DNA from: an uncultured SAR116 cluster alpha proteobacterium
GTDB taxonomy: Bacteria > Pseudomonadota > Alphaproteobacteria > Puniceispirillales > Marisalimonadaceae
Assembly (NCBI GenBank): GCA_902619805.1
Contig: CACNGC010000001.1
Span: 248,001-312,000, forward strand
Length of the DNA: 64,000 nt
Reading direction: 5' to 3'
The notes under the pieces were generated by a model, which was not told where the DNA came from, ran no database searches, and saw only the letters and a list, made by a program, of their open reading frames with translations. Positions 1 through 64,000 of the stretch are shown here, piece after piece. Position 1 is the stretch's first letter; each line of letters opens with the position of its first letter. Made by a program: the position numbers and the translations under genes.

Positions 1-102
1 CATTATAAAGAAAATAAGCAATCAAGATACTTTGATGCTATTAAAAAAAGATTGGACGCAAGCTTATTTATCTACACCTCATGGCAAGCCGGTAAATATT
101 AG
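1..102 (+). CDS. C-terminal fragment of an unidentified protein (5' end outside window)
   Basis: An open frame runs from the first base to a TAG at 100-102 and encodes a 33-residue C-terminus (starts HYKENKQSRYF, ends YTSWQAGKY). It lies 15 nt upstream of the alcohol dehydrogenase start on the same strand, so the two may be cotranscribed. The fragment is too short for me to assign a family. Confidence 0.5.
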   Translation, partial: HYKENKQSRYFDAIKKRLDASLFIYTSWQAGKY

Positions 103-117
103 AAATAGGAGTGTTTA

Positions 118-1257
118 ATGTCAATTACATGTAAAGCTGCAGTTATCAGAAATAATAAATTAGCTGAGCCATATAAGGTCTCTAAGCCTTTGTCTATTGA
201 GGAAATCAAAATATCACCTCCTCTCGAAAACGAAGTTCTTGTGAAGGTTATGGGTGCAGGTCTTTGTCATTCCGATTTGTCAGTTATTAATGGATCTAGA
301 GTAATGCCCTTACCATTAGTAATTGGTCATGAAGGTTCGGGTGAAGTAGTTGAGTTAGGAAGTGCAGTAAAAGATATAAAAGTTGGAGATCATGTTGCTT
401 TTCAATTCTCGCCTTCATGTGGAAGATGCAGAAGGTGTCTTGAAGGAAGACCTCAAGTATGTGAACTTGCAGCTGCAACAAAAGGTAAAGGTGATTTAAT
501 GTCAGGTGGAAGTAGATTGACAGATATGGATGGAAATAGGCTTAATCACCATACTGGGATCTCATGTATGTCTCAATACAATGTAGTTGATAGAGGATCT
601 GTTGTTGTAATTGATAAAGCCTTTAATATACAAGATGCAGCTCTTTTTGGGTGTGCTGTTATGACCGGTGTTGGAGCTGTAATAAATACCGCTAGAATAA
701 GACCAGGAGACTCAGTTGCTATTATAGGATTAGGAGGTGTAGGGCTAAATGGTATAATTGGTGCAAAACTAGCAGGAGCTGAAACCATAATTGCAATTGA
801 TATCGATCCATCAAAATTTAGTAGAGCAGAAGAACTTGGTGCAACACATTGTTTTGATAATAGAAACAACGATATGGTTGAAGAAATAAGAGATTTAACA
901 AATGGCGGTGTTGACTATGCTATTGATCTAGCTGGTGTAATACAAGCAATGGATACAGCTTACCAAATTATTAGATATGGAGGATCTGTTGTTACTGCTG
1001 GTTTATCACCCATAAACACTCAATTTAGTTTTAATCATAGTGATTTAGTAGCACAAGAAAAATCAATTTTAGGAAGCTATATGGGTTCATGTGTTCCTGT
1101 AAGAGATGTACCTAGATTTCTAAATTTATATAAGCAAGGACGTTTGCCAGTGGACAAATTGATTGATGGGAAAATTACATTTGATAATTTAAATGAGGGT
1201 TTTGATAAATTGTCAAAAGGTGAAGTGGTTAGACAGATACTGATGCCAAATAGTTAG
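118..1257 (+). CDS. Zinc-dependent alcohol dehydrogenase (MDR family, class III-like)
   Basis: Predicted cytoplasmic NAD-dependent oxidation of an alcohol to an aldehyde or ketone; the substrate is not evident. The 379 aa fit the medium-chain dehydrogenase family. Catalytic zinc ligands are C50 (GLCHSD), H71 (GHEG) and C179; the structural zinc site is C101, C104, C107 and C115 with classical spacing. The Rossmann motif GLGGVG is at 204-209, and the acidic residue D228 after beta-2 favours NAD over NADP. The start has a TAGGAG Shine-Dalgarno about 7 nt upstream. It ends 3 nt before the convergent hydroxylase gene. Adjacent glutathione-dependent genes are absent, so formaldehyde specificity is not supported by context. 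Confidence 0.9.
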   Translation: MSITCKAAVIRNNKLAEPYKVSKPLSIEEIKISPPLENEVLVKVMGAGLCHSDLSVINGSRVMPLPLVIGHEGSGEVVELGSAVKDIKVGDHVAFQFSPSCGRCRRCLEGRPQVCELAAATKGKGDLMSGGSRLTDMDGNRLNHHTGISCMSQYNVVDRGSVVVIDKAFNIQDAALFGCAVMTGVGAVINTARIRPGDSVAIIGLGGVGLNGIIGAKLAGAETIIAIDIDPSKFSRAEELGATHCFDNRNNDMVEEIRDLTNGGVDYAIDLAGVIQAMDTAYQIIRYGGSVVTAGLSPINTQFSFNHSDLVAQEKSILGSYMGSCVPVRDVPRFLNLYKQGRLPVDKLIDGKITFDNLNEGFDKLSKGEVVRQILMPNS

Positions 1258-1260
1258 TTT

Positions 1261-2061
1261 TTATATCATTTTCCAATTTTTATAAAAAATACTTCTAGTA
1301 TTTTTTAATAAAAAACCGACTAATTTTAAAATTATTTTGATTATATTATCAAAATGAGAAGGTCTAATAATATCAATAAAAGCACAAAATCTTAGATCAT
1401 CTTCTTCATTAAAGCTTTGATGTATTAATGTATCGTCAAAAATAAATAATGGATCAGATTTCCACTTATGAATTCTACCATCAGCTTCAATAAAGGATCC
1501 ATCTTTTTTAACTTTATTAAAATTATATAAAATTCGATAAGTCATTCTTAGAGGACCAAAATGTCTAGACGTTGAAGTCTTTTCTCTAAAAAGTGAAACA
1601 CCAATAGTTTTGAGATATTTATATTCATCATTAAATTCTTCAATTGAATCATCTAGTTCATATCCATACCATTTATAAAATAACATTGTTCTATTATCAT
1701 TTGGGTTTTCTTTAAATCTCTTTTTAATTTCTTTATTGTTTTTATCAAAAAGCGAAATAACGTCATTTATTTCATTTTGATGTCCTTGTGGAAGGTCTTC
1801 AATTTTATAAGTATGAAGGTTTCTATGTGATAATAGATCAGATAGAAGATTTAATGGTGATAGTAAAAAAGTTAAAAAACCTTTCCCAATGAAATATTCT
1901 TTAATTAAGTTGAGATCCATTGTTTTGTGTCTAGAGACGTCAATTAATCCACATAAAAACCAGGATGGAAATATTGCCCATATCCCAATATTTATAAAAA
2001 GGAAAATTGTACTTAGAATTAAAGGTATTAGTAGAAATAATTTAAATACGATATCCATCAC
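1261..2061 (-). CDS. Membrane-anchored aspartyl/asparaginyl beta-hydroxylase family protein
   Basis: This 266-aa protein matches the Asp/Asn beta-hydroxylase fold (PF05118), an Fe(II)/2-oxoglutarate dioxygenase family that hydroxylates protein or lipid side chains. A hydrophobic N-terminal segment (about residues 5-37) looks like one or two membrane spans. The catalytic region is C-terminal: a first iron-ligand His in TSRHFGP, then FDDTLIHQSFN with the second His, then LRFCAFIDIIRP, the usual strand-Arg-Asp-Arg-Pro ending. The first His is followed by Gly-Pro rather than an HxD triad, which is normal for this family. The divergent neighbour is yajQ. The substrate is unknown. Confidence 0.75.
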   Translation of the reverse strand: MMDIVFKLFLLIPLILSTIFLFINIGIWAIFPSWFLCGLIDVSRHKTMDLNLIKEYFIGKGFLTFLLSPLNLLSDLLSHRNLHTYKIEDLPQGHQNEINDVISLFDKNNKEIKKRFKENPNDNRTMLFYKWYGYELDDSIEEFNDEYKYLKTIGVSLFREKTSTSRHFGPLRMTYRILYNFNKVKKDGSFIEADGRIHKWKSDPLFIFDDTLIHQSFNEEDDLRFCAFIDIIRPSHFDNIIKIILKLVGFLLKNTRSIFYKNWKMI

Positions 2062-2189
2062 AAACTACAACTAAAATTAATACATTCATAACCTATAATT
2101 TTAAGAAATATCTATCAACATATATTTAGATTGTTTGAAAAATAAAAATTTAATATTGTAATTATAAAATTATAAGGGGGGATAAAAAA

Positions 2190-2675
2190 ATGCCTAGCTT
2201 TGATATAGTAAGTAAAATAGACATGCCTTCAGTTCAAAATGGTTTAGATGGTGTCAAAAAAGAAATTAGCACTAGGTACGATTTTAAAGGAAGTATGTGT
2301 GCAGTAGAACAACTAGAAGATAAGATTATAATTAGAGCTGATGACGATTTAAAAAGAAAGCAAGTAGAAGATCTTATTATCACTCACCTTACTAGAAAAA
2401 AGGTAGATACAGGCGCGTTGGAATTCGAAAAACCAGAAGCTGCATCAGGTAATTCCATTAGACAAATTATATTAATCAAACAAGGTATTGATAGAGAAGT
2501 AGCTCAAAAGATAGTGAAGGCAATTAAATCTTCAAAAAGTAAAGTACAAACATCTATCCAAGGAGATGAAGTAAGAGTTTCTGGGAAAAAAAGAGACGAT
2601 CTTCAAGCGGCAATTAAATTAATAAAAGAATTAAATATAAAGCACCCATTACAGTATGAAAATTTTAGAGATTAG
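2190..2675 (+). CDS. yajQ: YajQ family nucleotide/cyclic di-GMP-binding protein
   Basis: The 161 aa are full length for YajQ. The N-terminus MPSFDIVSKIDMPSVQNGLD and the STRYDFKGS segment are family signatures, and the protein forms two ferredoxin-like repeats. Homologues bind nucleotides; in Xanthomonas a member is a c-di-GMP effector, but no c-di-GMP enzymes lie nearby, so the role here is open. The ribosome-binding site is strong (AAGGGGGGAT just upstream). The TAG stop interleaves with the TAA stop of the convergent hydrolase gene (TTAG at 2672-2675). Confidence 0.93.
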   Translation: MPSFDIVSKIDMPSVQNGLDGVKKEISTRYDFKGSMCAVEQLEDKIIIRADDDLKRKQVEDLIITHLTRKKVDTGALEFEKPEAASGNSIRQIILIKQGIDREVAQKIVKAIKSSKSKVQTSIQGDEVRVSGKKRDDLQAAIKLIKELNIKHPLQYENFRD

Positions 2676-3559
2676 AATTTTATAATTTTTGCTCTTTTAT
2701 CTCTAATTCCCCATGAAGATGAATTCACTGCAGTAAAAAATTTAAGTAAATGATTATTAAATAAATCTGGTTCTTCTAGGTTGATTGTGTGACCTGTTTT
2801 AGGAACTATTAGTAAACCAGCTGTCTTAATAGTTCTTTTCAAATACAAACCTACTTCAAGACACATATCATCCTCATCACCGTTTATAATTAGTGTTGGA
2901 CAAGTTATACCACTTATTTCCTCTTCTAAAGAATATAAGTTAGGTCTTTTATTCTGAACGCCCAATAAAGTATTGGCTGAACCGACAGGATCATGATTTA
3001 TTAGTTGGTCATTAAATAGTTGCCAACCTTTTGGATCTTTATTTTGAAATTGAACTCTAGAAGGACCTAGAGCATATTCAGATCCAAATTTATCCATTCC
3101 CTCATTTAAAATAATTTTCGCACTATCCAACGAAATATTAGAAAAGTCTGCTTCTTTATTGAAACTAATTTTATCAATTGGTATGGCACCATATCCACAA
3201 CCAGCTATTACTAGACTTAACACTCTATCTTGAGCATTTATTCCTAAATGAAGCGTTGCAAATCCTCCCATGGATAAACCAACAATATGAGCTTTCTCAA
3301 TTTTTAGATTATCCATCACGCTTAATATATCACGCCATGCTCTTTTCTGGCTATAACTGCTTTCGTTTTCTGGAACTTCAGATGGTGGGTATCCTCTAGC
3401 ACAGAATGATATGCATTGATAATATCTAGAAAAATAATTAATTTGAGGTTCCCAACTTCTATAATCACCAGCAAATTCGTGAACAAAAATTATCGGTTCT
3501 CCTTTACCAATAGACTCATAAAATAATTTTACATTATCATCAGTTTTTATAAATGACAT
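2672..3559 (-). CDS. Alpha/beta hydrolase
   Basis: A 295-aa alpha/beta-hydrolase fold enzyme of unknown substrate. The nucleophile elbow is GLSMGG with Ser96; the acid is probably in NGDEDDM and the catalytic His in KTGHTINLEEP near the C-terminus. The oxyanion-loop motif VHEFAG near residue 27 replaces the common HG dipeptide with HE. It resembles the 3-oxoadipate enol-lactonase and epoxide hydrolase-like branch. A PcaF-type thiolase lies 2 kb away, but no other beta-ketoadipate genes are seen, so PcaD is not claimed. It is convergent with yajQ with a 4-nt overlap. Confidence 0.85.
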   Translation of the reverse strand: MSFIKTDDNVKLFYESIGKGEPIIFVHEFAGDYRSWEPQINYFSRYYQCISFCARGYPPSEVPENESSYSQKRAWRDILSVMDNLKIEKAHIVGLSMGGFATLHLGINAQDRVLSLVIAGCGYGAIPIDKISFNKEADFSNISLDSAKIILNEGMDKFGSEYALGPSRVQFQNKDPKGWQLFNDQLINHDPVGSANTLLGVQNKRPNLYSLEEEISGITCPTLIINGDEDDMCLEVGLYLKRTIKTAGLLIVPKTGHTINLEEPDLFNNHLLKFFTAVNSSSWGIRDKRAKIIKF

Positions 3560-3632
3560 TTATAATTCCCCATTATATTCTAGTTAGGCTATAGTACTCA
3601 AAATCAATTCCAAATTTAGTTGGTCTTTTAAT

Positions 3633-4325
3633 ATGGATATTTATAACCATTTAAGTTCAGATTTTACTTCTATTTTAATTACATTAAAGTTAGCTGTTGT
3701 TACTTGTTTTTTCCTCGCCTTAATAGGTACCCCTTTAGCTTATTTTTTAGCATTTAAGTCAAAAAAGACCAAACCATTTATTGAAGCAATAGTGACCCTA
3801 CCACTTGTGTTACCACCTACAGTTATTGGCTTTTATCTAATTGTATTTTTTAATCCTGAAACACCATTAGGTAAAATTTTCATACTTCTAACAGGAGAAC
3901 AATTAATTTTTTCATTCTATGGTTTAGTTCTGGCTTCAATCATTTATTCTATACCTTTTTGGGTTCAACCTCTTCAAGCATCATTTGAAAAAATTGGAAG
4001 AGATACTATTAGAACTTCTTATAGTTTAGGAGTTGGTCCATTAGTAACCTTTTTACATGTAATAATGCCTTTATGTAAAAAAGGATTTTTAACGTCTTTT
4101 ATAATATCCTTTGCACACACCTTAGGTGAATTTGGAATCGTTTTAATGGTTGGAGGTGGTATTCATGGTAAAACAAAAGTTATTGCTATTTCGATTTATG
4201 ATCATGTAGAACAATTATCATTTGGGAAAGCACATATTTTAGCAGGTGGGATGTTAATTCTATCATTTATTATATTATTAACTCTATTTTATTTTAACAA
4301 AACAACAGTTGTAAGAATTAAATAA
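3633..4325 (+). CDS. modB: Molybdate ABC transporter permease
   Basis: A 230-aa inner-membrane permease with five to six predicted spans, the usual ModB length. The cytoplasmic coupling (EAA) loop is visible around TSYSLGVGPLVTFLHVIMPL, followed by the conserved AHTLGEFGIVLMVGG segment. It would form the channel for periplasmic molybdate (or tungstate) driven by ModC. Its TAA stop overlaps the ModC start by 1 nt (TAATG), so the two are translationally coupled. The expected binding-protein gene modA is absent upstream: the preceding gene is a divergent hydrolase. Confidence 0.93.
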   Translation: MDIYNHLSSDFTSILITLKLAVVTCFFLALIGTPLAYFLAFKSKKTKPFIEAIVTLPLVLPPTVIGFYLIVFFNPETPLGKIFILLTGEQLIFSFYGLVLASIIYSIPFWVQPLQASFEKIGRDTIRTSYSLGVGPLVTFLHVIMPLCKKGFLTSFIISFAHTLGEFGIVLMVGGGIHGKTKVIAISIYDHVEQLSFGKAHILAGGMLILSFIILLTLFYFNKTTVVRIK

Positions 4326-5446
4326 TGTCAAATTTATCGGTTTTTTTAAAAGGTAAAATTGGAAATTTATTTTTAAATTTTGAGCATTATTTTAAAAACA
4401 ATGGAATAACTATATTATATGGCCCAAATGGATCAGGAAAATCTACAATAATTTCTGCATTAGGTGGATTTATTAATAGTATAGAAACTAGAATTATTTT
4501 TAATGGTAATGAACTTCATGACACAAACAAACATCCTCCTAACAAGAGGCCATTTGGAATAATGTTTCAAAATCCAATATTATTTGAACACTTAAGTGTG
4601 GAAGAAAATCTTGATTTTGTTATTAAAAAAAATCAAATAAAAAACCAAAATAAAAGTTCAATTTCTAAAGAATATCTGATTAAGCACCTTGAATTGAATT
4701 CTCTTTTAAATAGATCACCAGAGAATTTATCTGGAGGTGAGAAATTAAGGGTGGTTTTAGCAAGAACAATTTTAAAACAACCTAAGTATTTGCTCTTAGA
4801 CGAACCAATGTCAGATTTAGATATAAAATATAAAGCTAAATTATTAGTTTTTCTAAAAAATTTTAATAAAAAATTTAAAATACCAATATTATATATTACC
4901 CATTCTATTGAAGAAATATCACAAATTGGAGATCAAATTGTATTAATCAAAGATGGCAAAAAAATTGCTAATGGATCTGTTTCTGATATCCTAAATACAA
5001 ATTCATTTGGAGATCTGACAGGAAAGTTTGAGTTAAGCTCCGTCTTAGATGGAATAGTTATAAGCAAAGATCATAATTTGCATATAACTACTCTTGATTT
5101 GGATGGACAAAAATTGATTGTTCCGGGCTTACCTGGTAATTTTAACAATGTAGTTAGAGTTAGAATAAGATCTAGAGATATACTGCTTTCATTATCTCCT
5201 TTAGAAACAAAAATCACAGAAAATGAATTGGAAGGTTTAATTTCTACTATTGAAATTGAAAATAATTCAGCATTTTCTGAGTTGGTAATTTTACTAAAAA
5301 ATTTAAAAAAAAACAAAAATATTCAAAAACTTAGAGCAAGGATAACAACTTATAATCTAAAAAAAATGAATTTATCAAGAAATGATACAGTATTCATTTA
5401 TATAAGCTCAGTATCTATAGATAGACAAGCATATCAATCTATGTAG
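4325..5446 (+). CDS. modC: Molybdate ABC transporter ATP-binding protein
   Basis: A 373-aa ATPase that powers ModB. Walker A is GPNGSGKS (33-40), the signature is LSGGEK, Walker B is LLLDEP and the switch His is in THS. The region after about residue 235 fits the C-terminal TOBE/Mop-type molybdate-sensing domain seen in ModC. It overlaps modB by 1 nt. A six-residue gap of low complexity (KKNKNIQK) lies late in the regulatory domain. It ends 5 nt before the convergent thiolase gene, leaving no room for a terminator. Confidence 0.93.
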   Translation: MSNLSVFLKGKIGNLFLNFEHYFKNNGITILYGPNGSGKSTIISALGGFINSIETRIIFNGNELHDTNKHPPNKRPFGIMFQNPILFEHLSVEENLDFVIKKNQIKNQNKSSISKEYLIKHLELNSLLNRSPENLSGGEKLRVVLARTILKQPKYLLLDEPMSDLDIKYKAKLLVFLKNFNKKFKIPILYITHSIEEISQIGDQIVLIKDGKKIANGSVSDILNTNSFGDLTGKFELSSVLDGIVISKDHNLHITTLDLDGQKLIVPGLPGNFNNVVRVRIRSRDILLSLSPLETKITENELEGLISTIEIENNSAFSELVILLKNLKKNKNIQKLRARITTYNLKKMNLSRNDTVFIYISSVSIDRQAYQSM

Positions 5447-5451
5447 ATTAT

Positions 5452-6654
5452 TTACACCCTTTCTATTATGATTGCACTTCCTTGACCAACACCAACACAC
5501 ATTGTACACAATGCATATTTTAATTTTTTTTCAATTAATTCTTGAGTTGCTGTAAGAACTAATCTTGTTCCGGACATGCCAAGAGGATGCCCTAGTGCAA
5601 TTGCTCCACCATTTGGGTTAACTCTTTCGTCGTCGTCTTCAATACCAAGAGACCTTAAACTAGCTAAACCTTGCGCGGCAAATGCTTCATTTATTTCAAT
5701 AACATTAATATCTTTCATTTTAATCCCAGATATTTTAAGTGCTTTTAACGAAGCAGGAACAGGTCCAATTCCCATGAATGCTGGCTCAACCCCAGAACTT
5801 GCAGCAGCAATTATTCTTGCTCTTGCAGTTAAATGATTTCGTTTCACCCCTTCTTCACTTGCAATTATCATTGCGGCAGCACCATCATTCACACCGCTGG
5901 CATTCCCGGCAGTAACAGTGCCATTATTTCGAAATGGTGTTGGAAGTGAGGAAAGTTTTTCAATTGATGTGCCTCTGGGATGTTCATCCTTATCAAATAT
6001 TAAGGTTTCTCCTTTTCTTTGAAGAATTTCTACTGGAGTAATCTCTTTGGCTAATCTTCCATTTTGAATTGCAGCAGAAGCCTTTATTTGACTATTAAGA
6101 GCCATTTTATCTTGATCATCCCTGCTAACTTGATATTTTTCTGCAACATTTTCTGCGGTTTCAGGCATTGAATCTATACCGTAAGTAGCCTTCATTTTAG
6201 GGTTTACAAATCTCCAACCTATTGTTGTATCATAAATTTCTGCATTCCTAGAAAAAGCTGAATTAGCTTTGGGCATTACAAAAGGAGCTCTGCTCATGCT
6301 TTCTGCGCCTCCTGCAATAGTCATATCTGCTTCATTTGATTTTATCATTCTTGATGCGCTTGATATAGCTTCCATACCTGAAGCACATAACCTGTTTAGT
6401 GTTATACCTGGAACGGTATGTGGAAGATCTGCTAAAAGCAGGGCCATTCTTGCAATATTACGATTGTCTTCACCCGCCTGATTAGCATTGCCAAAAAAAA
6501 CTTCTTCTAAATTTTCCCAGTCAATTTTTTGTAAGTTTTTTTTCATTGATATAAGAGGCAAAGCTGCAAGATCATCTGTTCTAATAGAAGATAAACTTCC
6601 CCCAAATTTCCCAATTGGTGTTCTTGTTCCTTCACAAACATATGCTTCTGACAT
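5452..6654 (-). CDS. pcaF: Acetyl-CoA C-acyltransferase, 3-oxoadipyl-CoA thiolase type (PcaF/PaaJ)
   Basis: A 400-aa thiolase. The catalytic Cys is C90 (NRLCASGM), the His is in GGAIALGHPLG and the second Cys is in CVGVGQG. GNANQAGEDNRN near residue 55 and the DTTIGWRFVNP segment are characteristic of the 3-oxoadipyl-CoA (PcaF/PaaJ) subgroup, which makes succinyl-CoA and acetyl-CoA from aromatic ring cleavage products. No other pca or paa genes are visible, so a role in another beta-oxidation-like route is equally possible. It follows the GST gene by 23 nt on the minus strand and probably shares its transcript. Confidence 0.85.
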   Translation of the reverse strand: MSEAYVCEGTRTPIGKFGGSLSSIRTDDLAALPLISMKKNLQKIDWENLEEVFFGNANQAGEDNRNIARMALLLADLPHTVPGITLNRLCASGMEAISSASRMIKSNEADMTIAGGAESMSRAPFVMPKANSAFSRNAEIYDTTIGWRFVNPKMKATYGIDSMPETAENVAEKYQVSRDDQDKMALNSQIKASAAIQNGRLAKEITPVEILQRKGETLIFDKDEHPRGTSIEKLSSLPTPFRNNGTVTAGNASGVNDGAAAMIIASEEGVKRNHLTARARIIAAASSGVEPAFMGIGPVPASLKALKISGIKMKDINVIEINEAFAAQGLASLRSLGIEDDDERVNPNGGAIALGHPLGMSGTRLVLTATQELIEKKLKYALCTMCVGVGQGSAIIIERV

Positions 6655-6677
6655 AAAATATCTCCTAGGTAAACTAA

Positions 6678-7340
6678 TTATTCAAAATTTGTATAAATTG
6701 GTAAATCATTTGGTTCCCATTTTTTGAATTTTTTCATTATAGATGAAAAGTCTTCACTATCAATGATTTGATTAAGCCAATTATTTAAAAGACTAAAATT
6801 TAATTTATCAAACCATTCTTGATCAACATTTCTAAATTGTCTAATAAATGGAAATACAGCATAATCCAAAAAAGTAAGATGTTCGCAATTGAGAGATTTA
6901 TTATTTCGAAGGTAAGAGTTTAATTTTTCAAGAAAGCATAAATTTTCATCTCTATGTAAATGTGGGTCAATCTCAGAAAATCTACTTGGATATTTATACT
7001 TATCTAAATTAGTTTTAAATGTAATTTCAAGTTCATCTAATAGGTTATTAATCTCTCTGTCTTGTAATTTCCCCTTGACGAGCCATTTATCAGGGTCATT
7101 TATATTTAAAGCCCAATTTATTATGTCCAAACTTTCTTCTAAAACTTGACCTGAATTCATAATTAGTACTGGGACAGTTCCTTTTGGAGATGATTTTAAA
7201 AATTCAGATGGTTTTTCTTGTAATTTAATCTCTCTTACTTCTACTTTTATCTTGGATGACCTAATAGCAAATCTAGCCCTCATTGCATAAGGACATCTCC
7301 TAAAAGTATATAAAATGGGATATTCAAAGTTTAATTCCAT
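6678..7340 (-). CDS. Glutathione S-transferase family protein
   Basis: A 220-aa protein with an N-terminal thioredoxin-like GST domain (about 1-80) and an all-helical C-terminal domain. The potential active-site Cys16 sits in RRCPYAMRAR, resembling glutaredoxin-2 and omega-class GSTs rather than Ser/Tyr types. KGTVPVL supplies the cis-Pro and EESLDI the glutathione gamma-glutamyl contact. It is likely a glutathione-dependent thiol transferase or reductase in the cytoplasm. It precedes the thiolase gene; no functional link is obvious. Confidence 0.85.
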   Translation of the reverse strand: MELNFEYPILYTFRRCPYAMRARFAIRSSKIKVEVREIKLQEKPSEFLKSSPKGTVPVLIMNSGQVLEESLDIINWALNINDPDKWLVKGKLQDREINNLLDELEITFKTNLDKYKYPSRFSEIDPHLHRDENLCFLEKLNSYLRNNKSLNCEHLTFLDYAVFPFIRQFRNVDQEWFDKLNFSLLNNWLNQIIDSEDFSSIMKKFKKWEPNDLPIYTNFE

Positions 7341-7414
7341 TATAAGATAACTTTAAATAACTTTTGTATATTATGAAATACTTTTGTTTTTTTATAGAAA
7401 TTTAATAAAAAAAT

Positions 7415-7624
7415 CTATTTTTTTGGGTTTGTATCTGAAGAGTTGTATATCTCATCATTATCAATATGACCATATTTTGTTAGTTGATAAACCGTGTTCC
7501 AAAGTGATGGAGGGTAATTTTGTCTAATATTTTTAATCATATGTAAAATATGCTTTTTTTCAAAAATATTTTCTTTTTTTGACTTTCTTACTTTATCAAG
7601 TGGAAAGGGAACAATCTGAGCCAT
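7415..7624 (-). CDS. Small conserved-looking hypothetical protein (69 aa)
   Basis: I do not recognise this family. The protein is basic and starts MAQIVPFPLDKVRK; it has no membrane span or cysteines, and a helical centre (residues 20-50). A good Shine-Dalgarno (AAGGAG) lies about 8 nt upstream of the start, supporting a real gene. It is divergent from pyruvate kinase and 74 nt upstream of the GST gene. The N-terminal sequence with PFP followed by basic residues resembles short alphaproteobacterial hypothetical proteins, but this is only an impression. Confidence 0.6.
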   Translation of the reverse strand: MAQIVPFPLDKVRKSKKENIFEKKHILHMIKNIRQNYPPSLWNTVYQLTKYGHIDNDEIYNSSDTNPKK

Positions 7625-7747
7625 CTATATTTCTCCTTGTAGTATGTTAGGAGTTTGCAAATAGCTTGCCGATTTTAATTTTTAAATAAATAAATTTAAT
7701 ATTTTTTTAAAAATTAATGTATAAAGGTTTAAAGCAAAGGACAAATA

Positions 7748-9163
7748 ATGACAGACTCAAAGTTTCTTCGATCGACTAAAATAGTTGCAACAATTGGCAC
7801 AGCAACAGATGACCAAAATATTATCAAAAAATTAATAAAAACAGGTGTAAATGTTTTTCGTTTAAATTTTAGTCATGGAAACCATGGAGACCATTTAAAA
7901 AGAATTACATACATTAGGTCAGCAGAAAAGGAAATGAATGCTAATGTTGCAATTCTTGCTGATCTCCAAGGACCAAAATTTAGAATTGGAGCAGTAAAGA
8001 ATGAATCAAAAGTGATCAAGGGGAGTAATTACATTTTTGATAAAAATCCAGAAATTGGAGATTTTAAAAGAGTAAATTTACCACACGATGAAATTTTTAA
8101 AAGTTTATCAATTGGCTCAAACATACTTATGGATGATGGAAAGCTCAAATTTAAAGTTAAAGATATATCTAAAGATGAAATAAAAACTGAAGTTGTAGTA
8201 GGAGGAGCTATCAAAAGTAATAAAGGTGTTAACCTTCCTGATGTTGTACTAAATACAAGCCCTTTGACCTCCAAAGATATTGAGGATCTCAAATTTATAT
8301 TAAATCAAGAAATCGATTGGGTAGCTCTTTCTTTTGTTCAGAAATTAAAAGATGTAGAAGAAGTAAAAAAATATATTGTTGATAAAGCAGGTGTAATTGC
8401 AAAAATAGAAAAGCCATCTGCTTTAAAAGAATTAAATGAAATAATAGAAGCCTGCGAAGGTATAATGGTTGCAAGAGGTGATTTAGGAGTTGAATTAGCA
8501 CCTGAAGAAGTCCCAGGCATACAGAAGGAAATTATTCTTAAATGTAGACAAGCGGGTAAACCAGTCATTGTTGCTACACAAATGCTAGAATCTATGATTG
8601 AAACACCGTCGCCAACACGAGCGGAAGCCTCTGATGTTGCTACTGCTGTTTTTGATGGTGCAGATGCAGTCATGCTATCTGCAGAAACAGCTATTGGTTC
8701 TTATCCTCTTGAGACTGTATGCATTATGGATAGAATAATAACATCAGCTGAAAACCATATTAAAATAAATCCAGGCGACGGACCACAAAATTTAAGAAGA
8801 GAAAACTTTATTTATAATGCAGTATCACGTTCTGCTGTTAGTTTGGCTGAGTCTGTTAATGCAAAAGCTGTAGTTGCTTTTACAGCATCTGGAAATACGG
8901 CTTATAGAATGTCCAGAGAACGTTCAAATTTATTATTAGTAGTTATGACACCTGAAATCAACGTAAAAAGAAAGCTGTCACTATTATGGGGAGCTTGTCC
9001 TTTTTTTAGTAAAGTTCAAGGTTATGAAGCAGCAATACAAGAGGCAAGAGAAATTATAAAAAATAAAAATTTTGCAAAAGAAGGTGAAACTATAGTGGTG
9101 GTAGCAGGTATGCCTTTTGGGATATCTGGTTCAACAAACTCAATTAGAGTTGTTGAAATTTAA
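7748..9163 (+). CDS. pyk: Pyruvate kinase
   Basis: A 471-aa glycolytic enzyme converting phosphoenolpyruvate and ADP to pyruvate and ATP. Seen: N-terminal TKIVATIGTA, the FRLNFSHG segment, the active-site IAKIEKPSA Lys and the MVARGDLGVE motif, then MLESMIETPSPTRAE, and a C-terminal domain with FTASGNTAYRMSRER. Glu follows the active-site Lys (IEKP), which is typical of pyruvate kinase and helps place the K+ or Mg2+ site. The start is preceded by an AAAGGA ribosome-binding site. It ends 2 nt from the convergent cyclophilin gene. Confidence 0.97.
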   Translation: MTDSKFLRSTKIVATIGTATDDQNIIKKLIKTGVNVFRLNFSHGNHGDHLKRITYIRSAEKEMNANVAILADLQGPKFRIGAVKNESKVIKGSNYIFDKNPEIGDFKRVNLPHDEIFKSLSIGSNILMDDGKLKFKVKDISKDEIKTEVVVGGAIKSNKGVNLPDVVLNTSPLTSKDIEDLKFILNQEIDWVALSFVQKLKDVEEVKKYIVDKAGVIAKIEKPSALKELNEIIEACEGIMVARGDLGVELAPEEVPGIQKEIILKCRQAGKPVIVATQMLESMIETPSPTRAEASDVATAVFDGADAVMLSAETAIGSYPLETVCIMDRIITSAENHIKINPGDGPQNLRRENFIYNAVSRSAVSLAESVNAKAVVAFTASGNTAYRMSRERSNLLLVVMTPEINVKRKLSLLWGACPFFSKVQGYEAAIQEAREIIKNKNFAKEGETIVVVAGMPFGISGSTNSIRVVEI

Positions 9164-9165
9164 TT

Positions 9166-9696
9166 TTACTTTTTACCAAGTTTAACTGATATCATTTTAT
9201 CTGGATTTCTTGGTGGTTCACCTACCGCTAGATTTTCAACTGCTTCCATGCCTGAAATTACCTGGCCCCATACTGTATACTGACCTGTCAGATGACTACA
9301 TCCATCAAAACATATGAAAAATTGACTGTCTCCACTATCTGGGTTCATGGACCTTGCCATTCCAACAGTTCCATACTTATATTCATAATCTGAGAACTCA
9401 GCTTTTAAATTCTTTCCAGATCCCCCAGTGCCATTACCATCGGGATCACCTGTTTGAGCCATAAAGCCTTCTATAACTCTATGGAAAATAATACCATCGT
9501 AAAATCTTTGTTTAACTAATTCTTTAATTCTCTTAACATGATTAGGTGCAAATTTTGGTAAAGTCTCAATTACTACTTTACCCTTAGAAGTCTCAATCGT
9601 TATAAATTTACTTGAACTTGCGGTTGCTTTTTTTACTGGTTTTACCATGACTACACACATTATCCCTAATATAACAATAAATAATTTTTTTAACAT
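9166..9696 (-). CDS. Cyclophilin-type peptidyl-prolyl cis-trans isomerase, exported
   Basis: A 176-aa cyclophilin with an N-terminal hydrophobic segment (about 3-22) that looks like a signal peptide or anchor, so it probably acts in the periplasm like PpiA. The core motifs are FHRVIEGFMAQTGDP (catalytic Arg in FHRV), GTGGSG, GMARSMNPDSGDSQFF and the GQYTVWGQV segment. His rather than Trp occupies the position after CS (GCSHLTGQYTVWG), as in many bacterial members that bind cyclosporin weakly. It is last in a minus-strand series after a UspA gene. Confidence 0.9.
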   Translation of the reverse strand: MLKKLFIVILGIMCVVMVKPVKKATASSSKFITIETSKGKVVIETLPKFAPNHVKRIKELVKQRFYDGIIFHRVIEGFMAQTGDPDGNGTGGSGKNLKAEFSDYEYKYGTVGMARSMNPDSGDSQFFICFDGCSHLTGQYTVWGQVISGMEAVENLAVGEPPRNPDKMISVKLGKK

Positions 9697-9757
9697 AAGC
9701 CACTCTTATAAATTTAATATACGTATAAAGTTAGTTATTTAAAAATCAACAATTAAT

Positions 9758-10264
9758 TTAAACAATTGCATCAATTTGTTCATCTGTAAGATTTCCAGGC
9801 ACTATAGTAATAGGAACTCTGCATTCAGTGCTGCCCTTATTTATTACGTAGTTGATAAGAGGGCCAGGATTTCCATGTTCTGTTGAAACTCCCAAAACTA
9901 AAACTCTTATAGCTTTTTCTTTATCAATTAAATTAAAAAGTTCCTCATGAAGAATTCCTTTTCTAACAAAAGTCCTAGGTTTGGGTGCCCCCAGTTTTAC
10001 ACAATATTCGCTTAGTTCTACAAGTAAATTTTTACTAGCTAGTTCAGCTTCTGTTTCCATAATTTCAGTAACTCCTCCCCAAAGCTGTCCTTCAATAGGT
10101 TCGATGCATCGAAATAATGCAACCTCTCCTCCAGCTGTCGCAGCTCTTCTTGCAGCATAATAAAGAGCTTGATGTAGTTCCTTACTATCATCTGCTACTA
10201 CCAAGAATAATCTATTTCGTGGTTTTGAAATTTGTGACTTTTTACTTACATTTTTATTAGTCAT
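9758..10264 (-). CDS. Universal stress protein family protein
   Basis: A 168-aa UspA-domain protein. After a short basic N-terminus it shows the LFLVVADDSKELHQAL strand-loop, the central VRKGILHEEL region, and a C-terminal VLGVSTEHGNPGPLINYVIN followed by CRVPITIVPG, the usual Usp ending. The G-x2-G-x9-G ATP loop is poorly preserved, so ATP binding is uncertain. It sits between a TIGR02186 gene (10 nt) and a cyclophilin gene (61 nt), suggesting an envelope or stress-related transcript. Confidence 0.82.
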   Translation of the reverse strand: MTNKNVSKKSQISKPRNRLFLVVADDSKELHQALYYAARRAATAGGEVALFRCIEPIEGQLWGGVTEIMETEAELASKNLLVELSEYCVKLGAPKPRTFVRKGILHEELFNLIDKEKAIRVLVLGVSTEHGNPGPLINYVINKGSTECRVPITIVPGNLTDEQIDAIV

Positions 10265-10274
10265 TAATTCCTCA

Positions 10275-11024
10275 TCAAACTTTTCTAAAAATTAGATTGG
10301 ATCCCCAACCAACTAAAACTGCTAAAAAAACTGCAAAAATACCATATAATGTGGAGTAATTTTGAGCTATATTGTAAATTTCTGCACTAATACCTGATTT
10401 AGAAACATTAATTGAATTAATTTGTTGTGACACAAGTTTACTATTGCGGTAATGTAAAATCTTAACTTCAAACTGACCAGTAATAACATTTGACGGTAAT
10501 TTTAAAAATGATCTAAAAAGTGCATCTTTATTCAAGGTCACAGAGTTTTCATTTATACTCCATAAATTTGATTTCAACATGTTTCTAGTTAGCGCTTGTC
10601 TCCATTGTTGTTCGTTAATGACTCTAATACCTGGTTGAACTCTAATTTTCAAATTATTTAAACCAATTTCAGATATCTTTTGAGTTTTCTGATTAAGTAT
10701 ATCTTCTATTTTTCTATTAGATGAAATACTTAAATATTTTGGTGTATTTATATAATTAACTTTTTTTGTATTTACCCAAACGCCAAGGATTTTTTCTTTC
10801 TTTTGAACAGTAACCAATCCTTTGGGACCAGTAACAATTACAATTATATCATCACCTTTTTTACCGTCATAGGCGCCAAATAAAAGTATTTTTGCACCTT
10901 GAAAATCTGTTGAAATTTTTACATTTTCTTGTGATAAATCTGCAACTATTTGATTTTGTGCATAAGAATTTGAATTTAAAATTAATAATAAAAAAACTAC
11001 TTTAATATAAAAATAAAATTTCAT
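10275..11024 (-). CDS. TIGR02186 family membrane-anchored protein
   Basis: A 249-aa protein with a signal peptide (about 1-22), a periplasmic beta-rich domain (about 30-215) and one C-terminal span (LYGIFAVFLAVLVGWGSNLIF). Length, topology and the partner gene identify the alphaproteobacterial TIGR02186 family, which is regularly encoded beside TauE/SafE transporters, as here with a 6-nt gap. The molecular function is unknown. I infer an accessory role for the transporter because of the tight pairing. Confidence 0.78.
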   Translation of the reverse strand: MKFYFYIKVVFLLLILNSNSYAQNQIVADLSQENVKISTDFQGAKILLFGAYDGKKGDDIIVIVTGPKGLVTVQKKEKILGVWVNTKKVNYINTPKYLSISSNRKIEDILNQKTQKISEIGLNNLKIRVQPGIRVINEQQWRQALTRNMLKSNLWSINENSVTLNKDALFRSFLKLPSNVITGQFEVKILHYRNSKLVSQQINSINVSKSGISAEIYNIAQNYSTLYGIFAVFLAVLVGWGSNLIFRKV

Positions 11025-11030
11025 TTTAAA

Positions 11031-11945
11031 TTACCTACTAATTATTATTGAAAAAAGATCAGAAGGAACAGTAATCAAATCAATCAAAAGTTTTAAGCTT
11101 ACTAAAATAATGATTGAAGATAAAATTAACCTTAAATATTCACCTTTTAAAATATTTGTATATCTTGAACCTATCTGTACACCTATTACAGAACCTAATA
11201 ACAATATTGTTGCTAGTACAATATCAACAGTTTGATTTTGAGACGCTTGGAGAATAGTTGTGTTTGCAGCTACAAAAATGATTTGGAATAAAGATGTACC
11301 TACAACTAAAGATGTAGGCATACCTAAAAGATATATCATTGCAGGCACTATTATAAAGCCACCACCAATGCCCATTAGAGCAGCAAGTATTCCTACAATT
11401 ACCCCAATTAAGACAGGTAATAAAATTGAAATATATAATTTTGATTTTCTGAATCGCATCTTAAAAGGTAATCCATGCAACCAATTATGTTGATGAAGTT
11501 TTCCTCTTGAGATCTTGCCTTTTCTTGTTCTTAAAATTAATCTAAGCGATTCTGCAAACATTAGGCTTCCAATGAGTGTTAAAAAAATTACGTATGAAGA
11601 TTTAATAACAAGGTCTAATTGCCCAATTTTTCCTAAAAAATTAAAAATAAGGACACCTATCGAAGACCCTATAATACCACCAAGTAGTAATACTGTACCC
11701 ATTTTAAAATCAACATTACTTCTTTTCCAGTGAGACAGAACACCTGAAACTGAAGGCGCAACTAATTGATTGGCCACTGAAGCAACTGCTACAGGTGGTG
11801 GTATGCCTAAAAACATCATGATTGGGGTCAGAAGAAAACCTCCGCCTACCCCAACTAATCCCATTATAAGACCAAGAAATGCGCCAACACCTAAAATTGC
11901 TAATGAGTGAATTGGCTGTTCTGCTATTGGTAAATAAATATACAT
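11031..11945 (-). CDS. TauE/SafE family sulfite/organosulfonate exporter-like permease
   Basis: A 304-aa polytopic membrane protein with the duplicated glycine-rich motif of TauE/SafE: LMGLVGVGGGFLLTP early and LAALMGIGGGFIIVP in the second half. About eight spans are visible. I chose the ATG at 11943-11945, giving MYIYLPIAEQ, because family members with a TIGR02186 partner start this way; a start 13 codons earlier (11984) is possible. It probably exports sulfite, sulfoacetate or a related anion; the substrate is not determinable. Confidence 0.86.
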   Translation of the reverse strand: MYIYLPIAEQPIHSLAILGVGAFLGLIMGLVGVGGGFLLTPIMMFLGIPPPVAVASVANQLVAPSVSGVLSHWKRSNVDFKMGTVLLLGGIIGSSIGVLIFNFLGKIGQLDLVIKSSYVIFLTLIGSLMFAESLRLILRTRKGKISRGKLHQHNWLHGLPFKMRFRKSKLYISILLPVLIGVIVGILAALMGIGGGFIIVPAMIYLLGMPTSLVVGTSLFQIIFVAANTTILQASQNQTVDIVLATILLLGSVIGVQIGSRYTNILKGEYLRLILSSIIILVSLKLLIDLITVPSDLFSIIISR

Positions 11946-12022
11946 TAAGTTTTCATAGTTGTTTCTTAAATAACAATAATACATTATTAATATTTAAAAA
12001 ATAAATATTTAAACTTAAATCT

Positions 12023-12646
12023 ATGATAAAAATTTTGAACAAAACTGATCTTGAAACATGTATTTATAGAGTTAGAAATGCAGGTGATAAAGAGAGATCA
12101 GACGATAAATATAATAAGGCAAGTGTTTTAGTGTTGTTTATTAACGATTATATTAAAAAAAACAGTTCGATTTTAATGATCAAGAGAAGAGATAATTTAA
12201 GAAAGCATCCAGGACAAATAGCTTTCCCAGGTGGAAGAAAAGAAAAAGAAGATTTAAATTTAGAAGAAACAGCGAAGAGAGAAACTGAAGAAGAAATAAA
12301 TCTCTCTAGAGAGCATTTTAGCATTGTAGGCAATTTTCCTAAATTTTTTACCGGTACGGGCTACGTTGTAACACCATTTCTTGGCATTATTAAATCTAAC
12401 TCTAATTGGCAAAAGTTATTAAAACCAAATTTAAGTGAAGTAGAAAAAATTTTTTTTCCACCAACTGAATGTCTATTATCACCAAAGTATCATTTGAGAG
12501 AAAAACCACCTATCAACTCAAGTATGTCAATGACTTGGGCAATTAATTATAATGATAAAAACATTTGGGGGTTAACAGCAAGAGTGTTAGTGACTATATC
12601 TGCAGGATTAGGTTTGAGGGAGTTTCCACCATGCGACGATATTTAA
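12023..12646 (+). CDS. NUDIX hydrolase, CoA pyrophosphatase type
   Basis: A 207-aa cytoplasmic NUDIX enzyme, expected to cleave CoA derivatives to phosphopantetheine and adenosine 3',5'-bisphosphate. The UPF0035 motif is represented by RRDNLRKHPGQIAFPGG and the NUDIX box runs through KRETEEEINL with the metal-binding glutamates. The C-terminal sixteen bases overlap the downstream DUF6111 gene, whose start lies inside this one. The order CoA pyrophosphatase-DUF6111-cca is a known alphaproteobacterial arrangement. Confidence 0.9.
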   Translation: MIKILNKTDLETCIYRVRNAGDKERSDDKYNKASVLVLFINDYIKKNSSILMIKRRDNLRKHPGQIAFPGGRKEKEDLNLEETAKRETEEEINLSREHFSIVGNFPKFFTGTGYVVTPFLGIIKSNSNWQKLLKPNLSEVEKIFFPPTECLLSPKYHLREKPPINSSMSMTWAINYNDKNIWGLTARVLVTISAGLGLREFPPCDDI

Positions 12647-12885
12647 TTATTTTTTTAGCAGTTATATTTTCTATAGGCCTTTTTTTCTTAACAAAATTTA
12701 TTTTGAATAAACTAACAAAAAATAATCAAATTTTTTATTCATCAATTGTAAGTGTTATTGGGTTTTGTATTTTTGTTTTATTTGCTTTTTTATACCTGGA
12801 AATAGATTCCTACGATCCTAGTTACTCTTATCAACCTCCATTGTTAATTGATGGAAAAATCAAAGATGGAAACTTTTCGAAGTAA
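12631..12885 (+). CDS. DUF6111-like small membrane protein
   Basis: An 84-aa protein with two membrane spans (about 3-25 and 36-58) and the C-terminal pattern YxPP..DGKI.DG.F typical of DUF6111. I chose the ATG at 12631 because it has a GAGGGAG Shine-Dalgarno and matches the family N-terminus MRRYL; an upstream in-frame start at 12565 would sit inside the NUDIX gene with no support. The function is unknown. Its TAA stop (12883-12885) is in the same frame as cca, with the cca-encoding frame open from the very next codon. Confidence 0.75.
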   Translation: MRRYLIIFLAVIFSIGLFFLTKFILNKLTKNNQIFYSSIVSVIGFCIFVLFAFLYLEIDSYDPSYSYQPPLLIDGKIKDGNFSK

Positions 12886-12890
12886 AAAGG
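12886..12890 (+). promoter_or_regulatory. Shine-Dalgarno-like AAAGG ahead of cca
   Basis: The sequence AAAGG immediately follows the DUF6111 stop codon. It stands 7 nt before an in-frame ATA (12898) and 10 nt before an in-frame ATT (12901), but 17 nt before the only nearby ATG (12908), which is out of frame. It therefore supports initiation at a non-canonical codon more than at the ATG. Confidence 0.35.
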
Positions 12891-12900
12891 TATTAGAATA

Positions 12901-14223
12901 ATTAAAAATGAATTTAAAAAATTATTTGAAATAGATAAAAATATCAAAGTTATTTTCAATCTTGCAGAAAGCGTTGATACTAAAATTTGGATTGTTGGAG
13001 GAGCTTTAAGAGATTACCTTATTAACCGAGAAGTAACTGACATTGATTTTGTAATAAATGAAGATGTAAACAAATTTAAAAAAAAACTAATTGCAAATAA
13101 TTTAAAAGTTAATGACGTCTATATAAAATACAAAACTATCACATTAATAATACACCAAAAAGAGTATCATATAACAAGGTTTAGGAAAGACTTAGTTTCT
13201 TTTGGTAGATTCGCAATTGTAGATAATGCTTATAGTTTAAATGAGGACGTAAAAAGAAGAGATTTTACTATAAATAGCTTATATTTAGACGCGAAAGGAA
13301 ATTTAATTGATCTCCTTAACGGTAAACATGACATTAATAAAAGAAAGCTTGTCTTTATAGGTGATCCAATAGAAAGAATAGAAGAAGATTATCTAAGAAT
13401 TATAAGATTTTGCCGTTTCTCAGGAAATTTTAATAATAATATTTCTAAAAATATTAAAAAAGAAATAATAGCAAGAGTACCTAATATCATTAATTTATCA
13501 AACAAGAGAATTAGAGACGAGATTGACAAAATACTTTCAATCAAGAATTGTCAGAAATGCATGTCAATGATGAACAAATTATCTATAGATAGATATCTTT
13601 TAATTAATAAAAACAATAATCATAAATTTGCTATTCATAACGGGTTTTTACTCAACAATTTTAAAATAATTGACTTTATAAAATCTAATGCAAAAACTGT
13701 CATTGAAAATGAAAAATTAGATTTAATTTCAGTTATAATGATCCATTTATATGGAGGAAATAATGTTGAAATGATAATTAAGAGATTTGATTTGAATAAA
13801 AGAAAAACCAAATTTTTATATTTTGTTAGGCAATTAATAAATTTAAAAAAAAATGTTAAAAACAATTTTTTGGGTACAATTGAAGGTCGGGAAAAAAAGA
13901 TAAAAGTTCTTCAATTAATCTGGAAACTTAGGTCTTGTATTAATTCTAAAAAACAAGGATTGTTTAAGAAAGATCATGTACCATTTAATTGGTACAAATT
14001 AGGGTTGTTACACGTTTTATCCTTTGAAAAAATAAAAAATGTTGATTTTGAGGAATTAAATTGGCCTATATTCCCATTAGTTAGAGAGGATATATTAAAA
14101 ACAAAAAAAATAACTGCTTATAATGAAGTTGAAAAATTATTTTTCCAAGCCGAGGATTTTTGGGTAAATAACAATTTTAAAAGTTCATCAAAAGAAATTT
14201 TACATTTTTTAAAAAATAGATAG
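12901..14223 (+). CDS. cca: CCA tRNA nucleotidyltransferase, with no canonical start codon
   Basis: Adds or repairs the 3' CCA of tRNAs (class II nucleotidyltransferase fold). The frame open from 12886 to 14223 encodes the N-terminal catalytic motif IVGGALRDYLI, the metal-binding DIDF pair, then VKRRDFTINSLYLD, DLLNGKHDI and DYLRIIRFCRF: all the core motifs in one frame. No ATG, GTG or TTG precedes the catalytic motif in this frame; the first ATG is at 13561, after the catalytic domain. I place the start at ATT 12901 (ATA 12898 is the alternative), giving 440 aa. Alternatively, adding one A to the six-A run at 12916-12921 would put ATG 12908 in frame. Gene identity is secure; the start is not. 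Confidence 0.85.
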   Translation: MKNEFKKLFEIDKNIKVIFNLAESVDTKIWIVGGALRDYLINREVTDIDFVINEDVNKFKKKLIANNLKVNDVYIKYKTITLIIHQKEYHITRFRKDLVSFGRFAIVDNAYSLNEDVKRRDFTINSLYLDAKGNLIDLLNGKHDINKRKLVFIGDPIERIEEDYLRIIRFCRFSGNFNNNISKNIKKEIIARVPNIINLSNKRIRDEIDKILSIKNCQKCMSMMNKLSIDRYLLINKNNNHKFAIHNGFLLNNFKIIDFIKSNAKTVIENEKLDLISVIMIHLYGGNNVEMIIKRFDLNKRKTKFLYFVRQLINLKKNVKNNFLGTIEGREKKIKVLQLIWKLRSCINSKKQGLFKKDHVPFNWYKLGLLHVLSFEKIKNVDFEELNWPIFPLVREDILKTKKITAYNEVEKLFFQAEDFWVNNNFKSSSKEILHFLKNR

Positions 14224-14235
14224 TAAAATAAAAAT

Positions 14236-15144
14236 ATGTCTGCAAAAGTTAAAATGCTTAAAACTTTAAAATCAAAAGAGTGTTTGGATGATATCAAAAC
14301 ATTAAAAAATAAAAAACAATTTGCAAGTATGTGGTTTAGAGAGCTTCGTGATAAAATATGCAATTCCTTTGAAGAAATTGAAAATAAGAAAATACTAAAT
14401 AAACAAATTACTTTTAATCAAAAGTCATGGGAGAGAGATGGTGGAGGTGGGGGCACCATATCAATTATGCATGGTGATGTTTTTGAAAAAGTTGGAGTAA
14501 ATATATCTACTGTGCATGGCAAATTTTCTAGAGAGTTCAGGCAACAAATACCTGGCGCCGAAGAAAATGGTTTGTTTTGGGCATCTGGCATTTCTGTTGT
14601 TTCACATATGTGCAACCCACATGTTCCAGCTGCACATATGAACACTAGGATGTTAGTTACAGGTAAAGGGAGTAAAAAAAAACTATGGTTTGGTGGAGGA
14701 GGTGACCTTACTCCAACTTTTAACGACATAGAGTCATCAAATATATTTCACAAAGATTTAAAAAGTATATGTGATAAATATGATAAGTCATATTATCCTA
14801 CTTTTAAGCGATGGTGTGATGATTATTTTTATTTACCACATAGAGAAGAACCTCGAGGAGTAGGTGGAATTTTTTTTGATTATTTGTGCAATGAAGACTG
14901 GGAAAAAGATTTCTCATTTATTCAAAGCATTGGTTCAACATTCTTATCGTCATATCTGTATATTATTAAAAGGAGATTGAGTAAAAAATTTAATGATAAA
15001 GATAGAGAAACTCAGCTTATTAAAAGAGGTCGATATGTTGAGTTTAATTTACTATATGATAGAGGGACAATTTTTGGATTAAAAACTGGTGGAAACACAG
15101 AAGCTGTATTGATGAGTTTGCCTCCAAAAGTAAGTTGGTATTAA
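14236..15144 (+). CDS. hemF: Oxygen-dependent coproporphyrinogen III oxidase
   Basis: A 302-aa cytoplasmic haem-pathway enzyme that decarboxylates coproporphyrinogen III to protoporphyrinogen IX using O2. Signatures: the Gly-rich WERDGGGGGTI region, HMNTRM with a conserved His, WFGGGGDLTP, and the C-terminal RGRYVEFNLLYDRGT. It begins 12 nt after cca and lies directly before the bc1 operon, which needs haem. The requirement for oxygen supports an aerobic organism. Confidence 0.96.
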   Translation: MSAKVKMLKTLKSKECLDDIKTLKNKKQFASMWFRELRDKICNSFEEIENKKILNKQITFNQKSWERDGGGGGTISIMHGDVFEKVGVNISTVHGKFSREFRQQIPGAEENGLFWASGISVVSHMCNPHVPAAHMNTRMLVTGKGSKKKLWFGGGGDLTPTFNDIESSNIFHKDLKSICDKYDKSYYPTFKRWCDDYFYLPHREEPRGVGGIFFDYLCNEDWEKDFSFIQSIGSTFLSSYLYIIKRRLSKKFNDKDRETQLIKRGRYVEFNLLYDRGTIFGLKTGGNTEAVLMSLPPKVSWY

Positions 15145-15245
15145 ATCCAAAAAAAAAATCAATTCTTTTTTAGAATCATTTTAAAAAACACTGGAATTAT
15201 TTTTCTACAATGTTATATAAATAATATATTTATAAAGCGAGATAA

Positions 15246-15788
15246 ATGCCCAAAAATTCTAAGTCAAAAAATAATAACGAAGGTAAAAGAGATTTCTTAA
15301 TAATTTCTACTTATGCTATGGCAGGCATTGGTGCTGCATCTGTTGCTTGGCCTTTAATTGACCAAATGAATCCAGCTGCAGATACATTAGCCTTGGCATC
15401 TACTGAGGTAGATTTGTCTTCTCTAGAAGAAGGACAAGCTATAACTGTAACTTGGAGAGGCAAACCAGTATTTGTTCGTCATAGAACACCTGAAGAAATT
15501 AAGTTAGCAAAAGAAGTTTCGTTAGATGAAATGAGACACCCTGAAACGGATGAAGAAAGAGTGCCTAATGAAAAATTTATTGTTTTAGTTGGTGTTTGTA
15601 CACATTTAGGATGTGTTCCACTTGGTCAAAAATCTGGTGATGTAAAAGGGCAGTATGGTGGATGGTTTTGCCCTTGTCATGGATCACACTATGATCATTC
15701 TGGTAGAATTAGAAAGGGACCAGCACCTACTAATTTAGAAGTACCTTCTTATAAGTTTTTGTCAGATAACATAATCAAAATTGGTTAA
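15246..15788 (+). CDS. petA: Ubiquinol-cytochrome c reductase Rieske iron-sulfur subunit
   Basis: A 180-aa Rieske protein. The [2Fe-2S] ligands lie in CTHLGC and CPCHGSH. The N-terminal anchor (about 18-40) is preceded by GKRDFL, a Lys-Arg variant of the twin-arginine motif, consistent with Tat insertion without cleavage. It is first in petABC, 22 nt before petB. It carries electrons from ubiquinol to cytochrome c1 on the periplasmic side. Confidence 0.96.
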
Positions 15789-15810
15789 ATTTTTATTTTA
15801 GGAGTAACAA

Positions 15811-17061
15811 TTGTCAAAGTCTAAGTTTAAAAACCCAGTAGTAAAATGGATTGACCACAGATTACCTGTGTTTTCTTTTATGGATCATGAACTAAATCAT
15901 TATCCAACACCAAAAAATTTAAACTATTTTTGGAATTTTGGTTCTTTAGCAGGTTTTGCTTTAGTAACAATGATAATTACGGGAATTGTTTTGTCTATGA
16001 ATTATACAGCTCATGTTGATTACGCTTTTGATTCTGTTGAAAGAATTATGAGGGACGTTAATCATGGTTGGCTAATAAGGTATATTCATATGAATGGAGC
16101 GAGTTTTTTCTTCATTGTAGTTTACATTCATATTTTTAGAGGTTTGTATTATGGATCATACAAAGCTCCGAGAGAACTTTTATGGATCTTAGGTGTTTTA
16201 ATACTCTTGCTTATGATGGCTACAGCTTTCATGGGATATGTTTTACCATGGGGTCAAATGAGTTTTTGGGGCGCTACAGTGATTACCAACTTATTTTCTG
16301 CTATTCCACTTGTTGGTGAAAGCATAGTTACTTGGTTGTGGGGAGGTTTTTCAGTTGACAATTCTACTTTAAATAGATTCTTTTCTCTTCATTTTGTATT
16401 GCCATTTGTAATAGTAGGGGTTGTAATACTGCATTTAGTTGCATTACATCGTTTTGGTTCAAATAATCCAATCGGTATTGATGTAAGAGGTACACAAGAT
16501 ACCGTTCCTTTTAGTCCTTATTACACAATTAAAGATTTGTTTGGTTTAAGTGTATTTCTATCATTTTTCGCAGCAGCCGTTTTTTTCTTTCCAAATTTTA
16601 TGGGTCATCCAGATAATTATATTGAAGCTAATCCGATGGTCACACCTGCTCATATTGTGCCTGAATGGTATTTTCTACCCTTTTATGCAATTCTAAGAGC
16701 TGTTCCGGACAAGCTTGGTGGAGTACTTTTTATGTTTGGTGCAATCGCTGTCTTGTTTATTTTGCCTTGGTTAGATAGATCGCCAGTTAGATCATCTCAA
16801 TTCAGACCTATATTTAAAATTTTCTTTTGGATACTTTTTTTAGACTGTATCTTATTAGGTTATTTAGGTGCTATGCCAGCTGAAGGTATTTATGTTATAT
16901 TATCTAGAATAGCTACAGCTTATTACTTCTTCCACTTCTTAATTTTATTTCCATTGTTACCCTATATAGAAAAAACAAAACCACTTCCTATTTCCATATC
17001 TGAACCAGTTTTAGGTGGAGGATCTCCTGCTTCTGCTTTTGCAATGAGGGAGAAAAAATAG
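15811..17061 (+). CDS. petB: Cytochrome b subunit of the bc1 complex
   Basis: A 416-aa membrane protein with eight spans. The haem-ligand His pairs lie in the second and fourth spans (around [20 protein letters not shown] and [17 protein letters not shown]), and the quinol-site [13 protein letters not shown] loop is present. The start is TTG (15811), 6 nt after a GGAG Shine-Dalgarno at 15801-15804; the TTG gives MSKSKFKNP and no better ATG exists. petC follows directly after its stop codon. Confidence 0.96.
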
Positions 17062-17853
17062 ATGATTAAAGGCTCATCATGTTTTTTTTCTAATAATATA
17101 CTCAAACTTTTATTTAGTTTGGTAATAATTTGTTCATCCAATCTTTCGTTGGCCGCAGGTGAAAAAATAAGTTACCCACAGCTAAATTGGACTTTCTCTG
17201 GAATTCTAGGTACTTTTGATAGAGCATCTCAACAAAGAGGACTTCAAGTATATAAAGAGGTATGCTCAGGATGTCATGGCATGAGACTTTTAGCGTATAG
17301 AAATTTAAAGTCAATTGGTTACAATGATGACGAAATTAAAGCATTTGCAGCAGAAAATAGTGTAAACACTATTAATGATGATGGTGAAGTTGTTGAGAGA
17401 CCAGCTAGGCCAAGTGACAAATTCGTATCACCTTACCCAAATGATAAAGCTGCAAGAGCTGCAAATGGTGGCGCATATCCACCAGATTTATCGTTAATTG
17501 TAAAAGCCAGAGCTGATGGTGCAAATTATTTACATGCTCTTTTAACAGGTTATGTAGACGCGCCTGCTGAAAAAAAAGTCCCTGATGGCATGTATTATAA
17601 TAAATATTATTCAGGAAATTTGATTGGTATGCCTCAACCCCTTTATGATGATGGAGTTGAATATGCCGATGGAACTAAAGCTACACCTGATCAAATGGCA
17701 AAAGACGTCACAGCTTTCCTTGCATGGGCTTCTGAGCCTGAGATGGAAGATAGGAAGCAATTGGGTATATCAGTTATGCTATTTTTGTTATTATTAACTG
17801 CTTTATCTTATTTTGCCATGAAGCAGATTTGGGCTCCTATAAAAAATCAATAA
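17062..17853 (+). CDS. petC: Cytochrome c1 subunit of the bc1 complex
   Basis: A 263-aa precursor with a signal peptide (about 1-31), a single CxxCH haem site (CSGCHGM near residue 70) and a C-terminal membrane anchor (LGISVMLFLLLLTALSYFAM). The Met axial ligand is probably in LIGMPQPL. It starts immediately after the petB stop and ends 1 nt from the convergent dienelactone hydrolase gene. It passes electrons to a soluble cytochrome c. Confidence 0.96.
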   Translation: MIKGSSCFFSNNILKLLFSLVIICSSNLSLAAGEKISYPQLNWTFSGILGTFDRASQQRGLQVYKEVCSGCHGMRLLAYRNLKSIGYNDDEIKAFAAENSVNTINDDGEVVERPARPSDKFVSPYPNDKAARAANGGAYPPDLSLIVKARADGANYLHALLTGYVDAPAEKKVPDGMYYNKYYSGNLIGMPQPLYDDGVEYADGTKATPDQMAKDVTAFLAWASEPEMEDRKQLGISVMLFLLLLTALSYFAMKQIWAPIKNQ

Positions 17854-17854
17854 T

Positions 17855-18520
17855 TTAAGTTAAATTTTCATCTAAAAATTTTAATGTTCTATCAAGTGCA
17901 ATTCTTGCACAGGTCTTATTATATTGGCTTCTATGGTCACAATTAAAACCATGGTCAGCAGGATAGGTGTATGTATGAACTTCAGGTCTTTTTTTCTCAA
18001 AAATTTTAACATCTTTTATTGGTATTCCCTTATCAAGTTCACCAAAATGGGTTAAAACATTGCATTTTGGTTTTAAATCTCTAAGTTTTGGAATATCCCC
18101 ACCATAGTAGCAAACAGAAGCTGAGAGGTTGGAAGCCTCACATCCAACTCTCCAAGATAATGATCCACCCCAGCAATATCCTATTACAGCCACTTTTCCA
18201 GCCGAGGATACTACAGAAATACTAGCATCTATATCTTTCAGGGCGTTATTATCACACAACTCTTTTAATTCTCTTCCTTTAGATACACCATTTTCGTCAT
18301 AATTTAAGGTTACATTTTTTTCAACCCTGTCAAACAATGAAGGTGCAATACATAAATACCCTTTGCTAGCGTATAAGTCTGTTACTTCTTTAATATGTGA
18401 GTTTACACCAAAAATTTCTTGTATAATTACGATTCCTGCTTTTGGTTTCCCCAAAGGTTGAGAAATATAAGCTGAGAATTGATGATTATCTTTTGCTGTA
18501 ATTTCTATGATTTCATTCAT
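17855..18520 (-). CDS. Dienelactone hydrolase family protein
   Basis: A 221-aa alpha/beta hydrolase. The nucleophile is Cys116 in GYCWGG, the conserved Glu is in IQEIFGV (residue 35), and the His is in ADHGFNC, the Cys-His-Asp triad of carboxymethylenebutenolidase-like enzymes. The true substrate is unknown; many family members act on small lactones or esters. It is last on the prs-rplY-pth-ychF strand, 13 nt after ychF. Together with the PcaF-type thiolase it hints at aromatic breakdown, but the genes are 11 kb apart. Confidence 0.88.
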   Translation of the reverse strand: MNEIIEITAKDNHQFSAYISQPLGKPKAGIVIIQEIFGVNSHIKEVTDLYASKGYLCIAPSLFDRVEKNVTLNYDENGVSKGRELKELCDNNALKDIDASISVVSSAGKVAVIGYCWGGSLSWRVGCEASNLSASVCYYGGDIPKLRDLKPKCNVLTHFGELDKGIPIKDVKIFEKKRPEVHTYTYPADHGFNCDHRSQYNKTCARIALDRTLKFLDENLT

Positions 18521-18533
18521 AACTTAGCTCCAA

Positions 18534-19631
18534 TCAAACATTAAATCTAAAATGAAACACATCTCCATCTTTAACAATATAATCTGCACCTTCGACTCTC
18601 ATACGTCCAGCATCTTTTGCTGCTTGCTCGCTTTTGAAATTTAAATAATCATCATAAGATATTGTTTCGGCGCGAATAAATCCTTTTTGAAAATCTGTAT
18701 GAATTATACCAGCAGCTTCTGGTGCAGTTGAGTTGTTTTTTATTGTCCATGCTCTTGTTTCTTTTGGGCCAACTGTAAAAAATGTGATTAGATCAAGTAG
18801 GCTAAATCCTGTTCTTATTAATCTATTCAGTCCAGACTCTTCCAAATTTAAATCTTTGAGAAATTCTTTCTTTTCAGTTTCTTCTAAAATTGCAATTTCA
18901 GATTCTATAGAACCTGAAATTATTATGGCATCACAATTTTCAGTTTTAGCTTTTTCAAATATGTTCTTAGTAAAGTTATTTCCATTAGAGGCATCATCTT
19001 CACTAACGTTGCATGCATAAAGAACTGGCTTTGATGTGAGTAGATTAAAAGTTTTTATTCTTGTCTTTTCTTCATCAGTTAAATTGGCTAAACGAAGTTG
19101 AATGCCATCAGATAAAAATTCAGTTAATTTTCTCATTAGTATTAAATCATTTTTAGCGTCTATATCATTAGATCTGGCTTTTTTTGACAAGTTTTGAGTT
19201 TGTCTTTCTAAACTTTCTAAATCAGCTAACATCAATTCAGTATCTATGGTTTCAGTGTCTCTTAGCGGGTTTATAGTATTATCTACATGTGTTATGTCGG
19301 TATTTTCAAAGCATCTAACCACATGTACAATTGCATCAACCTCTCTTATATGAGATAAAAATTTATTCCCTAATCCTTCCCCTTTACTAGCCCCACTTAC
19401 AAGTCCAGCAATATCTATAAATTGCATCTGTGCAGGAATAGTTTTTTGAGAAGTAGCTAAATTAGAGAGTAAATTTAATCTGTTATCAGGAACAGATACA
19501 ATGCCAGAATTAGGCTCTATTGTACAAAAAGGATAATTTGCTGCTTCTGCTGACGAAGTTTCTGTAAGAGCATTAAATAAAGTAGATTTCCCTACATTTG
19601 GTAAGCCTACAATTCCACATTTAAAACCCAT
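18534..19631 (-). CDS. ychF: Redox-regulated ATPase YchF (OLA1 family)
   Basis: A 365-aa TRAFAC-class P-loop protein that prefers ATP. The P-loop is GLPNVGKST (8-16), followed by NYPFCTIEPN and DIAGLVSGASKGEGLGNKF, with a coiled insertion and a C-terminal TGS domain. It associates with ribosomes in other bacteria. It sits 8 nt after pth, a common gene pairing. Confidence 0.96.
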   Translation of the reverse strand: MGFKCGIVGLPNVGKSTLFNALTETSSAEAANYPFCTIEPNSGIVSVPDNRLNLLSNLATSQKTIPAQMQFIDIAGLVSGASKGEGLGNKFLSHIREVDAIVHVVRCFENTDITHVDNTINPLRDTETIDTELMLADLESLERQTQNLSKKARSNDIDAKNDLILMRKLTEFLSDGIQLRLANLTDEEKTRIKTFNLLTSKPVLYACNVSEDDASNGNNFTKNIFEKAKTENCDAIIISGSIESEIAILEETEKKEFLKDLNLEESGLNRLIRTGFSLLDLITFFTVGPKETRAWTIKNNSTAPEAAGIIHTDFQKGFIRAETISYDDYLNFKSEQAAKDAGRMRVEGADYIVKDGDVFHFRFNV

Positions 19632-19639
19632 TTATGAAC

Positions 19640-20212
19640 CTATACATTTTTATCACAAAAACTATTTTGACTCTTAATTAAAGATATAATCATATCAGAA
19701 ACATAATTAATTGTGTTATCAAGCCATTGATCTTTTTCATTAGATGTAAAGTCAGAAAGCACCCAATTTGATATGTTTTCATCAACATTTTCTTCATATA
19801 TTTTTGATGGTCGAGATACCCCAACCCTAACTCTATTATAGTTTTTACCAATCAATTTATCTATACTCTTCAAGCCATTGTGTCCATTATGACCGCCGCC
19901 ATTTTTTACTTTGACGCGCCCTTGATCAAGGTCTATTTCATCATGAATTACATAGATATTATTTATATCAATATTATAAAAGCTTTTAAATTCTTTTAGG
20001 GCTATACCTGAACTATTCATGAATGTAGTTGGTTTAAGTAAAAACAGCGTGTTTTTGTTTAACTCAGTTTTAGAAAATTCAGATCTAAATTTTTTTGAGA
20101 ATTCAGGAAAATCATACATTTTTCTGATATTGTCTAAAATTTTATAACCAATATTATGCCTATTGTTTCTGTAAGATTTTCCAGGATTACCTAAACCAAC
20201 TATTAAAAACAT
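19640..20212 (-). CDS. pth: Peptidyl-tRNA hydrolase
   Basis: A 190-aa enzyme that releases tRNA from prematurely dropped peptidyl-tRNA. Motifs: GLGNPGKSYRNNRHN with the catalytic His, FMNSSG, HDEIDLDQGRVK and GGGHNGHNGLKS. It follows rplY on the same strand (36 nt), the order seen in many alphaproteobacteria. Confidence 0.97.
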   Translation of the reverse strand: MFLIVGLGNPGKSYRNNRHNIGYKILDNIRKMYDFPEFSKKFRSEFSKTELNKNTLFLLKPTTFMNSSGIALKEFKSFYNIDINNIYVIHDEIDLDQGRVKVKNGGGHNGHNGLKSIDKLIGKNYNRVRVGVSRPSKIYEENVDENISNWVLSDFTSNEKDQWLDNTINYVSDMIISLIKSQNSFCDKNV

Positions 20213-20248
20213 TTTAAAAGTTAAAACTCAATTTTTCTAATAATGTTT

Positions 20249-20899
20249 TTAACTATCATTTTTATCTTCATCAGAACTTTCAGAAGATTCATCAGTTGTT
20301 TCAGTTTCTTCTTCTTCTTCAGAATCACCTAAACCACCTCTTGGTGCAGCAATAGTAGCGACAGTAAAATCTCTATCTGTTATGGTTGGTGTACAACCAT
20401 CAGGTAGGTCAATTGCACTAATATGGATAGTATGTCCAACATTAAGACCTTCTAAATCCACTGTTATTTTTTCAGGAATAGAAATAGCAGGACAATTCAA
20501 CTCTACTTTCGGTCTTACAACGTTCAGCACACCGCCTAATTTTAATCCAGTACATTTATCTTCATTCAAGAATTCAACATTAATACCCACGGCAACTGTG
20601 GCATTTTTTGTAACTCTAAGAAAATCAACATGCTCAGCCTCTTCTGAAACTGGGTGTTGTTGAATATCACGAGGCAATACGAAATGTGTCTCATTATTAA
20701 CTTCAATATTCATTAATTGACTAAATATACCAGGCTTATGCATTAGCTGACGCCATTTATTGGCATCCAATGTAATAGGGATTGGTGATTGTTTATTTCC
20801 ATAAATAACTGCAGGAACTAAACCTGCACGCCTTGTCGCTCTGGCAGACCCCTTACCAACCTGACTGCGAGCTTCAGCTTTAAAATCAATAGTTTGCAT
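20249..20899 (-). CDS. rplY: 50S ribosomal protein L25 (CTC form)
   Basis: A 216-aa long-form L25/Ctc binding 5S rRNA: an N-terminal L25 domain (about 1-95) and a C-terminal TL5-like beta domain, then an acidic Glu/Ser/Asp tail of about 30 residues. I chose the ATG at 20897-20899 (MQTIDFKAEA) because an AAGGAGA Shine-Dalgarno precedes it and it matches the family start; the frame stays open 14 codons further upstream but without support. It lies between prs and pth. Confidence 0.95.
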   Translation of the reverse strand: MQTIDFKAEARSQVGKGSARATRRAGLVPAVIYGNKQSPIPITLDANKWRQLMHKPGIFSQLMNIEVNNETHFVLPRDIQQHPVSEEAEHVDFLRVTKNATVAVGINVEFLNEDKCTGLKLGGVLNVVRPKVELNCPAISIPEKITVDLEGLNVGHTIHISAIDLPDGCTPTITDRDFTVATIAAPRGGLGDSEEEEETETTDESSESSDEDKNDS

Positions 20900-20998
20900 T
20901 AATTTTCTCCTTAAAAGTTTCTTATGCCTCCAGGGGTGCAAAAGAATAAAGCATACATAACCCTTAAATTAAAAAAATTAAAGTAAATAATGTAAAAT

Positions 20999-21931
20999 CT
21001 ATGCAAAAAGACTGGAAACAGATTGTTCCATATGCACTCTACGAATGGCTTCACCAATTATGGGGGCAATAGAGATTTGTCTAATACTAGTTGACATATT
21101 AACTGCCTGAGTTGCTTTTATTGAGTTTGTAGTTACAAGAGAGCTCAAAGGAGAATTCGATATATTACTTACTGCAGAACCAGAAAGAACGCCATGAGTA
21201 ACATATGCATCCACACTAATTGCACCTACATCTATAAGTGCTTGAGCGGCATTGCATATTGTCCCTCCTGAATCAATTATATCATCCACTATTATACAGT
21301 GATGCTTAGAGACATCACCAATAATGTTCATAACTTCAGACGAGCCAGGTTTTTCTCTTCTTTTGTCAATTATGGCTAAATTAGCATTAATTCGTCTAGC
21401 AATAGCTCTAGCCCTAACAACACCACCTACATCTGGTGAAACTATTACAACTGGTTTGTTCTTATATTTTTCTTCTATATCTTTTACAAATACTGGAGCT
21501 GCAAATAAATTATCAGTTGGTATATCAAAAAAGCCTTGTATTTGGCCTGCATGAAGATCCATTGTAAGAATTCTATCAGCACCTGCTTTAGTTATTAAAT
21601 TTGCAACTAATTTTGCAGAAATAGGAGTTCTGGGACCAGATTTTCTGTCTTGTCTAGCATACCCATAATATGGAATTACTGCGGTAATTCTTCTTGCACT
21701 TGCTCTTCTAAGAGCATCTAATGAAACAAGTAGTTCCATTAGATTATCATTTGCAGGGTAAGAAGTAGACTGTATAATAAACATATCTTCGCCCCTAACA
21801 TTTTCTTGAACTTCAACAAATACTTCCATATCAGAAAATCTTTTGACATCTGCTTTTATAAGTCTGGTATTAAGTGTTTTGGAAATACTTTCTGCTAAAT
21901 TAATATTTGAGTTGCAAGCTAATATTTTCAT
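20999..21931 (-). CDS. prs: Ribose-phosphate pyrophosphokinase
   Basis: A 310-aa enzyme making PRPP from ribose 5-phosphate and ATP. Seen: the flexible N-terminal region, [24 protein letters not shown], and the PRPP loop [12 protein letters not shown]. It is upstream of rplY with a 99-nt gap. A 15-nt perfect palindrome lies 22 nt upstream of the start codon and may be a regulatory site. Confidence 0.97.
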
Positions 21932-21953
21932 AAAATATTTCCCAAGATAGTCA

Positions 21954-21968
21954 TGCTATTTAATAGCA
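21954..21968. promoter_or_regulatory. Perfect 15-nt palindrome in the prs leader
   Basis: Seven-base arms (TGCTATT and AATAGCA) flank a single T. It lies between the end of pgeF and the prs start, 22 nt upstream of the ATG. The near-zero loop makes it more like a protein-binding operator or inverted repeat than an RNA hairpin terminator, and no U-run follows on either strand. No regulator is identified. Confidence 0.4.
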
Positions 21969-22006
21969 GTCTCGTTTAAGTTATAGCAAGGAAAAATTGT
22001 CATTAT

Positions 22007-22072
22007 TTATATAAATATTAAAACACATAAACCTAAAATCATTACAATCGAAAAAATTATTAAATGAGGCAT
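22007..22072 (-). CDS. Possible 21-aa single-span micropeptide
   Basis: An ATG 4 nt after the pgeF stop opens a 21-codon frame ending in TAA. The product is almost entirely hydrophobic (MPHLIIFSIVMILG then LCVLIFI), which would be one membrane span. The Shine-Dalgarno is weak (GGTGG about 10 nt upstream), and AT-rich DNA encodes hydrophobic peptides by chance, so this is only a candidate. Confidence 0.22.
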   Translation of the reverse strand: MPHLIIFSIVMILGLCVLIFI

Positions 22073-22076
22073 TTTA

Positions 22077-22859
22077 TTAATCCACCAACCCTATTACAGA
22101 TATATGTCTTCCTGTTTTGGCTTCTTTAGGAAAATTTTCATGACTGGACTTTCTATGACTAAAGAACAGACTAGATTTTTTGTAAGTGTCTATTTCAACA
22201 TTCCCAAAATTATTAATTTTAGAAGAAATTAAACTTTCTTTTATTAGCAAAGGGAGATCAAATAGATATTTATCATCATTTACTTGAAACAATATTGATT
22301 GATTGTTTTTATAAAGTTCAGTTTTTTTTACTATTAGAGCTAAGTCTTTTTTTATTTCATAAGAATTTTTATGAATTGTAGGTCCTATTACAGAAATAAT
22401 ATTATTTCTATTTGCTCCTAAACTTTCCATATTAGTGATTGTTGATTCTATAATTCCTTTTATCACCCCTCGCCAACCTGCATGACAGGCACCAATTATT
22501 TTTGAAATTTTATCATAAAACAAAATTGGTGCACAATCAGCACCTAAGACTGACAATCCAACACCTTTTAATTTTGTTACTAATCCATCTGCTTCAATAT
22601 TATTGATTTTATCATCTTTATTTTTAACAACTATAACTTTAGATGAATGTATTTGATTTAATTTTATTAATTTTTCTAATTTTAATTCATTACAAATTAA
22701 TGTTAAATTTTTTTTAACATCACTCTCATTATCTTTAACATTAAAACTACAATTAAGTGAATTGTATGGTGATTTAGAGTAACCACCTTTTCTTGTGAAA
22801 AAACCATGAGTTATGTCACTGAACTCTAATTTTGGATGAAGTATTTTATTTATAGTCAT
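22077..22859 (-). CDS. pgeF: Peptidoglycan editing factor / purine nucleoside phosphorylase (PgeF, DUF152)
   Basis: A 260-aa protein of the laccase-domain family. Zinc-site residues are visible in GADCAPI and in CHAGWRG, and an N-terminal THGFFTRKGG matches the family. Members edit peptidoglycan precursor amino acids (E. coli YfiH) or act as purine nucleoside phosphorylases (FAMIN-type); the sequence does not decide. It follows lgt by 35 nt; this lgt-pgeF neighbourhood is common in Alphaproteobacteria. Confidence 0.93.
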   Translation of the reverse strand: MTINKILHPKLEFSDITHGFFTRKGGYSKSPYNSLNCSFNVKDNESDVKKNLTLICNELKLEKLIKLNQIHSSKVIVVKNKDDKINNIEADGLVTKLKGVGLSVLGADCAPILFYDKISKIIGACHAGWRGVIKGIIESTITNMESLGANRNNIISVIGPTIHKNSYEIKKDLALIVKKTELYKNNQSILFQVNDDKYLFDLPLLIKESLISSKINNFGNVEIDTYKKSSLFFSHRKSSHENFPKEAKTGRHISVIGLVD

Positions 22860-22894
22860 TATAAATGTTTCTTTTACATAAAATGATATCTAAA

Positions 22895-23689
22895 TTAATT
22901 TTCCATTTTTTTATTATAAAAAATAGTCATGAAATATAAACCAGAAACTATCATTGGTAAGGATAAAATTTGTCCCATTGATAAGTTAAAATAAATTAAT
23001 CCAATATGTCCGTCAGGTTCCCTAAAATACTCTATAAAAAATCTAAAAATTCCATAAAAAAATACAAATGAAGCAGTTAAAAATCCTCTTTTTTCAAAAA
23101 AATTAGATTTATTCATTAAAAAAATCATAATGAAAAACAAGACTAATCCTTCAAAAAAAGCTTCATATAATTGACTAGGATGCCTAGGGAGTTTGCCACC
23201 ATTTGGAAATATCATCCCGAAATGGTGACTGGTTACTCTTCCAAAAAGCTCTCCATTTATAAAATTTGCTATTCTTCCAAAAAAAAGTCCAATTGGAGAA
23301 ACTATTGAAATCAGGTCTGAGAAAATTTTAATTGGTATTTTTGATGTTCTACTCGAGTATATAATAGCTAATATGACACCTATTATACCTCCGTGAAAAG
23401 ACATCCCTCCATTCCATATTTTAAAAATTTCAATTAGGTTCTCAAAATAATATTCAGGATTATAGAAAATTACATATCCTAATCTTCCACCTAATATGAT
23501 GCCTATCATGCAGTTACTTATTAAGTCACTTACTATTTTATCACTAATTTTTATTTTTTTTATTTTAATAATTTTTAATATTAAATACCAACTAGATAAA
23601 ATGCCTGCAATATAAGAAAGTGCATACCAACTAATTTTGATGAATCCGAAATCTACAGCTATTGGATTGATATTTGGAAATTGAAACAT
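22895..23689 (-). CDS. lgt: Prolipoprotein diacylglyceryl transferase
   Basis: A 264-aa inner-membrane enzyme with about seven spans that transfers diacylglycerol from phosphatidylglycerol to the lipobox Cys. Signatures: GGRLGYVIFYNPEY, GGMSFHGGIIG and GRIANFINGELFGR. pgsA at 30 kb supplies the phosphatidylglycerol pathway. It is divergent from ubiK. Confidence 0.97.
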   Translation of the reverse strand: MFQFPNINPIAVDFGFIKISWYALSYIAGILSSWYLILKIIKIKKIKISDKIVSDLISNCMIGIILGGRLGYVIFYNPEYYFENLIEIFKIWNGGMSFHGGIIGVILAIIYSSRTSKIPIKIFSDLISIVSPIGLFFGRIANFINGELFGRVTSHHFGMIFPNGGKLPRHPSQLYEAFFEGLVLFFIMIFLMNKSNFFEKRGFLTASFVFFYGIFRFFIEYFREPDGHIGLIYFNLSMGQILSLPMIVSGLYFMTIFYNKKMEN

Positions 23690-23710
23690 TACAACATTTT
23701 TATTATAGTT

Positions 23711-23739
23711 TTAACAATTTGTAAAAATTATCTTATAAT
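23711..23739 (+). promoter_or_regulatory. Sigma-70-type promoter upstream of ubiK
   Basis: TTAACA at 23711-23716, a 17-nt spacer, and a perfect TATAAT at 23734-23739. The predicted transcript would start near 23746, about 25 nt before the ATG, with AAGGA as the ribosome-binding site. It would drive ubiK, ybjN-like, proC and the COQ9-like gene. Confidence 0.65.
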
Positions 23740-23770
23740 TAATAAACTTTTATTACTCTAAGGAAAATTA

Positions 23771-24034
23771 ATGAAAAATAATAAATTTTTTTTTAAAGAT
23801 ACAGCGTCAATAATAACCGGGGCACTGTCAACTTTTGCTGATCTCAAAACTGAAATTGATAATGTTATAAAAAGTAGATTTGAAAAATTTATTAATACTC
23901 AAGGTATTGTCAACCGAGAAGATTTTGAAGCATTAGTTGATAGACATGAAAAATTAAATTCTGAATTTATTTTATTAAAAACAAAGTTAGAAAATAAAAA
24001 TTTAAAAAAAGTTAATCCAAAAAAGAAGAAATAA
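23771..24034 (+). CDS. ubiK: Ubiquinone biosynthesis accessory factor UbiK (BMFP family)
   Basis: An 87-aa protein with an N-terminal amphipathic helix and a C-terminal coiled coil (about 40-80). Conserved features are SRFEKFINTQGIVNREDFE and the LVDRHEKL helix. In E. coli UbiK binds UbiJ and aids the ubiquinone metabolon; it also promotes membrane fusion in vitro. The C-terminal Lys-rich tail is typical. The COQ9-like gene three genes downstream fits a ubiquinone theme. Confidence 0.82.
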   Translation: MKNNKFFFKDTASIITGALSTFADLKTEIDNVIKSRFEKFINTQGIVNREDFEALVDRHEKLNSEFILLKTKLENKNLKKVNPKKKK

Positions 24035-24109
24035 TTTTTAAATTTATAACAATCAATATATGGTATATTACTATTTATATTTTATAAAATATGTACTATA
24101 TATAGATAA

Positions 24110-24598
24110 ATGATAGATGAATTAAAAAAAATAAATTTTTCTCCACAAGTATCAAAAGTCTTTTGTGAACATAATTGGGTCATCAATACAGATTCAAAAA
24201 GTAAGTTTCATTGTTATTTTGTTGGTGATATCGCAGATTATTATTTAAATGTTTATCATGGTAATGGTAAAATATATCTTCAATTTACCTTAGATTTAGG
24301 AATTCCTAGTGATAAAATAAACGAGATTTTAATATTAATTAATACTGCAAATCAAAATTCAAAAGAGGGGTTTTTTGTTTTTGATTTCAAATTTTGCAAA
24401 ATTAAATATAATTTAATCTCACTTTATTCTATAAATACAGAAGAAAATTCTCTTATTGATTTTTTTAAAATTAAGTTAGATTTTACAAAGAGTTTATTTC
24501 ACAATTTTGTATCTGGGGTTCATAATTTAGTTTATGGAGAAAAATTTGAAAGTGCTTCTTTAGAATTATTATTTATGAATAATAAGGGATGCGCGTAA
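24110..24598 (+). CDS. YbjN domain-containing protein
   Basis: A 162-aa protein resembling YbjN/type III secretion chaperone-fold proteins: alternating strands (YYLNVYHGNGKIYLQFTL and GFFVFDF) and helices. The position between ubiK and proC matches alphaproteobacterial genomes where a YbjN protein sits here. The biochemical role is unknown. Sequence divergence is high, so the call rests partly on context. Confidence 0.65.
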   Translation: MIDELKKINFSPQVSKVFCEHNWVINTDSKSKFHCYFVGDIADYYLNVYHGNGKIYLQFTLDLGIPSDKINEILILINTANQNSKEGFFVFDFKFCKIKYNLISLYSINTEENSLIDFFKIKLDFTKSLFHNFVSGVHNLVYGEKFESASLELLFMNNKGCA

Positions 24599-24637
24599 AA
24601 TTTTAAAAATTTAGATTAAAACCTAATTCGGAATGTT

Positions 24638-25462
24638 ATGAAAAACGTACTTTTATTTGGCTATGGGAAAATGGGATCATCTATTGCTCGAGGATGGATA
24701 ATTAAAAAGCTAAATTTTAATGTTTTTATTATTGAAAAACAGCCCTCTCTTATAAAAATTGCTAATAATGATGGTTTTAAGGCTTACGAAAATATGGAGC
24801 GTTTAAGAGAAAATCAAAAATCTAAAATTTTTGATATTATTTTTCTTGCAGTTAAGCCTCAGCAAATGGAAGAAACTGTGAAGAATTTCTTCAAGTTTAA
24901 TCTACATAAATCAGTTTTTGTTTCTATTGCCGCTGGTTTATCTTTTTCTTGGTTTAGGAATAATATAAATAAAGAAGTAAAAATAGTGAGAGCAATGCCA
25001 AATTTACCAGCATCTATTGGATTTGGAGTAACTGGTTATTGTAAAAGCAAAAATCTTAGTGAAGTGGAAGATAAAGATGTTTACGCATTATTATCAGCTT
25101 TCAGTAAGGTAATTTATTTAAATAATGAAAGTTTAATTGATAATGTTACCGCGATATCTGGCTCTGGCCCTGGGTATATTTTTTATCTAGTTGAAGTTCT
25201 TTCTCAAATAGGAGTCGATCAAGGACTTTCAATAAAAGACGCAAAAACCCTAGCTAGAGAGACTTTAATTGGATCTGCAAGATTGGTTGAAACCTCAAAT
25301 GATGATCCAAAAACACTTAAGGAAAACGTGACTAGTCCTGGTGGTACAACTGAAGCAGGGTTGCTAGTACTTGAATCAAAAATAAATGGTTTATATCCTT
25401 TATTAAAATCAACAATTAATAGTGCTGTAAAAAGAGCTAAAGAGTTAAATTCTCATGGATAA
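24638..25462 (+). CDS. proC: Pyrroline-5-carboxylate reductase
   Basis: A 274-aa NAD(P)H-dependent enzyme making proline. The Rossmann start is LFGYGKMGSSIARGW; FLAVKPQQM, the RAMPNLPASIG segment, SGSGPGYIFYLVEVL and the C-terminal VTSPGGTTEAGL signature are all present. It starts 39 nt after the YbjN-like gene and is followed 9 nt later by the COQ9/TetR-like gene. Confidence 0.96.
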   Translation: MKNVLLFGYGKMGSSIARGWIIKKLNFNVFIIEKQPSLIKIANNDGFKAYENMERLRENQKSKIFDIIFLAVKPQQMEETVKNFFKFNLHKSVFVSIAAGLSFSWFRNNINKEVKIVRAMPNLPASIGFGVTGYCKSKNLSEVEDKDVYALLSAFSKVIYLNNESLIDNVTAISGSGPGYIFYLVEVLSQIGVDQGLSIKDAKTLARETLIGSARLVETSNDDPKTLKENVTSPGGTTEAGLLVLESKINGLYPLLKSTINSAVKRAKELNSHG

Positions 25463-25471
25463 ATATATTTA

Positions 25472-26080
25472 ATGAATTTAGATAATCAAAATTTAGAATG
25501 GAAATTATGTGAGGCTTATTTTTCAATTTTAGAAATTAGTACGTCATCAGATGTAAGTATAGATAAACTTTGTATAGAAACCAAACTTTCTAAAGAAGAA
25601 GTAGAAAAAATAGTTCCTAACAATCTAATGGATCATAGAATATTTTTCCTAAAAATACTTATATCAAAACTTGATAGAGACGTATTGACTGAACTCAAAG
25701 TAGATATTGCTGATGATACTGTTTCAAGCACTTATGACAAAATTTTAGAGGGTTTGTCATTAAGGTTTGAAAAATATTTCCAATATAAACAATCCTTAAA
25801 AATTTTAAGTAATAATTTTAAACAAAGAGGAGAAGTTTTCTTAAAAATTTTTAGAGAAAATTACAATTTTTCATCTAACCTTCTAACTTTGATAGAAGAA
25901 GATCAAAATTGTGTGATAAAAACTTTAAAATCGTTAGCTTTAAATATTGTTTTCACAAAAAGTCTTGAAATCTTTTTTAAAGACGAACAAAAAGATCTAG
26001 ATAAAGTGATAAGGTATTTAGATAAATATTTAAGCGATATGGAAGATATTGGTCTTTTTATAGGTGTTATAAAAAAATAA
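25472..26080 (+). CDS. COQ9/TetR-like protein
   Basis: A 202-aa all-helical protein with a TetR-type HTH-like N-terminus (residues 15-55; VSIDKLCIETKLSKEEV) and a ligand-pocket-like C-terminal half. This layout is shared by TetR regulators and by COQ9, a lipid-binding partner of COQ7 in ubiquinone synthesis. With ubiK upstream, a ubiquinone role is attractive, but a regulator cannot be excluded. The stop codon abuts the stop of the convergent histidine kinase with no gap. Confidence 0.6.
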   Translation: MNLDNQNLEWKLCEAYFSILEISTSSDVSIDKLCIETKLSKEEVEKIVPNNLMDHRIFFLKILISKLDRDVLTELKVDIADDTVSSTYDKILEGLSLRFEKYFQYKQSLKILSNNFKQRGEVFLKIFRENYNFSSNLLTLIEEDQNCVIKTLKSLALNIVFTKSLEIFFKDEQKDLDKVIRYLDKYLSDMEDIGLFIGVIKK

Positions 26081-27391
26081 TTATAATGGTAATAAAAGTC
26101 TAACTCTTAATCCGCCTAGAGGGCTATCCTCTAAAATTAATTCACCTCCATGATTTAATACTGAATTTTTAGCTATAGATAACCCTAGTCCGGTTCCCCC
26201 AGTTTTTACATTTCTAGAGTTTTCTAATCTAGTGAATGGTAAAACCACCTCTTCTCTTTTATCTCGTGGTATACCTGGGCCATTGTCATCAATTATTACT
26301 TCGCTATGATCATCAAAGATCTGTATTTGAGCATTTGCTTTGCCAGCATATCTAATTGCATTTGTAAATAAATTTATTAATGCTCTTCTGATTGATTGAA
26401 CTTGCATCGGGAAGATAGGGATATTGTCTGTTGGAACAGAAATAGTAATTTTTTCACCTGAAGGATCTGATGTTTTGGCAGCTTGTTGAATTAATTTAAA
26501 TAAACTAGCGTCAACCATTTGCTCTTCTCTTTCACTTCTAGCAAATTCTAAGTAGCCATCAATCATATCTTCTAGTTCAATTAATTCTTTTTCAAAATCT
26601 TCTTTTATTTTTTTTTTTTCATCCATGACAGCTAATTGAAGCTTCATTCTAGTTAAGGGCGTTTTTAGATCATGACTAACACCCGCAAGTAGAGAAGTTC
26701 TTTCAGATATCTGTTTATTAATTCTATGTCTCATTGCTTGAAATGCTCTACCTGCTATTCTGACTTCAGTTGCACCTTCTATATTATAGTGATCTACCTC
26801 TCTACCAAAACCAATCTGTCTAGCTGCATTTGCTAATCTCAAAATTGGTCTTACTTGTCCCCTTAGAAAAATTATAGCTATAGAAAAAAGAATTACTGAA
26901 GCACCAATGGACCACATTATGAATGTAATTCCAGTGGGCACAAATAAACGCTTATTATCAATATGCATTCTAACAATTCCATTTGCTAATTGTATGTCAA
27001 CATAAAATTGACTAGAATTTTCAATGGATGATAAGTAGAAAGGTTCTTTAATACGTTCTTGAAGAGAGTTTCGAAAGTTTTCAAATTTTGCATTAAACGA
27101 TTGATTTGGTTTTAAAATACCACCCTCTAACCAATAGAAAATAATATTAAAATATTGTCTTGCCCTTACTGCAGACAGGGCTCTTTGATCTTTTGAAGGT
27201 TCTTTTCCTAATTCGTCAATTAATAAACCTAGATCTTTAGACAAATTTTTTGCCATATGTCTAGATACCCAATCCCAATGTCTTTCATAAAATATTGAAA
27301 CAGAGATGATCTGAACAAGGATTATTGGAACAAGAATAATAGCCAACATTCTGCCAAAAAGGCTTTTTGGTGTTATGTCGCGTAATCTCAT
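26081..27391 (-). CDS. Sensor histidine kinase, EnvZ-like
   Basis: A 436-aa kinase: span 1 (about 13-32), a periplasmic domain of about 120 residues, span 2 (about 157-175), HAMP, then the H-box GVSHDLKTPLTRM, an N-box LFTNAIRYAG and the G-boxes DNGPGIP and GGTGLGLSI. The N-terminus (KSLFGRMLAIILVPIILVQ) matches the alphaproteobacterial EnvZ group. It follows its response regulator by 16 nt. The signal sensed is unknown. Confidence 0.9.
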   Translation of the reverse strand: MRLRDITPKSLFGRMLAIILVPIILVQIISVSIFYERHWDWVSRHMAKNLSKDLGLLIDELGKEPSKDQRALSAVRARQYFNIIFYWLEGGILKPNQSFNAKFENFRNSLQERIKEPFYLSSIENSSQFYVDIQLANGIVRMHIDNKRLFVPTGITFIMWSIGASVILFSIAIIFLRGQVRPILRLANAARQIGFGREVDHYNIEGATEVRIAGRAFQAMRHRINKQISERTSLLAGVSHDLKTPLTRMKLQLAVMDEKKKIKEDFEKELIELEDMIDGYLEFARSEREEQMVDASLFKLIQQAAKTSDPSGEKITISVPTDNIPIFPMQVQSIRRALINLFTNAIRYAGKANAQIQIFDDHSEVIIDDNGPGIPRDKREEVVLPFTRLENSRNVKTGGTGLGLSIAKNSVLNHGGELILEDSPLGGLRVRLLLPL

Positions 27392-27407
27392 AGCCTAAGC
27401 TCTTCTA

Positions 27408-28133
27408 TCAATCATTATTTTCTTCTTCATGAGTTTGCAACATCCAGCCAATACCGCGTACTGTTTGTAAATAAACAGGATATCTTTGATCAATTTCTAT
27501 TTTTCTTCTTATTCTAGCAATAGCAACATCAATTGACCTGGTTTCCATATTTCCACCAAGAGAATTATTGATATCATCTCTAGAAAAGGCTTTGTTGGGT
27601 GATTTACAAAAGTAATTTAATAACTTTTGCTCAGATGTTGTTAAGTGAACTGATATGTTATTTTTATAGAGGTTTAAAGATTTATGATTAAACGAAAATG
27701 GACCAAATCTTGTATTCCCCTGATTCTCAGAACTTTTTAAATTTATGGTAAATCTTTTTAAGACATTTTGTATTCTAAGTAATAATTCTCTAGGTTCAAA
27801 AGGCTTCGTCATATAATCATCTGCGCCATACTCAAGACCATCAAGCCTATCTTCAGGACTTGACATAGCTGTAAGCATTAAAGTTGGAATAGAGTTTGTT
27901 TGTCTTATTTCTTTTAAAAAGTCTAATCCATTTTGTCCTGGCATCATAATATCAATTACCAATAAATCAAAAATCAAACTTTTCATAATTTTTTTTGCTT
28001 CATTAGTGTTTTCTACATCTGATACTTTGAAATCATTATTTTCTAAAAATTGTTTTAGTAATAGTCTAATTTTTTCATCATCATCGATTATCAAAATATG
28101 AAAATTATTTTTTTTTAGGTCTTTATTATTCAT
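27408..28133 (-). CDS. OmpR family response regulator
   Basis: A 241-aa regulator: receiver domain (about 13-125) with IIDDDEK acidic residues, the phosphoacceptor Asp in LVIDIMMPG, the Thr in MLTAM and the Lys in TKPF; then a winged-helix domain ending in VRGIGWML. It pairs with the downstream kinase. It is divergent from ilvE. Confidence 0.92.
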   Translation of the reverse strand: MNNKDLKKNNFHILIIDDDEKIRLLLKQFLENNDFKVSDVENTNEAKKIMKSLIFDLLVIDIMMPGQNGLDFLKEIRQTNSIPTLMLTAMSSPEDRLDGLEYGADDYMTKPFEPRELLLRIQNVLKRFTINLKSSENQGNTRFGPFSFNHKSLNLYKNNISVHLTTSEQKLLNYFCKSPNKAFSRDDINNSLGGNMETRSIDVAIARIRRKIEIDQRYPVYLQTVRGIGWMLQTHEEENND

Positions 28134-28292
28134 TTTAAAATAAAGTAAGATTTGTTAGAATATAAAATATAATTAATTATATAAAAACTAAAATCACTAA
28201 ACAACTTAATTAATCATATAACCTATTTCTTAGTATTTGCTTATTTTATAATATTGTGGATTATATGTAAGAACTTATTTGGGAGGAATTTT

Positions 28293-29171
28293 TTGAATAA
28301 TTTATCTTTTGACAATCGTGAAGGTCATATTTGGTACAATGGGAATTTACTTGAATGGAAAAATGCTAATGTTCATGTATTAAATCATGGTTTACATTAT
28401 GCAAGTTGTGTTTTTGAAGGTGAAAGAGCCTATAGAGGTAAAATTTTTGAAACAGTAAAACATACAAAAAGACTCTTCAATTCAGCCAAATCTCTTGATA
28501 TGGAAATACCTTTTTCTGAAAAAGAAATAGTTAAAGCTAAGGAAATTTTATTAAAAAAAAATTCACTTTCTGATGCTTATGTTAGACCAGTTGTCTGGAG
28601 AGGTAGTGAGATGATGGCTGTTTCTGCACAATCTACAAAAATACATGTAGCCATTGCTGTCTGGGAGTGGCCAAGCTATTTTGACCCAGAACAAAAAATG
28701 CAAGGAATTAAATTAGATATTGCTAAATGGAGACGCCCAAGTCCAGAATGTGGTCCTGTTTTGGCTAAAGCAGCTGGATTATATATGATCTGTACCTTAT
28801 CTAAACACGAAGCAGAGGCAAAAGGCTATAGTGACGCCCTTATGCTTGATTACAGAGGACAAATAGCTGAGGCCACAGGTGCAAATATATTCTTTAAAAT
28901 GCCTGATGGCAAACTACACACCCCAATTGCAGATTGCTTTCTTGATGGAATTACAAGAAGGACTGTTATGAAACTTGCTCAAGATAACGGAATTGAAATT
29001 ATTGAACGTAAGATTATGCCTGAGGAAATGGCTGAAGCAGAAGAATGTTTCTTAACTGGGACTGCTGCTGAAGTTACGCCCGTTCAATCAATTGGTGATT
29101 ATAAATTTAAACCTGGTGAGTATTGTCTTAAATTAACAAAGGCTTATTCAGATCTAGTTAATGGGATGTAG
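28293..29171 (+). CDS. ilvE: Branched-chain amino acid aminotransferase
   Basis: A 292-aa PLP fold type IV enzyme for Leu/Ile/Val synthesis and breakdown. Seen: HVLNHGLHYASCVFEGERAY, the PLP-phosphate GITRRTVM region and EATGANIFF. I place the start at TTG 28293 because GGGAGG (28281-28286) sits 6 nt upstream and the product begins MNNLSFDNREGHIW, the family start; the frame stays open 13 codons upstream (GTG 28254) without a ribosome-binding site. Confidence 0.94.
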   Translation: MNNLSFDNREGHIWYNGNLLEWKNANVHVLNHGLHYASCVFEGERAYRGKIFETVKHTKRLFNSAKSLDMEIPFSEKEIVKAKEILLKKNSLSDAYVRPVVWRGSEMMAVSAQSTKIHVAIAVWEWPSYFDPEQKMQGIKLDIAKWRRPSPECGPVLAKAAGLYMICTLSKHEAEAKGYSDALMLDYRGQIAEATGANIFFKMPDGKLHTPIADCFLDGITRRTVMKLAQDNGIEIIERKIMPEEMAEAEECFLTGTAAEVTPVQSIGDYKFKPGEYCLKLTKAYSDLVNGM

Positions 29172-29179
29172 AGTAACAT

Positions 29180-29653
29180 TCATTCCTCCCATTTTTTTAG
29201 TGCTTGATTGTCGTTTTCATTAAAGCTTACCCAATTCTTTTTATTATTATTTTCCTCTACTTTCCAAAATGGGGCTTTAGTCTTTAACCAATCCATAATA
29301 AAGTTACATCCATCAAAAGCGTTCTGCCTATGCTTAGATGACACACCCACAAAAACTATTTGGTCGGAAGGTTTTAAATTACCTACTCTATGTATTACTG
29401 TTACACCTGTTAATTCCCATCTTTGAAAGCTTTCAAATACTATTTTTTCTATTTCAGACTCTGTCATACCGGGGTAATGTTCTAAGGTCATAGAATTAAT
29501 TATTTCATTATTTTTTTCGTCATATCCTCTTACAACGCCAATAAAGTTAACGATTGCTCCAGTATTTTTTTGATGGAGGAATTTTATTTCATCTGAAACA
29601 TCAAAATCTTCATTTTGTATTTTAATTTTAATAAAAGGAAAGTTTTTAATCAT
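29180..29653 (-). CDS. moaE: Molybdopterin synthase catalytic subunit MoaE
   Basis: A 157-aa large subunit that converts cyclic pyranopterin monophosphate to molybdopterin using MoaD thiocarboxylate. Signatures: GAIVNFIGVVR, LEHYPGMTE, HRVGNL and the catalytic SSKHRQNAF and KTKAPFWK Lys. It abuts moaD. It is needed by molybdoenzymes such as the MsrP at 36 kb. Confidence 0.95.
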   Translation of the reverse strand: MIKNFPFIKIKIQNEDFDVSDEIKFLHQKNTGAIVNFIGVVRGYDEKNNEIINSMTLEHYPGMTESEIEKIVFESFQRWELTGVTVIHRVGNLKPSDQIVFVGVSSKHRQNAFDGCNFIMDWLKTKAPFWKVEENNNKKNWVSFNENDNQALKKWEE

Positions 29654-29905
29654 TTAACCTCCAGTAACGGGAGGAAAAAAAGCAATCTCGTCATTATTAC
29701 TGATATTGGTATCAAAGGATGAATATGTTTTATTTATAGCAATTTTAATTAATTTTTTTTTCTCTAAAATTAAACTATATTTTTTATCTAATTCATTTAA
29801 ATAGTTAATAAGTTCATTAACATTATTAATGTGATCTGGTAATTCTATTTGTTCCTCAGATTTACCAACATGATCTTTTATCCATGAAAAATATTTTATA
29901 ATCAT
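29654..29905 (-). CDS. moaD: Molybdopterin synthase sulfur carrier MoaD
   Basis: An 83-aa ubiquitin-like protein ending in FFPPVTGG, the diglycine tail that is thiocarboxylated by MoeB. It directly precedes moaE (no gap) and follows pgsA by 3 nt. It works only with MoaE and sulfur transfer enzymes encoded elsewhere. Confidence 0.94.
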   Translation of the reverse strand: MIIKYFSWIKDHVGKSEEQIELPDHINNVNELINYLNELDKKYSLILEKKKLIKIAINKTYSSFDTNISNNDEIAFFPPVTGG

Positions 29906-29908
29906 AAT

Positions 29909-30496
29909 TTATTCTCTATTAAAAAATTTCATAATTTTAATGATATATTGCAAGCCTGTTATAAAGGTAATTATTGCAGCTATCCACAAAAGAATATACG
30001 AAATTAAACCTAAAATCTCTATATTGTAAAAAAAAGTATTTGATCTCCAAACTAAAAAACTTCCACAAGCAAATAGTTGTATAGTTGTTTTCCATTTTGC
30101 TAAAAGAGTTACCTCCAATGAAATTTTATATGAAGATATACTTTCCCTTAAACCTGAGACTAAAATTTCTCTTAAAACAATTAAAAGTGCAGGTAAGAAT
30201 GCATAGTAATAATCAAACAAGTTTTCTGAAGCTAGGGCAAAAATTACTCCAATAACTAATAATTTATCCGCTACTGGATCTAATACTTTTCCAAAATTAG
30301 ATGTTACGTTGTATTTTCTAGCAAAAAATCCATCAAAATAATCACTAATACCGGCTAAAATTAAAATTGGAGTAGCTATTAAGGCCCCAATTTCGTCACC
30401 ATATATGATTATTATAGGAAGTATTATGGCTGCCAAACTTCTGAATAAGGTTAAAACGTTAGGTATGAAACGTAATATAGGATTATTTTTCGTCAT
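29909..30496 (-). CDS. pgsA: CDP-diacylglycerol-glycerol-3-phosphate 3-phosphatidyltransferase
   Basis: A 195-aa membrane enzyme that makes phosphatidylglycerophosphate. The CDP-alcohol phosphotransferase motif is complete: SDYFDGFFARKY then FGKVLDPVADKLL. About five spans. The order uvrC-pgsA-moaD-moaE is conserved in Alphaproteobacteria. Confidence 0.95.
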   Translation of the reverse strand: MTKNNPILRFIPNVLTLFRSLAAIILPIIIIYGDEIGALIATPILILAGISDYFDGFFARKYNVTSNFGKVLDPVADKLLVIGVIFALASENLFDYYYAFLPALLIVLREILVSGLRESISSYKISLEVTLLAKWKTTIQLFACGSFLVWRSNTFFYNIEILGLISYILLWIAAIITFITGLQYIIKIMKFFNRE

Positions 30497-30566
30497 AGAT
30501 TAACCTTAACGAGATTTTTAAGTTAAGACTATCTTTAAAATAAAACAGAATTTAAGGAAATTAATT

Positions 30567-32444
30567 TTAATTAAAAAAATTAAATATTTTTTTAGCTATT
30601 GACTTATTGATTCCCTTAACTTTTAACAAATCACTTATACTTGCTCTTCCGACAGCTTTTGCAGACCCATATTCTTCCAGAAGAGATTTTTTTCGGCTTG
30701 AACCGATACCATCAATCTCATCTAAAGGGTTCTTAAAAATATTTTTTTTACTTTTAATTCTGTGGCCTGCAATAGCATATCTATGAACTTCATCTCTTAA
30801 TTTTTGAAGAAAAAATAAATTGGGATCATCTTTGTTAAATCTCAAACTGTCGGAATATTTTGTATAAAAATTTTCTCTACCTGCATCTCGTTTGATACCC
30901 TTTGAAATTGCTAAAACTTCAACATTACTTATTTTTAATTCCTCAAATACTTTTAAAACTACGTTTAAATGTCCTTTGCCTCCGTCAATAATTATTAAAT
31001 CAGGAAAGCCAGATGAGTTTTTCCCGTTGAATCTTCGTCTAATTACTTCCTTCATCATCAAATAATCATTGTTATTTATAAATTCGTCATTAATTTGCGA
31101 TGATAAGTTTTTATGCTCTGTCAAAATGTTATATCTTCGATATTGAGATTTTACAAAACCATCTTCGTTAAAAGCTATCATTGCTCCTACAGGTGATTTT
31201 CCTTGATTGTGTGAATTATCATAAACTTCCAATTTCTCAATAGAATTTTTAAATTTAAATGTTTGTTGTAAATTTTTTAGATTATTTTTATTAGAAGATT
31301 TTTCGTAAATTTTTCTATTTAAATTTTCTTCTGCATTTTTAACTGTCGAATTTATAATTTCTAATTTTTTTCCTCTTTGAGGTAGTTGAATTTTTACTTT
31401 TATTTTATGTTTTTTATATAAAAGTTCTTCAATCAAACTTTTATCTTTAGGATGTAAATTAACAAGAATATTTTCTGGAGGGATATTTTTATCATAAAAT
31501 TGACATACAAATGCTTGCATAATCTCTTCTTCTAAAACATCAGTACCATTTTTACCTGGATTAGGAAAATAAGATTTAGATCCATAATTGCAACCACTTC
31601 TTATTATCGTCATCTGAATTACAACTTTATTATCAATTTTTCTAAGTACAAGAAAGTCAACATTATTCATATTAGGAATATTAATATTTTGACTTGCATT
31701 TACTTCTGTAAGAGCTTTTATTCTATTTCTAAAAATTGCAGCTGCTTCAAAATTTTGTTTATTAGATGCATTATACATTTTTTTTATTAAATTTTGTTTT
31801 ATTGACTTTGAATTTCCTTGTAAGAACTTTTTTGCTTCGTTGAGACTTTCTTGATAATTTTCTTTTGATATTAAATTTACACATGGCGCGCTGCATCTTT
31901 TGATCTGAAATTGAAGACAAGGACGAGTTCTAGATTTAAAAATATTATCATTACAAGTTCTTAAAAGAAAAACTTTTTGAAGCGTTTCTATTGTTTTTTG
32001 AACAGTTTGTTTTGAAACAAAAGGACCAAAATATTCCCCTTTAATATTTCTTAGGCCTCTATGCGCAGATAACTGAGGAAAAGAATGAGATAAATTAAAT
32101 AAAATTGAGCTGAAACTCTTGTCATCTTTTAGCAATATATTGAATATAGGTTCAAATTTTTTAATTAAATTAGATTCTAGAAGTAATGCTTCTATTTCTG
32201 AAGATGTAACAATTATTTCCAATTTTACAGTGTTTGCAACCATATAGCTTAATCTTGAATTAAGTCTGTTAGGTTGAGTATAAAATTTAATTCTGTTATT
32301 TAATTTTTTCGCTTTTCCAATATATAAATATTCATTATTTTCTCCAATCATCTGATAAACTCCAGATTTATTTGGAATTGTTAGAAGTTCATTTTTAATT
32401 ATCTCAATCCCTTTACTAAGAGACATATTTTTATTTTTAATCAT
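30567..32444 (-). CDS. uvrC: UvrABC system protein C (excinuclease)
   Basis: A 625-aa nuclease that makes both incisions around DNA damage. Domains: GIY-YIG nuclease (GVYQMIGEN, YLYIGKAKKL; about 25-105), Cys-rich segment (TRPCLQFQIKRCSAPC), UVR/UvrB-binding (about 210-245), an RNase H-like domain with EVYDNSHNQG, and a C-terminal HhH pair (EIDGIGSSRKKSLL). It follows uvrB by 45 nt. Confidence 0.97.
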   Translation of the reverse strand: MIKNKNMSLSKGIEIIKNELLTIPNKSGVYQMIGENNEYLYIGKAKKLNNRIKFYTQPNRLNSRLSYMVANTVKLEIIVTSSEIEALLLESNLIKKFEPIFNILLKDDKSFSSILFNLSHSFPQLSAHRGLRNIKGEYFGPFVSKQTVQKTIETLQKVFLLRTCNDNIFKSRTRPCLQFQIKRCSAPCVNLISKENYQESLNEAKKFLQGNSKSIKQNLIKKMYNASNKQNFEAAAIFRNRIKALTEVNASQNINIPNMNNVDFLVLRKIDNKVVIQMTIIRSGCNYGSKSYFPNPGKNGTDVLEEEIMQAFVCQFYDKNIPPENILVNLHPKDKSLIEELLYKKHKIKVKIQLPQRGKKLEIINSTVKNAEENLNRKIYEKSSNKNNLKNLQQTFKFKNSIEKLEVYDNSHNQGKSPVGAMIAFNEDGFVKSQYRRYNILTEHKNLSSQINDEFINNNDYLMMKEVIRRRFNGKNSSGFPDLIIIDGGKGHLNVVLKVFEELKISNVEVLAISKGIKRDAGRENFYTKYSDSLRFNKDDPNLFFLQKLRDEVHRYAIAGHRIKSKKNIFKNPLDEIDGIGSSRKKSLLEEYGSAKAVGRASISDLLKVKGINKSIAKKIFNFFN

Positions 32445-32489
32445 TTAACAATTTTCATATTTGATTAATTACATTTTAAACAATTAAAG

Positions 32490-34562
32490 TTATTTCTTAT
32501 TAGAGCTTGAATTCATTCTGAAATCAGTATTTGGTATAGATATCAATCCTAATTCTTTTTGTTGTAATTTTTTTATTTCATCTCTTATTCTTGCGGCTTC
32601 TTCAAATTCAAGATTGCTAGCGGCTTTTTCCATTTCGTTTTGAAGACCTTGAATTGATTCTTTTAAATTTTTCCCATTATTTTTTTTATTTTTTTTATTT
32701 TTGTTATCATCGCTATCATTTAGGTCTGCTAAAATATCAGAAATTTTACTAATAACAGTTTTAGGAGTAATATTATTTTTTAAATTGTAACTTATTTGTT
32801 TTTTTCTTCTTCTCTCAGTTTCATCTATTGCGTATTGCATTGAACCCGTAATTTTGTCAGCATAAAGAATTACTTTTCCTTCAACATGTCTTGCGGCACG
32901 ACCAATAGTTTGAATTAATGAAGTTTTTGATCTTAAATAACCTTCTTTATCGGCATCCAAAATCGCTACTAATGCACATTCAGGAATATCCAACCCCTCT
33001 CTTAAAAGATTTATCCCAATCAAAACATCAAACACACCTAGCCTTAAATCTCTTATTATTTCAATACGCTCAAGAGTGTCTACATCAGAGTGAATATATC
33101 TGACTTTTAATCCTGCCTCAAACATATACTCACTCAAAGCTTCAGCCATCTTTTTTGTTAATGTTGTAACTAATACTCTATTTCCTTTTTTTGATTGTTC
33201 TTTTGTCTCGTAAATGAGATCATCAACTTGGGTTTTTGTTGGTCTTATTAAAATTTCTGGATCCACTAGTCCTGTTGGTCTTAGAGATTGTTCGACAAAA
33301 ATACCATTAGTTTTATTTAGTTCCCATTCCCCAGGTGTGGCTGAAACGTGAATAGTGTTTGGTCTGAATGCTTCCCATTCCTCAAACTTTAGAGGCCTAT
33401 TATCTAAACAAGAAGGTAATCTAAAACCGTATTCAGCTAAAGTTGATTTTCTTCTAAAGTCACCTTTATACATAGCGCCTATTTGACTAACTGTAATATG
33501 ACTTTCGTCAGTAAAAACAAGGGCATCATCTGGTAAATATTCAAAAAGTGTCGGTGGTGGCTCCCCAGGATTTCTTCCTGACAGATATCTACTGTAGTTT
33601 TCTATTCCTGGACAGGTGCCAGCGGCCAACATCATTTCAATATCAAAATTAGTTCTTTGTTCTAAACGCTGTGCTTCCACTAATTTATTGCTTTTATATA
33701 AAAATTCTAAATGAAGCTTTAATTCTTCTTTTATAGACTTAATAGCTTCGTTTAGTGTTGGCCTAGGTGTGACATAGTGAGAATTAGCATAAATTTTTAC
33801 TGACTTTAAAGATGTAAGCTTTTCACCTGTTAAAGCATCTATCTCAAATAATTCTTCAATTTCATCTCCAAATAGAGTTATTCTCCACGCTACAGTTTCC
33901 AAGTGTGCTGGGAAAATTTCAACTATATCACCTCTAACTCTAAAAGTACCTCTTACAAATGACATATCGTTTCTTGTATATTGGAGTTCAGTAAATTGTC
34001 TTAACAATGTTTGTCTAGGAGTTTTCTGACCTTTTTTTAATTCAATTGTCATTTTTGAATATGTTTCAACTGAACCGATACCATAAATACATGATACAGA
34101 AGCAACTATTATTACGTCCTCACGTTCAAGGAGAGACCTTGTAGCAGAATGACGCATACGATCAATTTGATCATTAATACTTGATTCTTTTTCAATATAA
34201 GTATCAGATCTTGGCACATAAGCTTCTGGTTGATAATAGTCATAATATGAAACGAAATATTCTACAGCGTTATTCGGGAAAAAATCTTTCATCTCACCAT
34301 ATAATTGCGCTGCTAATGTTTTATTTGGTGCCATTATTAATGAAGGTCTATTTAGAGAATTTATTACATGCGCCATTGTAAAAGTTTTACCAGAACCAGT
34401 TACACCCAGTAATACTTGGTCTTTTTCATCATCATGGATTCCAGAAACCAATTCTTTTATAGCTTCTGGCTGATCTCCTGTAGGAGTAAAGCTTGAATTT
34501 AATCTAAAAACAGATTTTGAGGATGTTACCTCATTATCTTCAATTTTTTCAATATTGTTCAT
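32490..34562 (-). CDS. uvrB: UvrABC system protein B (helicase)
   Basis: A 690-aa damage-verification helicase. Walker A is GVTGSGKT; the DNA-wedge beta-hairpin is at [12 protein letters not shown]; helicase motifs include TDESH and QTIGRAARH. The C-terminal UVR domain (about 640-680) binds UvrC. A Lys/Asn-rich linker ([14 protein letters not shown], about 615-630) separates the helicase core from the UVR domain and is encoded by A-rich low-complexity DNA. Confidence 0.97.
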
Positions 34563-34698
34563 ATCTATAAATTTTGTGAGTAAAAGTTTGCGCTAATTAT
34601 CTATAACAAATAATAACTAATTAATTAATAAAAAAGATGTTAGTCTTAACTAAATTGTAGTATGGCTAAATGATAATCATATAATTTGGAGTAGTTAA

Positions 34699-35901
34699 AT
34701 GACATTTATTTCTGATAGTTTAAATAGAATTAAACCTTCTGCAACAATGGTTATAACAGCAAAGGCTACTCAACTCAAAAAAGAGGGGAAAAAGGTAATT
34801 GGTTTATCATCTGGGGAACCTGATTTTGACACACCACAACATGTAAAGCTAGCTGCCATTGATGCAATTAATAACGGATATACTAAATATACTAATATTG
34901 AAGGAATACCAGAATTAAGACAATCAATTGTAGAAAAATTCAAAAAAGATAACGATTTAAATTATGATATAAGTAACGTCATTGTTGGAACTGGTGGAAA
35001 ACAAATTTTATTTAATGCTTTGATGAGTTCTTTAAATAAAGATGATGAGGTAATAATCCCAGCACCATACTGGGTCTCCTACCCTGACATGACATTATTA
35101 GCAGGTGGTAAACCAATATTTGTAAATTGTTCTTCAGAAACAAACTTTAAACTGACTGGAGAAGCTCTAGAAAAAGTCATAACTAAAAAAAGTAAATGGC
35201 TTATATTGAACAGTCCATCTAATCCAACTGGATCATGTTATTCAATAAGCGAACTCGAAGAAATCGCAGATGTAGTTAGAAAATATGACAATTTATATGT
35301 AATGACTGACGATATTTATGAATACATTGTATATGACAACTTTGAATTTTATACATTGGCGCAAGTTGCACCTGATTTAAAGGATAGAATTTTAACTGTA
35401 AATGGTGTATCTAAAAGTTACTGTATGACTGGTTGGAGAATTGGTTATGCAGCTGGCCCATCATTACTTATTAAAGCAATGATTAAGATTCAAGGTCAAT
35501 CAACTTCTAATCCATCATCTATTTCACAATATGCTGCTTTAGCTGGTATAAGTGGAAGTAAAGAGTTCTTAGATCCTTGTTTAAAAGCTTTTGATGAAAG
35601 AAGACATAATGTAGTTGATAAACTTAATAGTATAGAGGGTATTTCTTGTATTTTACCTGAAGGTGCATTCTACGCTTACCCCAATGTCTCAGGATTAATT
35701 GGTAAGAAGACAAAAAATGGAAAAATCTTAAACAATGATGCTGAAATTGTAGAATGGCTTTTAGAATCTGCCGAAGTTGCGGCAGTGCCTGGAGTGGCTT
35801 TTGGTTTAGAACCATATTTTAGAGTATCTTACGCAACCAGCTTAGATGTTTTAAAAGAAGCTATGAATAGAATTGAAAAAGCTGTCTTAACTCTTTCTTA
35901 A
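34699..35901 (+). CDS. Aspartate aminotransferase family enzyme (class I PLP)
   Basis: A 400-aa fold type I aminotransferase of subgroup I-gamma. Motifs: SSGEPDFDTPQHV, NSPSNPTGS, and the PLP Lys in NGVSKSYCMTGWRIGY. The likely reaction is aspartate plus 2-oxoglutarate; prephenate can also be a substrate for this subgroup. It has a GGAG ribosome-binding site and is followed 16 nt later by msrP. Confidence 0.92.
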   Translation: MTFISDSLNRIKPSATMVITAKATQLKKEGKKVIGLSSGEPDFDTPQHVKLAAIDAINNGYTKYTNIEGIPELRQSIVEKFKKDNDLNYDISNVIVGTGGKQILFNALMSSLNKDDEVIIPAPYWVSYPDMTLLAGGKPIFVNCSSETNFKLTGEALEKVITKKSKWLILNSPSNPTGSCYSISELEEIADVVRKYDNLYVMTDDIYEYIVYDNFEFYTLAQVAPDLKDRILTVNGVSKSYCMTGWRIGYAAGPSLLIKAMIKIQGQSTSNPSSISQYAALAGISGSKEFLDPCLKAFDERRHNVVDKLNSIEGISCILPEGAFYAYPNVSGLIGKKTKNGKILNNDAEIVEWLLESAEVAAVPGVAFGLEPYFRVSYATSLDVLKEAMNRIEKAVLTLS

Positions 35902-35917
35902 ATACTGGAGTTTTAAA

Positions 35918-36880
35918 ATGGTATATTATAAAAGAAAAGAAGTTTGGAAATTAAAAGATCACAATATTACGTCAGAAAACTCTTTTAATACTAGAAGAGA
36001 TTTTTTAAAAAAACTTGGTATAGGCTCAATTTTATTTTCTAGCACATCATTGACGTCTCATCCAGCGTTTAGCTCACTTTATCCACCTCCAGTAAATAAA
36101 TCTTATATTGCAAAAAGATCTTTAACTGCTGAGTATTTGGCCACAACTTATACAAATTTTTATGAGTTTGGGTCAAATAAAAATATTTGGAGAAGGGCTT
36201 CCCAACTTAAAACTGAACCATGGACGCTAACTATAGATGGGCTGGTTAACAATCCATTAGTAATTGATATAAATGACTTACTAAAAAAAATTGGTGGTAT
36301 TGAAGAAAGAGTTTATCGTTTTAGATGCGTCGAAGCTTGGTCAATGACAGTTCCATGGGCAGGATTCCCTTTAAATAAAATTTTATCCTTAGTTGACCCA
36401 AAAATTAGCGCTAAATTTTTAAAGTTTGAAACTTTTTTTGATCCTGAAGTTGCACCAGGTCAAAAACAAAAATGGTATCCATGGCCATATCAAGAAGGTG
36501 TTTCAATTGAAGAAGCTAAAAATGACCTAAGTTTTTTAGCTACTGGCATATATGGAAAACACTTACCAAATCAGAATGGCGCTCCTTTACGCCTCGTCTT
36601 GCCTTGGAAGTATGGTTTCAAGTCAATAAAATCTATTGTAAAAATAACTTTTTTAAGTGAAAGACCTATTGGAATGTGGGAAAAACTTGCACCAAAAGAG
36701 TACGGGTTCTGGGCAAATGTAAATCCTAAAATTTCTCACCCTAGATGGTCTCAAGAAACAGAACAACAATTAGGAGTTGAAGGTAGAACCCCTACAATTA
36801 TTTATAATGGATATGAAGAACAAGTATCTTACTTGTATAAAGGGTTGGAAAAAACTTTGCAGGACAATCTTTTTAGATAA
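35918..36880 (+). CDS. msrP: Protein-methionine-sulfoxide reductase molybdopterin subunit
   Basis: A 320-aa periplasmic molybdoenzyme that repairs oxidised methionine. The Tat motif TRRDFLKK (R26-R27) precedes a hydrophobic stretch; the Mo-ligating Cys is C137 in RFRCVEAWSM, and W-x-GFPL and KWYPWPY are typical of YedY. The membrane haem partner MsrQ (YedZ) normally encoded beside it is not in the window; the next gene is selO. Cofactor needs are met by moaDE and modBC. Confidence 0.95.
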   Translation: MVYYKRKEVWKLKDHNITSENSFNTRRDFLKKLGIGSILFSSTSLTSHPAFSSLYPPPVNKSYIAKRSLTAEYLATTYTNFYEFGSNKNIWRRASQLKTEPWTLTIDGLVNNPLVIDINDLLKKIGGIEERVYRFRCVEAWSMTVPWAGFPLNKILSLVDPKISAKFLKFETFFDPEVAPGQKQKWYPWPYQEGVSIEEAKNDLSFLATGIYGKHLPNQNGAPLRLVLPWKYGFKSIKSIVKITFLSERPIGMWEKLAPKEYGFWANVNPKISHPRWSQETEQQLGVEGRTPTIIYNGYEEQVSYLYKGLEKTLQDNLFR

Positions 36881-36899
36881 AAAATGATTTGTTTTATTC

Positions 36900-38327
36900 A
36901 TGATAAATAAAGTCAAAGTTGTAAATAGTCATTTTAATTTAGGTGAATCCTTTTACCACATAGCTACTCCAGCAAAGTTTCCTAATCATATTTTAAGATT
37001 TAGAAATGACAGAGCTGCTGAGTTGTTAGATTTAGACAATTTAAGTGATAATCAGTGGGTTAAATTTTTTGGTAAATTCGCTAAATTGCCAGGTACTAAT
37101 CATGAACCAATGGCATTAAAATATCATGGCCATCAATTTGGTTATTATAATCCAGACTTAGGCGATGGAAGAGGGTTTCTGATAGCACAATTTTTAGATA
37201 AAAATAATATTTTATGGGATTTGGGAACAAAAGGTTCTGGGCAAACAAAATATAGCAGGGGAGGAGATGGTAGGCTTACTCTGAAGGGAGCTGTGAGAGA
37301 GTTATTAGCAACTGAATTTTTAACTTCCTTAGGTGTTCCTACAAGTCAAACTTTTTCAATTATTGAAACAGCAGAAGAATTACAAAGAAATGATGAACCT
37401 TCTCCAACAAGATCAGCTGTTCTTGTTAGAAGAAGTAATAGTCATATTAGGATAGGTACCTTTCAAAGATTAAGATATTTTAATGAATATGATAATATTG
37501 CTCTATTATTAAACCATCTTAGTGAAAATTATTTTACCAATATAAAACCCCAAAAAAATATAGAGTCTTTAGCCGAAAATATATTCTTAGAAAGTGTAAA
37601 AAGAATATCAGAATCAATTGGCAGGATTATTATCTCAGGTTTTGTTCATGGTGTTTTAAATACAGATAATTTTAATATTACTGGAGAAGTGTTTGATTAT
37701 GGTCCGTGGAGATTTATAGAATTTGCAGATAGTTCCTTTACAGCAGCATATTTTGATAATTATGGAAGATATTCTTTTGGAAGACAACCTGAGGCAGCAT
37801 TATGGGCACTTACACAGTTAGGAAAAAGTTTAGATAAGTTTATAGATGAAAAAATAATAATTGAAACTTTGAACCAATTTTCTAAATACTTTCATGAATC
37901 GTTAAAAAAGCATTTTTGTTGGAGGATGGGAATACAAGATATTGATAGTAAAAATCTTAATGAAATAATTACAATTTTATTAAACGAAAGTGAAAAGAAT
38001 AAAATTGATTACGCTGATACGTTCTATGATTTCTATGGAGGAAGGGATTCTATTATAGATTGCATCAAAACTAATTATGGTAAAAAATATAAAATTAATA
38101 AATTTTCAAAAATTGTTGATATTTTAAAAGAAACTCTTCCCGTTCAAGGTGTTTTTGAAAAGAAACGTCAGTTAGATAATAACAGACAAAATTTGTTAAT
38201 TGGAGAAGTTGAAAATATTTGGAGAGAAATCGATCAAAATGATAATTGGGAATTACTTTATGAGAAGATTAATAATATTAGAAAACTTGGTTATTTACTT
38301 GAATCCGAAAAACTTGTTTACTTGTGA
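36900..38327 (+). CDS. selO: Protein adenylyltransferase SelO (YdiU family)
   Basis: A 475-aa pseudokinase-fold enzyme that transfers AMP to protein Ser/Thr/Tyr residues. Seen: KGSGQTKYSRGGDGRLTLK (ATP-binding region), HGVLNTDN (catalytic Asp) and FDYGP (metal-binding Asp). The C-terminus ends at LESEKLVYL and has no Cys or TGA-encoded Sec near the end, unlike SelO proteins with a C-terminal redox residue. Its 3' end overlaps the convergent ELM1 gene by 33 nt. Redox proteostasis with msrP upstream is a plausible theme. Confidence 0.93.
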   Translation: MINKVKVVNSHFNLGESFYHIATPAKFPNHILRFRNDRAAELLDLDNLSDNQWVKFFGKFAKLPGTNHEPMALKYHGHQFGYYNPDLGDGRGFLIAQFLDKNNILWDLGTKGSGQTKYSRGGDGRLTLKGAVRELLATEFLTSLGVPTSQTFSIIETAEELQRNDEPSPTRSAVLVRRSNSHIRIGTFQRLRYFNEYDNIALLLNHLSENYFTNIKPQKNIESLAENIFLESVKRISESIGRIIISGFVHGVLNTDNFNITGEVFDYGPWRFIEFADSSFTAAYFDNYGRYSFGRQPEAALWALTQLGKSLDKFIDEKIIIETLNQFSKYFHESLKKHFCWRMGIQDIDSKNLNEIITILLNESEKNKIDYADTFYDFYGGRDSIIDCIKTNYGKKYKINKFSKIVDILKETLPVQGVFEKKRQLDNNRQNLLIGEVENIWREIDQNDNWELLYEKINNIRKLGYLLESEKLVYL

Positions 38328-39257
38328 TATGGTAATTTTATTTGTTTGGAGTTTACTTTTTTCAAATTTATATAAATTACCATGATAGTCTTGAACAATA
38401 TTTAATTCTTTGAGATTTGATATAAAAAATGAAATTTTTCTATTTTTCTTTGAAAAGTGAAAAATAAATAAAGGTTTTGAGAGTGTTGCTAACTCAGAGA
38501 TCATGTTAACGCTGTCACTTGTGACAATAGTGTAATCAATTATTTCTAAAATTTTTGGATAAAGCTTATTTTCGTCTGAAGAGAGTATGTTAAAGTCCTT
38601 TAAATGTTTTGAAAAAGTAGATTGTAATATTTTAATTGCTCTATTTGGTGTTCTTCTGGACACGGTAACTATCAATTGTGCATTTAACTTTTTAACTCCT
38701 TGAATTACCTTAGTGCTTAACTCAAAATATTCGCTATAATCTTGTTTTTGTTTTTTGCTGTTACCTCCAACCATTAATAAAACGGTATTTTTTTTAGTTT
38801 TTATTTTTTTTAAATTTGGTTCTTTGAACTTTTTGAAATCTTTTTCTTCAAAAAAACAAAGAGCACCTTTTGTTTGAATTACATTTTTACCTTTTATCCT
38901 GTCATGTTCTGGAATTAATAATAAATCGAAATTGTTTAGTGATAATTTAGGATTTTGGATATGTATAGTTTTAACATTATTCTTTAAAATAGATTTTAGG
39001 GCAATGGATGTCCCAGCCATCCTTCTACCAGTAGTAATAATAATTGAAGGTAGTATATCTGTATCTAATTTTTGTCGTAAAAAATATGGAACATATAATT
39101 TTCCAAGTATAGGAAATTTTTTTAAAATATATGGAGGATCATAATCAATTAATTTAAAATTAACATTTAACATTTTTGCTAGAGCAATTGACTGATTTTC
39201 CATACCCTTGGTACTGTCTGATAATATCCAAGTTTCATTTTCACTTTGTATCTTTAT
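38295..39257 (-). CDS. ELM1 (mitochondrial fission) family protein, start codon unclear
   Basis: A member of the bacterial ELM1 family (GT-B-like fold; function unknown in bacteria). The conserved N-terminal strand and loop WILSDSTKGMENQS are encoded, but the first ATG (39203) begins at the M of GMENQ and would cut off that strand. Upstream the frame is open to a TAG at 39330-39332 and has no ATG, GTG or TTG. AAGGA followed at 7 nt by ATA (39255-39257) is the most plausible start, which I used; adding one A after the out-of-frame ATG at 39236-39238 would instead give MKTWILSD. C-terminal half: TVSRRTPNRAIKIL and VTSDSVNMISE. It overlaps selO at the 3' end. Confidence 0.72.
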   Translation of the reverse strand: MKIQSENETWILSDSTKGMENQSIALAKMLNVNFKLIDYDPPYILKKFPILGKLYVPYFLRQKLDTDILPSIIITTGRRMAGTSIALKSILKNNVKTIHIQNPKLSLNNFDLLLIPEHDRIKGKNVIQTKGALCFFEEKDFKKFKEPNLKKIKTKKNTVLLMVGGNSKKQKQDYSEYFELSTKVIQGVKKLNAQLIVTVSRRTPNRAIKILQSTFSKHLKDFNILSSDENKLYPKILEIIDYTIVTSDSVNMISELATLSKPLFIFHFSKKNRKISFFISNLKELNIVQDYHGNLYKFEKSKLQTNKITISQVNKFFGFK

Positions 39258-39389
39258 CTTTTTTCCTTTTATGTTCTCTGAAATATAAGTAAAAAAATTT
39301 TTCTTGAAATAAAATTGTTTATTATGGGGCTATATATTAATATTATTACAAAATCTTTATCATAGTTATTATAAAGAAGTATTGATTAA

Positions 39390-39875
39390 ATGAAAAATGA
39401 AAAAAACAAATTAGATAGTATTGATTTAAGAATACTTAATGAGTTACAAGTGAACGGTGATATAACTAATGTAAAGCTTGCTAATAAATTAAATATTTCT
39501 CCTCCATCTTGCTTAAGAAGAGTTAAATCATTAGAACGCAAAAATTTAATACTTGGATATAATGCTATCGTCAACCCAGAATTATTAGGTTACAAGGTTA
39601 CAGTTTTTGCTTATGTAGGGCTCGAAAGTCAAGCTGAAATCGATCTAAAGACATTTGAAAACTACATATCTAACTTCCCTGAGGTTAGGGAGTGTCATAT
39701 GCTAGTTGGTGAAGTTGATTTTCTATTAAAAATAGTCGCAAAAGATTGGGATGACTTTCAATCTTTTTTAACAAAAAATCTTACCCAGGCTCCAAAAGTA
39801 AGTAATGTCAAAACTTCGCTAAATATAAGAAGTGTTAAAAAATTGCCAGGTATACCCTTTGAAACTATGATTTAA
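39390..39875 (+). CDS. Lrp/AsnC family transcriptional regulator
   Basis: A 161-aa regulator: N-terminal winged HTH (residues 7-60; DLRILNELQVNGDITNVKLA and SPPSCLRRVKSLE) and C-terminal RAM ligand domain (about 75-150; VRECHMLVGEVDFLLKI). Likely senses an amino acid. No clear target in the neighbourhood; its 3' end overlaps greA by 11 nt on the opposite strand. Confidence 0.92.
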   Translation: MKNEKNKLDSIDLRILNELQVNGDITNVKLANKLNISPPSCLRRVKSLERKNLILGYNAIVNPELLGYKVTVFAYVGLESQAEIDLKTFENYISNFPEVRECHMLVGEVDFLLKIVAKDWDDFQSFLTKNLTQAPKVSNVKTSLNIRSVKKLPGIPFETMI

Positions 39876-40344
39876 GAACCTCGATAGTTAAAATCTCATA
39901 ATTTTTTGTACCACCTGGAGTTGTAACTGCTACTGACGTGCCTACTTCTTTTCCTATCAGAGCTCTTGCTATTGGTGATGCAACAGATATCAGACCTTCC
40001 TCTAAGTTTGCCTCGTAAGGTCCTACAATTTGATAATTTGTTTCTTGGTCACTTTCCTCATCTACTATAGTAACTTTAGTACCAAAAGTAACAGTTTCAC
40101 ATGAAAGTTTAGTTACATCAATTACTTCTGCTCTGCTAGTTACATCTTCAAGCTCGGTAATACGACCTTCTATAAATGCTTGTTTTTCCTTTGCTGCGTG
40201 ATATTCGGCGTTCTCTTTTAAATCACCATGCTCTCTTGCAACAGATATTGCCTGTATTACCTGTGGCCTTTCAATTTTCTTTAAATTATCTAATTCTAGC
40301 TTAATTTTTTCTAATCCAGAAAATGTAAAAGGTACTTTATCCAT
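39865..40344 (-). CDS. greA: Transcription elongation factor GreA
   Basis: A 159-aa factor that stimulates RNA polymerase transcript cleavage. N-terminal coiled coil with the DLKENAEYHAAKEKQ tip (catalytic Asp/Glu), C-terminal FKBP-like domain with SPIARALIGKEVG. Follows carB by 52 nt; the carA-carB-greA order is common in Alphaproteobacteria. Confidence 0.97.
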   Translation of the reverse strand: MDKVPFTFSGLEKIKLELDNLKKIERPQVIQAISVAREHGDLKENAEYHAAKEKQAFIEGRITELEDVTSRAEVIDVTKLSCETVTFGTKVTIVDEESDQETNYQIVGPYEANLEEGLISVASPIARALIGKEVGTSVAVTTPGGTKNYEILTIEVLKS

Positions 40345-40395
40345 AGATATGTTTCCATTTATTAAAATAATTTAAATATAATACAGAAAAATATT

Positions 40396-43300
40396 TTATA
40401 CAAAATATGATTGAAGTGACTTTATATTTAATTCAGAACTCTTCAATGCCTTTATAGCAAGAGTTGCTGCATTCGCACCTTGAATAGTAGTATAATAAGG
40501 TATTTTATTTGAAAGTGCAGTTTGTCTTAAAGAAAAACTATCTTTAATTGAATTTCTTCCTTCTGCTGTATTTATAACAAGTTGAATCTCTTTAGACAAC
40601 ATTGCATCCACTGCGTTTGGTCTACCTTCAATCACTTTTTTTATATGTTGAGTTTCGATTTTATTATCATTCAAAAATTTTGCTGTTCCTGAGGTTGCGC
40701 ATATTGTAAAACCTAAATTTTTAAGATTTTTAGCAATTGGTACGACACTATTTTTATCGTCATCTTTTATTGAGATGAAGACTTCACCTTCTAAGGGTAA
40801 AATTATACCTGCCCCAAGTTGGCTTTTTGCAAAAGCTTCTCCAAAAGTTAAACCTATGCCCATTACTTCACCAGTAGATTTCATTTCAGGTCCCAGTATT
40901 ACATCAGTACCAGGAAATCTTGCAAAAGGAAAAACTGCTTCTTTAACAGAAATGTGGTTTACTTTTCTATTTGGTAATTTAAAATCAGATAATTTTTTAC
41001 CAATCATTATTTGCGATGCAATTTTGACGAGTGGAACCCCAGTAGATTTAGCAACAAAAGGTATTGTTCTACTTCCACGAGGATTAACTTCTAATATAAA
41101 TATTTTTTTATTTTGAATTGCAAATTGTATATTAATGAAGCCAATAACATTCAAAGATTTTGCAAGTTTCTTAGTTTGTAAAGTTATTTCATCAACAATT
41201 GTTTTATCAATTGTTTGTGGAGGAAGAGCACATGCAGAATCTCCAGAATGAATCCCTGCCTCTTCTATATGTTCCATAATACCTGCAATGAAGGTCTCAT
41301 TACCATCAGAAATAGCATCGACATCAATTTCTATCGCATTTTTTAAAAAACTGTCAATCAAAACTGGATTATCACCAGAAACCTTTACTGCTTCATTTAT
41401 ATATGTTTGTAATTGCTCTTGGTTATGGATTATTTCCATAGCACGACCACCAAGAACGTAACTTGGTCTAATTACAACTGGGAAACCAATTTTTTTTGTG
41501 ATCTTGGAAGCTTCATCATTACTACTCGCGACGTCATTTAGGGGTTGATTTAATTTTAAGGTCTGTAGTAATTCTTTAAAACTTTTTCTATCTTCGGCTA
41601 AATCTATTGCTTCAACTGATGTTCCTAAAATTTTAACACAAGAATTTTCTAAGCTTTTAGCAATCTTAAGTGGAGTTTGTCCTCCTAATTGAACAATCAC
41701 ACCAATTACTTTGCCATTTTGATTTTCCTTTTCAATAATAGAAAGAACATCTTCGTGATTAAGAGGTTCAAAGTATAATTTTTCTGAAGTATCATAATCA
41801 GTTGAAACAGTCTCAGGATTGCAATTAATCATTATTGTTTCAAACCCTATTTCAGATAAACTATAAGCTGCGTGAACACAACAATAGTCAAACTCTATAC
41901 CTTGTCCAATTCTATTAGGGCCACCCCCAAGAATAACTACTTTGTTTTTATTTGATGGGTAAACTTCACACTCATTATTAATATTATGTTCATAGGTACT
42001 GTAAAGATACGCAGTTTCTGAAAAAAATTCAGCTGCACATGTATCAACTCTTTTATAAGATGGAAAAATACCTAATTTTGATCTAAGTTCAGAAATTTTT
42101 TGAATACTAATTTGAGTTATTTTAGAAATACGTTTATCAGAAAAACCCATAGATTTGATACTTCTTAAAAACATCTCATCCATAATATAATCACTAGTTT
42201 TTAGAAGTTCTTCAACTTGAACTATACCTAAAATCTGTTCTAAAAACCATTTATCCCACCCAGTAATTTTAGAAATTTCTTCAATTGAAATATTATGTCT
42301 AAACGCAGTTGCTATTCTCAATATTCTTTCTGGAACCTGTTCAGCTAACCAGCCAGAAATATTGTCTTTGTTGTTTAAATTTTCATTTTGAACTGGAAAA
42401 TAAACATCATCGAGTCCAGACAAACCTGTTTCAAGGGATCTTAAAGCTTTTTGAAGAGACTCCTGAAAAGATCTTCCAATAGCCATTGCCTCTCCAACTG
42501 ATTTCATAGAAGTAGATAAAAGATTATTTGATCCAGGAAATTTTTCAAAAGTAAAGCGAGGAATTTTTGTAACAACATAGTCTATTGTAGGTTCAAAACT
42601 AGCAGGTGTGGATTTTGTTATATCGTTTTGTAATTCATCTAATGTATATCCAATAGCAAGTTTTGCAGCAATTTTAGCTATTGGGAAACCGGTCGCTTTT
42701 GAAGCTAAAGCAGAAGATCTACTTACTCTTGGGTTCATTTCAATTACAATTAATCTTCCATTTTTTGGATTAAGGGCAAATTGTACATTTGAACCTCCAG
42801 TATCAACCCCAATTTCTCTCAAAACAGCAATACTTGCATTACGCATCTTCTGATATTCTTTATCTGTTAAAGTTAACGCTGGTGCTACCGTAATAGAATC
42901 ACCTGTATGAACTCCCATTGGATCAACATTCTCAATAGAACATATTATTATACAGTTATCTGCATTATCTCTTACTACTTCCATTTCATATTCTTTCCAC
43001 CCTAAAAGTGATTCTTCAATAAGCACTTCAGTAGTTGGAGATAATTTTAATCCGTTAGTTACAATTTCAAGAAATTCTTCTTTGTTATAAGCTACGCCAC
43101 CGCCTTCACCTCCAAGAGTAAAGGATGGCCTTATTATTGCTGGCAAATCAACAAAATCCAACGCAGAAATAGCTTGATCAATATTTTTTGCAATTTGAGC
43201 TCTAGCAGACTCCAAACCAATTTTATTTATACTTTCTTTAAATAATTCTCGGTCTTCTGCTTTATTTATAGAATCAGGTTTTGCACCAATGATTTCAATA

Positions 43301-43635
43301 TCGTATTTTTCTAAGATACCAGAATTGTATAGATCTAAAGTTGCGTTAAGAGCTGTTTGACCTCCCATAGTAGGTAGAATTGCAGTAGGTCTTTCAATTT
43401 CTATAATTTTTTCAATAGTATTTTTTTCTATTGGTTCAATGTATGTCGAATCAGCCATAATTGGATCAGTCATAATGGTGGCAGGATTAGAGTTTATTAG
43501 TATTACTCTAATACCTTCTTCTTTAAGTGCCTTACAAGCTTGCGCTCCAGAGTAATCAAATTCACAAGCTTGTCCAATTATTATAGGACCAGCCCCAATG
43601 ATTAAAACTGATTCAATATCTTTACGTTTTGGCAT
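40396..43635 (-). CDS. carB: Carbamoyl-phosphate synthase large subunit
   Basis: A 1079-aa duplicated ATP-grasp enzyme making carbamoyl phosphate for pyrimidines and arginine. First half: [20 protein letters not shown] and GEGGGVAYN; second half: [21 protein letters not shown]-terminal MGS-like regulatory domain (about 935-1079). Starts within the last codons of carA (14-nt overlap). Confidence 0.98.
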
Positions 43636-44845
43636 TTTTTGATTCTTTTATTAAGTTTAAAAATTCATTGAACAAGTAAGATGACTCGGTTGGTCCAGGA
43701 GAAGCTTCTGGATGGTACTGAACTGAAAAAATCGGTAATGATCTATGTTTTATACCTTCTATTGAGTTGTCAAATAAAGAAATATGGGTCACTTCTAAAC
43801 AATTTGGTAAAGAATCTAAGTCTATTTCATATCCATGGTTTTGACTGGTAATTTCAACTTTATTTTTAAACATATTTTTGACAGGATGATTAGCTCCTCT
43901 ATGACCTTGAGGCATTTTATTTGTTTTCGCCCCAAACGATAGCCCAATTAATTGATGACCAATACATATTCCAAAAACAGGAATTTTAAATTGAAATAAA
44001 GCACTTAATAGTTTTCTACATTTAATTTCTGTTGCCGATGGATCTCCAGGGCCGTTTGATAAAAAAATACCATCTGGCTTGAAATTATTTATATCCTCAA
44101 TAGAAGCATTTTCTGAGAAAACGCTAACTTCTGCATTTAAGTTAACAAGGTGTCTCAATATGTTTTGTTTTACACCAAAATCTATAACGGCAATTTTGGG
44201 TTTGAAGTTTTTTAAATTATACGCCTCTAATGATATTAATTCATGTACACCTTCAGTATACTTGTATTGTTTTTTTGTAGTTATAGATGATGAAAGATTT
44301 AATCCATCCATTTTTGGATGATCTTTTAGTTTATTTTTCAACTCTTCAATTTTAAAATTTCCAGTTTTATCGTAACATATTATTGCATTACAGCTTTTAT
44401 GTTTTCTAATTGTTTTTGTTAGCAATCTTGTGTCAATGCCAGAAATACCTGGTATATCCTTTTCAGTTAACCACTTATTAAAACTGATTTCTGATCGCCA
44501 ATTAGAGTCGTTTGTTGGATGTTGCCTAACTACAATACCTGCAATAGAATTTGTTTTTCCTTCAACATCAAATTTGTTTGATCCAATGTTACCAATATGG
44601 GGGAAAGTAAAAGTTATGATTTGTCCGGTATACGATGGATCAGTAATTATTTCTTGATACCCAGAAATGGAAGTATTAAAGCATATTTCTCCTAAGGATT
44701 CTTTTTTAGAACCAAATGATCTTCCTAAAAAATATGAACCATTATCTAAAATTAATATACTATCTAATGTATAATTTTTATTAACTGAATTAAGATTAAA
44801 TGGTACATAACCACTATCTTTAAACTTATTATTAACATTATTCAT
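43622..44845 (-). CDS. carA: Carbamoyl-phosphate synthase small subunit
   Basis: A 407-aa glutaminase subunit. The class I amidotransferase triad is visible: Cys in [10 protein letters not shown], and His-Glu in YHPEASPGP; the N-terminal CPSase domain carries [17 protein letters not shown]-like ribosome-binding sequence (ACGGGTG) 6 nt before the start. Overlaps carB by 14 nt, so translation is coupled. It is divergent from yqeY across a 234-nt spacer that must hold both promoters. Confidence 0.98.
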
Positions 44846-45079
44846 TACACACCCGTAGGTTTCTAAACTGGTTTTTAAAATAAATGTTTATTGAATTTTT
44901 GGGATTTAAAAAGAAGTAATTTTTAAACAAAATTTTCATCAAGACTTAATTAGAATGTATTGGTATCTTCGTCAATAAAATTTAAAATTATTTGATTAAA
45001 ATTTTATAGATTATGTTATCAATTTTCTTAAAATTAGACTTAGTGAATATATATCAACAAATGTTATTAGGAAAAATTA
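44846..45079. other. Divergent carA/yqeY spacer
   Basis: This 234-nt spacer is the longest gene-free stretch in the window. It is AT-rich and must carry the promoters of carA (minus) and yqeY (plus). I see no clear -35/-10 pair, RNA gene, riboswitch fold or conserved short ORF in it. An AGGAAA ribosome-binding site precedes yqeY. Confidence 0.5.
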
Positions 45080-45544
45080 ATGAATATTAGAGAAAAAGTT
45101 TCAAAAAATTTAAAAGAAGCAATGATTAAAAAAGATACTAATCTAATCAGCACTCTTCGATTGATACTGGCAGCTATAAAAGAAAGAGATATAATATCTA
45201 AAGGAAAAGGACACGACTCAGAAGTTAATGACAAAGAAATTATTTCCTTACTTCAGACTATGATAAAACAAAGAAAAGGATCAATTGAGTTGTATGTTAA
45301 AGGCAACAGAGTAGATTTAGCAAAAAAAGAAGAGCATGAAATTGAGATAATCTCGAATTTTTTGCCAAGCCAACTCTCGAAACAAGAGATTGATGAGGTA
45401 ATAAATAAAACTATTAAATCATCTGAATTTAATTCTATGAAAGATATGGGCAAGGTAATAAAGATTATAAAACAACAATATGATGGAATGATGGATTTTG
45501 GTTACGTTAGTAAAGTTGTTAAAGAAAAACTATCTAATTTATAG
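45080..45544 (+). CDS. yqeY: GatB/YqeY domain-containing protein
   Basis: A 154-aa two-domain protein related to the C-terminal tail of GatB, the tRNA-dependent amidotransferase. Seen: LRLILAAIKERDI, the EEHEIEIISNFLPSQLS hinge and a C-terminal helical domain with MGKVIKIIK. Probably binds tRNA. In Alphaproteobacteria it sits between carA and dnaG, as here. Confidence 0.93.
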   Translation: MNIREKVSKNLKEAMIKKDTNLISTLRLILAAIKERDIISKGKGHDSEVNDKEIISLLQTMIKQRKGSIELYVKGNRVDLAKKEEHEIEIISNFLPSQLSKQEIDEVINKTIKSSEFNSMKDMGKVIKIIKQQYDGMMDFGYVSKVVKEKLSNL

Positions 45545-45575
45545 TATTTAGTTCACTAAGTTAATAAGAAAAATT

Positions 45576-47243
45576 ATGGATTTAAAAGAAGAAATTAAAA
45601 ATTCTATTAAACTTTCGGAAGTTATAGGTAAAAATTTGTCTCTGAAAAAACGTGATAATAATAATTACGTAGCTCTATGTCCATTTCACAAGGAAAAAAC
45701 ACCTTCTTTTAACATTTCAGATGATAAAGGTTTTTATCACTGTTTTGGTTGTGGAAAAAATGGAGATATATTTAATTACCTAATGGACACAGAAAATTTA
45801 TCTTTTGTAGATGCGTTAAAAAAATTAGCAGACTATGCAGGAATAAATACCAGCAAACAAAATTATTTTGTAGATCCTAAAATCACAAATCATTTTAACC
45901 TTCTAAAAAGAGTCTCAGATTCTTACATAAGCAATCTTAATGCTCCATTGGGTGAAAAAGCCAGAAACTATTTACAAAAAAGAGGTTTTAATGAATCAAT
46001 TATAAAAAATTTTAATTTGGGATATTCTGGTAATTTAAAATCTAACCAGCACTTAGTATCAACTTTGTTAAAAGAAGGATTTTCTGTAAATGATTTTATT
46101 GAGGTGGGTCTGGTTAAAAAAAATGATGATAAACGTCTAGTTTTTTTCTTTCAACAAAGAATCATGTTCCCTATTTTAAATAATTCTGGGAAAGTAATTG
46201 CGTTTGGTGGTAGAACTTTAGGAGATGGGCAACCAAAATATTTGAATTCTCCTGAAACATCTTTATTTCTTAAAAGTAGTCAATTATTTGGAATTTTTAA
46301 CGCTAAAAAACTTTTGTATAAAAAACGCTTTATAATTTGTGAGGGTTATACTGATGTTATTTGTCTTCATTCTCATGGGTATCCTGCTGTTGCTTCTCTT
46401 GGGACAGCATTAACAGACGATCAAATAGACAAAATCTTTAATATAGTTGATGAAGCTTTTTTGGTTTTTGACGGTGATATTGCTGGTAAAAATGCTACCA
46501 AAAGAGTTTTCCAAAAATATCTACCAAAACTAAAACTGAAAAAAAAAATAAAATTTGTATTTTTACCTGATAAGCTGGATCCAGAAGAATTTATAAAGAA
46601 CTATGGATTAGGAGAATTTGAAAATCTTTTGGATAAAGCAATAGGAGTTTTTGAAATGCTTTGGACTGAAGGTCTAGAAATGATAAGAAAAAATGAACCA
46701 GAGAGTTACGCATACTCCTGGAATTATTTAAGAACAAAAGTTAATAAAATTGAAAATAATAATATTAAAATAGCATATCGTGATGAAATAGAAAAAAGAA
46801 TAAGGATTTTTAGAGAAAAAAATAAAAAAATTAATCTTAGAAATAATATTTTAAGACCAGATATTCAAAAAGTATTTTCAACAAAAAAAAATATGCCCAA
46901 GACAGGAGTTGAAATAAAGTTAGGAGCAATTATATATATTATGTTAATATATCCAAAAATATGCATCATATTTAACGAAAAAATATCTTTACTTAATTTC
47001 AGAAATAGTTATTTAAACAATCTTAAAAACTCTATATTGAATTTGGTTAATAAATCTCCTGAAATAAGCGCAAAAGATTTACAACAAAAAATGAGTAATG
47101 AAGGTTTTACTGTTCAAATTAATAATTTTATGCAAAGTAAATATCCTACAAGATTAAACTTAGACCTTAACCAGTTAAATGAAGATAACATGTGTAGTAT
47201 TTTTGAAGAATTATTAAGTTTGTTAGATTTTAGAAATATTTAA
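45576..47243 (+). CDS. dnaG: DNA primase
   Basis: A 555-aa primase. Zinc-binding domain [11 protein letters not shown] and [10 protein letters not shown] (residues 35-65), TOPRIM core with [13 protein letters not shown] and the DGDIAGKNA acidic residues, and a C-terminal helicase-interacting region that is divergent and Asn/Lys-rich. Somewhat shorter than the roughly 600-aa average, with loss in the C-terminal domain. Followed by rpoD. Confidence 0.96.
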
Positions 47244-47290
47244 CTTTTAATTTATTAAGTAGATTCAACTTTTTTAGAGTGAGTTTATGT

Positions 47291-49282
47291 ATGCTAGCTA
47301 AAAATGAAAATAAAAATAATAACTCAAAATTAGGAAATGACAGTCCTATATTAGATCTCAACAATTCGGCTATTAAATCACTAATCAAGAAAGGGAAACT
47401 TAATGGATTTGTCACTCTTGATGAGCTGAATAAAGCACTTCCACCAGGGGAGTATAGTTCTGAACAAATAGAAGATATTCACTCAGCAATTAATGATATG
47501 GGATTAAATATCATAGATCAGCAGGAAGAAACGTCTTTAGAAGAATTAGAAGAAAAAAACTCAGGAAATTTGTCTGATGAAGAAGGTGCACGATCTGATG
47601 ATCCAGTTAGAATGTATCTTAAAGAGATGGGTTCCGTTGAACTTTTGTCTAGAGAAGGGGAAATTTCTATAGCCAAAAGGATAGAGGCTGGAAGAGAATT
47701 AATGATAGGTGGTATTTATGAATCCCCGATAGCAATGAGAGCCTTTCTGAAATGGAGAGATGAAGTTGATGATGGAACTATGTCATTAAGAGATATAATT
47801 GATTTAGAAACAACTTATTCTCGTATAAATGGTGGTGCTAATGAACCAGTCTTAGTTAGCGAAAATATAAATGATTTTAAATTAAGTAATTTAAATGCTT
47901 CTAATATTGTAAAAAATACATATTCAAAAAAAAAAGATGACTTAAATATCGATGCTACAGATAAAGAAAATGTTGATGACGACAATGATGAAGATAATGA
48001 TGAAGATAATGATGATATAAATCTCTCATTAGTTGCAATGGAAGCAGAAATAAAAGACCAAATTTTGGGTATGATTGATGAAGTTGCGAAAACATTCAAA
48101 GAAATTTTAACTCTCAGTGAAAGACGAATAGCAAGATTAAGAAAAGGTGAAACCCTTGTGAATAGATCTGAAAAAAGATTGTCTGAGCTTAGAATTATTC
48201 TTATTGAACAAATGGAAAAGATTTATCTAAATAATAATAGGCAAGAAGAATTAATTGATCAAATGTATGGTCTCAATAGACAAATTACAAACGTGGAAGG
48301 ATCTTTATTAAGGTTAGCTGAAAATTCAGGTATAAAGAGAAAAGATTTTATTGATAGCTGGGTAGGCAATGAAATAAATCATAATTGGGCTATTAATCCA
48401 GGCAAATCAAAATCGTGGGAAAAGTTTACTGAAAATCACAATGACGATATTATTAGGATCTGTGATCAGGTTTTTGATTTTGTGAATAATGTCAATATGC
48501 CAGTTCAAGAATACAAAAGAATTATACAAATCATTCAAAGGGGTGAAAGAGAAGCTGCTCGTGCAAAAAAAGAGATGGTTGAAGCAAATCTAAGATTAGT
48601 TATATCTATTGCAAAAAAATATACTAATAGAGGACTGCAGTTTTTAGATTTGATACAAGAAGGTAATATTGGTTTAATGAAAGCTGTTGATAAGTTTGAA
48701 TATAGAAGAGGCTACAAGTTTTCAACTTATGCTACTTGGTGGATCAGGCAAGCTATTACTAGATCTATCGCAGATCAAGCTAGAACAATAAGAATTCCAG
48801 TTCATATGATTGAAACTATTAATAAACTTGTTAGAACATCAAGACAAATGCTGCACGAAATTGGAAGAGAACCTACTCCTGAAGAATTGTCTGAAAAAAT
48901 TTCAATGCCCCTTGATAAAGTTAGGAAGGTTTTAAAGATAGCTAAAGAGCCAATTTCCCTAGAAACTCCTGTTGGTGATGAAGATGATAGTCATCTTGGA
49001 GATTTTATTGAAGATAAGATGGCAGTTCAGCCATTAGAAGCTGCAATTCATGCAAATTTAAGAGAAACTACCACAAGAATTTTGGCAAGTTTAACCCCAA
49101 GAGAAGAAAGAGTTTTGAGAATGCGTTTTGGTATTGGGATGAATACTGATCATACCTTAGAAGAAGTTGGTCAACAGTTCAGTGTTACTCGAGAACGTAT
49201 TAGGCAAATAGAGGCTAAGGCATTAAGAAAGTTGAAGCATCCAACAAGATCAAGAAAATTAAGATCATTTTTAGAAAATTAA
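47291..49282 (+). CDS. rpoD: RNA polymerase primary sigma factor (sigma-70)
   Basis: A 663-aa housekeeping sigma factor: region 1.1 (about 20-80), region 1.2 with [12 protein letters not shown], a large non-conserved region, region 2 ([20 protein letters not shown] and [12 protein letters not shown]), region 3, and region 4.2 with [18 protein letters not shown]. The start is taken at ATG 47291 because AGAGTGAG lies upstream; GTG 47279 is the alternative. The non-conserved region carries an acidic Asn/Asp/Glu repeat (see repeat at 47984). Confidence 0.97.
47984..48019 (+). repeat. 12-bp in-frame tandem repeat in rpoD
   Basis: The unit AATGATGAAGAT occurs twice perfectly (47984-47995, 47996-48007) and a third time degenerate (48008-48019), encoding [12 protein letters not shown]. 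It lies in the non-conserved region between regions 1.2 and 2 and lengthens an acidic patch. Confidence 0.75.
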
Positions 49283-49308
49283 GTGTTTAACTTTTAATAG
49301 TTACACTT
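49281..49308 (+). terminator. Imperfect hairpin after rpoD
   Basis: Arms AAGTG..TAACT and AGTTA.CACTT pair over ten base pairs with a 2-nt bulge and a TTTAAT loop, starting at the rpoD stop codon. The following sequence has only a short T-run (CTTTA), so termination strength is doubtful. It overlaps the -35 element of the tRNA promoter. Confidence 0.25.
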
Positions 49309-49335
49309 TACATACTTAATGTGTACTAGTATAAA
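49307..49335 (+). promoter_or_regulatory. Sigma-70-type promoter for tRNA-Ile2
   Basis: TTTACA (49307-49312), a 17-nt spacer and TATAAA (49330-49335). The predicted start is about 49342, roughly ten bases before the mature tRNA 5' end, which would leave a short leader for RNase P. Confidence 0.6.
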
Positions 49336-49352
49336 CTTTTTAATATTTTATT

Positions 49353-49429
49353 AGGCCTGTAGCTCAACTGGTTAGAGCCCTCCGCTCATAACGGAGTGGT
49401 TGGGGGTTCAAGTCCCTCCAGGCCTACCA
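49353..49429 (+). tRNA. tRNA-Ile2 (CAU anticodon), CCA encoded
   Basis: A complete 77-nt cloverleaf: acceptor 7 bp, D-arm GCTC/GAGC, anticodon stem CTCCG/CGGAG with loop CTCATAA (CAT at 49387-49389), five-base variable region, T-arm with TTCAAGT, discriminator A and encoded CCA. CAU could mean Met, initiator or Ile2. The consecutive C4-G69 and C5-G68 pairs, plus C29-G41, A37 and A38, are the known TilS/IleRS determinants, so Ile2 (lysidine-modified) is preferred. The first pair is A1-T72, an unusual choice. Confidence 0.88.
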
Positions 49430-49532
49430 TTTATTTAATTAAATCTTTTAATTTATATAAATATATTTTTTTCTTTGAAATTGTATCATATTAGAGTCAA
49501 AATTATCTTTAAAAATAATTATAGGTTTTAAT

Positions 49533-51263
49533 TTGAAAAAAAAATATGAAGAATTCAGAAGTTCTAGATGGTTTGCACCCAATGATGTAAGATCTTTTGG
49601 TCATAGATCTAGAGCTATGCAAATGGGATTAGATAAAGAGGATTGGGAAAACAAACCTGTTATTGGTATTATTAATACTTGGTCTGATATCCAACCATGT
49701 CATATGCACTTCAAACAAAGAGTTGAAGATGTAAAAAAGGGGATTTATCAATTAGGTGGTTTCCCAATTGAGCTTCCAGCTATTTCTCTTGCTGAGATAT
49801 ATGTGAAACCTACAACAATGTTATATAGAAACATGTTGTCAATGGAAGTGGAGGAACTTATCAGATCTCATCCCATTGACGGGGTTGTTTTGATGGGTGG
49901 CTGTGATAAAACCACCCCTGCTTTAATTATGGGAGCGATATCCTTAAACTTACCAACCATTTTTTTACCAGCTGGACCAATGTTAAGGGGAAATTATAAA
50001 GGGAAATTTTTAGGAAGTGGTTCAGATGGTTGGAAATATTGGGATGAATTAAGAGCAGGAAATATTTCTCAAAAAGATTGGGAAGAAGTTGAGACCGGTA
50101 TTGCTAGATCCTATGGACATTGTATGACAATGGGAACAGCAAGCACAATGACTGCAATCGCAGAAGCAATGGGTTTATGTTTACCTGGTGCTAGTTCTAT
50201 TCCCGCAGCAGATTCTAATCATATTAGAATGTCTGTAAATGTAGGAAAAAGAATTGTTGAAATGGTGTGGGAAGACTTAACTCCAAGAAATATTATAACA
50301 GAAAACTCTGTTGAAAATGCTGTTACTGTAGCCATGGCAATGGGTTGTTCTACTAATGCTATCATTCATTTGATAGCTATGGCAAGGAGAGCTGGTGTAA
50401 ATTTAACAATGGATGATCTAGATAAAAAGGGAAGAAAAATTCCTTTAATTGCGAATATAAGACCTTCTGGAAAAGACTATTTAATGGAAGATTTTTATTA
50501 TGCGGGTGGTATTTTATCTTTAATGTGTTCTTTAGCAAGCCAACTTAATTTAGAAGAAATAACTGTATCAGGAATGAAATTAGGTGAACTTATTGATGGA
50601 AAAGAAACACTTAATCAAGACATAATTCGGCCTTTAGATGAACCAATCTATAAAGAGGGATCACTGGCTGTTTTAAAAGGAAATTTAGCTCCAGATGGTT
50701 GTGTTATTAAGCCAGCTGCATGTGATAAAAAATTTTTGAAACATAAAGGTCCAGCTATAGTTTTCGATAGTTATCAAGATATGAAAAAAATTATTGATAG
50801 TGATGAATTAGATGTGACGGAAAATCATGTCTTAGTTTTAAGAAATGTTGGCCCTGTTGGCGGGCCAGGAATGCCTGAGTGGGGGATGATGCCAATACCA
50901 AAAAAGCTTCTTAAAAGGGGTGTCCGAGACATGGTTAGAATTTCTGATGCAAGAATGAGCGGAACTAGTTATGGTGCATGTATTCTTCATGTTGCTCCAG
51001 AAAGTTATATAGGTGGTCCATTATCGTTGTTAGAAACAGGAGATATTATAGAGATAAATGTGGACTTAAGGTCAATAAACATGCTTGTAGGAGAAAAGAC
51101 TTTACAACAAAGAAAAAAGAAAGTTAAAAAAAATAATCCAAAAGCAGGTAGAGGATGGTTATGGATGTATAGTAATCATGTTCGTCAAGCAAATGAGGGT
51201 TGTGACTTTGATTTTTTAGAAAGCGATTTTGGAATTTCTGCTAAAGAACCTGATATTTTTTAG
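49533..51263 (+). CDS. IlvD/Edd family dehydratase, sugar-acid (L-arabinonate-like) subgroup
   Basis: A 576-aa iron-sulfur dehydratase that would convert an aldonic acid to its 2-keto-3-deoxy form. Cluster-ligand candidates are C56, C124 and C197 (QPCHMH, GGCDKTT, HCMTMGT). LGSGSDGWKYWDELRAG is typical of the L-arabinonate dehydratase branch rather than IlvD. The start is TTG 49533, 7 nt after an AGG; product MKKKYEEF. It opens a cluster with the RraA-like (9 nt) and UxaA-like (18 nt) genes, 103 nt after the tRNA. Confidence 0.9.
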   Translation: MKKKYEEFRSSRWFAPNDVRSFGHRSRAMQMGLDKEDWENKPVIGIINTWSDIQPCHMHFKQRVEDVKKGIYQLGGFPIELPAISLAEIYVKPTTMLYRNMLSMEVEELIRSHPIDGVVLMGGCDKTTPALIMGAISLNLPTIFLPAGPMLRGNYKGKFLGSGSDGWKYWDELRAGNISQKDWEEVETGIARSYGHCMTMGTASTMTAIAEAMGLCLPGASSIPAADSNHIRMSVNVGKRIVEMVWEDLTPRNIITENSVENAVTVAMAMGCSTNAIIHLIAMARRAGVNLTMDDLDKKGRKIPLIANIRPSGKDYLMEDFYYAGGILSLMCSLASQLNLEEITVSGMKLGELIDGKETLNQDIIRPLDEPIYKEGSLAVLKGNLAPDGCVIKPAACDKKFLKHKGPAIVFDSYQDMKKIIDSDELDVTENHVLVLRNVGPVGGPGMPEWGMMPIPKKLLKRGVRDMVRISDARMSGTSYGACILHVAPESYIGGPLSLLETGDIIEINVDLRSINMLVGEKTLQQRKKKVKKNNPKAGRGWLWMYSNHVRQANEGCDFDFLESDFGISAKEPDIF

Positions 51264-51272
51264 AGATTAAGA

Positions 51273-51989
51273 ATGTTATCAAAAGAATTAAAAAAAACTT
51301 TTTCAAACGCAAGTGTAGCAACAATTTGTACTGCTTTATTCAAAAAAGGACTAAAAAATCAATTTATTCAAGGAGTTTCCCCACTAAATACAAAATTAAC
51401 GAACATGGTGGGATTAGCTTATACAGTAAGATATATTCCAGCAAGGGAAGATCTAAATAGTATAGAGGTATTTAAAAATCCAAAACATCCACAAAGGTTA
51501 GCCATTGAGGAATGTCCTAAAGATTATGTCTTAATTTTTGATAGCAGGAAAGATCCCAGAGCCGCATCAGCAGGTGCCATACTAGTTACAAGATTAATGG
51601 TTAGAGGATGTGCTGGTGTAGTAACAGATGGTGGGTTTAGAGACTCAGATGAAATAAAAAATTTAAATATTCCAGCCTACCATAATAGACCATCATCTCC
51701 AACTAATCTTACTTTGCATCAAGCCATAGATATTAATACTCCTATTGGTTGTGGAGATGTTGCAATTTGGCCAAATGATTTAATTGTTGGCGACAAAGAG
51801 GGTGTTGTCGTGGTGCCTAATGAGCTCATAAAAGAAATTTCTGATGAAGTTAAATCTATGACAATATATGAAGATTATGTAATAGATAAGGTTCAAAAAG
51901 GAGCAACTATCAGAGGCTTATATCCATTAACCGACGAAAACGAAAAAAAAATATTTGAAAATTGGTTAAGGACTAAAAATAGTTATTAG
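51273..51989 (+). CDS. RraA-like protein (probable 4-hydroxy-2-oxo acid aldolase/decarboxylase)
   Basis: A 238-aa RraA-fold protein. The family motif with TDGGFRDSDE carries the substrate Arg-Asp, and GCGDVAIWPNDLIVGDKEGVVVVP is the conserved C-terminal strand. RraA in E. coli inhibits RNase E, but metal-dependent HMG/CHA aldolases and sugar-acid pathway proteins share this fold. Its place between two sugar-acid dehydratases makes a lyase in the pathway far more likely than RNase E control. Confidence 0.82.
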   Translation: MLSKELKKTFSNASVATICTALFKKGLKNQFIQGVSPLNTKLTNMVGLAYTVRYIPAREDLNSIEVFKNPKHPQRLAIEECPKDYVLIFDSRKDPRAASAGAILVTRLMVRGCAGVVTDGGFRDSDEIKNLNIPAYHNRPSSPTNLTLHQAIDINTPIGCGDVAIWPNDLIVGDKEGVVVVPNELIKEISDEVKSMTIYEDYVIDKVQKGATIRGLYPLTDENEKKIFENWLRTKNSY

Positions 51990-52007
51990 GTTTTAGATGA
52001 GGTTTAT

Positions 52008-53555
52008 ATGGATAAAAAACAAATTAATATAAATGCTTCAAAAGCAGTGCTCCTAAATGATGAGGATAACATTGTTATTGCAATTAACAATATGGAAGCC
52101 TATCAATACTTAGAAGATTTTGATATTACATTAGATTCTCCAATACTTTCAGGACAAAAAATTGCTAGATTAGATATTGCTAAAGATAGTCCGATTTATA
52201 AATATGGTACAATAATAGGTTTTGCAGATACAGATTTATTAAAAGGTCAGGTTTTAACAAATTCAAATGTTGTTTTTAAAGAGTTTGGACGAGCACATGA
52301 ATATTGCTCTAAGTATGTACCAACCAGATTTGTAAATTCTTCAAGTGAAAGAACATTTTCAGGTTTAAAAAGATCAGATGGACGAGTAGGCACCAGAAAT
52401 TTTATTGCAGTTGTGTCAACAGTTAATTGTTCTGCAACTGTTGTACACGAAATTGCATCTTATTTTACCGCTGAAAAACTTACTAATTATCCTAATATAG
52501 ACGGCGTAGCCGCTTTTAGTCATTCAACTGGATGTGGAATGGAATTGTCAGGTGAACCTATGAATTTGTTAAATAGAACATTAGGTGGGTATATAAGTCA
52601 CCCAAATGTTGCTTCATCTTTAGTCGTTGGTCTTGGTTGTGAAAGGTGTCAGGTTGGAGGTTTGTTTTCACACCAAGGACTTTCAGAAAATGAAAATTTA
52701 AAAACTTTAGTAATGCAAGAAAATGGTGGTACTACTGCAACAATTAAAGAAGGAATTAAAATTGTAAAGGGTATGCTAGAAAAGGCGAATGGGATCTCTA
52801 GGGAAGAAGTCCCATTATCTAATCTTGTGGTAGGACTTCAGTGTGGAGGATCAGACGCTTTTTCTTCTATTTCTGCTAATCCTTCCTTGGGGAAAGCTGT
52901 TGATATACTTGTTAGTCATGGTGGTACTGCTATTTTATCAGAAACACCTGAAATATATGGTGTTGAGAATACTTTAACTGCAAGAGCTGTAAATTCTTCG
53001 GTAGCAGAAAAATTATTGGACCGTGTAAACTGGTGGAAAAATGTTTACGCAGTAGGTCGAGACGTACAAATAAATGGTATAGTTAGCCCAGGAAATCAAA
53101 AAGGAGGTCTTGCAAATATTTTAGAAAAATCCTTAGGATCAGCTATGAAAGGTGGAACAACAGGTTTAATGCAAGTATATAATTATGCAGAGAGAGTTAA
53201 TGAAAAGGGATTTGTTTTTATGGATACACCTGGATTTGATCCTGTATCAGCAACTGGTCAGATTGCAGGTGGAGCAAATCTAATAGCATTTACTACAGGT
53301 AGAGGTTCATGTTTTGGTGCAAAACCAACTCCCTCAATAAAATTAGCAACTAATTCTTCTCTTTATAAAAAAATGTATGAAGATATGGACATAAATTGTG
53401 GTTCAGTTATTGACGGAGATAAAGATATCGAAGAAATGGGCAAAATAATTTTTGAAGAATTTATTTCTTTTGCTTCTGGTAAAAAAACAAAAAGTGAAAT
53501 TTTAAATCTTGGTCGCCATGAATTTGCACCTTGGCAAATTGGAATAACAGGTTAG
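52008..53555 (+). CDS. UxaA family hydrolyase (altronate/galactarate dehydratase-like)
   Basis: A 515-aa protein with an N-terminal SAF-type domain (about 1-100) fused to the large UxaA/GarD catalytic domain. Conserved Cys-containing stretches are HSTGCGM, GLGCERCQ and LQCGGSDAF, likely iron-site ligands. Expected to dehydrate an aldonate or aldarate. Its TAG stop interleaves with the stop of the convergent RHH gene (TTAG at 53552-53555). Confidence 0.88.
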   Translation: MDKKQININASKAVLLNDEDNIVIAINNMEAYQYLEDFDITLDSPILSGQKIARLDIAKDSPIYKYGTIIGFADTDLLKGQVLTNSNVVFKEFGRAHEYCSKYVPTRFVNSSSERTFSGLKRSDGRVGTRNFIAVVSTVNCSATVVHEIASYFTAEKLTNYPNIDGVAAFSHSTGCGMELSGEPMNLLNRTLGGYISHPNVASSLVVGLGCERCQVGGLFSHQGLSENENLKTLVMQENGGTTATIKEGIKIVKGMLEKANGISREEVPLSNLVVGLQCGGSDAFSSISANPSLGKAVDILVSHGGTAILSETPEIYGVENTLTARAVNSSVAEKLLDRVNWWKNVYAVGRDVQINGIVSPGNQKGGLANILEKSLGSAMKGGTTGLMQVYNYAERVNEKGFVFMDTPGFDPVSATGQIAGGANLIAFTTGRGSCFGAKPTPSIKLATNSSLYKKMYEDMDINCGSVIDGDKDIEEMGKIIFEEFISFASGKKTKSEILNLGRHEFAPWQIGITG

Positions 53556-53755
53556 TTTTTCATATAAAATTTTAAAAGATAGACTCTTATTGATGAGGCA
53601 AGCGAAGTTTTTCTATTAGAGTCAATTTTAGTAATTAAAGTTTCTAAGGAACAATTTTGTTCTTTTACAATAATTTTTAAGGCATCCCAAAACTCTTTTT
53701 CTAAAGATAAAGATGTTCTATGTTTTTTTATTGTTATAGATTTTTTTATTAACAT
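53552..53755 (-). CDS. Ribbon-helix-helix domain protein
   Basis: A 67-aa protein matching the alphaproteobacterial RHH_4 type: a short beta-strand (TIKKHRTSLSLEKEF), then WDALKIIVKEQN and SLASSIRVYLLKFY helices. Probably a small DNA-binding protein. It is the last gene of ispB-HTH-rlmD-RHH and follows rlmD by 4 nt. Confidence 0.78.
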   Translation of the reverse strand: MLIKKSITIKKHRTSLSLEKEFWDALKIIVKEQNCSLETLITKIDSNRKTSLASSIRVYLLKFYMKN

Positions 53756-53759
53756 TTTT

Positions 53760-55094
53760 TTATTTTAATTGAAATATTGCAACTAATTCAACATGTGCAG
53801 AAAATAAAAATTGATCAATTGGTTGCACCCATTTTAATTCATAATTACTTTCAATTAAAATTTTGGCATCTCGTACAAAAGTATTAACATTACAAGAAAT
53901 ACTTATTATAGTTGATACATTTGATTGTGCTATGTTTAAAAATTGCAATTTTGCACCTGAACGTGGAGGGTCAACTATAATTGCGTCATATTTGCTAAGT
54001 TCTTCTGAAGTCAAAGGGAAATTTTTTAAATCTCTTTCTTTTGTTTTGACTCTATTTCCAAAACCCTCTTTTCTACAGGCAATATCTAAAGATTTTAAAG
54101 ATTCTTTGTCTAATTCAAATGCGTGTATTTGATACCGTTTTTTTAATAATGGTAAAGTTATCGTTCCACTACCACAAAAAAGTTCACAAATCAGTTTTGT
54201 TTTTTTATTCTCATTTAATCCTTGAATTACGCTCTCAAGTATCGCATTTTCTCCTTCTACACTTGCTTGAAGAAATCCTCCTGGAGGTGGAAAAGTAATA
54301 GATGAAAAAGACTTGTTAGACAAAACTGAAAGATCACTTGTAAACAGCAGCTCGTTAGTATTATCATTTAATCCTCTATGAAATCTAATAATTGAACTTA
54401 ATGAAATACTCTCAATAAAGATGTTTAATTTATGGTAGTCTATCTTTTCTATACCATTTATTAGAAGATCTACTCCGTTGTCTAAAAGATTTGCGTGAAT
54501 ATCAATTTCATTACCCACATTAAGAAGTTTGTGTAATGGTTTTTCTAAATTATGAATTAATTCTTCAAGTTCTGATTTGATAATTATACATTTTTCAATT
54601 TTAGTAATAAATTTACTTTTGTATTCATTAAACCCAATTATTGTAATATATTTATATTTTTTTGCTTTTAACTTAACATGTCTTCGACTTTTTATTGAAG
54701 ATGTTTTAATTTCTTTAATAGTTGTTGTTGGTGATATTTTTATTATTGGAAGCGATACTTTACCGATTTTCCAAGAGGAATAATCTTCAAATTTCCAGTG
54801 CTGAAGCAAACATCCACCACATTTAAAAAAATGTTTACATTTAGGACTAATTCTTTTTGGTGATGCTGATTTTATTTCTACTAAATCAGCTCTCACACCT
54901 TCAGAAGTGGAAAGAGTTGGTTTAACAACAACTATTTCATCAGGTAAAGTAAAAGGCACAAAAAAAGTATAATCACTTTCTCGGTAATTTATTTCAGTTG
55001 TCAAGTTAGAAACACCTTCACCACGAGATCCAATACGTTTGATTGTTAAAAGTTTGTTATCTATATTTTTTTGTAATTTTTCAAACTTATTCAT
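53760..55094 (-). CDS. 23S rRNA (uracil-5)-methyltransferase RlmD/TrmA family
   Basis: A 444-aa SAM-dependent RNA methyltransferase with an N-terminal TRAM-like domain (about 15-75). Iron-sulfur-site cysteines appear in CKHFFKCGGCLLQHW. The methyltransferase core has ELFCGSGTITLPLL, DPPRSGA and the catalytic Cys in ISCNVNTFVRD. RlmD or TrmA-like target unclear. Its start overlaps the preceding gene's stop by 4 nt (ATGA). Confidence 0.9.
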   Translation of the reverse strand: MNKFEKLQKNIDNKLLTIKRIGSRGEGVSNLTTEINYRESDYTFFVPFTLPDEIVVVKPTLSTSEGVRADLVEIKSASPKRISPKCKHFFKCGGCLLQHWKFEDYSSWKIGKVSLPIIKISPTTTIKEIKTSSIKSRRHVKLKAKKYKYITIIGFNEYKSKFITKIEKCIIIKSELEELIHNLEKPLHKLLNVGNEIDIHANLLDNGVDLLINGIEKIDYHKLNIFIESISLSSIIRFHRGLNDNTNELLFTSDLSVLSNKSFSSITFPPPGGFLQASVEGENAILESVIQGLNENKKTKLICELFCGSGTITLPLLKKRYQIHAFELDKESLKSLDIACRKEGFGNRVKTKERDLKNFPLTSEELSKYDAIIVDPPRSGAKLQFLNIAQSNVSTIISISCNVNTFVRDAKILIESNYELKWVQPIDQFLFSAHVELVAIFQLK

Positions 55095-55732
55095 TTTGAA
55101 AATATTTTAGAACATTGCCATAAAATTTTACCACTTATATTCAATAGATTTGCATTAATTTGGAAAGGAGAAAAATCATTAAAATATGGTTTTACACTTA
55201 ATTTACTCTGACTAAGTTTGCTGAATTCAATGGTAGCAAGAAAGTAATTTTTTTTATCATTTAATAGATAAATATCAGATTTTATAAATTTTTTTATACT
55301 TACATCTACAATAGTAGTTATCTTGTAATTTGATATGTAAGTTTGAAAATAATATAAATTTTCTACATCAAAAAAATCTAAGCCAAGTAACAATTCTTTT
55401 GAAAATGATATTTGGTTTATATGACCAACTTTATTTTCTATATTTCTGAGTATAAAAAATTCTTCTTTTGAAGAAATGTCTTTTAACCAATTTGGTATCA
55501 ATTCATTTACGTTCACATCAAGTAATTCAGCTAACAAATATCTATATTCTTCAGGAAGAACTTTAGGAGTTCCTCTATAGAGATATTGTTGCAAATAAGC
55601 GTCATTTTTTTTTATATTTCTTGATAAATCACGAAGATTATAATTCTTTTTTTTTATTAAATTTTTAATTTTTTCTCTGACATCGTCGTTATCTACATTA
55701 GTTTTATTGTTTACTTCTTCTGTATAAACCAT
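55091..55732 (-). CDS. HTH protein with degenerate S24-like C-terminus
   Basis: A 213-aa protein. Residues about 15-70 form an HTH domain (NLRDLSRNIKKNDAYLQQYL then GTPKVLPEE), a pattern seen in alphaproteobacterial XRE/S24 regulators. The C-terminal half is beta-rich and ends GKILWQCSK, like the GRVVW ending of LexA/CI-type peptidase folds, but no Ser-Lys dyad is evident, so it looks inactive. I chose ATG 55732 (MVYTEE); an earlier ATG at 55762 lies inside ispB. Overlaps rlmD by 4 nt. Confidence 0.62.
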   Translation of the reverse strand: MVYTEEVNNKTNVDNDDVREKIKNLIKKKNYNLRDLSRNIKKNDAYLQQYLYRGTPKVLPEEYRYLLAELLDVNVNELIPNWLKDISSKEEFFILRNIENKVGHINQISFSKELLLGLDFFDVENLYYFQTYISNYKITTIVDVSIKKFIKSDIYLLNDKKNYFLATIEFSKLSQSKLSVKPYFNDFSPFQINANLLNISGKILWQCSKIFSK

Positions 55733-55736
55733 CGTC

Positions 55737-56741
55737 TTATTTTGACCTTTCAATACTTTCATATGCTAAGCCAATTAAATTATTTTTAATTTTTGTGTCA
55801 GGTAATTTTTCAAGACACTTGATAGATTTAGATATAAACTCTTCAGTTTTCTTTTTGCATTCATTAAATATATTATATTTATTAAAGATAATAATTGCAT
55901 TTTTAAAATCATTGGGTTCTTGATTTAGTTCTTTTAAAGTCTTTATCCAAAACTGCTTTTCTTTAAGGTTACTTTTTTGCCAAGCCAAAATAACAGGTAG
56001 TGTGGTTTTCCCTAATTTAAAATCATCTCCTAAGTTTTTCCCCATTTTATTAGGTGTATTATTGAAATCCATAAGATCATCTACAATCTGAAATGCTAAT
56101 CCGAGATTGAAACCATACTCATAAGCAGCATTTTGTTGTTCAACATTACCTCCAGCAACAATAACTCCACTTTTACATGAGGCTCCAAACAATTCAGCTG
56201 TTTTTTTACCAATAACTTCAAAATAATCTTTTAGACTAGTTTCTGGTTTGTTCGCAATTTGTATTTGTTGAAATTCTCCTTGAGTAATTTTGCAAGATGC
56301 ACTTGCTAGACTTGATAAAGCTTCTAATGAATTTGTTTCCACCATTAGTTCGAAAGATTGTGCAAATAAAAAATCTCCAGCTAAAACGCTAAATTCGTTA
56401 CCCCAAATTATATTAGCAGTTTTTTTACCTCTCCTTAGAATTGATTCATCTACTACGTCATCATGTAACAAAGTAGCCGTGTGAATAAATTCCACCGCCG
56501 CTGCCAATAAGATTGGTTTTTTTGATTTATCATTGAATTGTGCTGCCATAGCTAGCGTTAAAAGCGGACGCAATCTTTTACCAGAAGCATTTATTAGGTG
56601 TTTCCCAATATCATTAATAAGAGGAATTGACTTATTAAGTCTATTTATTATTTCCTGATCTACAGCCCTCAGGCTTTTCATTAATGTGTGTCGAAGTTGC
56701 AAAATGCTTTTCTCACAATTTTCGGTATTTTGTTCAGTCAT
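55737..56741 (-). CDS. ispB: Polyprenyl diphosphate synthase (ubiquinone side chain)
   Basis: A 334-aa trans-prenyltransferase making the octa- to decaprenyl tail of ubiquinone. Aspartate-rich motifs: LLHDDVVDES (first, DDxxD) and QIVDDLMDF (second). The bulky-free position upstream of the first motif indicates a long product. I chose ATG 56741 (MTEQNTEN) with TTTGGA 7 nt upstream; ATG 56753 is the alternative. Divergent from trmN6-like gene. Confidence 0.94.
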   Translation of the reverse strand: MTEQNTENCEKSILQLRHTLMKSLRAVDQEIINRLNKSIPLINDIGKHLINASGKRLRPLLTLAMAAQFNDKSKKPILLAAAVEFIHTATLLHDDVVDESILRRGKKTANIIWGNEFSVLAGDFLFAQSFELMVETNSLEALSSLASASCKITQGEFQQIQIANKPETSLKDYFEVIGKKTAELFGASCKSGVIVAGGNVEQQNAAYEYGFNLGLAFQIVDDLMDFNNTPNKMGKNLGDDFKLGKTTLPVILAWQKSNLKEKQFWIKTLKELNQEPNDFKNAIIIFNKYNIFNECKKKTEEFISKSIKCLEKLPDTKIKNNLIGLAYESIERSK

Positions 56742-56826
56742 AGCATTTTCCAAAGGTTATTATTTATATTATAACTTGCTTATTATATATATAAAACATT
56801 TATATAATTTTAATTAAGGATAATTT

Positions 56827-57576
56827 ATGTTTGCCAAAAACTTTACTATTGATAAAATTTTGAGAGGTAAAATATCAATTATACAGTTGAAGAAAGGCTT
56901 TAGATATGGATTTGATGCTGTTTTTTTAGCTGCGTTCGTAAATGGTTATTTAAAAAAAATAAAGAAAAAGAAAATTTCACTAGTAGATGTTGGATCTGGA
57001 GTGGGTACTATTAGTCTAATAATAGCTTATCAAAATGATCAAATTGATATTACCGCTATTGAAAATAATGATACTTACTTGGCAGTAGCAAATGAAAATA
57101 TTTTAAGAAATAATTTTCAAAATAAAATTAATTTAATGCAAGGCGATATATTTAATATTGACAATGATTTAATAAATAGATTTGATATTGTAGTAACTAA
57201 TCCACCATTTTATGATCAACAACAAAAAAAATCAGAAAATGACCTTGATAATTATGCTAAGAGAATAATTAACTATGAAAGTTGGATAGAAAACTCGGTT
57301 AAATTACTTAAAGATAAGGGTATAATTTTTCTCATTATTCCAACTCAACTTCTAGAAAAATCATTAAAATTTCTTGGTACAAAAACTGGATCTTTTAAAA
57401 TTTTTCCTATTTGGCCTAATCACAAAAAGTCTTCAAAGCGATTGATACTTTTTGCTAAAAAAGGTGGTGTCAGTCCCACTGAATTAATGTCTGGAATGAG
57501 ATTATTCAATAATCAAGGAAAGGTAACGAAAAAAGCAACTACATATAGTAACAATGGGATATTTAATTTTTTATAA
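56827..57576 (+). CDS. tRNA1(Val) adenine-N6-methyltransferase-like (TrmN6/YfiC family)
   Basis: A 249-aa class I SAM methyltransferase. QLKKGFRYGFDAVFLAAF at the N-terminus, motif I VDVGSGVGTISLI and the catalytic TNPPF (adenine-N6 signature) are all visible. In E. coli TrmN6 modifies A37 of tRNA1(Val). AAGGA ribosome-binding site upstream. Confidence 0.87.
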   Translation: MFAKNFTIDKILRGKISIIQLKKGFRYGFDAVFLAAFVNGYLKKIKKKKISLVDVGSGVGTISLIIAYQNDQIDITAIENNDTYLAVANENILRNNFQNKINLMQGDIFNIDNDLINRFDIVVTNPPFYDQQQKKSENDLDNYAKRIINYESWIENSVKLLKDKGIIFLIIPTQLLEKSLKFLGTKTGSFKIFPIWPNHKKSSKRLILFAKKGGVSPTELMSGMRLFNNQGKVTKKATTYSNNGIFNFL

Positions 57577-57658
57577 ACAATTTATTTAAGTAATTAAATA
57601 AATGTTGTATTAATTTTATAACAAATAAATAACAAAAAGTACAAATATAGGAGTTTAA

Positions 57659-58468
57659 ATGAGTTTTCTTTCTTTATTTAGAAAGTCACAAAATGTTTCA
57701 TCTATATCATTAAGTGGAATAATTTCTCCAAATATGGGTAGAAGAAAAGGTTTAAATTTGTATGAACTTGATAAAGTTATTGAGCAAGCTTTTTCAGTTA
57801 AAAATTTGAAAGCTGTTGCTTTGCAGATAAACTCTCCAGGTGGATCACCCGTTCAATCTGAGATGATATCTAAGCGTATTAGAGATTTGTCTGAAGAAAA
57901 AAATATACCAGTATTGGCATTTGTTGAGGATGTAGCTGCTTCTGGTGGTTATTGGCTTGCATGTGCGGCAGATGAAATTTTTGCAAGTAAGGCATCAATA
58001 ATTGGATCAATTGGTGTTGTCTCATCTGGCTTTGGTTTTGACAAAGCTATCAAAAAAATTGGAGTTGATCGCCGTCTTTATACATCTGGTGAAAATAAAG
58101 CAATTTTGGACCCATTTTTACCTGAAAATAAAGATGACATTAAAAGGTTAAAAGATATACAAAAAGAATTGCATAATCAGTTTATATTATTTGTTAAGTC
58201 AAGACGTGGAAGTAAAATTATAAACAAAAACAAGGACTTATTTACAGGAGCTTTCTGGTCAGGCGAAAAAAGCCTTGAGCTAGGATTAATAGACGATTAT
58301 GGAGAAATGAAAACAGTATTAAAAAAAAGGTTCGGTGAAAATGTAAAAATTAAAGAGTTTGCGCCCAAGAAGAAACTTTTTGGCTTTAGTAATTTACTTT
58401 CAGGGGCCATAGATATCTTTATAAATAAAATTGAAGAAAGAATTAGTTTCAAAAAATTTGGATTATAA
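57659..58468 (+). CDS. S49 family serine peptidase (SppA/SohB-like)
   Basis: A 269-aa peptidase. INSPGGSP, the nucleophile Ser in AASGGYWLAC, the GSIGVVSSGFGFD loop, and a Lys in YTSGENKAILDPF make the expected Ser-Lys dyad. No N-terminal span or signal peptide is evident, unlike typical SppA. It may degrade signal-peptide remnants or membrane-proximal substrates. The small zinc-ribbon gene begins 1 nt after its stop. Confidence 0.9.
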   Translation: MSFLSLFRKSQNVSSISLSGIISPNMGRRKGLNLYELDKVIEQAFSVKNLKAVALQINSPGGSPVQSEMISKRIRDLSEEKNIPVLAFVEDVAASGGYWLACAADEIFASKASIIGSIGVVSSGFGFDKAIKKIGVDRRLYTSGENKAILDPFLPENKDDIKRLKDIQKELHNQFILFVKSRRGSKIINKNKDLFTGAFWSGEKSLELGLIDDYGEMKTVLKKRFGENVKIKEFAPKKKLFGFSNLLSGAIDIFINKIEERISFKKFGL

Positions 58469-58469
58469 A

Positions 58470-58694
58470 ATGATGCTTTCTGTAGGTAAAATTTTTTTGC
58501 TCATTATAATATTGGTTGCAGTTTGGTATTTTTTCAAAATAATTGAAAAAAGAAAGCTTAATATAGATAAAAACAAGCAAAATAAAGAAAATGATGATAT
58601 AAATAAAAATGGTATAGATGCATTTAAATGTGATGTTTGCGGATTGTGGAGTACTGGAAAAAAGTGTAATAACAAAGAGTGTACTAATTCTTAA
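58470..58694 (+). CDS. Small membrane protein with C-terminal Cys4 zinc ribbon
   Basis: A 74-aa protein with one N-terminal span (about 3-22), a charged Lys/Asn linker and CDVCGLWSTGKKCNNKEC, a Cx2C-x8-Cx4C pattern likely to bind zinc. Start taken at ATG 58470, 1 nt after the S49 stop; a frame extension upstream lies within the peptidase gene. No family recognised. Coupling suggests a partner of the S49 peptidase. Confidence 0.65.
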   Translation: MMLSVGKIFLLIIILVAVWYFFKIIEKRKLNIDKNKQNKENDDINKNGIDAFKCDVCGLWSTGKKCNNKECTNS

Positions 58695-58764
58695 TAAATA
58701 AAAAATTTCATCTTCAAAGCTTTAGGTCTTTAAAAACATAATTAGATTAAAATAAATAAATCAA

Positions 58765-59652
58765 ATGTGTGTAAGTAATTCGTTTCAAAAAATTATTACT
58801 AGTCTTCAATCATTTTGGATTGATCAAGGTTGTGTTTTATTACAACCATATGATTTAGAAGTAGGAGCAGGTACATTCCATCCTGCAACAGTTCTTCGAG
58901 TTTTGGGTCCAGATCCAATTTGGAAGGCAGCATATGTTCAACCTTGCCGAAGACCAACTGATGGAAGATATGGTGAAAATCCTAATAGACTTCAGCACTA
59001 TTATCAATTTCAGGTCATAATTCAACCATCTCCTGAAGATATACAAAATTTATATTTAGAGAGTTTAAAATTTATTGGTCTTAATCCTAAAGATCATGAC
59101 ATTAGATTTGTAGAAGATGATTGGGAAAGTCCAACTCTTGGCGCTTCAGGTTTAGGTTGGGAAATTTGGTGTGATGGAATGGAAATAAGTCAATTTACGT
59201 ACTTCCAACAGGTAGGTGGTATTGAGGTAAAACCTGTTGCAAGTGAAATCACTTATGGCCTTGAAAGATTAGCTATGTTTATTCAAAAAATTGAAAATGT
59301 TTATGATTTAGATTGGGATGGTATCGATAAAAAAAAGGGGGGCAAAACATACGGTGATATTTTTTTACAACAAGAAAAAGAATTTTCTAAATATAATTTT
59401 GAAAAATCTCAGACATCCTTTTTATTTAAGCAGTTTAATGATGCTGAAACTGAGTGCAAAAATTTATTAGATGATAAGAAAAATCTTTTAGCGCTACCTG
59501 CATATCATCAATGTATTAAAGCAAGTCATATTTTCAATTTATTAGATGCAAGAGGCGTTATTTCTGTTTCAGAGAGACAATCATACATCTTAAGAGTTAG
59601 AAATATGGCTAGATCTTCTTGTCTTGCTTGGATGGGTAAATTAAATGAATAA
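58765..59652 (+). CDS. glyQ: Glycyl-tRNA synthetase alpha subunit
   Basis: A 295-aa catalytic subunit of the alpha2-beta2 enzyme. [35 protein letters not shown] and [19 protein letters not shown] are hallmark stretches. Overlaps glyS by 8 nt, so the two are translationally coupled. Confidence 0.97.
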
Positions 59653-61738
59653 TATGGAAAAAAGTCGAGGAAATTTACTTTTAGAGTTTTTTTCTGAGGA
59701 AATACCAGCAAGGATGCAATTAAACTCTGAAATACAATTACAAAATTTGTTTTCAAAGTCACTAAAACAAAGAGATATAGCTTTTGAAAGTTTTAAAACT
59801 TTCAGCGGTCCAAGACATCTATCAATTTTAATTAAAAGTATTGAGTTAGAGCAAAAAGATCAAGAAATAGAAAAGAGGGGACCAAGATTTGATGCTAATC
59901 AAAAAGCAATTGATGGTTTTCTGAAATCTAATCAATTAAAAATATATGAAACTGTTATAAAAGAAACAAATAATGGGAAATTTTATTTTCATTCTCAAAA
60001 GATCAAAGGTCAAAAAACTTATGAAATTTTGCCAGATATAATTAATGAAATAATCAATGGCTTTGTTTGGCCTAAAAGTCAAAGGTGGGCAAATACAGAT
60101 TTAAAGTGGGCTAGACCTCTTAGAAATATAGTTTTACTTCTTAATGATGATGTTGTTAAAGGTAAGGTTGAAATAGGAAAAAATCTTTTTTTAAGTTTTA
60201 CTAATTTTACTTTTTCACACAGATATAGTGATCAAAAGATTGTTATAAATAAGATAGAAAATTATGAACAATTATTAGAAGAAAATTTTGTAATTTTAGA
60301 CAGAAATAAAAGATTAGACAAAATTATCAATGACGCATCATATTTACTTGATAAGGAAAAATTAAAATTAGTTAATGATAAGTCCTTACTCGAAGAAGTT
60401 GTAGGTCTTGTCGAGTATCCTAATATTCTTATTGGTTCAATCAGAAAAGAATTTATGAAACTGCCAAGAGAAGTATTATCAACAGCAATGCGTGTGCATC
60501 AAAAGTATTTCTCAATCACAGACAAGAAAAATTATTTAGAGTCAAAATTTTTATTTGTTGCTAATAGCATTAAGGAAAAGGATAGGGATTTTAGGGTTGT
60601 AGAAGGAAATGAGAGAGTTTTAAAAGCTCGCTTATCTGATGCCAGTTATTTTTTTGAAAATGATATTTCAAATACATTTGAAAATTGGAATGAAAAACTC
60701 AAACATGTTTTGTTTTATGAATCTTTAGGATCATTGCATGATAAGATTATACGAATGGCCAACATTTCTAAAATTTTTGCTAAAGAGTTTGGTGTTAAAT
60801 CAGAATTAGCTAAACAAGCAGCCATTTTATCTAAGGCAGATCTTGTCTCAGAAATGGTTATGGAATTTCCTGAACTTCAAGGGATAATGGGTGGGTATTA
60901 TGCTAAAATAAAAAATGAACATGAAGAAGTTGCGAAAGCTATTTTTGAACATTATAAACCTAAGGGTGTTTCTGACGATTTACCTGAAACAAAACTTGGA
61001 TCTTTATTATCAATGGTTGATAAGATTGATACTTTGGTAGGTTTCTTTTCTATTGGCAAGAAACCTACTGGATCTAAAGATCCTTTTGCTCTGAGAAGAA
61101 ACAGTCTTTCAATTGTTCAAATCTTGATTAATTTTAAACTTAATCTGTCATTAAATGAACTTCTTGAACCATCATTAAAAGAATATGGTTGTTCTTCACA
61201 ATCAATAAAACATAACTTAATTGATTTTATGATTGATAAATTAAAATACGTATTTTCTAATAAAAGTAACAGAATGGATGTAGTTAATTCAGTTTTAAAT
61301 ACAATAATCTTTAATGATATACCAATGAAAATAATTTCAATTAGAATTGATAGTATTATTAAATTCACTAAACGTAATGATTTCAAAATTTTTTTAGCAA
61401 ATTTCAAAAGAATTAATAATATTCTTAAAAACGAAAAATTTTCAAATGATGTTGTATTGAAAGTAAATACAAAAGTTTTTGAAACTATTGAAGAGCAAAA
61501 TATTAACAACTTATCTAATACTTTTTTAAAAAGAATTAATAAAGAAGGTATTTGTGAAAAATCTCAAGATATTATGATAAATTATTTAATTAAAATGAAT
61601 GAACCAATTTCATTATTCTTTGATGAAGTAAAAGTTAACCACAATGATTATAATATAAGGATTAATAGATTAAATTTATTGAAAAACTTACACAATTCGA
61701 TATCAAAATTTTCAAGATTTGAGTTAATACAAGATTAA
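59645..61738 (+). CDS. glyS: Glycyl-tRNA synthetase beta subunit
   Basis: A 697-aa subunit that recognises tRNA-Gly. N-terminus [37 protein letters not shown]-like domain ([17 protein letters not shown]), and [12 protein letters not shown] are visible. The C-terminal anticodon-binding part is divergent. Its TAA stop interleaves with the rpmE stop (TTAA at 61735-61738). Confidence 0.96.
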
Positions 61739-61962
61739 TTAGTTTTAACACCCAAGCCTGAAAACCTTTTATTAAATCTAGCAACTTGACCGCCAGAATC
61801 TAGTATTCTGTGTTGACCTGTCCATGCAGGATGAGATTTAGGATCAATATCTAATTTAAGAGTATCTCCAGCTTTTCCCATGGTAGATCGTGTTTTATAT
61901 TTACTACCATCTGTCATTATAACTGTTATTTCATGATAATCTGGATGAATATCTTTTTTCAT
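61735..61962 (-). CDS. rpmE: 50S ribosomal protein L31
   Basis: A 75-aa L31 starting [14 protein letters not shown]. It contains no cysteine, so it is the zinc-independent (C-minus) form, as in most Alphaproteobacteria. Convergent with glyS by a 4-nt stop overlap. Confidence 0.95.
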
Positions 61963-62023
61963 ATTAGACTCGTTTGTATTTAATTTGTTGATATACCTAC
62001 AATTAAAATTACTTTATTTCAAG

Positions 62024-62320
62024 TTATTTTATAATTTTAATACGTTTTAAAAGTTTTTTTTCAAATTTCCAAAAATATTGAAATTCCCCAAAAATTGAAG
62101 CAATTATTATCAAAATTAATTGATAAATAGGAATTATAATTAAGATTCTAAAGAATATATATAGAGTATAATTATTCAATATATTTTTTAGATCTAAAGC
62201 TGCCATGATGGGAGATGAAATCCAAAGTGAAAAAGAACCACTCAAGCCAAATACTAAAAAAATTACGAGTAAATGAGCTTTAGATTTTGCGTTAAATTTT
62301 TTAATTAAGTTTTGGATCAA
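62024..62320 (-). CDS. Small membrane protein, DUF6787-like
   Basis: A 98-aa protein with a helical N-terminus and two spans (about 15-40 and 53-76), ending in FGEFQYFWKFEKKLLKR. The FG-x-FxxF-x3-K ending and topology resemble DUF6787; the match is from memory and tentative. It lies 9 nt after the OmpA-like gene and 61 nt before rpmE. Function unknown. Confidence 0.6.
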   Translation of the reverse strand: MIQNLIKKFNAKSKAHLLVIFLVFGLSGSFSLWISSPIMAALDLKNILNNYTLYIFFRILIIIPIYQLILIIIASIFGEFQYFWKFEKKLLKRIKIIK

Positions 62321-62329
62321 TATTTTTTC

Positions 62330-63475
62330 TTATTTAATTTTTGTATTCTGTGTAATTTTCATTTCTATTCTTCTATTTTTCATTCTCGCAGATTTAGTGT
62401 TTTTAACATCAATTGGTTGAAAACTTCCATACCCTGAAGCAGATAATCTACTTGGTTCAATACCTTGTTTAATCAAATATCTTAATACTGATAACGCTCT
62501 TTTTGTAGATAATTCCCAATTGTCTCTGTAAGTTTGTCCTGCCTTAACTGGCAAACTATCAGTATGACCCTCAATTTGTAAAATCCAATCTATGTCTGTG
62601 GGTAATGATTTTTCAATTTCCGTTAGAGTTGCTGCTAGCTTCTGCATTTCTAATTGTCCTTCAGTACCAAGCTCGTCAGAACCTAAAGAAAAAAGTACTT
62701 CAGATTGAAATACAAATCTATCACCAACTACCCTAATTTCTTTTCTACCTTTTATAAGTTCTCTTACCCTTCCAAAAAAATCAGATTTAAATTTTTCTAG
62801 TTCTTCTACCCTTCTTGCTAGAGCAGAGTTTACATCTTTTCCTAAATTTAATGTTTTAACATTTTCTTTCTTATCTTTAGCTTTATATGCGGATAGTAGG
62901 GTTTGTAATTGATTTAGCTTGTTTTTTAAATTTAATGTTGTCGAAATAAGTTTATTAATTTCTTCTTTATTCGCGTTTAAAATCTTATCTCTACTTTGAA
63001 TTTTTATACTTTTTTCATTTACTTGATTTTCTAGGTCTGAAACTTCATTTTTTAATTTATCTGTATTTTTTATATTTTCTTCAAGAGCAATTTTTAATTT
63101 ATTAATCTCATTTTCATTCAATGAAATAATATTTTTTGTTCCTTGGATTTCTCCTTTATATTGTTTTGTTGTGGCTTTTTCTTTTTTTAGGTTCTCTTTG
63201 ATAACTGAATATTTTTCTTCTAAAACAGAAAGCTGTGTAGTCAGTTCCGTTGTTGTATCTCTTTCTAATGATAATAACTCGCTTAGCTCTGTTAAATTAT
63301 TTTTTAATTTTATAAGAGCTTCATCTTGCCCACTCATTTTTTGCGAAATAAAAAATTGAGAGATTACGAAAATCATTAAAACAAATATTATTACCATTAA
63401 AAGACTTGACAAAGCATCAACAAATCCTGGCCATGTGTAATCTAATTGTTTTTTTCTAATTCTATTCGGTATCAT
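62330..63475 (-). CDS. OmpA/MotB-like protein with MotB-type anchor and coiled coil
   Basis: A 381-aa protein: cytoplasmic N-terminus, single span (about 20-45) with a conserved Asp20 at the MotB/TolR-type position (WPGFVDALSS), a long coiled coil (about 60-200), and a C-terminal OmpA-like peptidoglycan-binding domain (EGHTDSLPVKA to MKNRRIEMKI). It pairs with the MotA-like gene upstream (27-nt gap). Such a pair probably couples ion flow to force on the cell wall. In Alphaproteobacteria the pair is usually annotated only as peptidoglycan-binding plus MotA/TolQ/ExbB-type channel. Confidence 0.85.
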   Translation of the reverse strand: MIPNRIRKKQLDYTWPGFVDALSSLLMVIIFVLMIFVISQFFISQKMSGQDEALIKLKNNLTELSELLSLERDTTTELTTQLSVLEEKYSVIKENLKKEKATTKQYKGEIQGTKNIISLNENEINKLKIALEENIKNTDKLKNEVSDLENQVNEKSIKIQSRDKILNANKEEINKLISTTLNLKNKLNQLQTLLSAYKAKDKKENVKTLNLGKDVNSALARRVEELEKFKSDFFGRVRELIKGRKEIRVVGDRFVFQSEVLFSLGSDELGTEGQLEMQKLAATLTEIEKSLPTDIDWILQIEGHTDSLPVKAGQTYRDNWELSTKRALSVLRYLIKQGIEPSRLSASGYGSFQPIDVKNTKSARMKNRRIEMKITQNTKIK

Positions 63476-63502
63476 AAAAAATCTCTTAAGAAATTTCTGT
63501 TT

Positions 63503-64000
63503 TTATTTGTCACTGAGTTTGATAATTGATTTTTCTAAATTAGATAATTGTTTTGAAATAGATCGTAACTCAATAGTTAAATTAGATTGGATTTCAGAAA
63601 TTTTCCCAGTATTTTCTTCTCCTAAATTTTTTAAAATAGATGTGATAGTTACTAAATGATCCTTGATAGATCTATCCTCATCAAGTTTTTCTACTAATCT
63701 ATTTAATACAATTGTAAGTTCATTAATATTTTCTGAAATTCTTACTCTATCATTTTCATTTTGGTTTGCTCTTTTTGCTACTAGCACAAGACTTTCAACA
63801 GCAGCTTCACTTAGACCAGAATTTCCTGACTCGTTAGTAGTAAAAATAGCCATTTGAGATAACCAGTCTTCTAGTTCATTGAAAAACCTGTTACTTGCTT
63901 GACCTACTTGGAGATCAAGGAAGCCAAGTATTAAGGATCCAGCTAAACCAAATAAAGAAGATGAAAAAGCAGTTGACATTCCATCTAGTGGAGCACTTAG
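63503..64000 (-). CDS. MotA/TolQ/ExbB-type proton channel protein (5' end outside window)
   Basis: The frame is open to the window edge (last visible codons give LSAPLDG before MSTAFSSSL), so 5' sequence is missing. The visible part holds the last channel span (FGLAGSLILGFLDLQ) followed by a cytoplasmic coiled-coil tail of about 120 residues (NENDRVRISENINELT onward). The extended tail is unlike TolQ or ExbB and resembles the MotA-like half of paired stator systems. It encodes the partner of the OmpA-like protein. Confidence 0.85.
   Translation of the reverse strand, partial: LSAPLDGMSTAFSSSLFGLAGSLILGFLDLQVGQASNRFFNELEDWLSQMAIFTTNESGNSGLSEAAVESLVLVAKRANQNENDRVRISENINELTIVLNRLVEKLDEDRSIKDHLVTITSILKNLGEENTGKISEIQSNLTIELRSISKQLSNLEKSIIKLSDK

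Follow-up and report, generated by a model that had tools for sequence, protein, structure and literature searches.

Near-cognate AUH start codons (AUU, AUA or AUC) offer the CAU initiator only two matching bases, the first and the second, and are discriminated against by IF3. One gene of this kind, pcnB, belongs to the same nucleotidyltransferase superfamily as cca, the gene considered here. Excerpts of three papers (PMC5472188, PMC13009471 and PMC10158994) describe IF3 discrimination against near-cognate starts; the first of these excerpts also gives AUU as the start of Escherichia coli infC, and an AUU start for pcnB figures in a title cited within PMC13009471. According to the excerpt of PMC13009471, S. 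aureus begins infC with AUA, cvfC1 with AUU, ccpN with AUA and citZ with AUA, and the AUU/AUA starts of the last three yield ~10-30% of the output of an AUG reporter. Similarly, the excerpt of PMC5472188 reports a GTC start in Streptomyces sigR that is repressed by IF3.

Like infC and pcnB of E. coli, the cca gene of a SAR116 bacterium described below has a near-cognate AUH start; unlike them, it is the sole class II nucleotidyltransferase match of its genome, and its start codon alternates between ATT and ATA among relatives. It has AUU/AUA in common with the S. aureus set, in which, as far as the excerpt goes, three of the starts are described as conserved and synthesis is kept low. That excerpt gives infC, cvfC1 and ccpN an extended Shine-Dalgarno sequence, whereas cca has only AAAGG or something similar; the genes and the phylum are also different. 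The sigR gene, as excerpted, resembles the proposed cca in being a gene other than infC whose noncanonical start sets the protein level, and differs in that its codon is GTC rather than AUH and its IF3 control is experimental, whereas for cca we infer it.

By the window we mean the whole stretch of DNA that was analysed, 64,000 nt of a contig of 324 kb (C1 of genome G000, our own genome in what follows). In this window a frame of 445 open codons, 12886-14223 on the plus strand, begins directly after the TAA at 12883-12885. The features around its start are as follows.

12631..12885, plus strand: small upstream open reading frame of 84 amino acids (earlier label DUF6111), with its TAA 15 nt ahead of the proposed start
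12886..12890, plus strand: AAAGG, Shine-Dalgarno-like, the GG end 7 nt from ATA 12898 and 10 nt from ATT 12901
12895..12897, plus strand: codon AGA in the window; an in-frame stop (TGA, TAG or TAA) here in 18/29 relatives
12898..12900, plus strand: codon A, ATA, alternative start with the better Shine-Dalgarno spacing; ATA 13, ATT 12, GTT 2, AAT 1, AAA 1 of 29
12901..12903, plus strand: codon B, ATT, most likely start; ATT 19, ATA 10 of 29, ATG/GTG/TTG in none
12901..14223, plus strand: cca, a CCA-adding-enzyme-like class II nucleotidyltransferase, 440 residues counted from codon B

The first ATG, GTG or TTG within the frame is the ATG at 13561, after 225 codons. An earlier sequence-only reading had held that cca has no such start ahead of its catalytic motif, which is true and understates the case; it had also placed the TAA, AAAGG, ATA and ATT, with the gaps of 7 and 10 nt from GG, just where the list has them. 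In the genes of the contig, ATG, GTG and TTG together account for 3,536 of 93,956 codons (3.76%), and from these frequencies a run of 225 codons free of all three has p ~2e-4. It is the longest such run among 340 homologous open reading frames of the contig, the next being 116, 96, 78 and 40 codons.

The product belongs to the class II CCA-adding enzyme/poly(A) polymerase superfamily, with 96 bits for the PolyA_pol head domain (Pfam cut-off 23) and 26.5 bits for PolyA_pol_RNAbd (cut-off 22). Its top NCBIfam model is the CCA tRNA nucleotidyltransferase NF009814, at 149.7 bits and thus below the cut-off of 290; the pcnB model TIGR01942 gives 105.7 bits, under a cut-off of 305.65, and no NCBIfam equivalog cut-off is reached. 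The name cca is used here on two grounds, the best NCBIfam match and the presence of no other class II nucleotidyltransferase match in the genome. The explanation that we consider very probable is that cca is an intact gene with a near-cognate AUU/AUA start, AUU 12901 being the likeliest codon, with AAAGG to position the ribosome and probably some help from coupling to the gene upstream.

The gene was found in 29 of 40 genomes sampled from the genus, our own included (the remaining 11 are 52-79% complete), and its start region was compared in all 29 of these SAR116 genomes. Codon 12901 reads ATT in 19 and ATA in 10, an AGG stands 9-11 nt upstream of it in every genome, so that the spacing is nearly fixed, and no canonical start occurs in any genome between the nearest upstream in-frame stop and this codon. 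From 12901 to the VGGA motif, it is the only codon column in which ATH is present in every row (n=29). Three switches between ATT and ATA can be placed on a tree of the 29 cca proteins, and ATG, which is one transition away from ATA, is absent at this codon throughout. No ATG, GTG or TTG is found anywhere before the catalytic VGGA motif in 21 genomes; in the other eight a canonical codon lies between 12901 and the motif, namely ATG at +24 in six that form one subclade, ATG at +72 in one and GTG at +78 in one. In the outgroup genera an in-frame ATG, GTG or TTG precedes the motif at 19 of the 20 cca loci, and the remaining one (L109) is cut off. The constant ATT/ATA and its AGG support AUU/AUA initiation of cca, which we regard as well supported by this comparison.

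The sequence-only reading had suggested aligning relatives, and had offered as an alternative that the six-A run at 12916-12921 had lost an A, so that the true start would be ATG 12908, now in the neighbouring frame. Such a loss could be an error or slippage in vivo. That ATG does exist in our genome, and the lineage is one in which A runs might plausibly slip, since the 5-formyltetrahydrofolate cyclo-ligase gene of two genomes has an A10 tract and an out-of-frame ATG. The alignment, however, shows at most six A at this place in each of the 29 genomes, never seven, and only 5 have ATG 12908. Downstream, 28 of the 29 genomes have a frame of 439-450 residues, and in the last one the frame, also long, is cut by the end of its contig. 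Nor is cca an error peculiar to our genome, since a sequencing error would need to recur in 29 assemblies. The lost base is thereby refuted for the genus, and we consider it highly improbable.

A second earlier alternative was readthrough of the UAA, which, like a frameshift, would yield a fusion with the upstream small gene, and in the window the two genes do share one frame. It fails on the second in-frame stop that 18 of the 29 genomes carry directly before codon 12898, and on small length differences that alter the frame relation of the two genes in some relatives; we reject it as extremely improbable. As far as alignments can establish it, then, comparison demonstrates that cca has no canonical start, that an AUH codon and its spacing are conserved, that readthrough and a lost base are excluded, and that the pattern recurs in other genes.

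In at least 11 of the 29 genomes, ours among them, the contig stops ~62-63 kb beyond cca, at what is the right end of C1. This common end points to a repeat that these genomes have in common and that was left unassembled, perhaps an rRNA operon.

Which of the two adjacent codons is used is less clear-cut. The start could be AUA 12898, or both codons could serve, as a tandem of weak starts that tolerates the loss of one; codon 12898 is ATA or ATT in 25 of 29 genomes and GTT in two, for which the GTC start given for Streptomyces sigR in the excerpt of PMC5472188 offers a parallel. Its distance of 7 nt from the GG is the contig mode: the 246 presumed ATG starts of C1 have an AGG-to-start spacing of 7 nt in 25 cases, 8 nt in 23 and 10 nt in 5, so that the spacing to codon 12901 exceeds the mode of 7-8 nt. 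The same AAAGG-N7-ATA arrangement is found at the ELM1-like gene discussed below. On the other side, one genome has AAT and a second has AAA at codon 12898, neither of which would be expected to start translation, and 12901 is ATT or ATA in all. Codon 12901 is thus favoured by conservation and 12898 by Shine-Dalgarno spacing; we rank 12901 first and treat 12898, or use of both, as a live rival, though an unlikely one.

With AUU 12901 as the start, the following mechanism can be proposed. AAAGG, a weak Shine-Dalgarno element, would position the ribosome at the codon. Translational coupling of cca to the small upstream frame may operate, and ribosomes ending there, 15 nt before the start, would probably help initiation. 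The third base of the codon would be a mismatch for the initiator tRNA (anticodon CAU), which would pair with the other two, and because of this mismatch initiation should be inefficient and exposed to discrimination by IF3. This would keep the output of cca low, with a possible increase at times of IF3 shortage. In sum, we infer that cca is expressed, that initiation takes place at exactly this codon with low efficiency, and that coupling and IF3 control contribute.

The upstream partner has little to identify it. Its 84-residue product matches no Pfam or NCBIfam family at E 0.001, so that the DUF6111 label given to it earlier was not confirmed; many relatives share its FSK-stop C-terminal end. 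In addition, the 98 nt from 12863 to 12960 fold no better than shuffled sequences (z +1.16), and therefore control by a hairpin at the cca start is not suggested.

If cca used an AUH start, one may ask whether other genes of the lineage do so. We compared C1 with the syntenic contig of a relative (G016), which gave 346 homologous pairs of open reading frames, 340 of them at >=100 bits, and looked for genes whose first canonical codon lies >=15 codons inside the conserved stretch, a criterion that gives a lower bound on such genes. Fifteen genes were found in at least one of the two genomes. In our genome four of these offer an AUH codon and lack any canonical start that could be used: cca, dnaX, hemD and an ELM1-like gene, the products of the last three falling into the Pfam families DnaX, HemD and ELM1. 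One has its ATG in a different frame, kdsB is ambiguous, and in the remaining nine, by our judgement, a canonical codon further in could serve as the start or the DNA is conserved non-coding or tRNA sequence. The features of the three further genes, in C1 or in window coordinates, are these.

C1 204260-205993 (L129), minus strand: dnaX, ATA at the start column
C1 216973-217722 (L129), plus strand: hemD, ATT behind AGGAG
Window 38295..39257, minus strand: ELM1-like gene (PF06258), likely start ATA 39257-39255; TTG in the same column in another clade
Window 39265..39269, minus strand: AAAGG upstream of the ELM1-like gene and 7 nt from the ATA, equal to the spacing from AAAGG to ATA 12898

The start column of dnaX, compared in the 29 of 30 genus loci that contain the N-terminus (L186 does not), reads ATA in 26 and ATC in 3. 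No in-frame canonical codon lies upstream in 26 of the 29; L168, L181 and L183 have one. In all 15 outgroup loci, from three other families, an in-frame ATG is located shortly before the LARKYRP motif, and the AUH start of dnaX therefore looks derived in the genus. An ACG stands four codons upstream of the ATA in 26 of 29 loci, with ATG there in one genome. We set this ACG aside as a start: L182, which has it, carries an in-frame stop before the ATA, and two loci have AAA or AAG in its place.

For hemD, 28 of 29 loci include the start, L216 being a fragment. ATT fills the column in 24 of the 28, behind AAGGAG-type sequences, and the other four have TTG one codon upstream; one of the 24 ATT loci (L207) has an upstream ATG as well. 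The ELM1-like gene was compared at 30 loci drawn from 32 genomes with a match; 17 have ATA in the start column and 11 have TTG. Of the two others, L232 has ATA one codon further on and L244 has it elsewhere. An in-frame ATG or TTG is near the ATA of L229, L232 and L233, which affects 2 of the 17 loci with ATA in the column, and five of the 11 TTG loci have another canonical codon upstream.

The infC gene itself gave 47 matches in 61 genomes, of which 30 were compared (L069-L098): 14 belong to our genus, and two other families of the order supply the remaining 16. The start column holds ATA in all 30. An in-frame canonical codon is found further upstream in five (L070, L074, L088, L090 and L098), L079 is cut off upstream, and some loci have a canonical codon downstream of the ATA. 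The frame of our own infC is closed by a stop 5 codons ahead of the ATA; between there and the conserved part a single canonical codon occurs, a TTG located 18 codons past the ATA. Judged by these alignments, cca appears to be one of a set, its class of start recurring in dnaX, hemD, the ELM1-like gene and infC.

Two of the other survey genes merit an observation of their own. The gene with the displaced ATG encodes 5-formyltetrahydrofolate cyclo-ligase (PF01812; C1 315919-316476, L132:3919-4476): the frame of its ATG differs from that of the body, and the two are joined across a run of ten A both in our genome and in the G016 contig, which makes it a candidate for conserved transcriptional or ribosomal slippage. 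For kdsB (C1 207048-207875, minus strand, L129), no canonical codon precedes the ATG just ahead of the IPARL motif; it may start at that ATG or at a near-cognate codon upstream.

The tRNA genes were also considered. In our genome and in G013, 30 tRNA loci were read of 35 matches in each; no initiator tRNA was recognised among these, and no special initiator with another anticodon was seen among the same loci, in which the initiator itself went unrecognised. The two CAU tRNAs of either genome we take, by their signatures, to be elongator Met and Ile2. A tRNA called Met(cat) is located in the window at 49353-49429, and by its signature is presumably tRNA-Ile2 rather than Met. Both CAU tRNA genes of our genome encode the CCA end; the enzyme may therefore mainly repair ends. 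Low demand for CCA repair would fit a weak cca start. The protein output of cca and of the other genes with such starts may be held low on purpose.

AUH initiation could also be real and carry no regulation, start selection being relaxed in the genus and AUH drifting in under AT pressure because its ribosomes tolerate such codons. This challenges the regulatory part of our explanation only, and we hold it to be somewhat improbable without being far-fetched. It accords with an AT-rich genome, with AUH at the start column of several unrelated genes, and with the presence at hemD and the ELM1-like gene of TTG in some members and ATA/ATT in others. Against it, AUH was found in only 4 of 340 surveyed contig genes, and ATG, TTG and GTG are still the rule (246, 61 and 11 as the first canonical codon of 318 open reading frames of the contig); moreover, in cca, dnaX and infC every member compared has AUH. 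Extending the regulatory explanation, we entertain, as a rather unlikely possibility, that the genus has a genome-wide class of AUU/AUA/AUC-initiated housekeeping genes (infC, cca, dnaX, hemD, the ELM1-like gene and likely more), making up ~1% of genes, whose output would be jointly tuned by IF3.

Conserved AUU/AUA starts, some of them repressed by IF3, are known elsewhere; the gene set and the lineage look new. Searches of the literature on SAR116 start codons, on tRNA nucleotidyltransferase genes with AUU starts and on dnaX with AUA returned nothing relevant among the matches listed, which is weak evidence of absence given that most subscription journals fall outside the coverage. What is added here is a single lineage in which cca, dnaX, hemD and the ELM1-like gene all appear to have such starts, a reading supported by the occurrence of TTG in some members and ATA/ATT in others at the start slot.

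Most descriptions of noncanonical starts in bacteria concern single genes; here comparison alone brings out several in one lineage. The exchange of ATA or ATT with TTG at a single start slot is evolutionary evidence that AUH serves as a start in this group, and control by IF3 becomes testable over a set of genes. It is important to remember that annotation which accepts only ATG, GTG and TTG must truncate or miss essential genes; in the window, cca would be annotated as beginning 225 codons late. If joint tuning by IF3 is true, an IF3-responsive set would link the fidelity of initiation to tRNA repair, replication clamp loading and haem synthesis.
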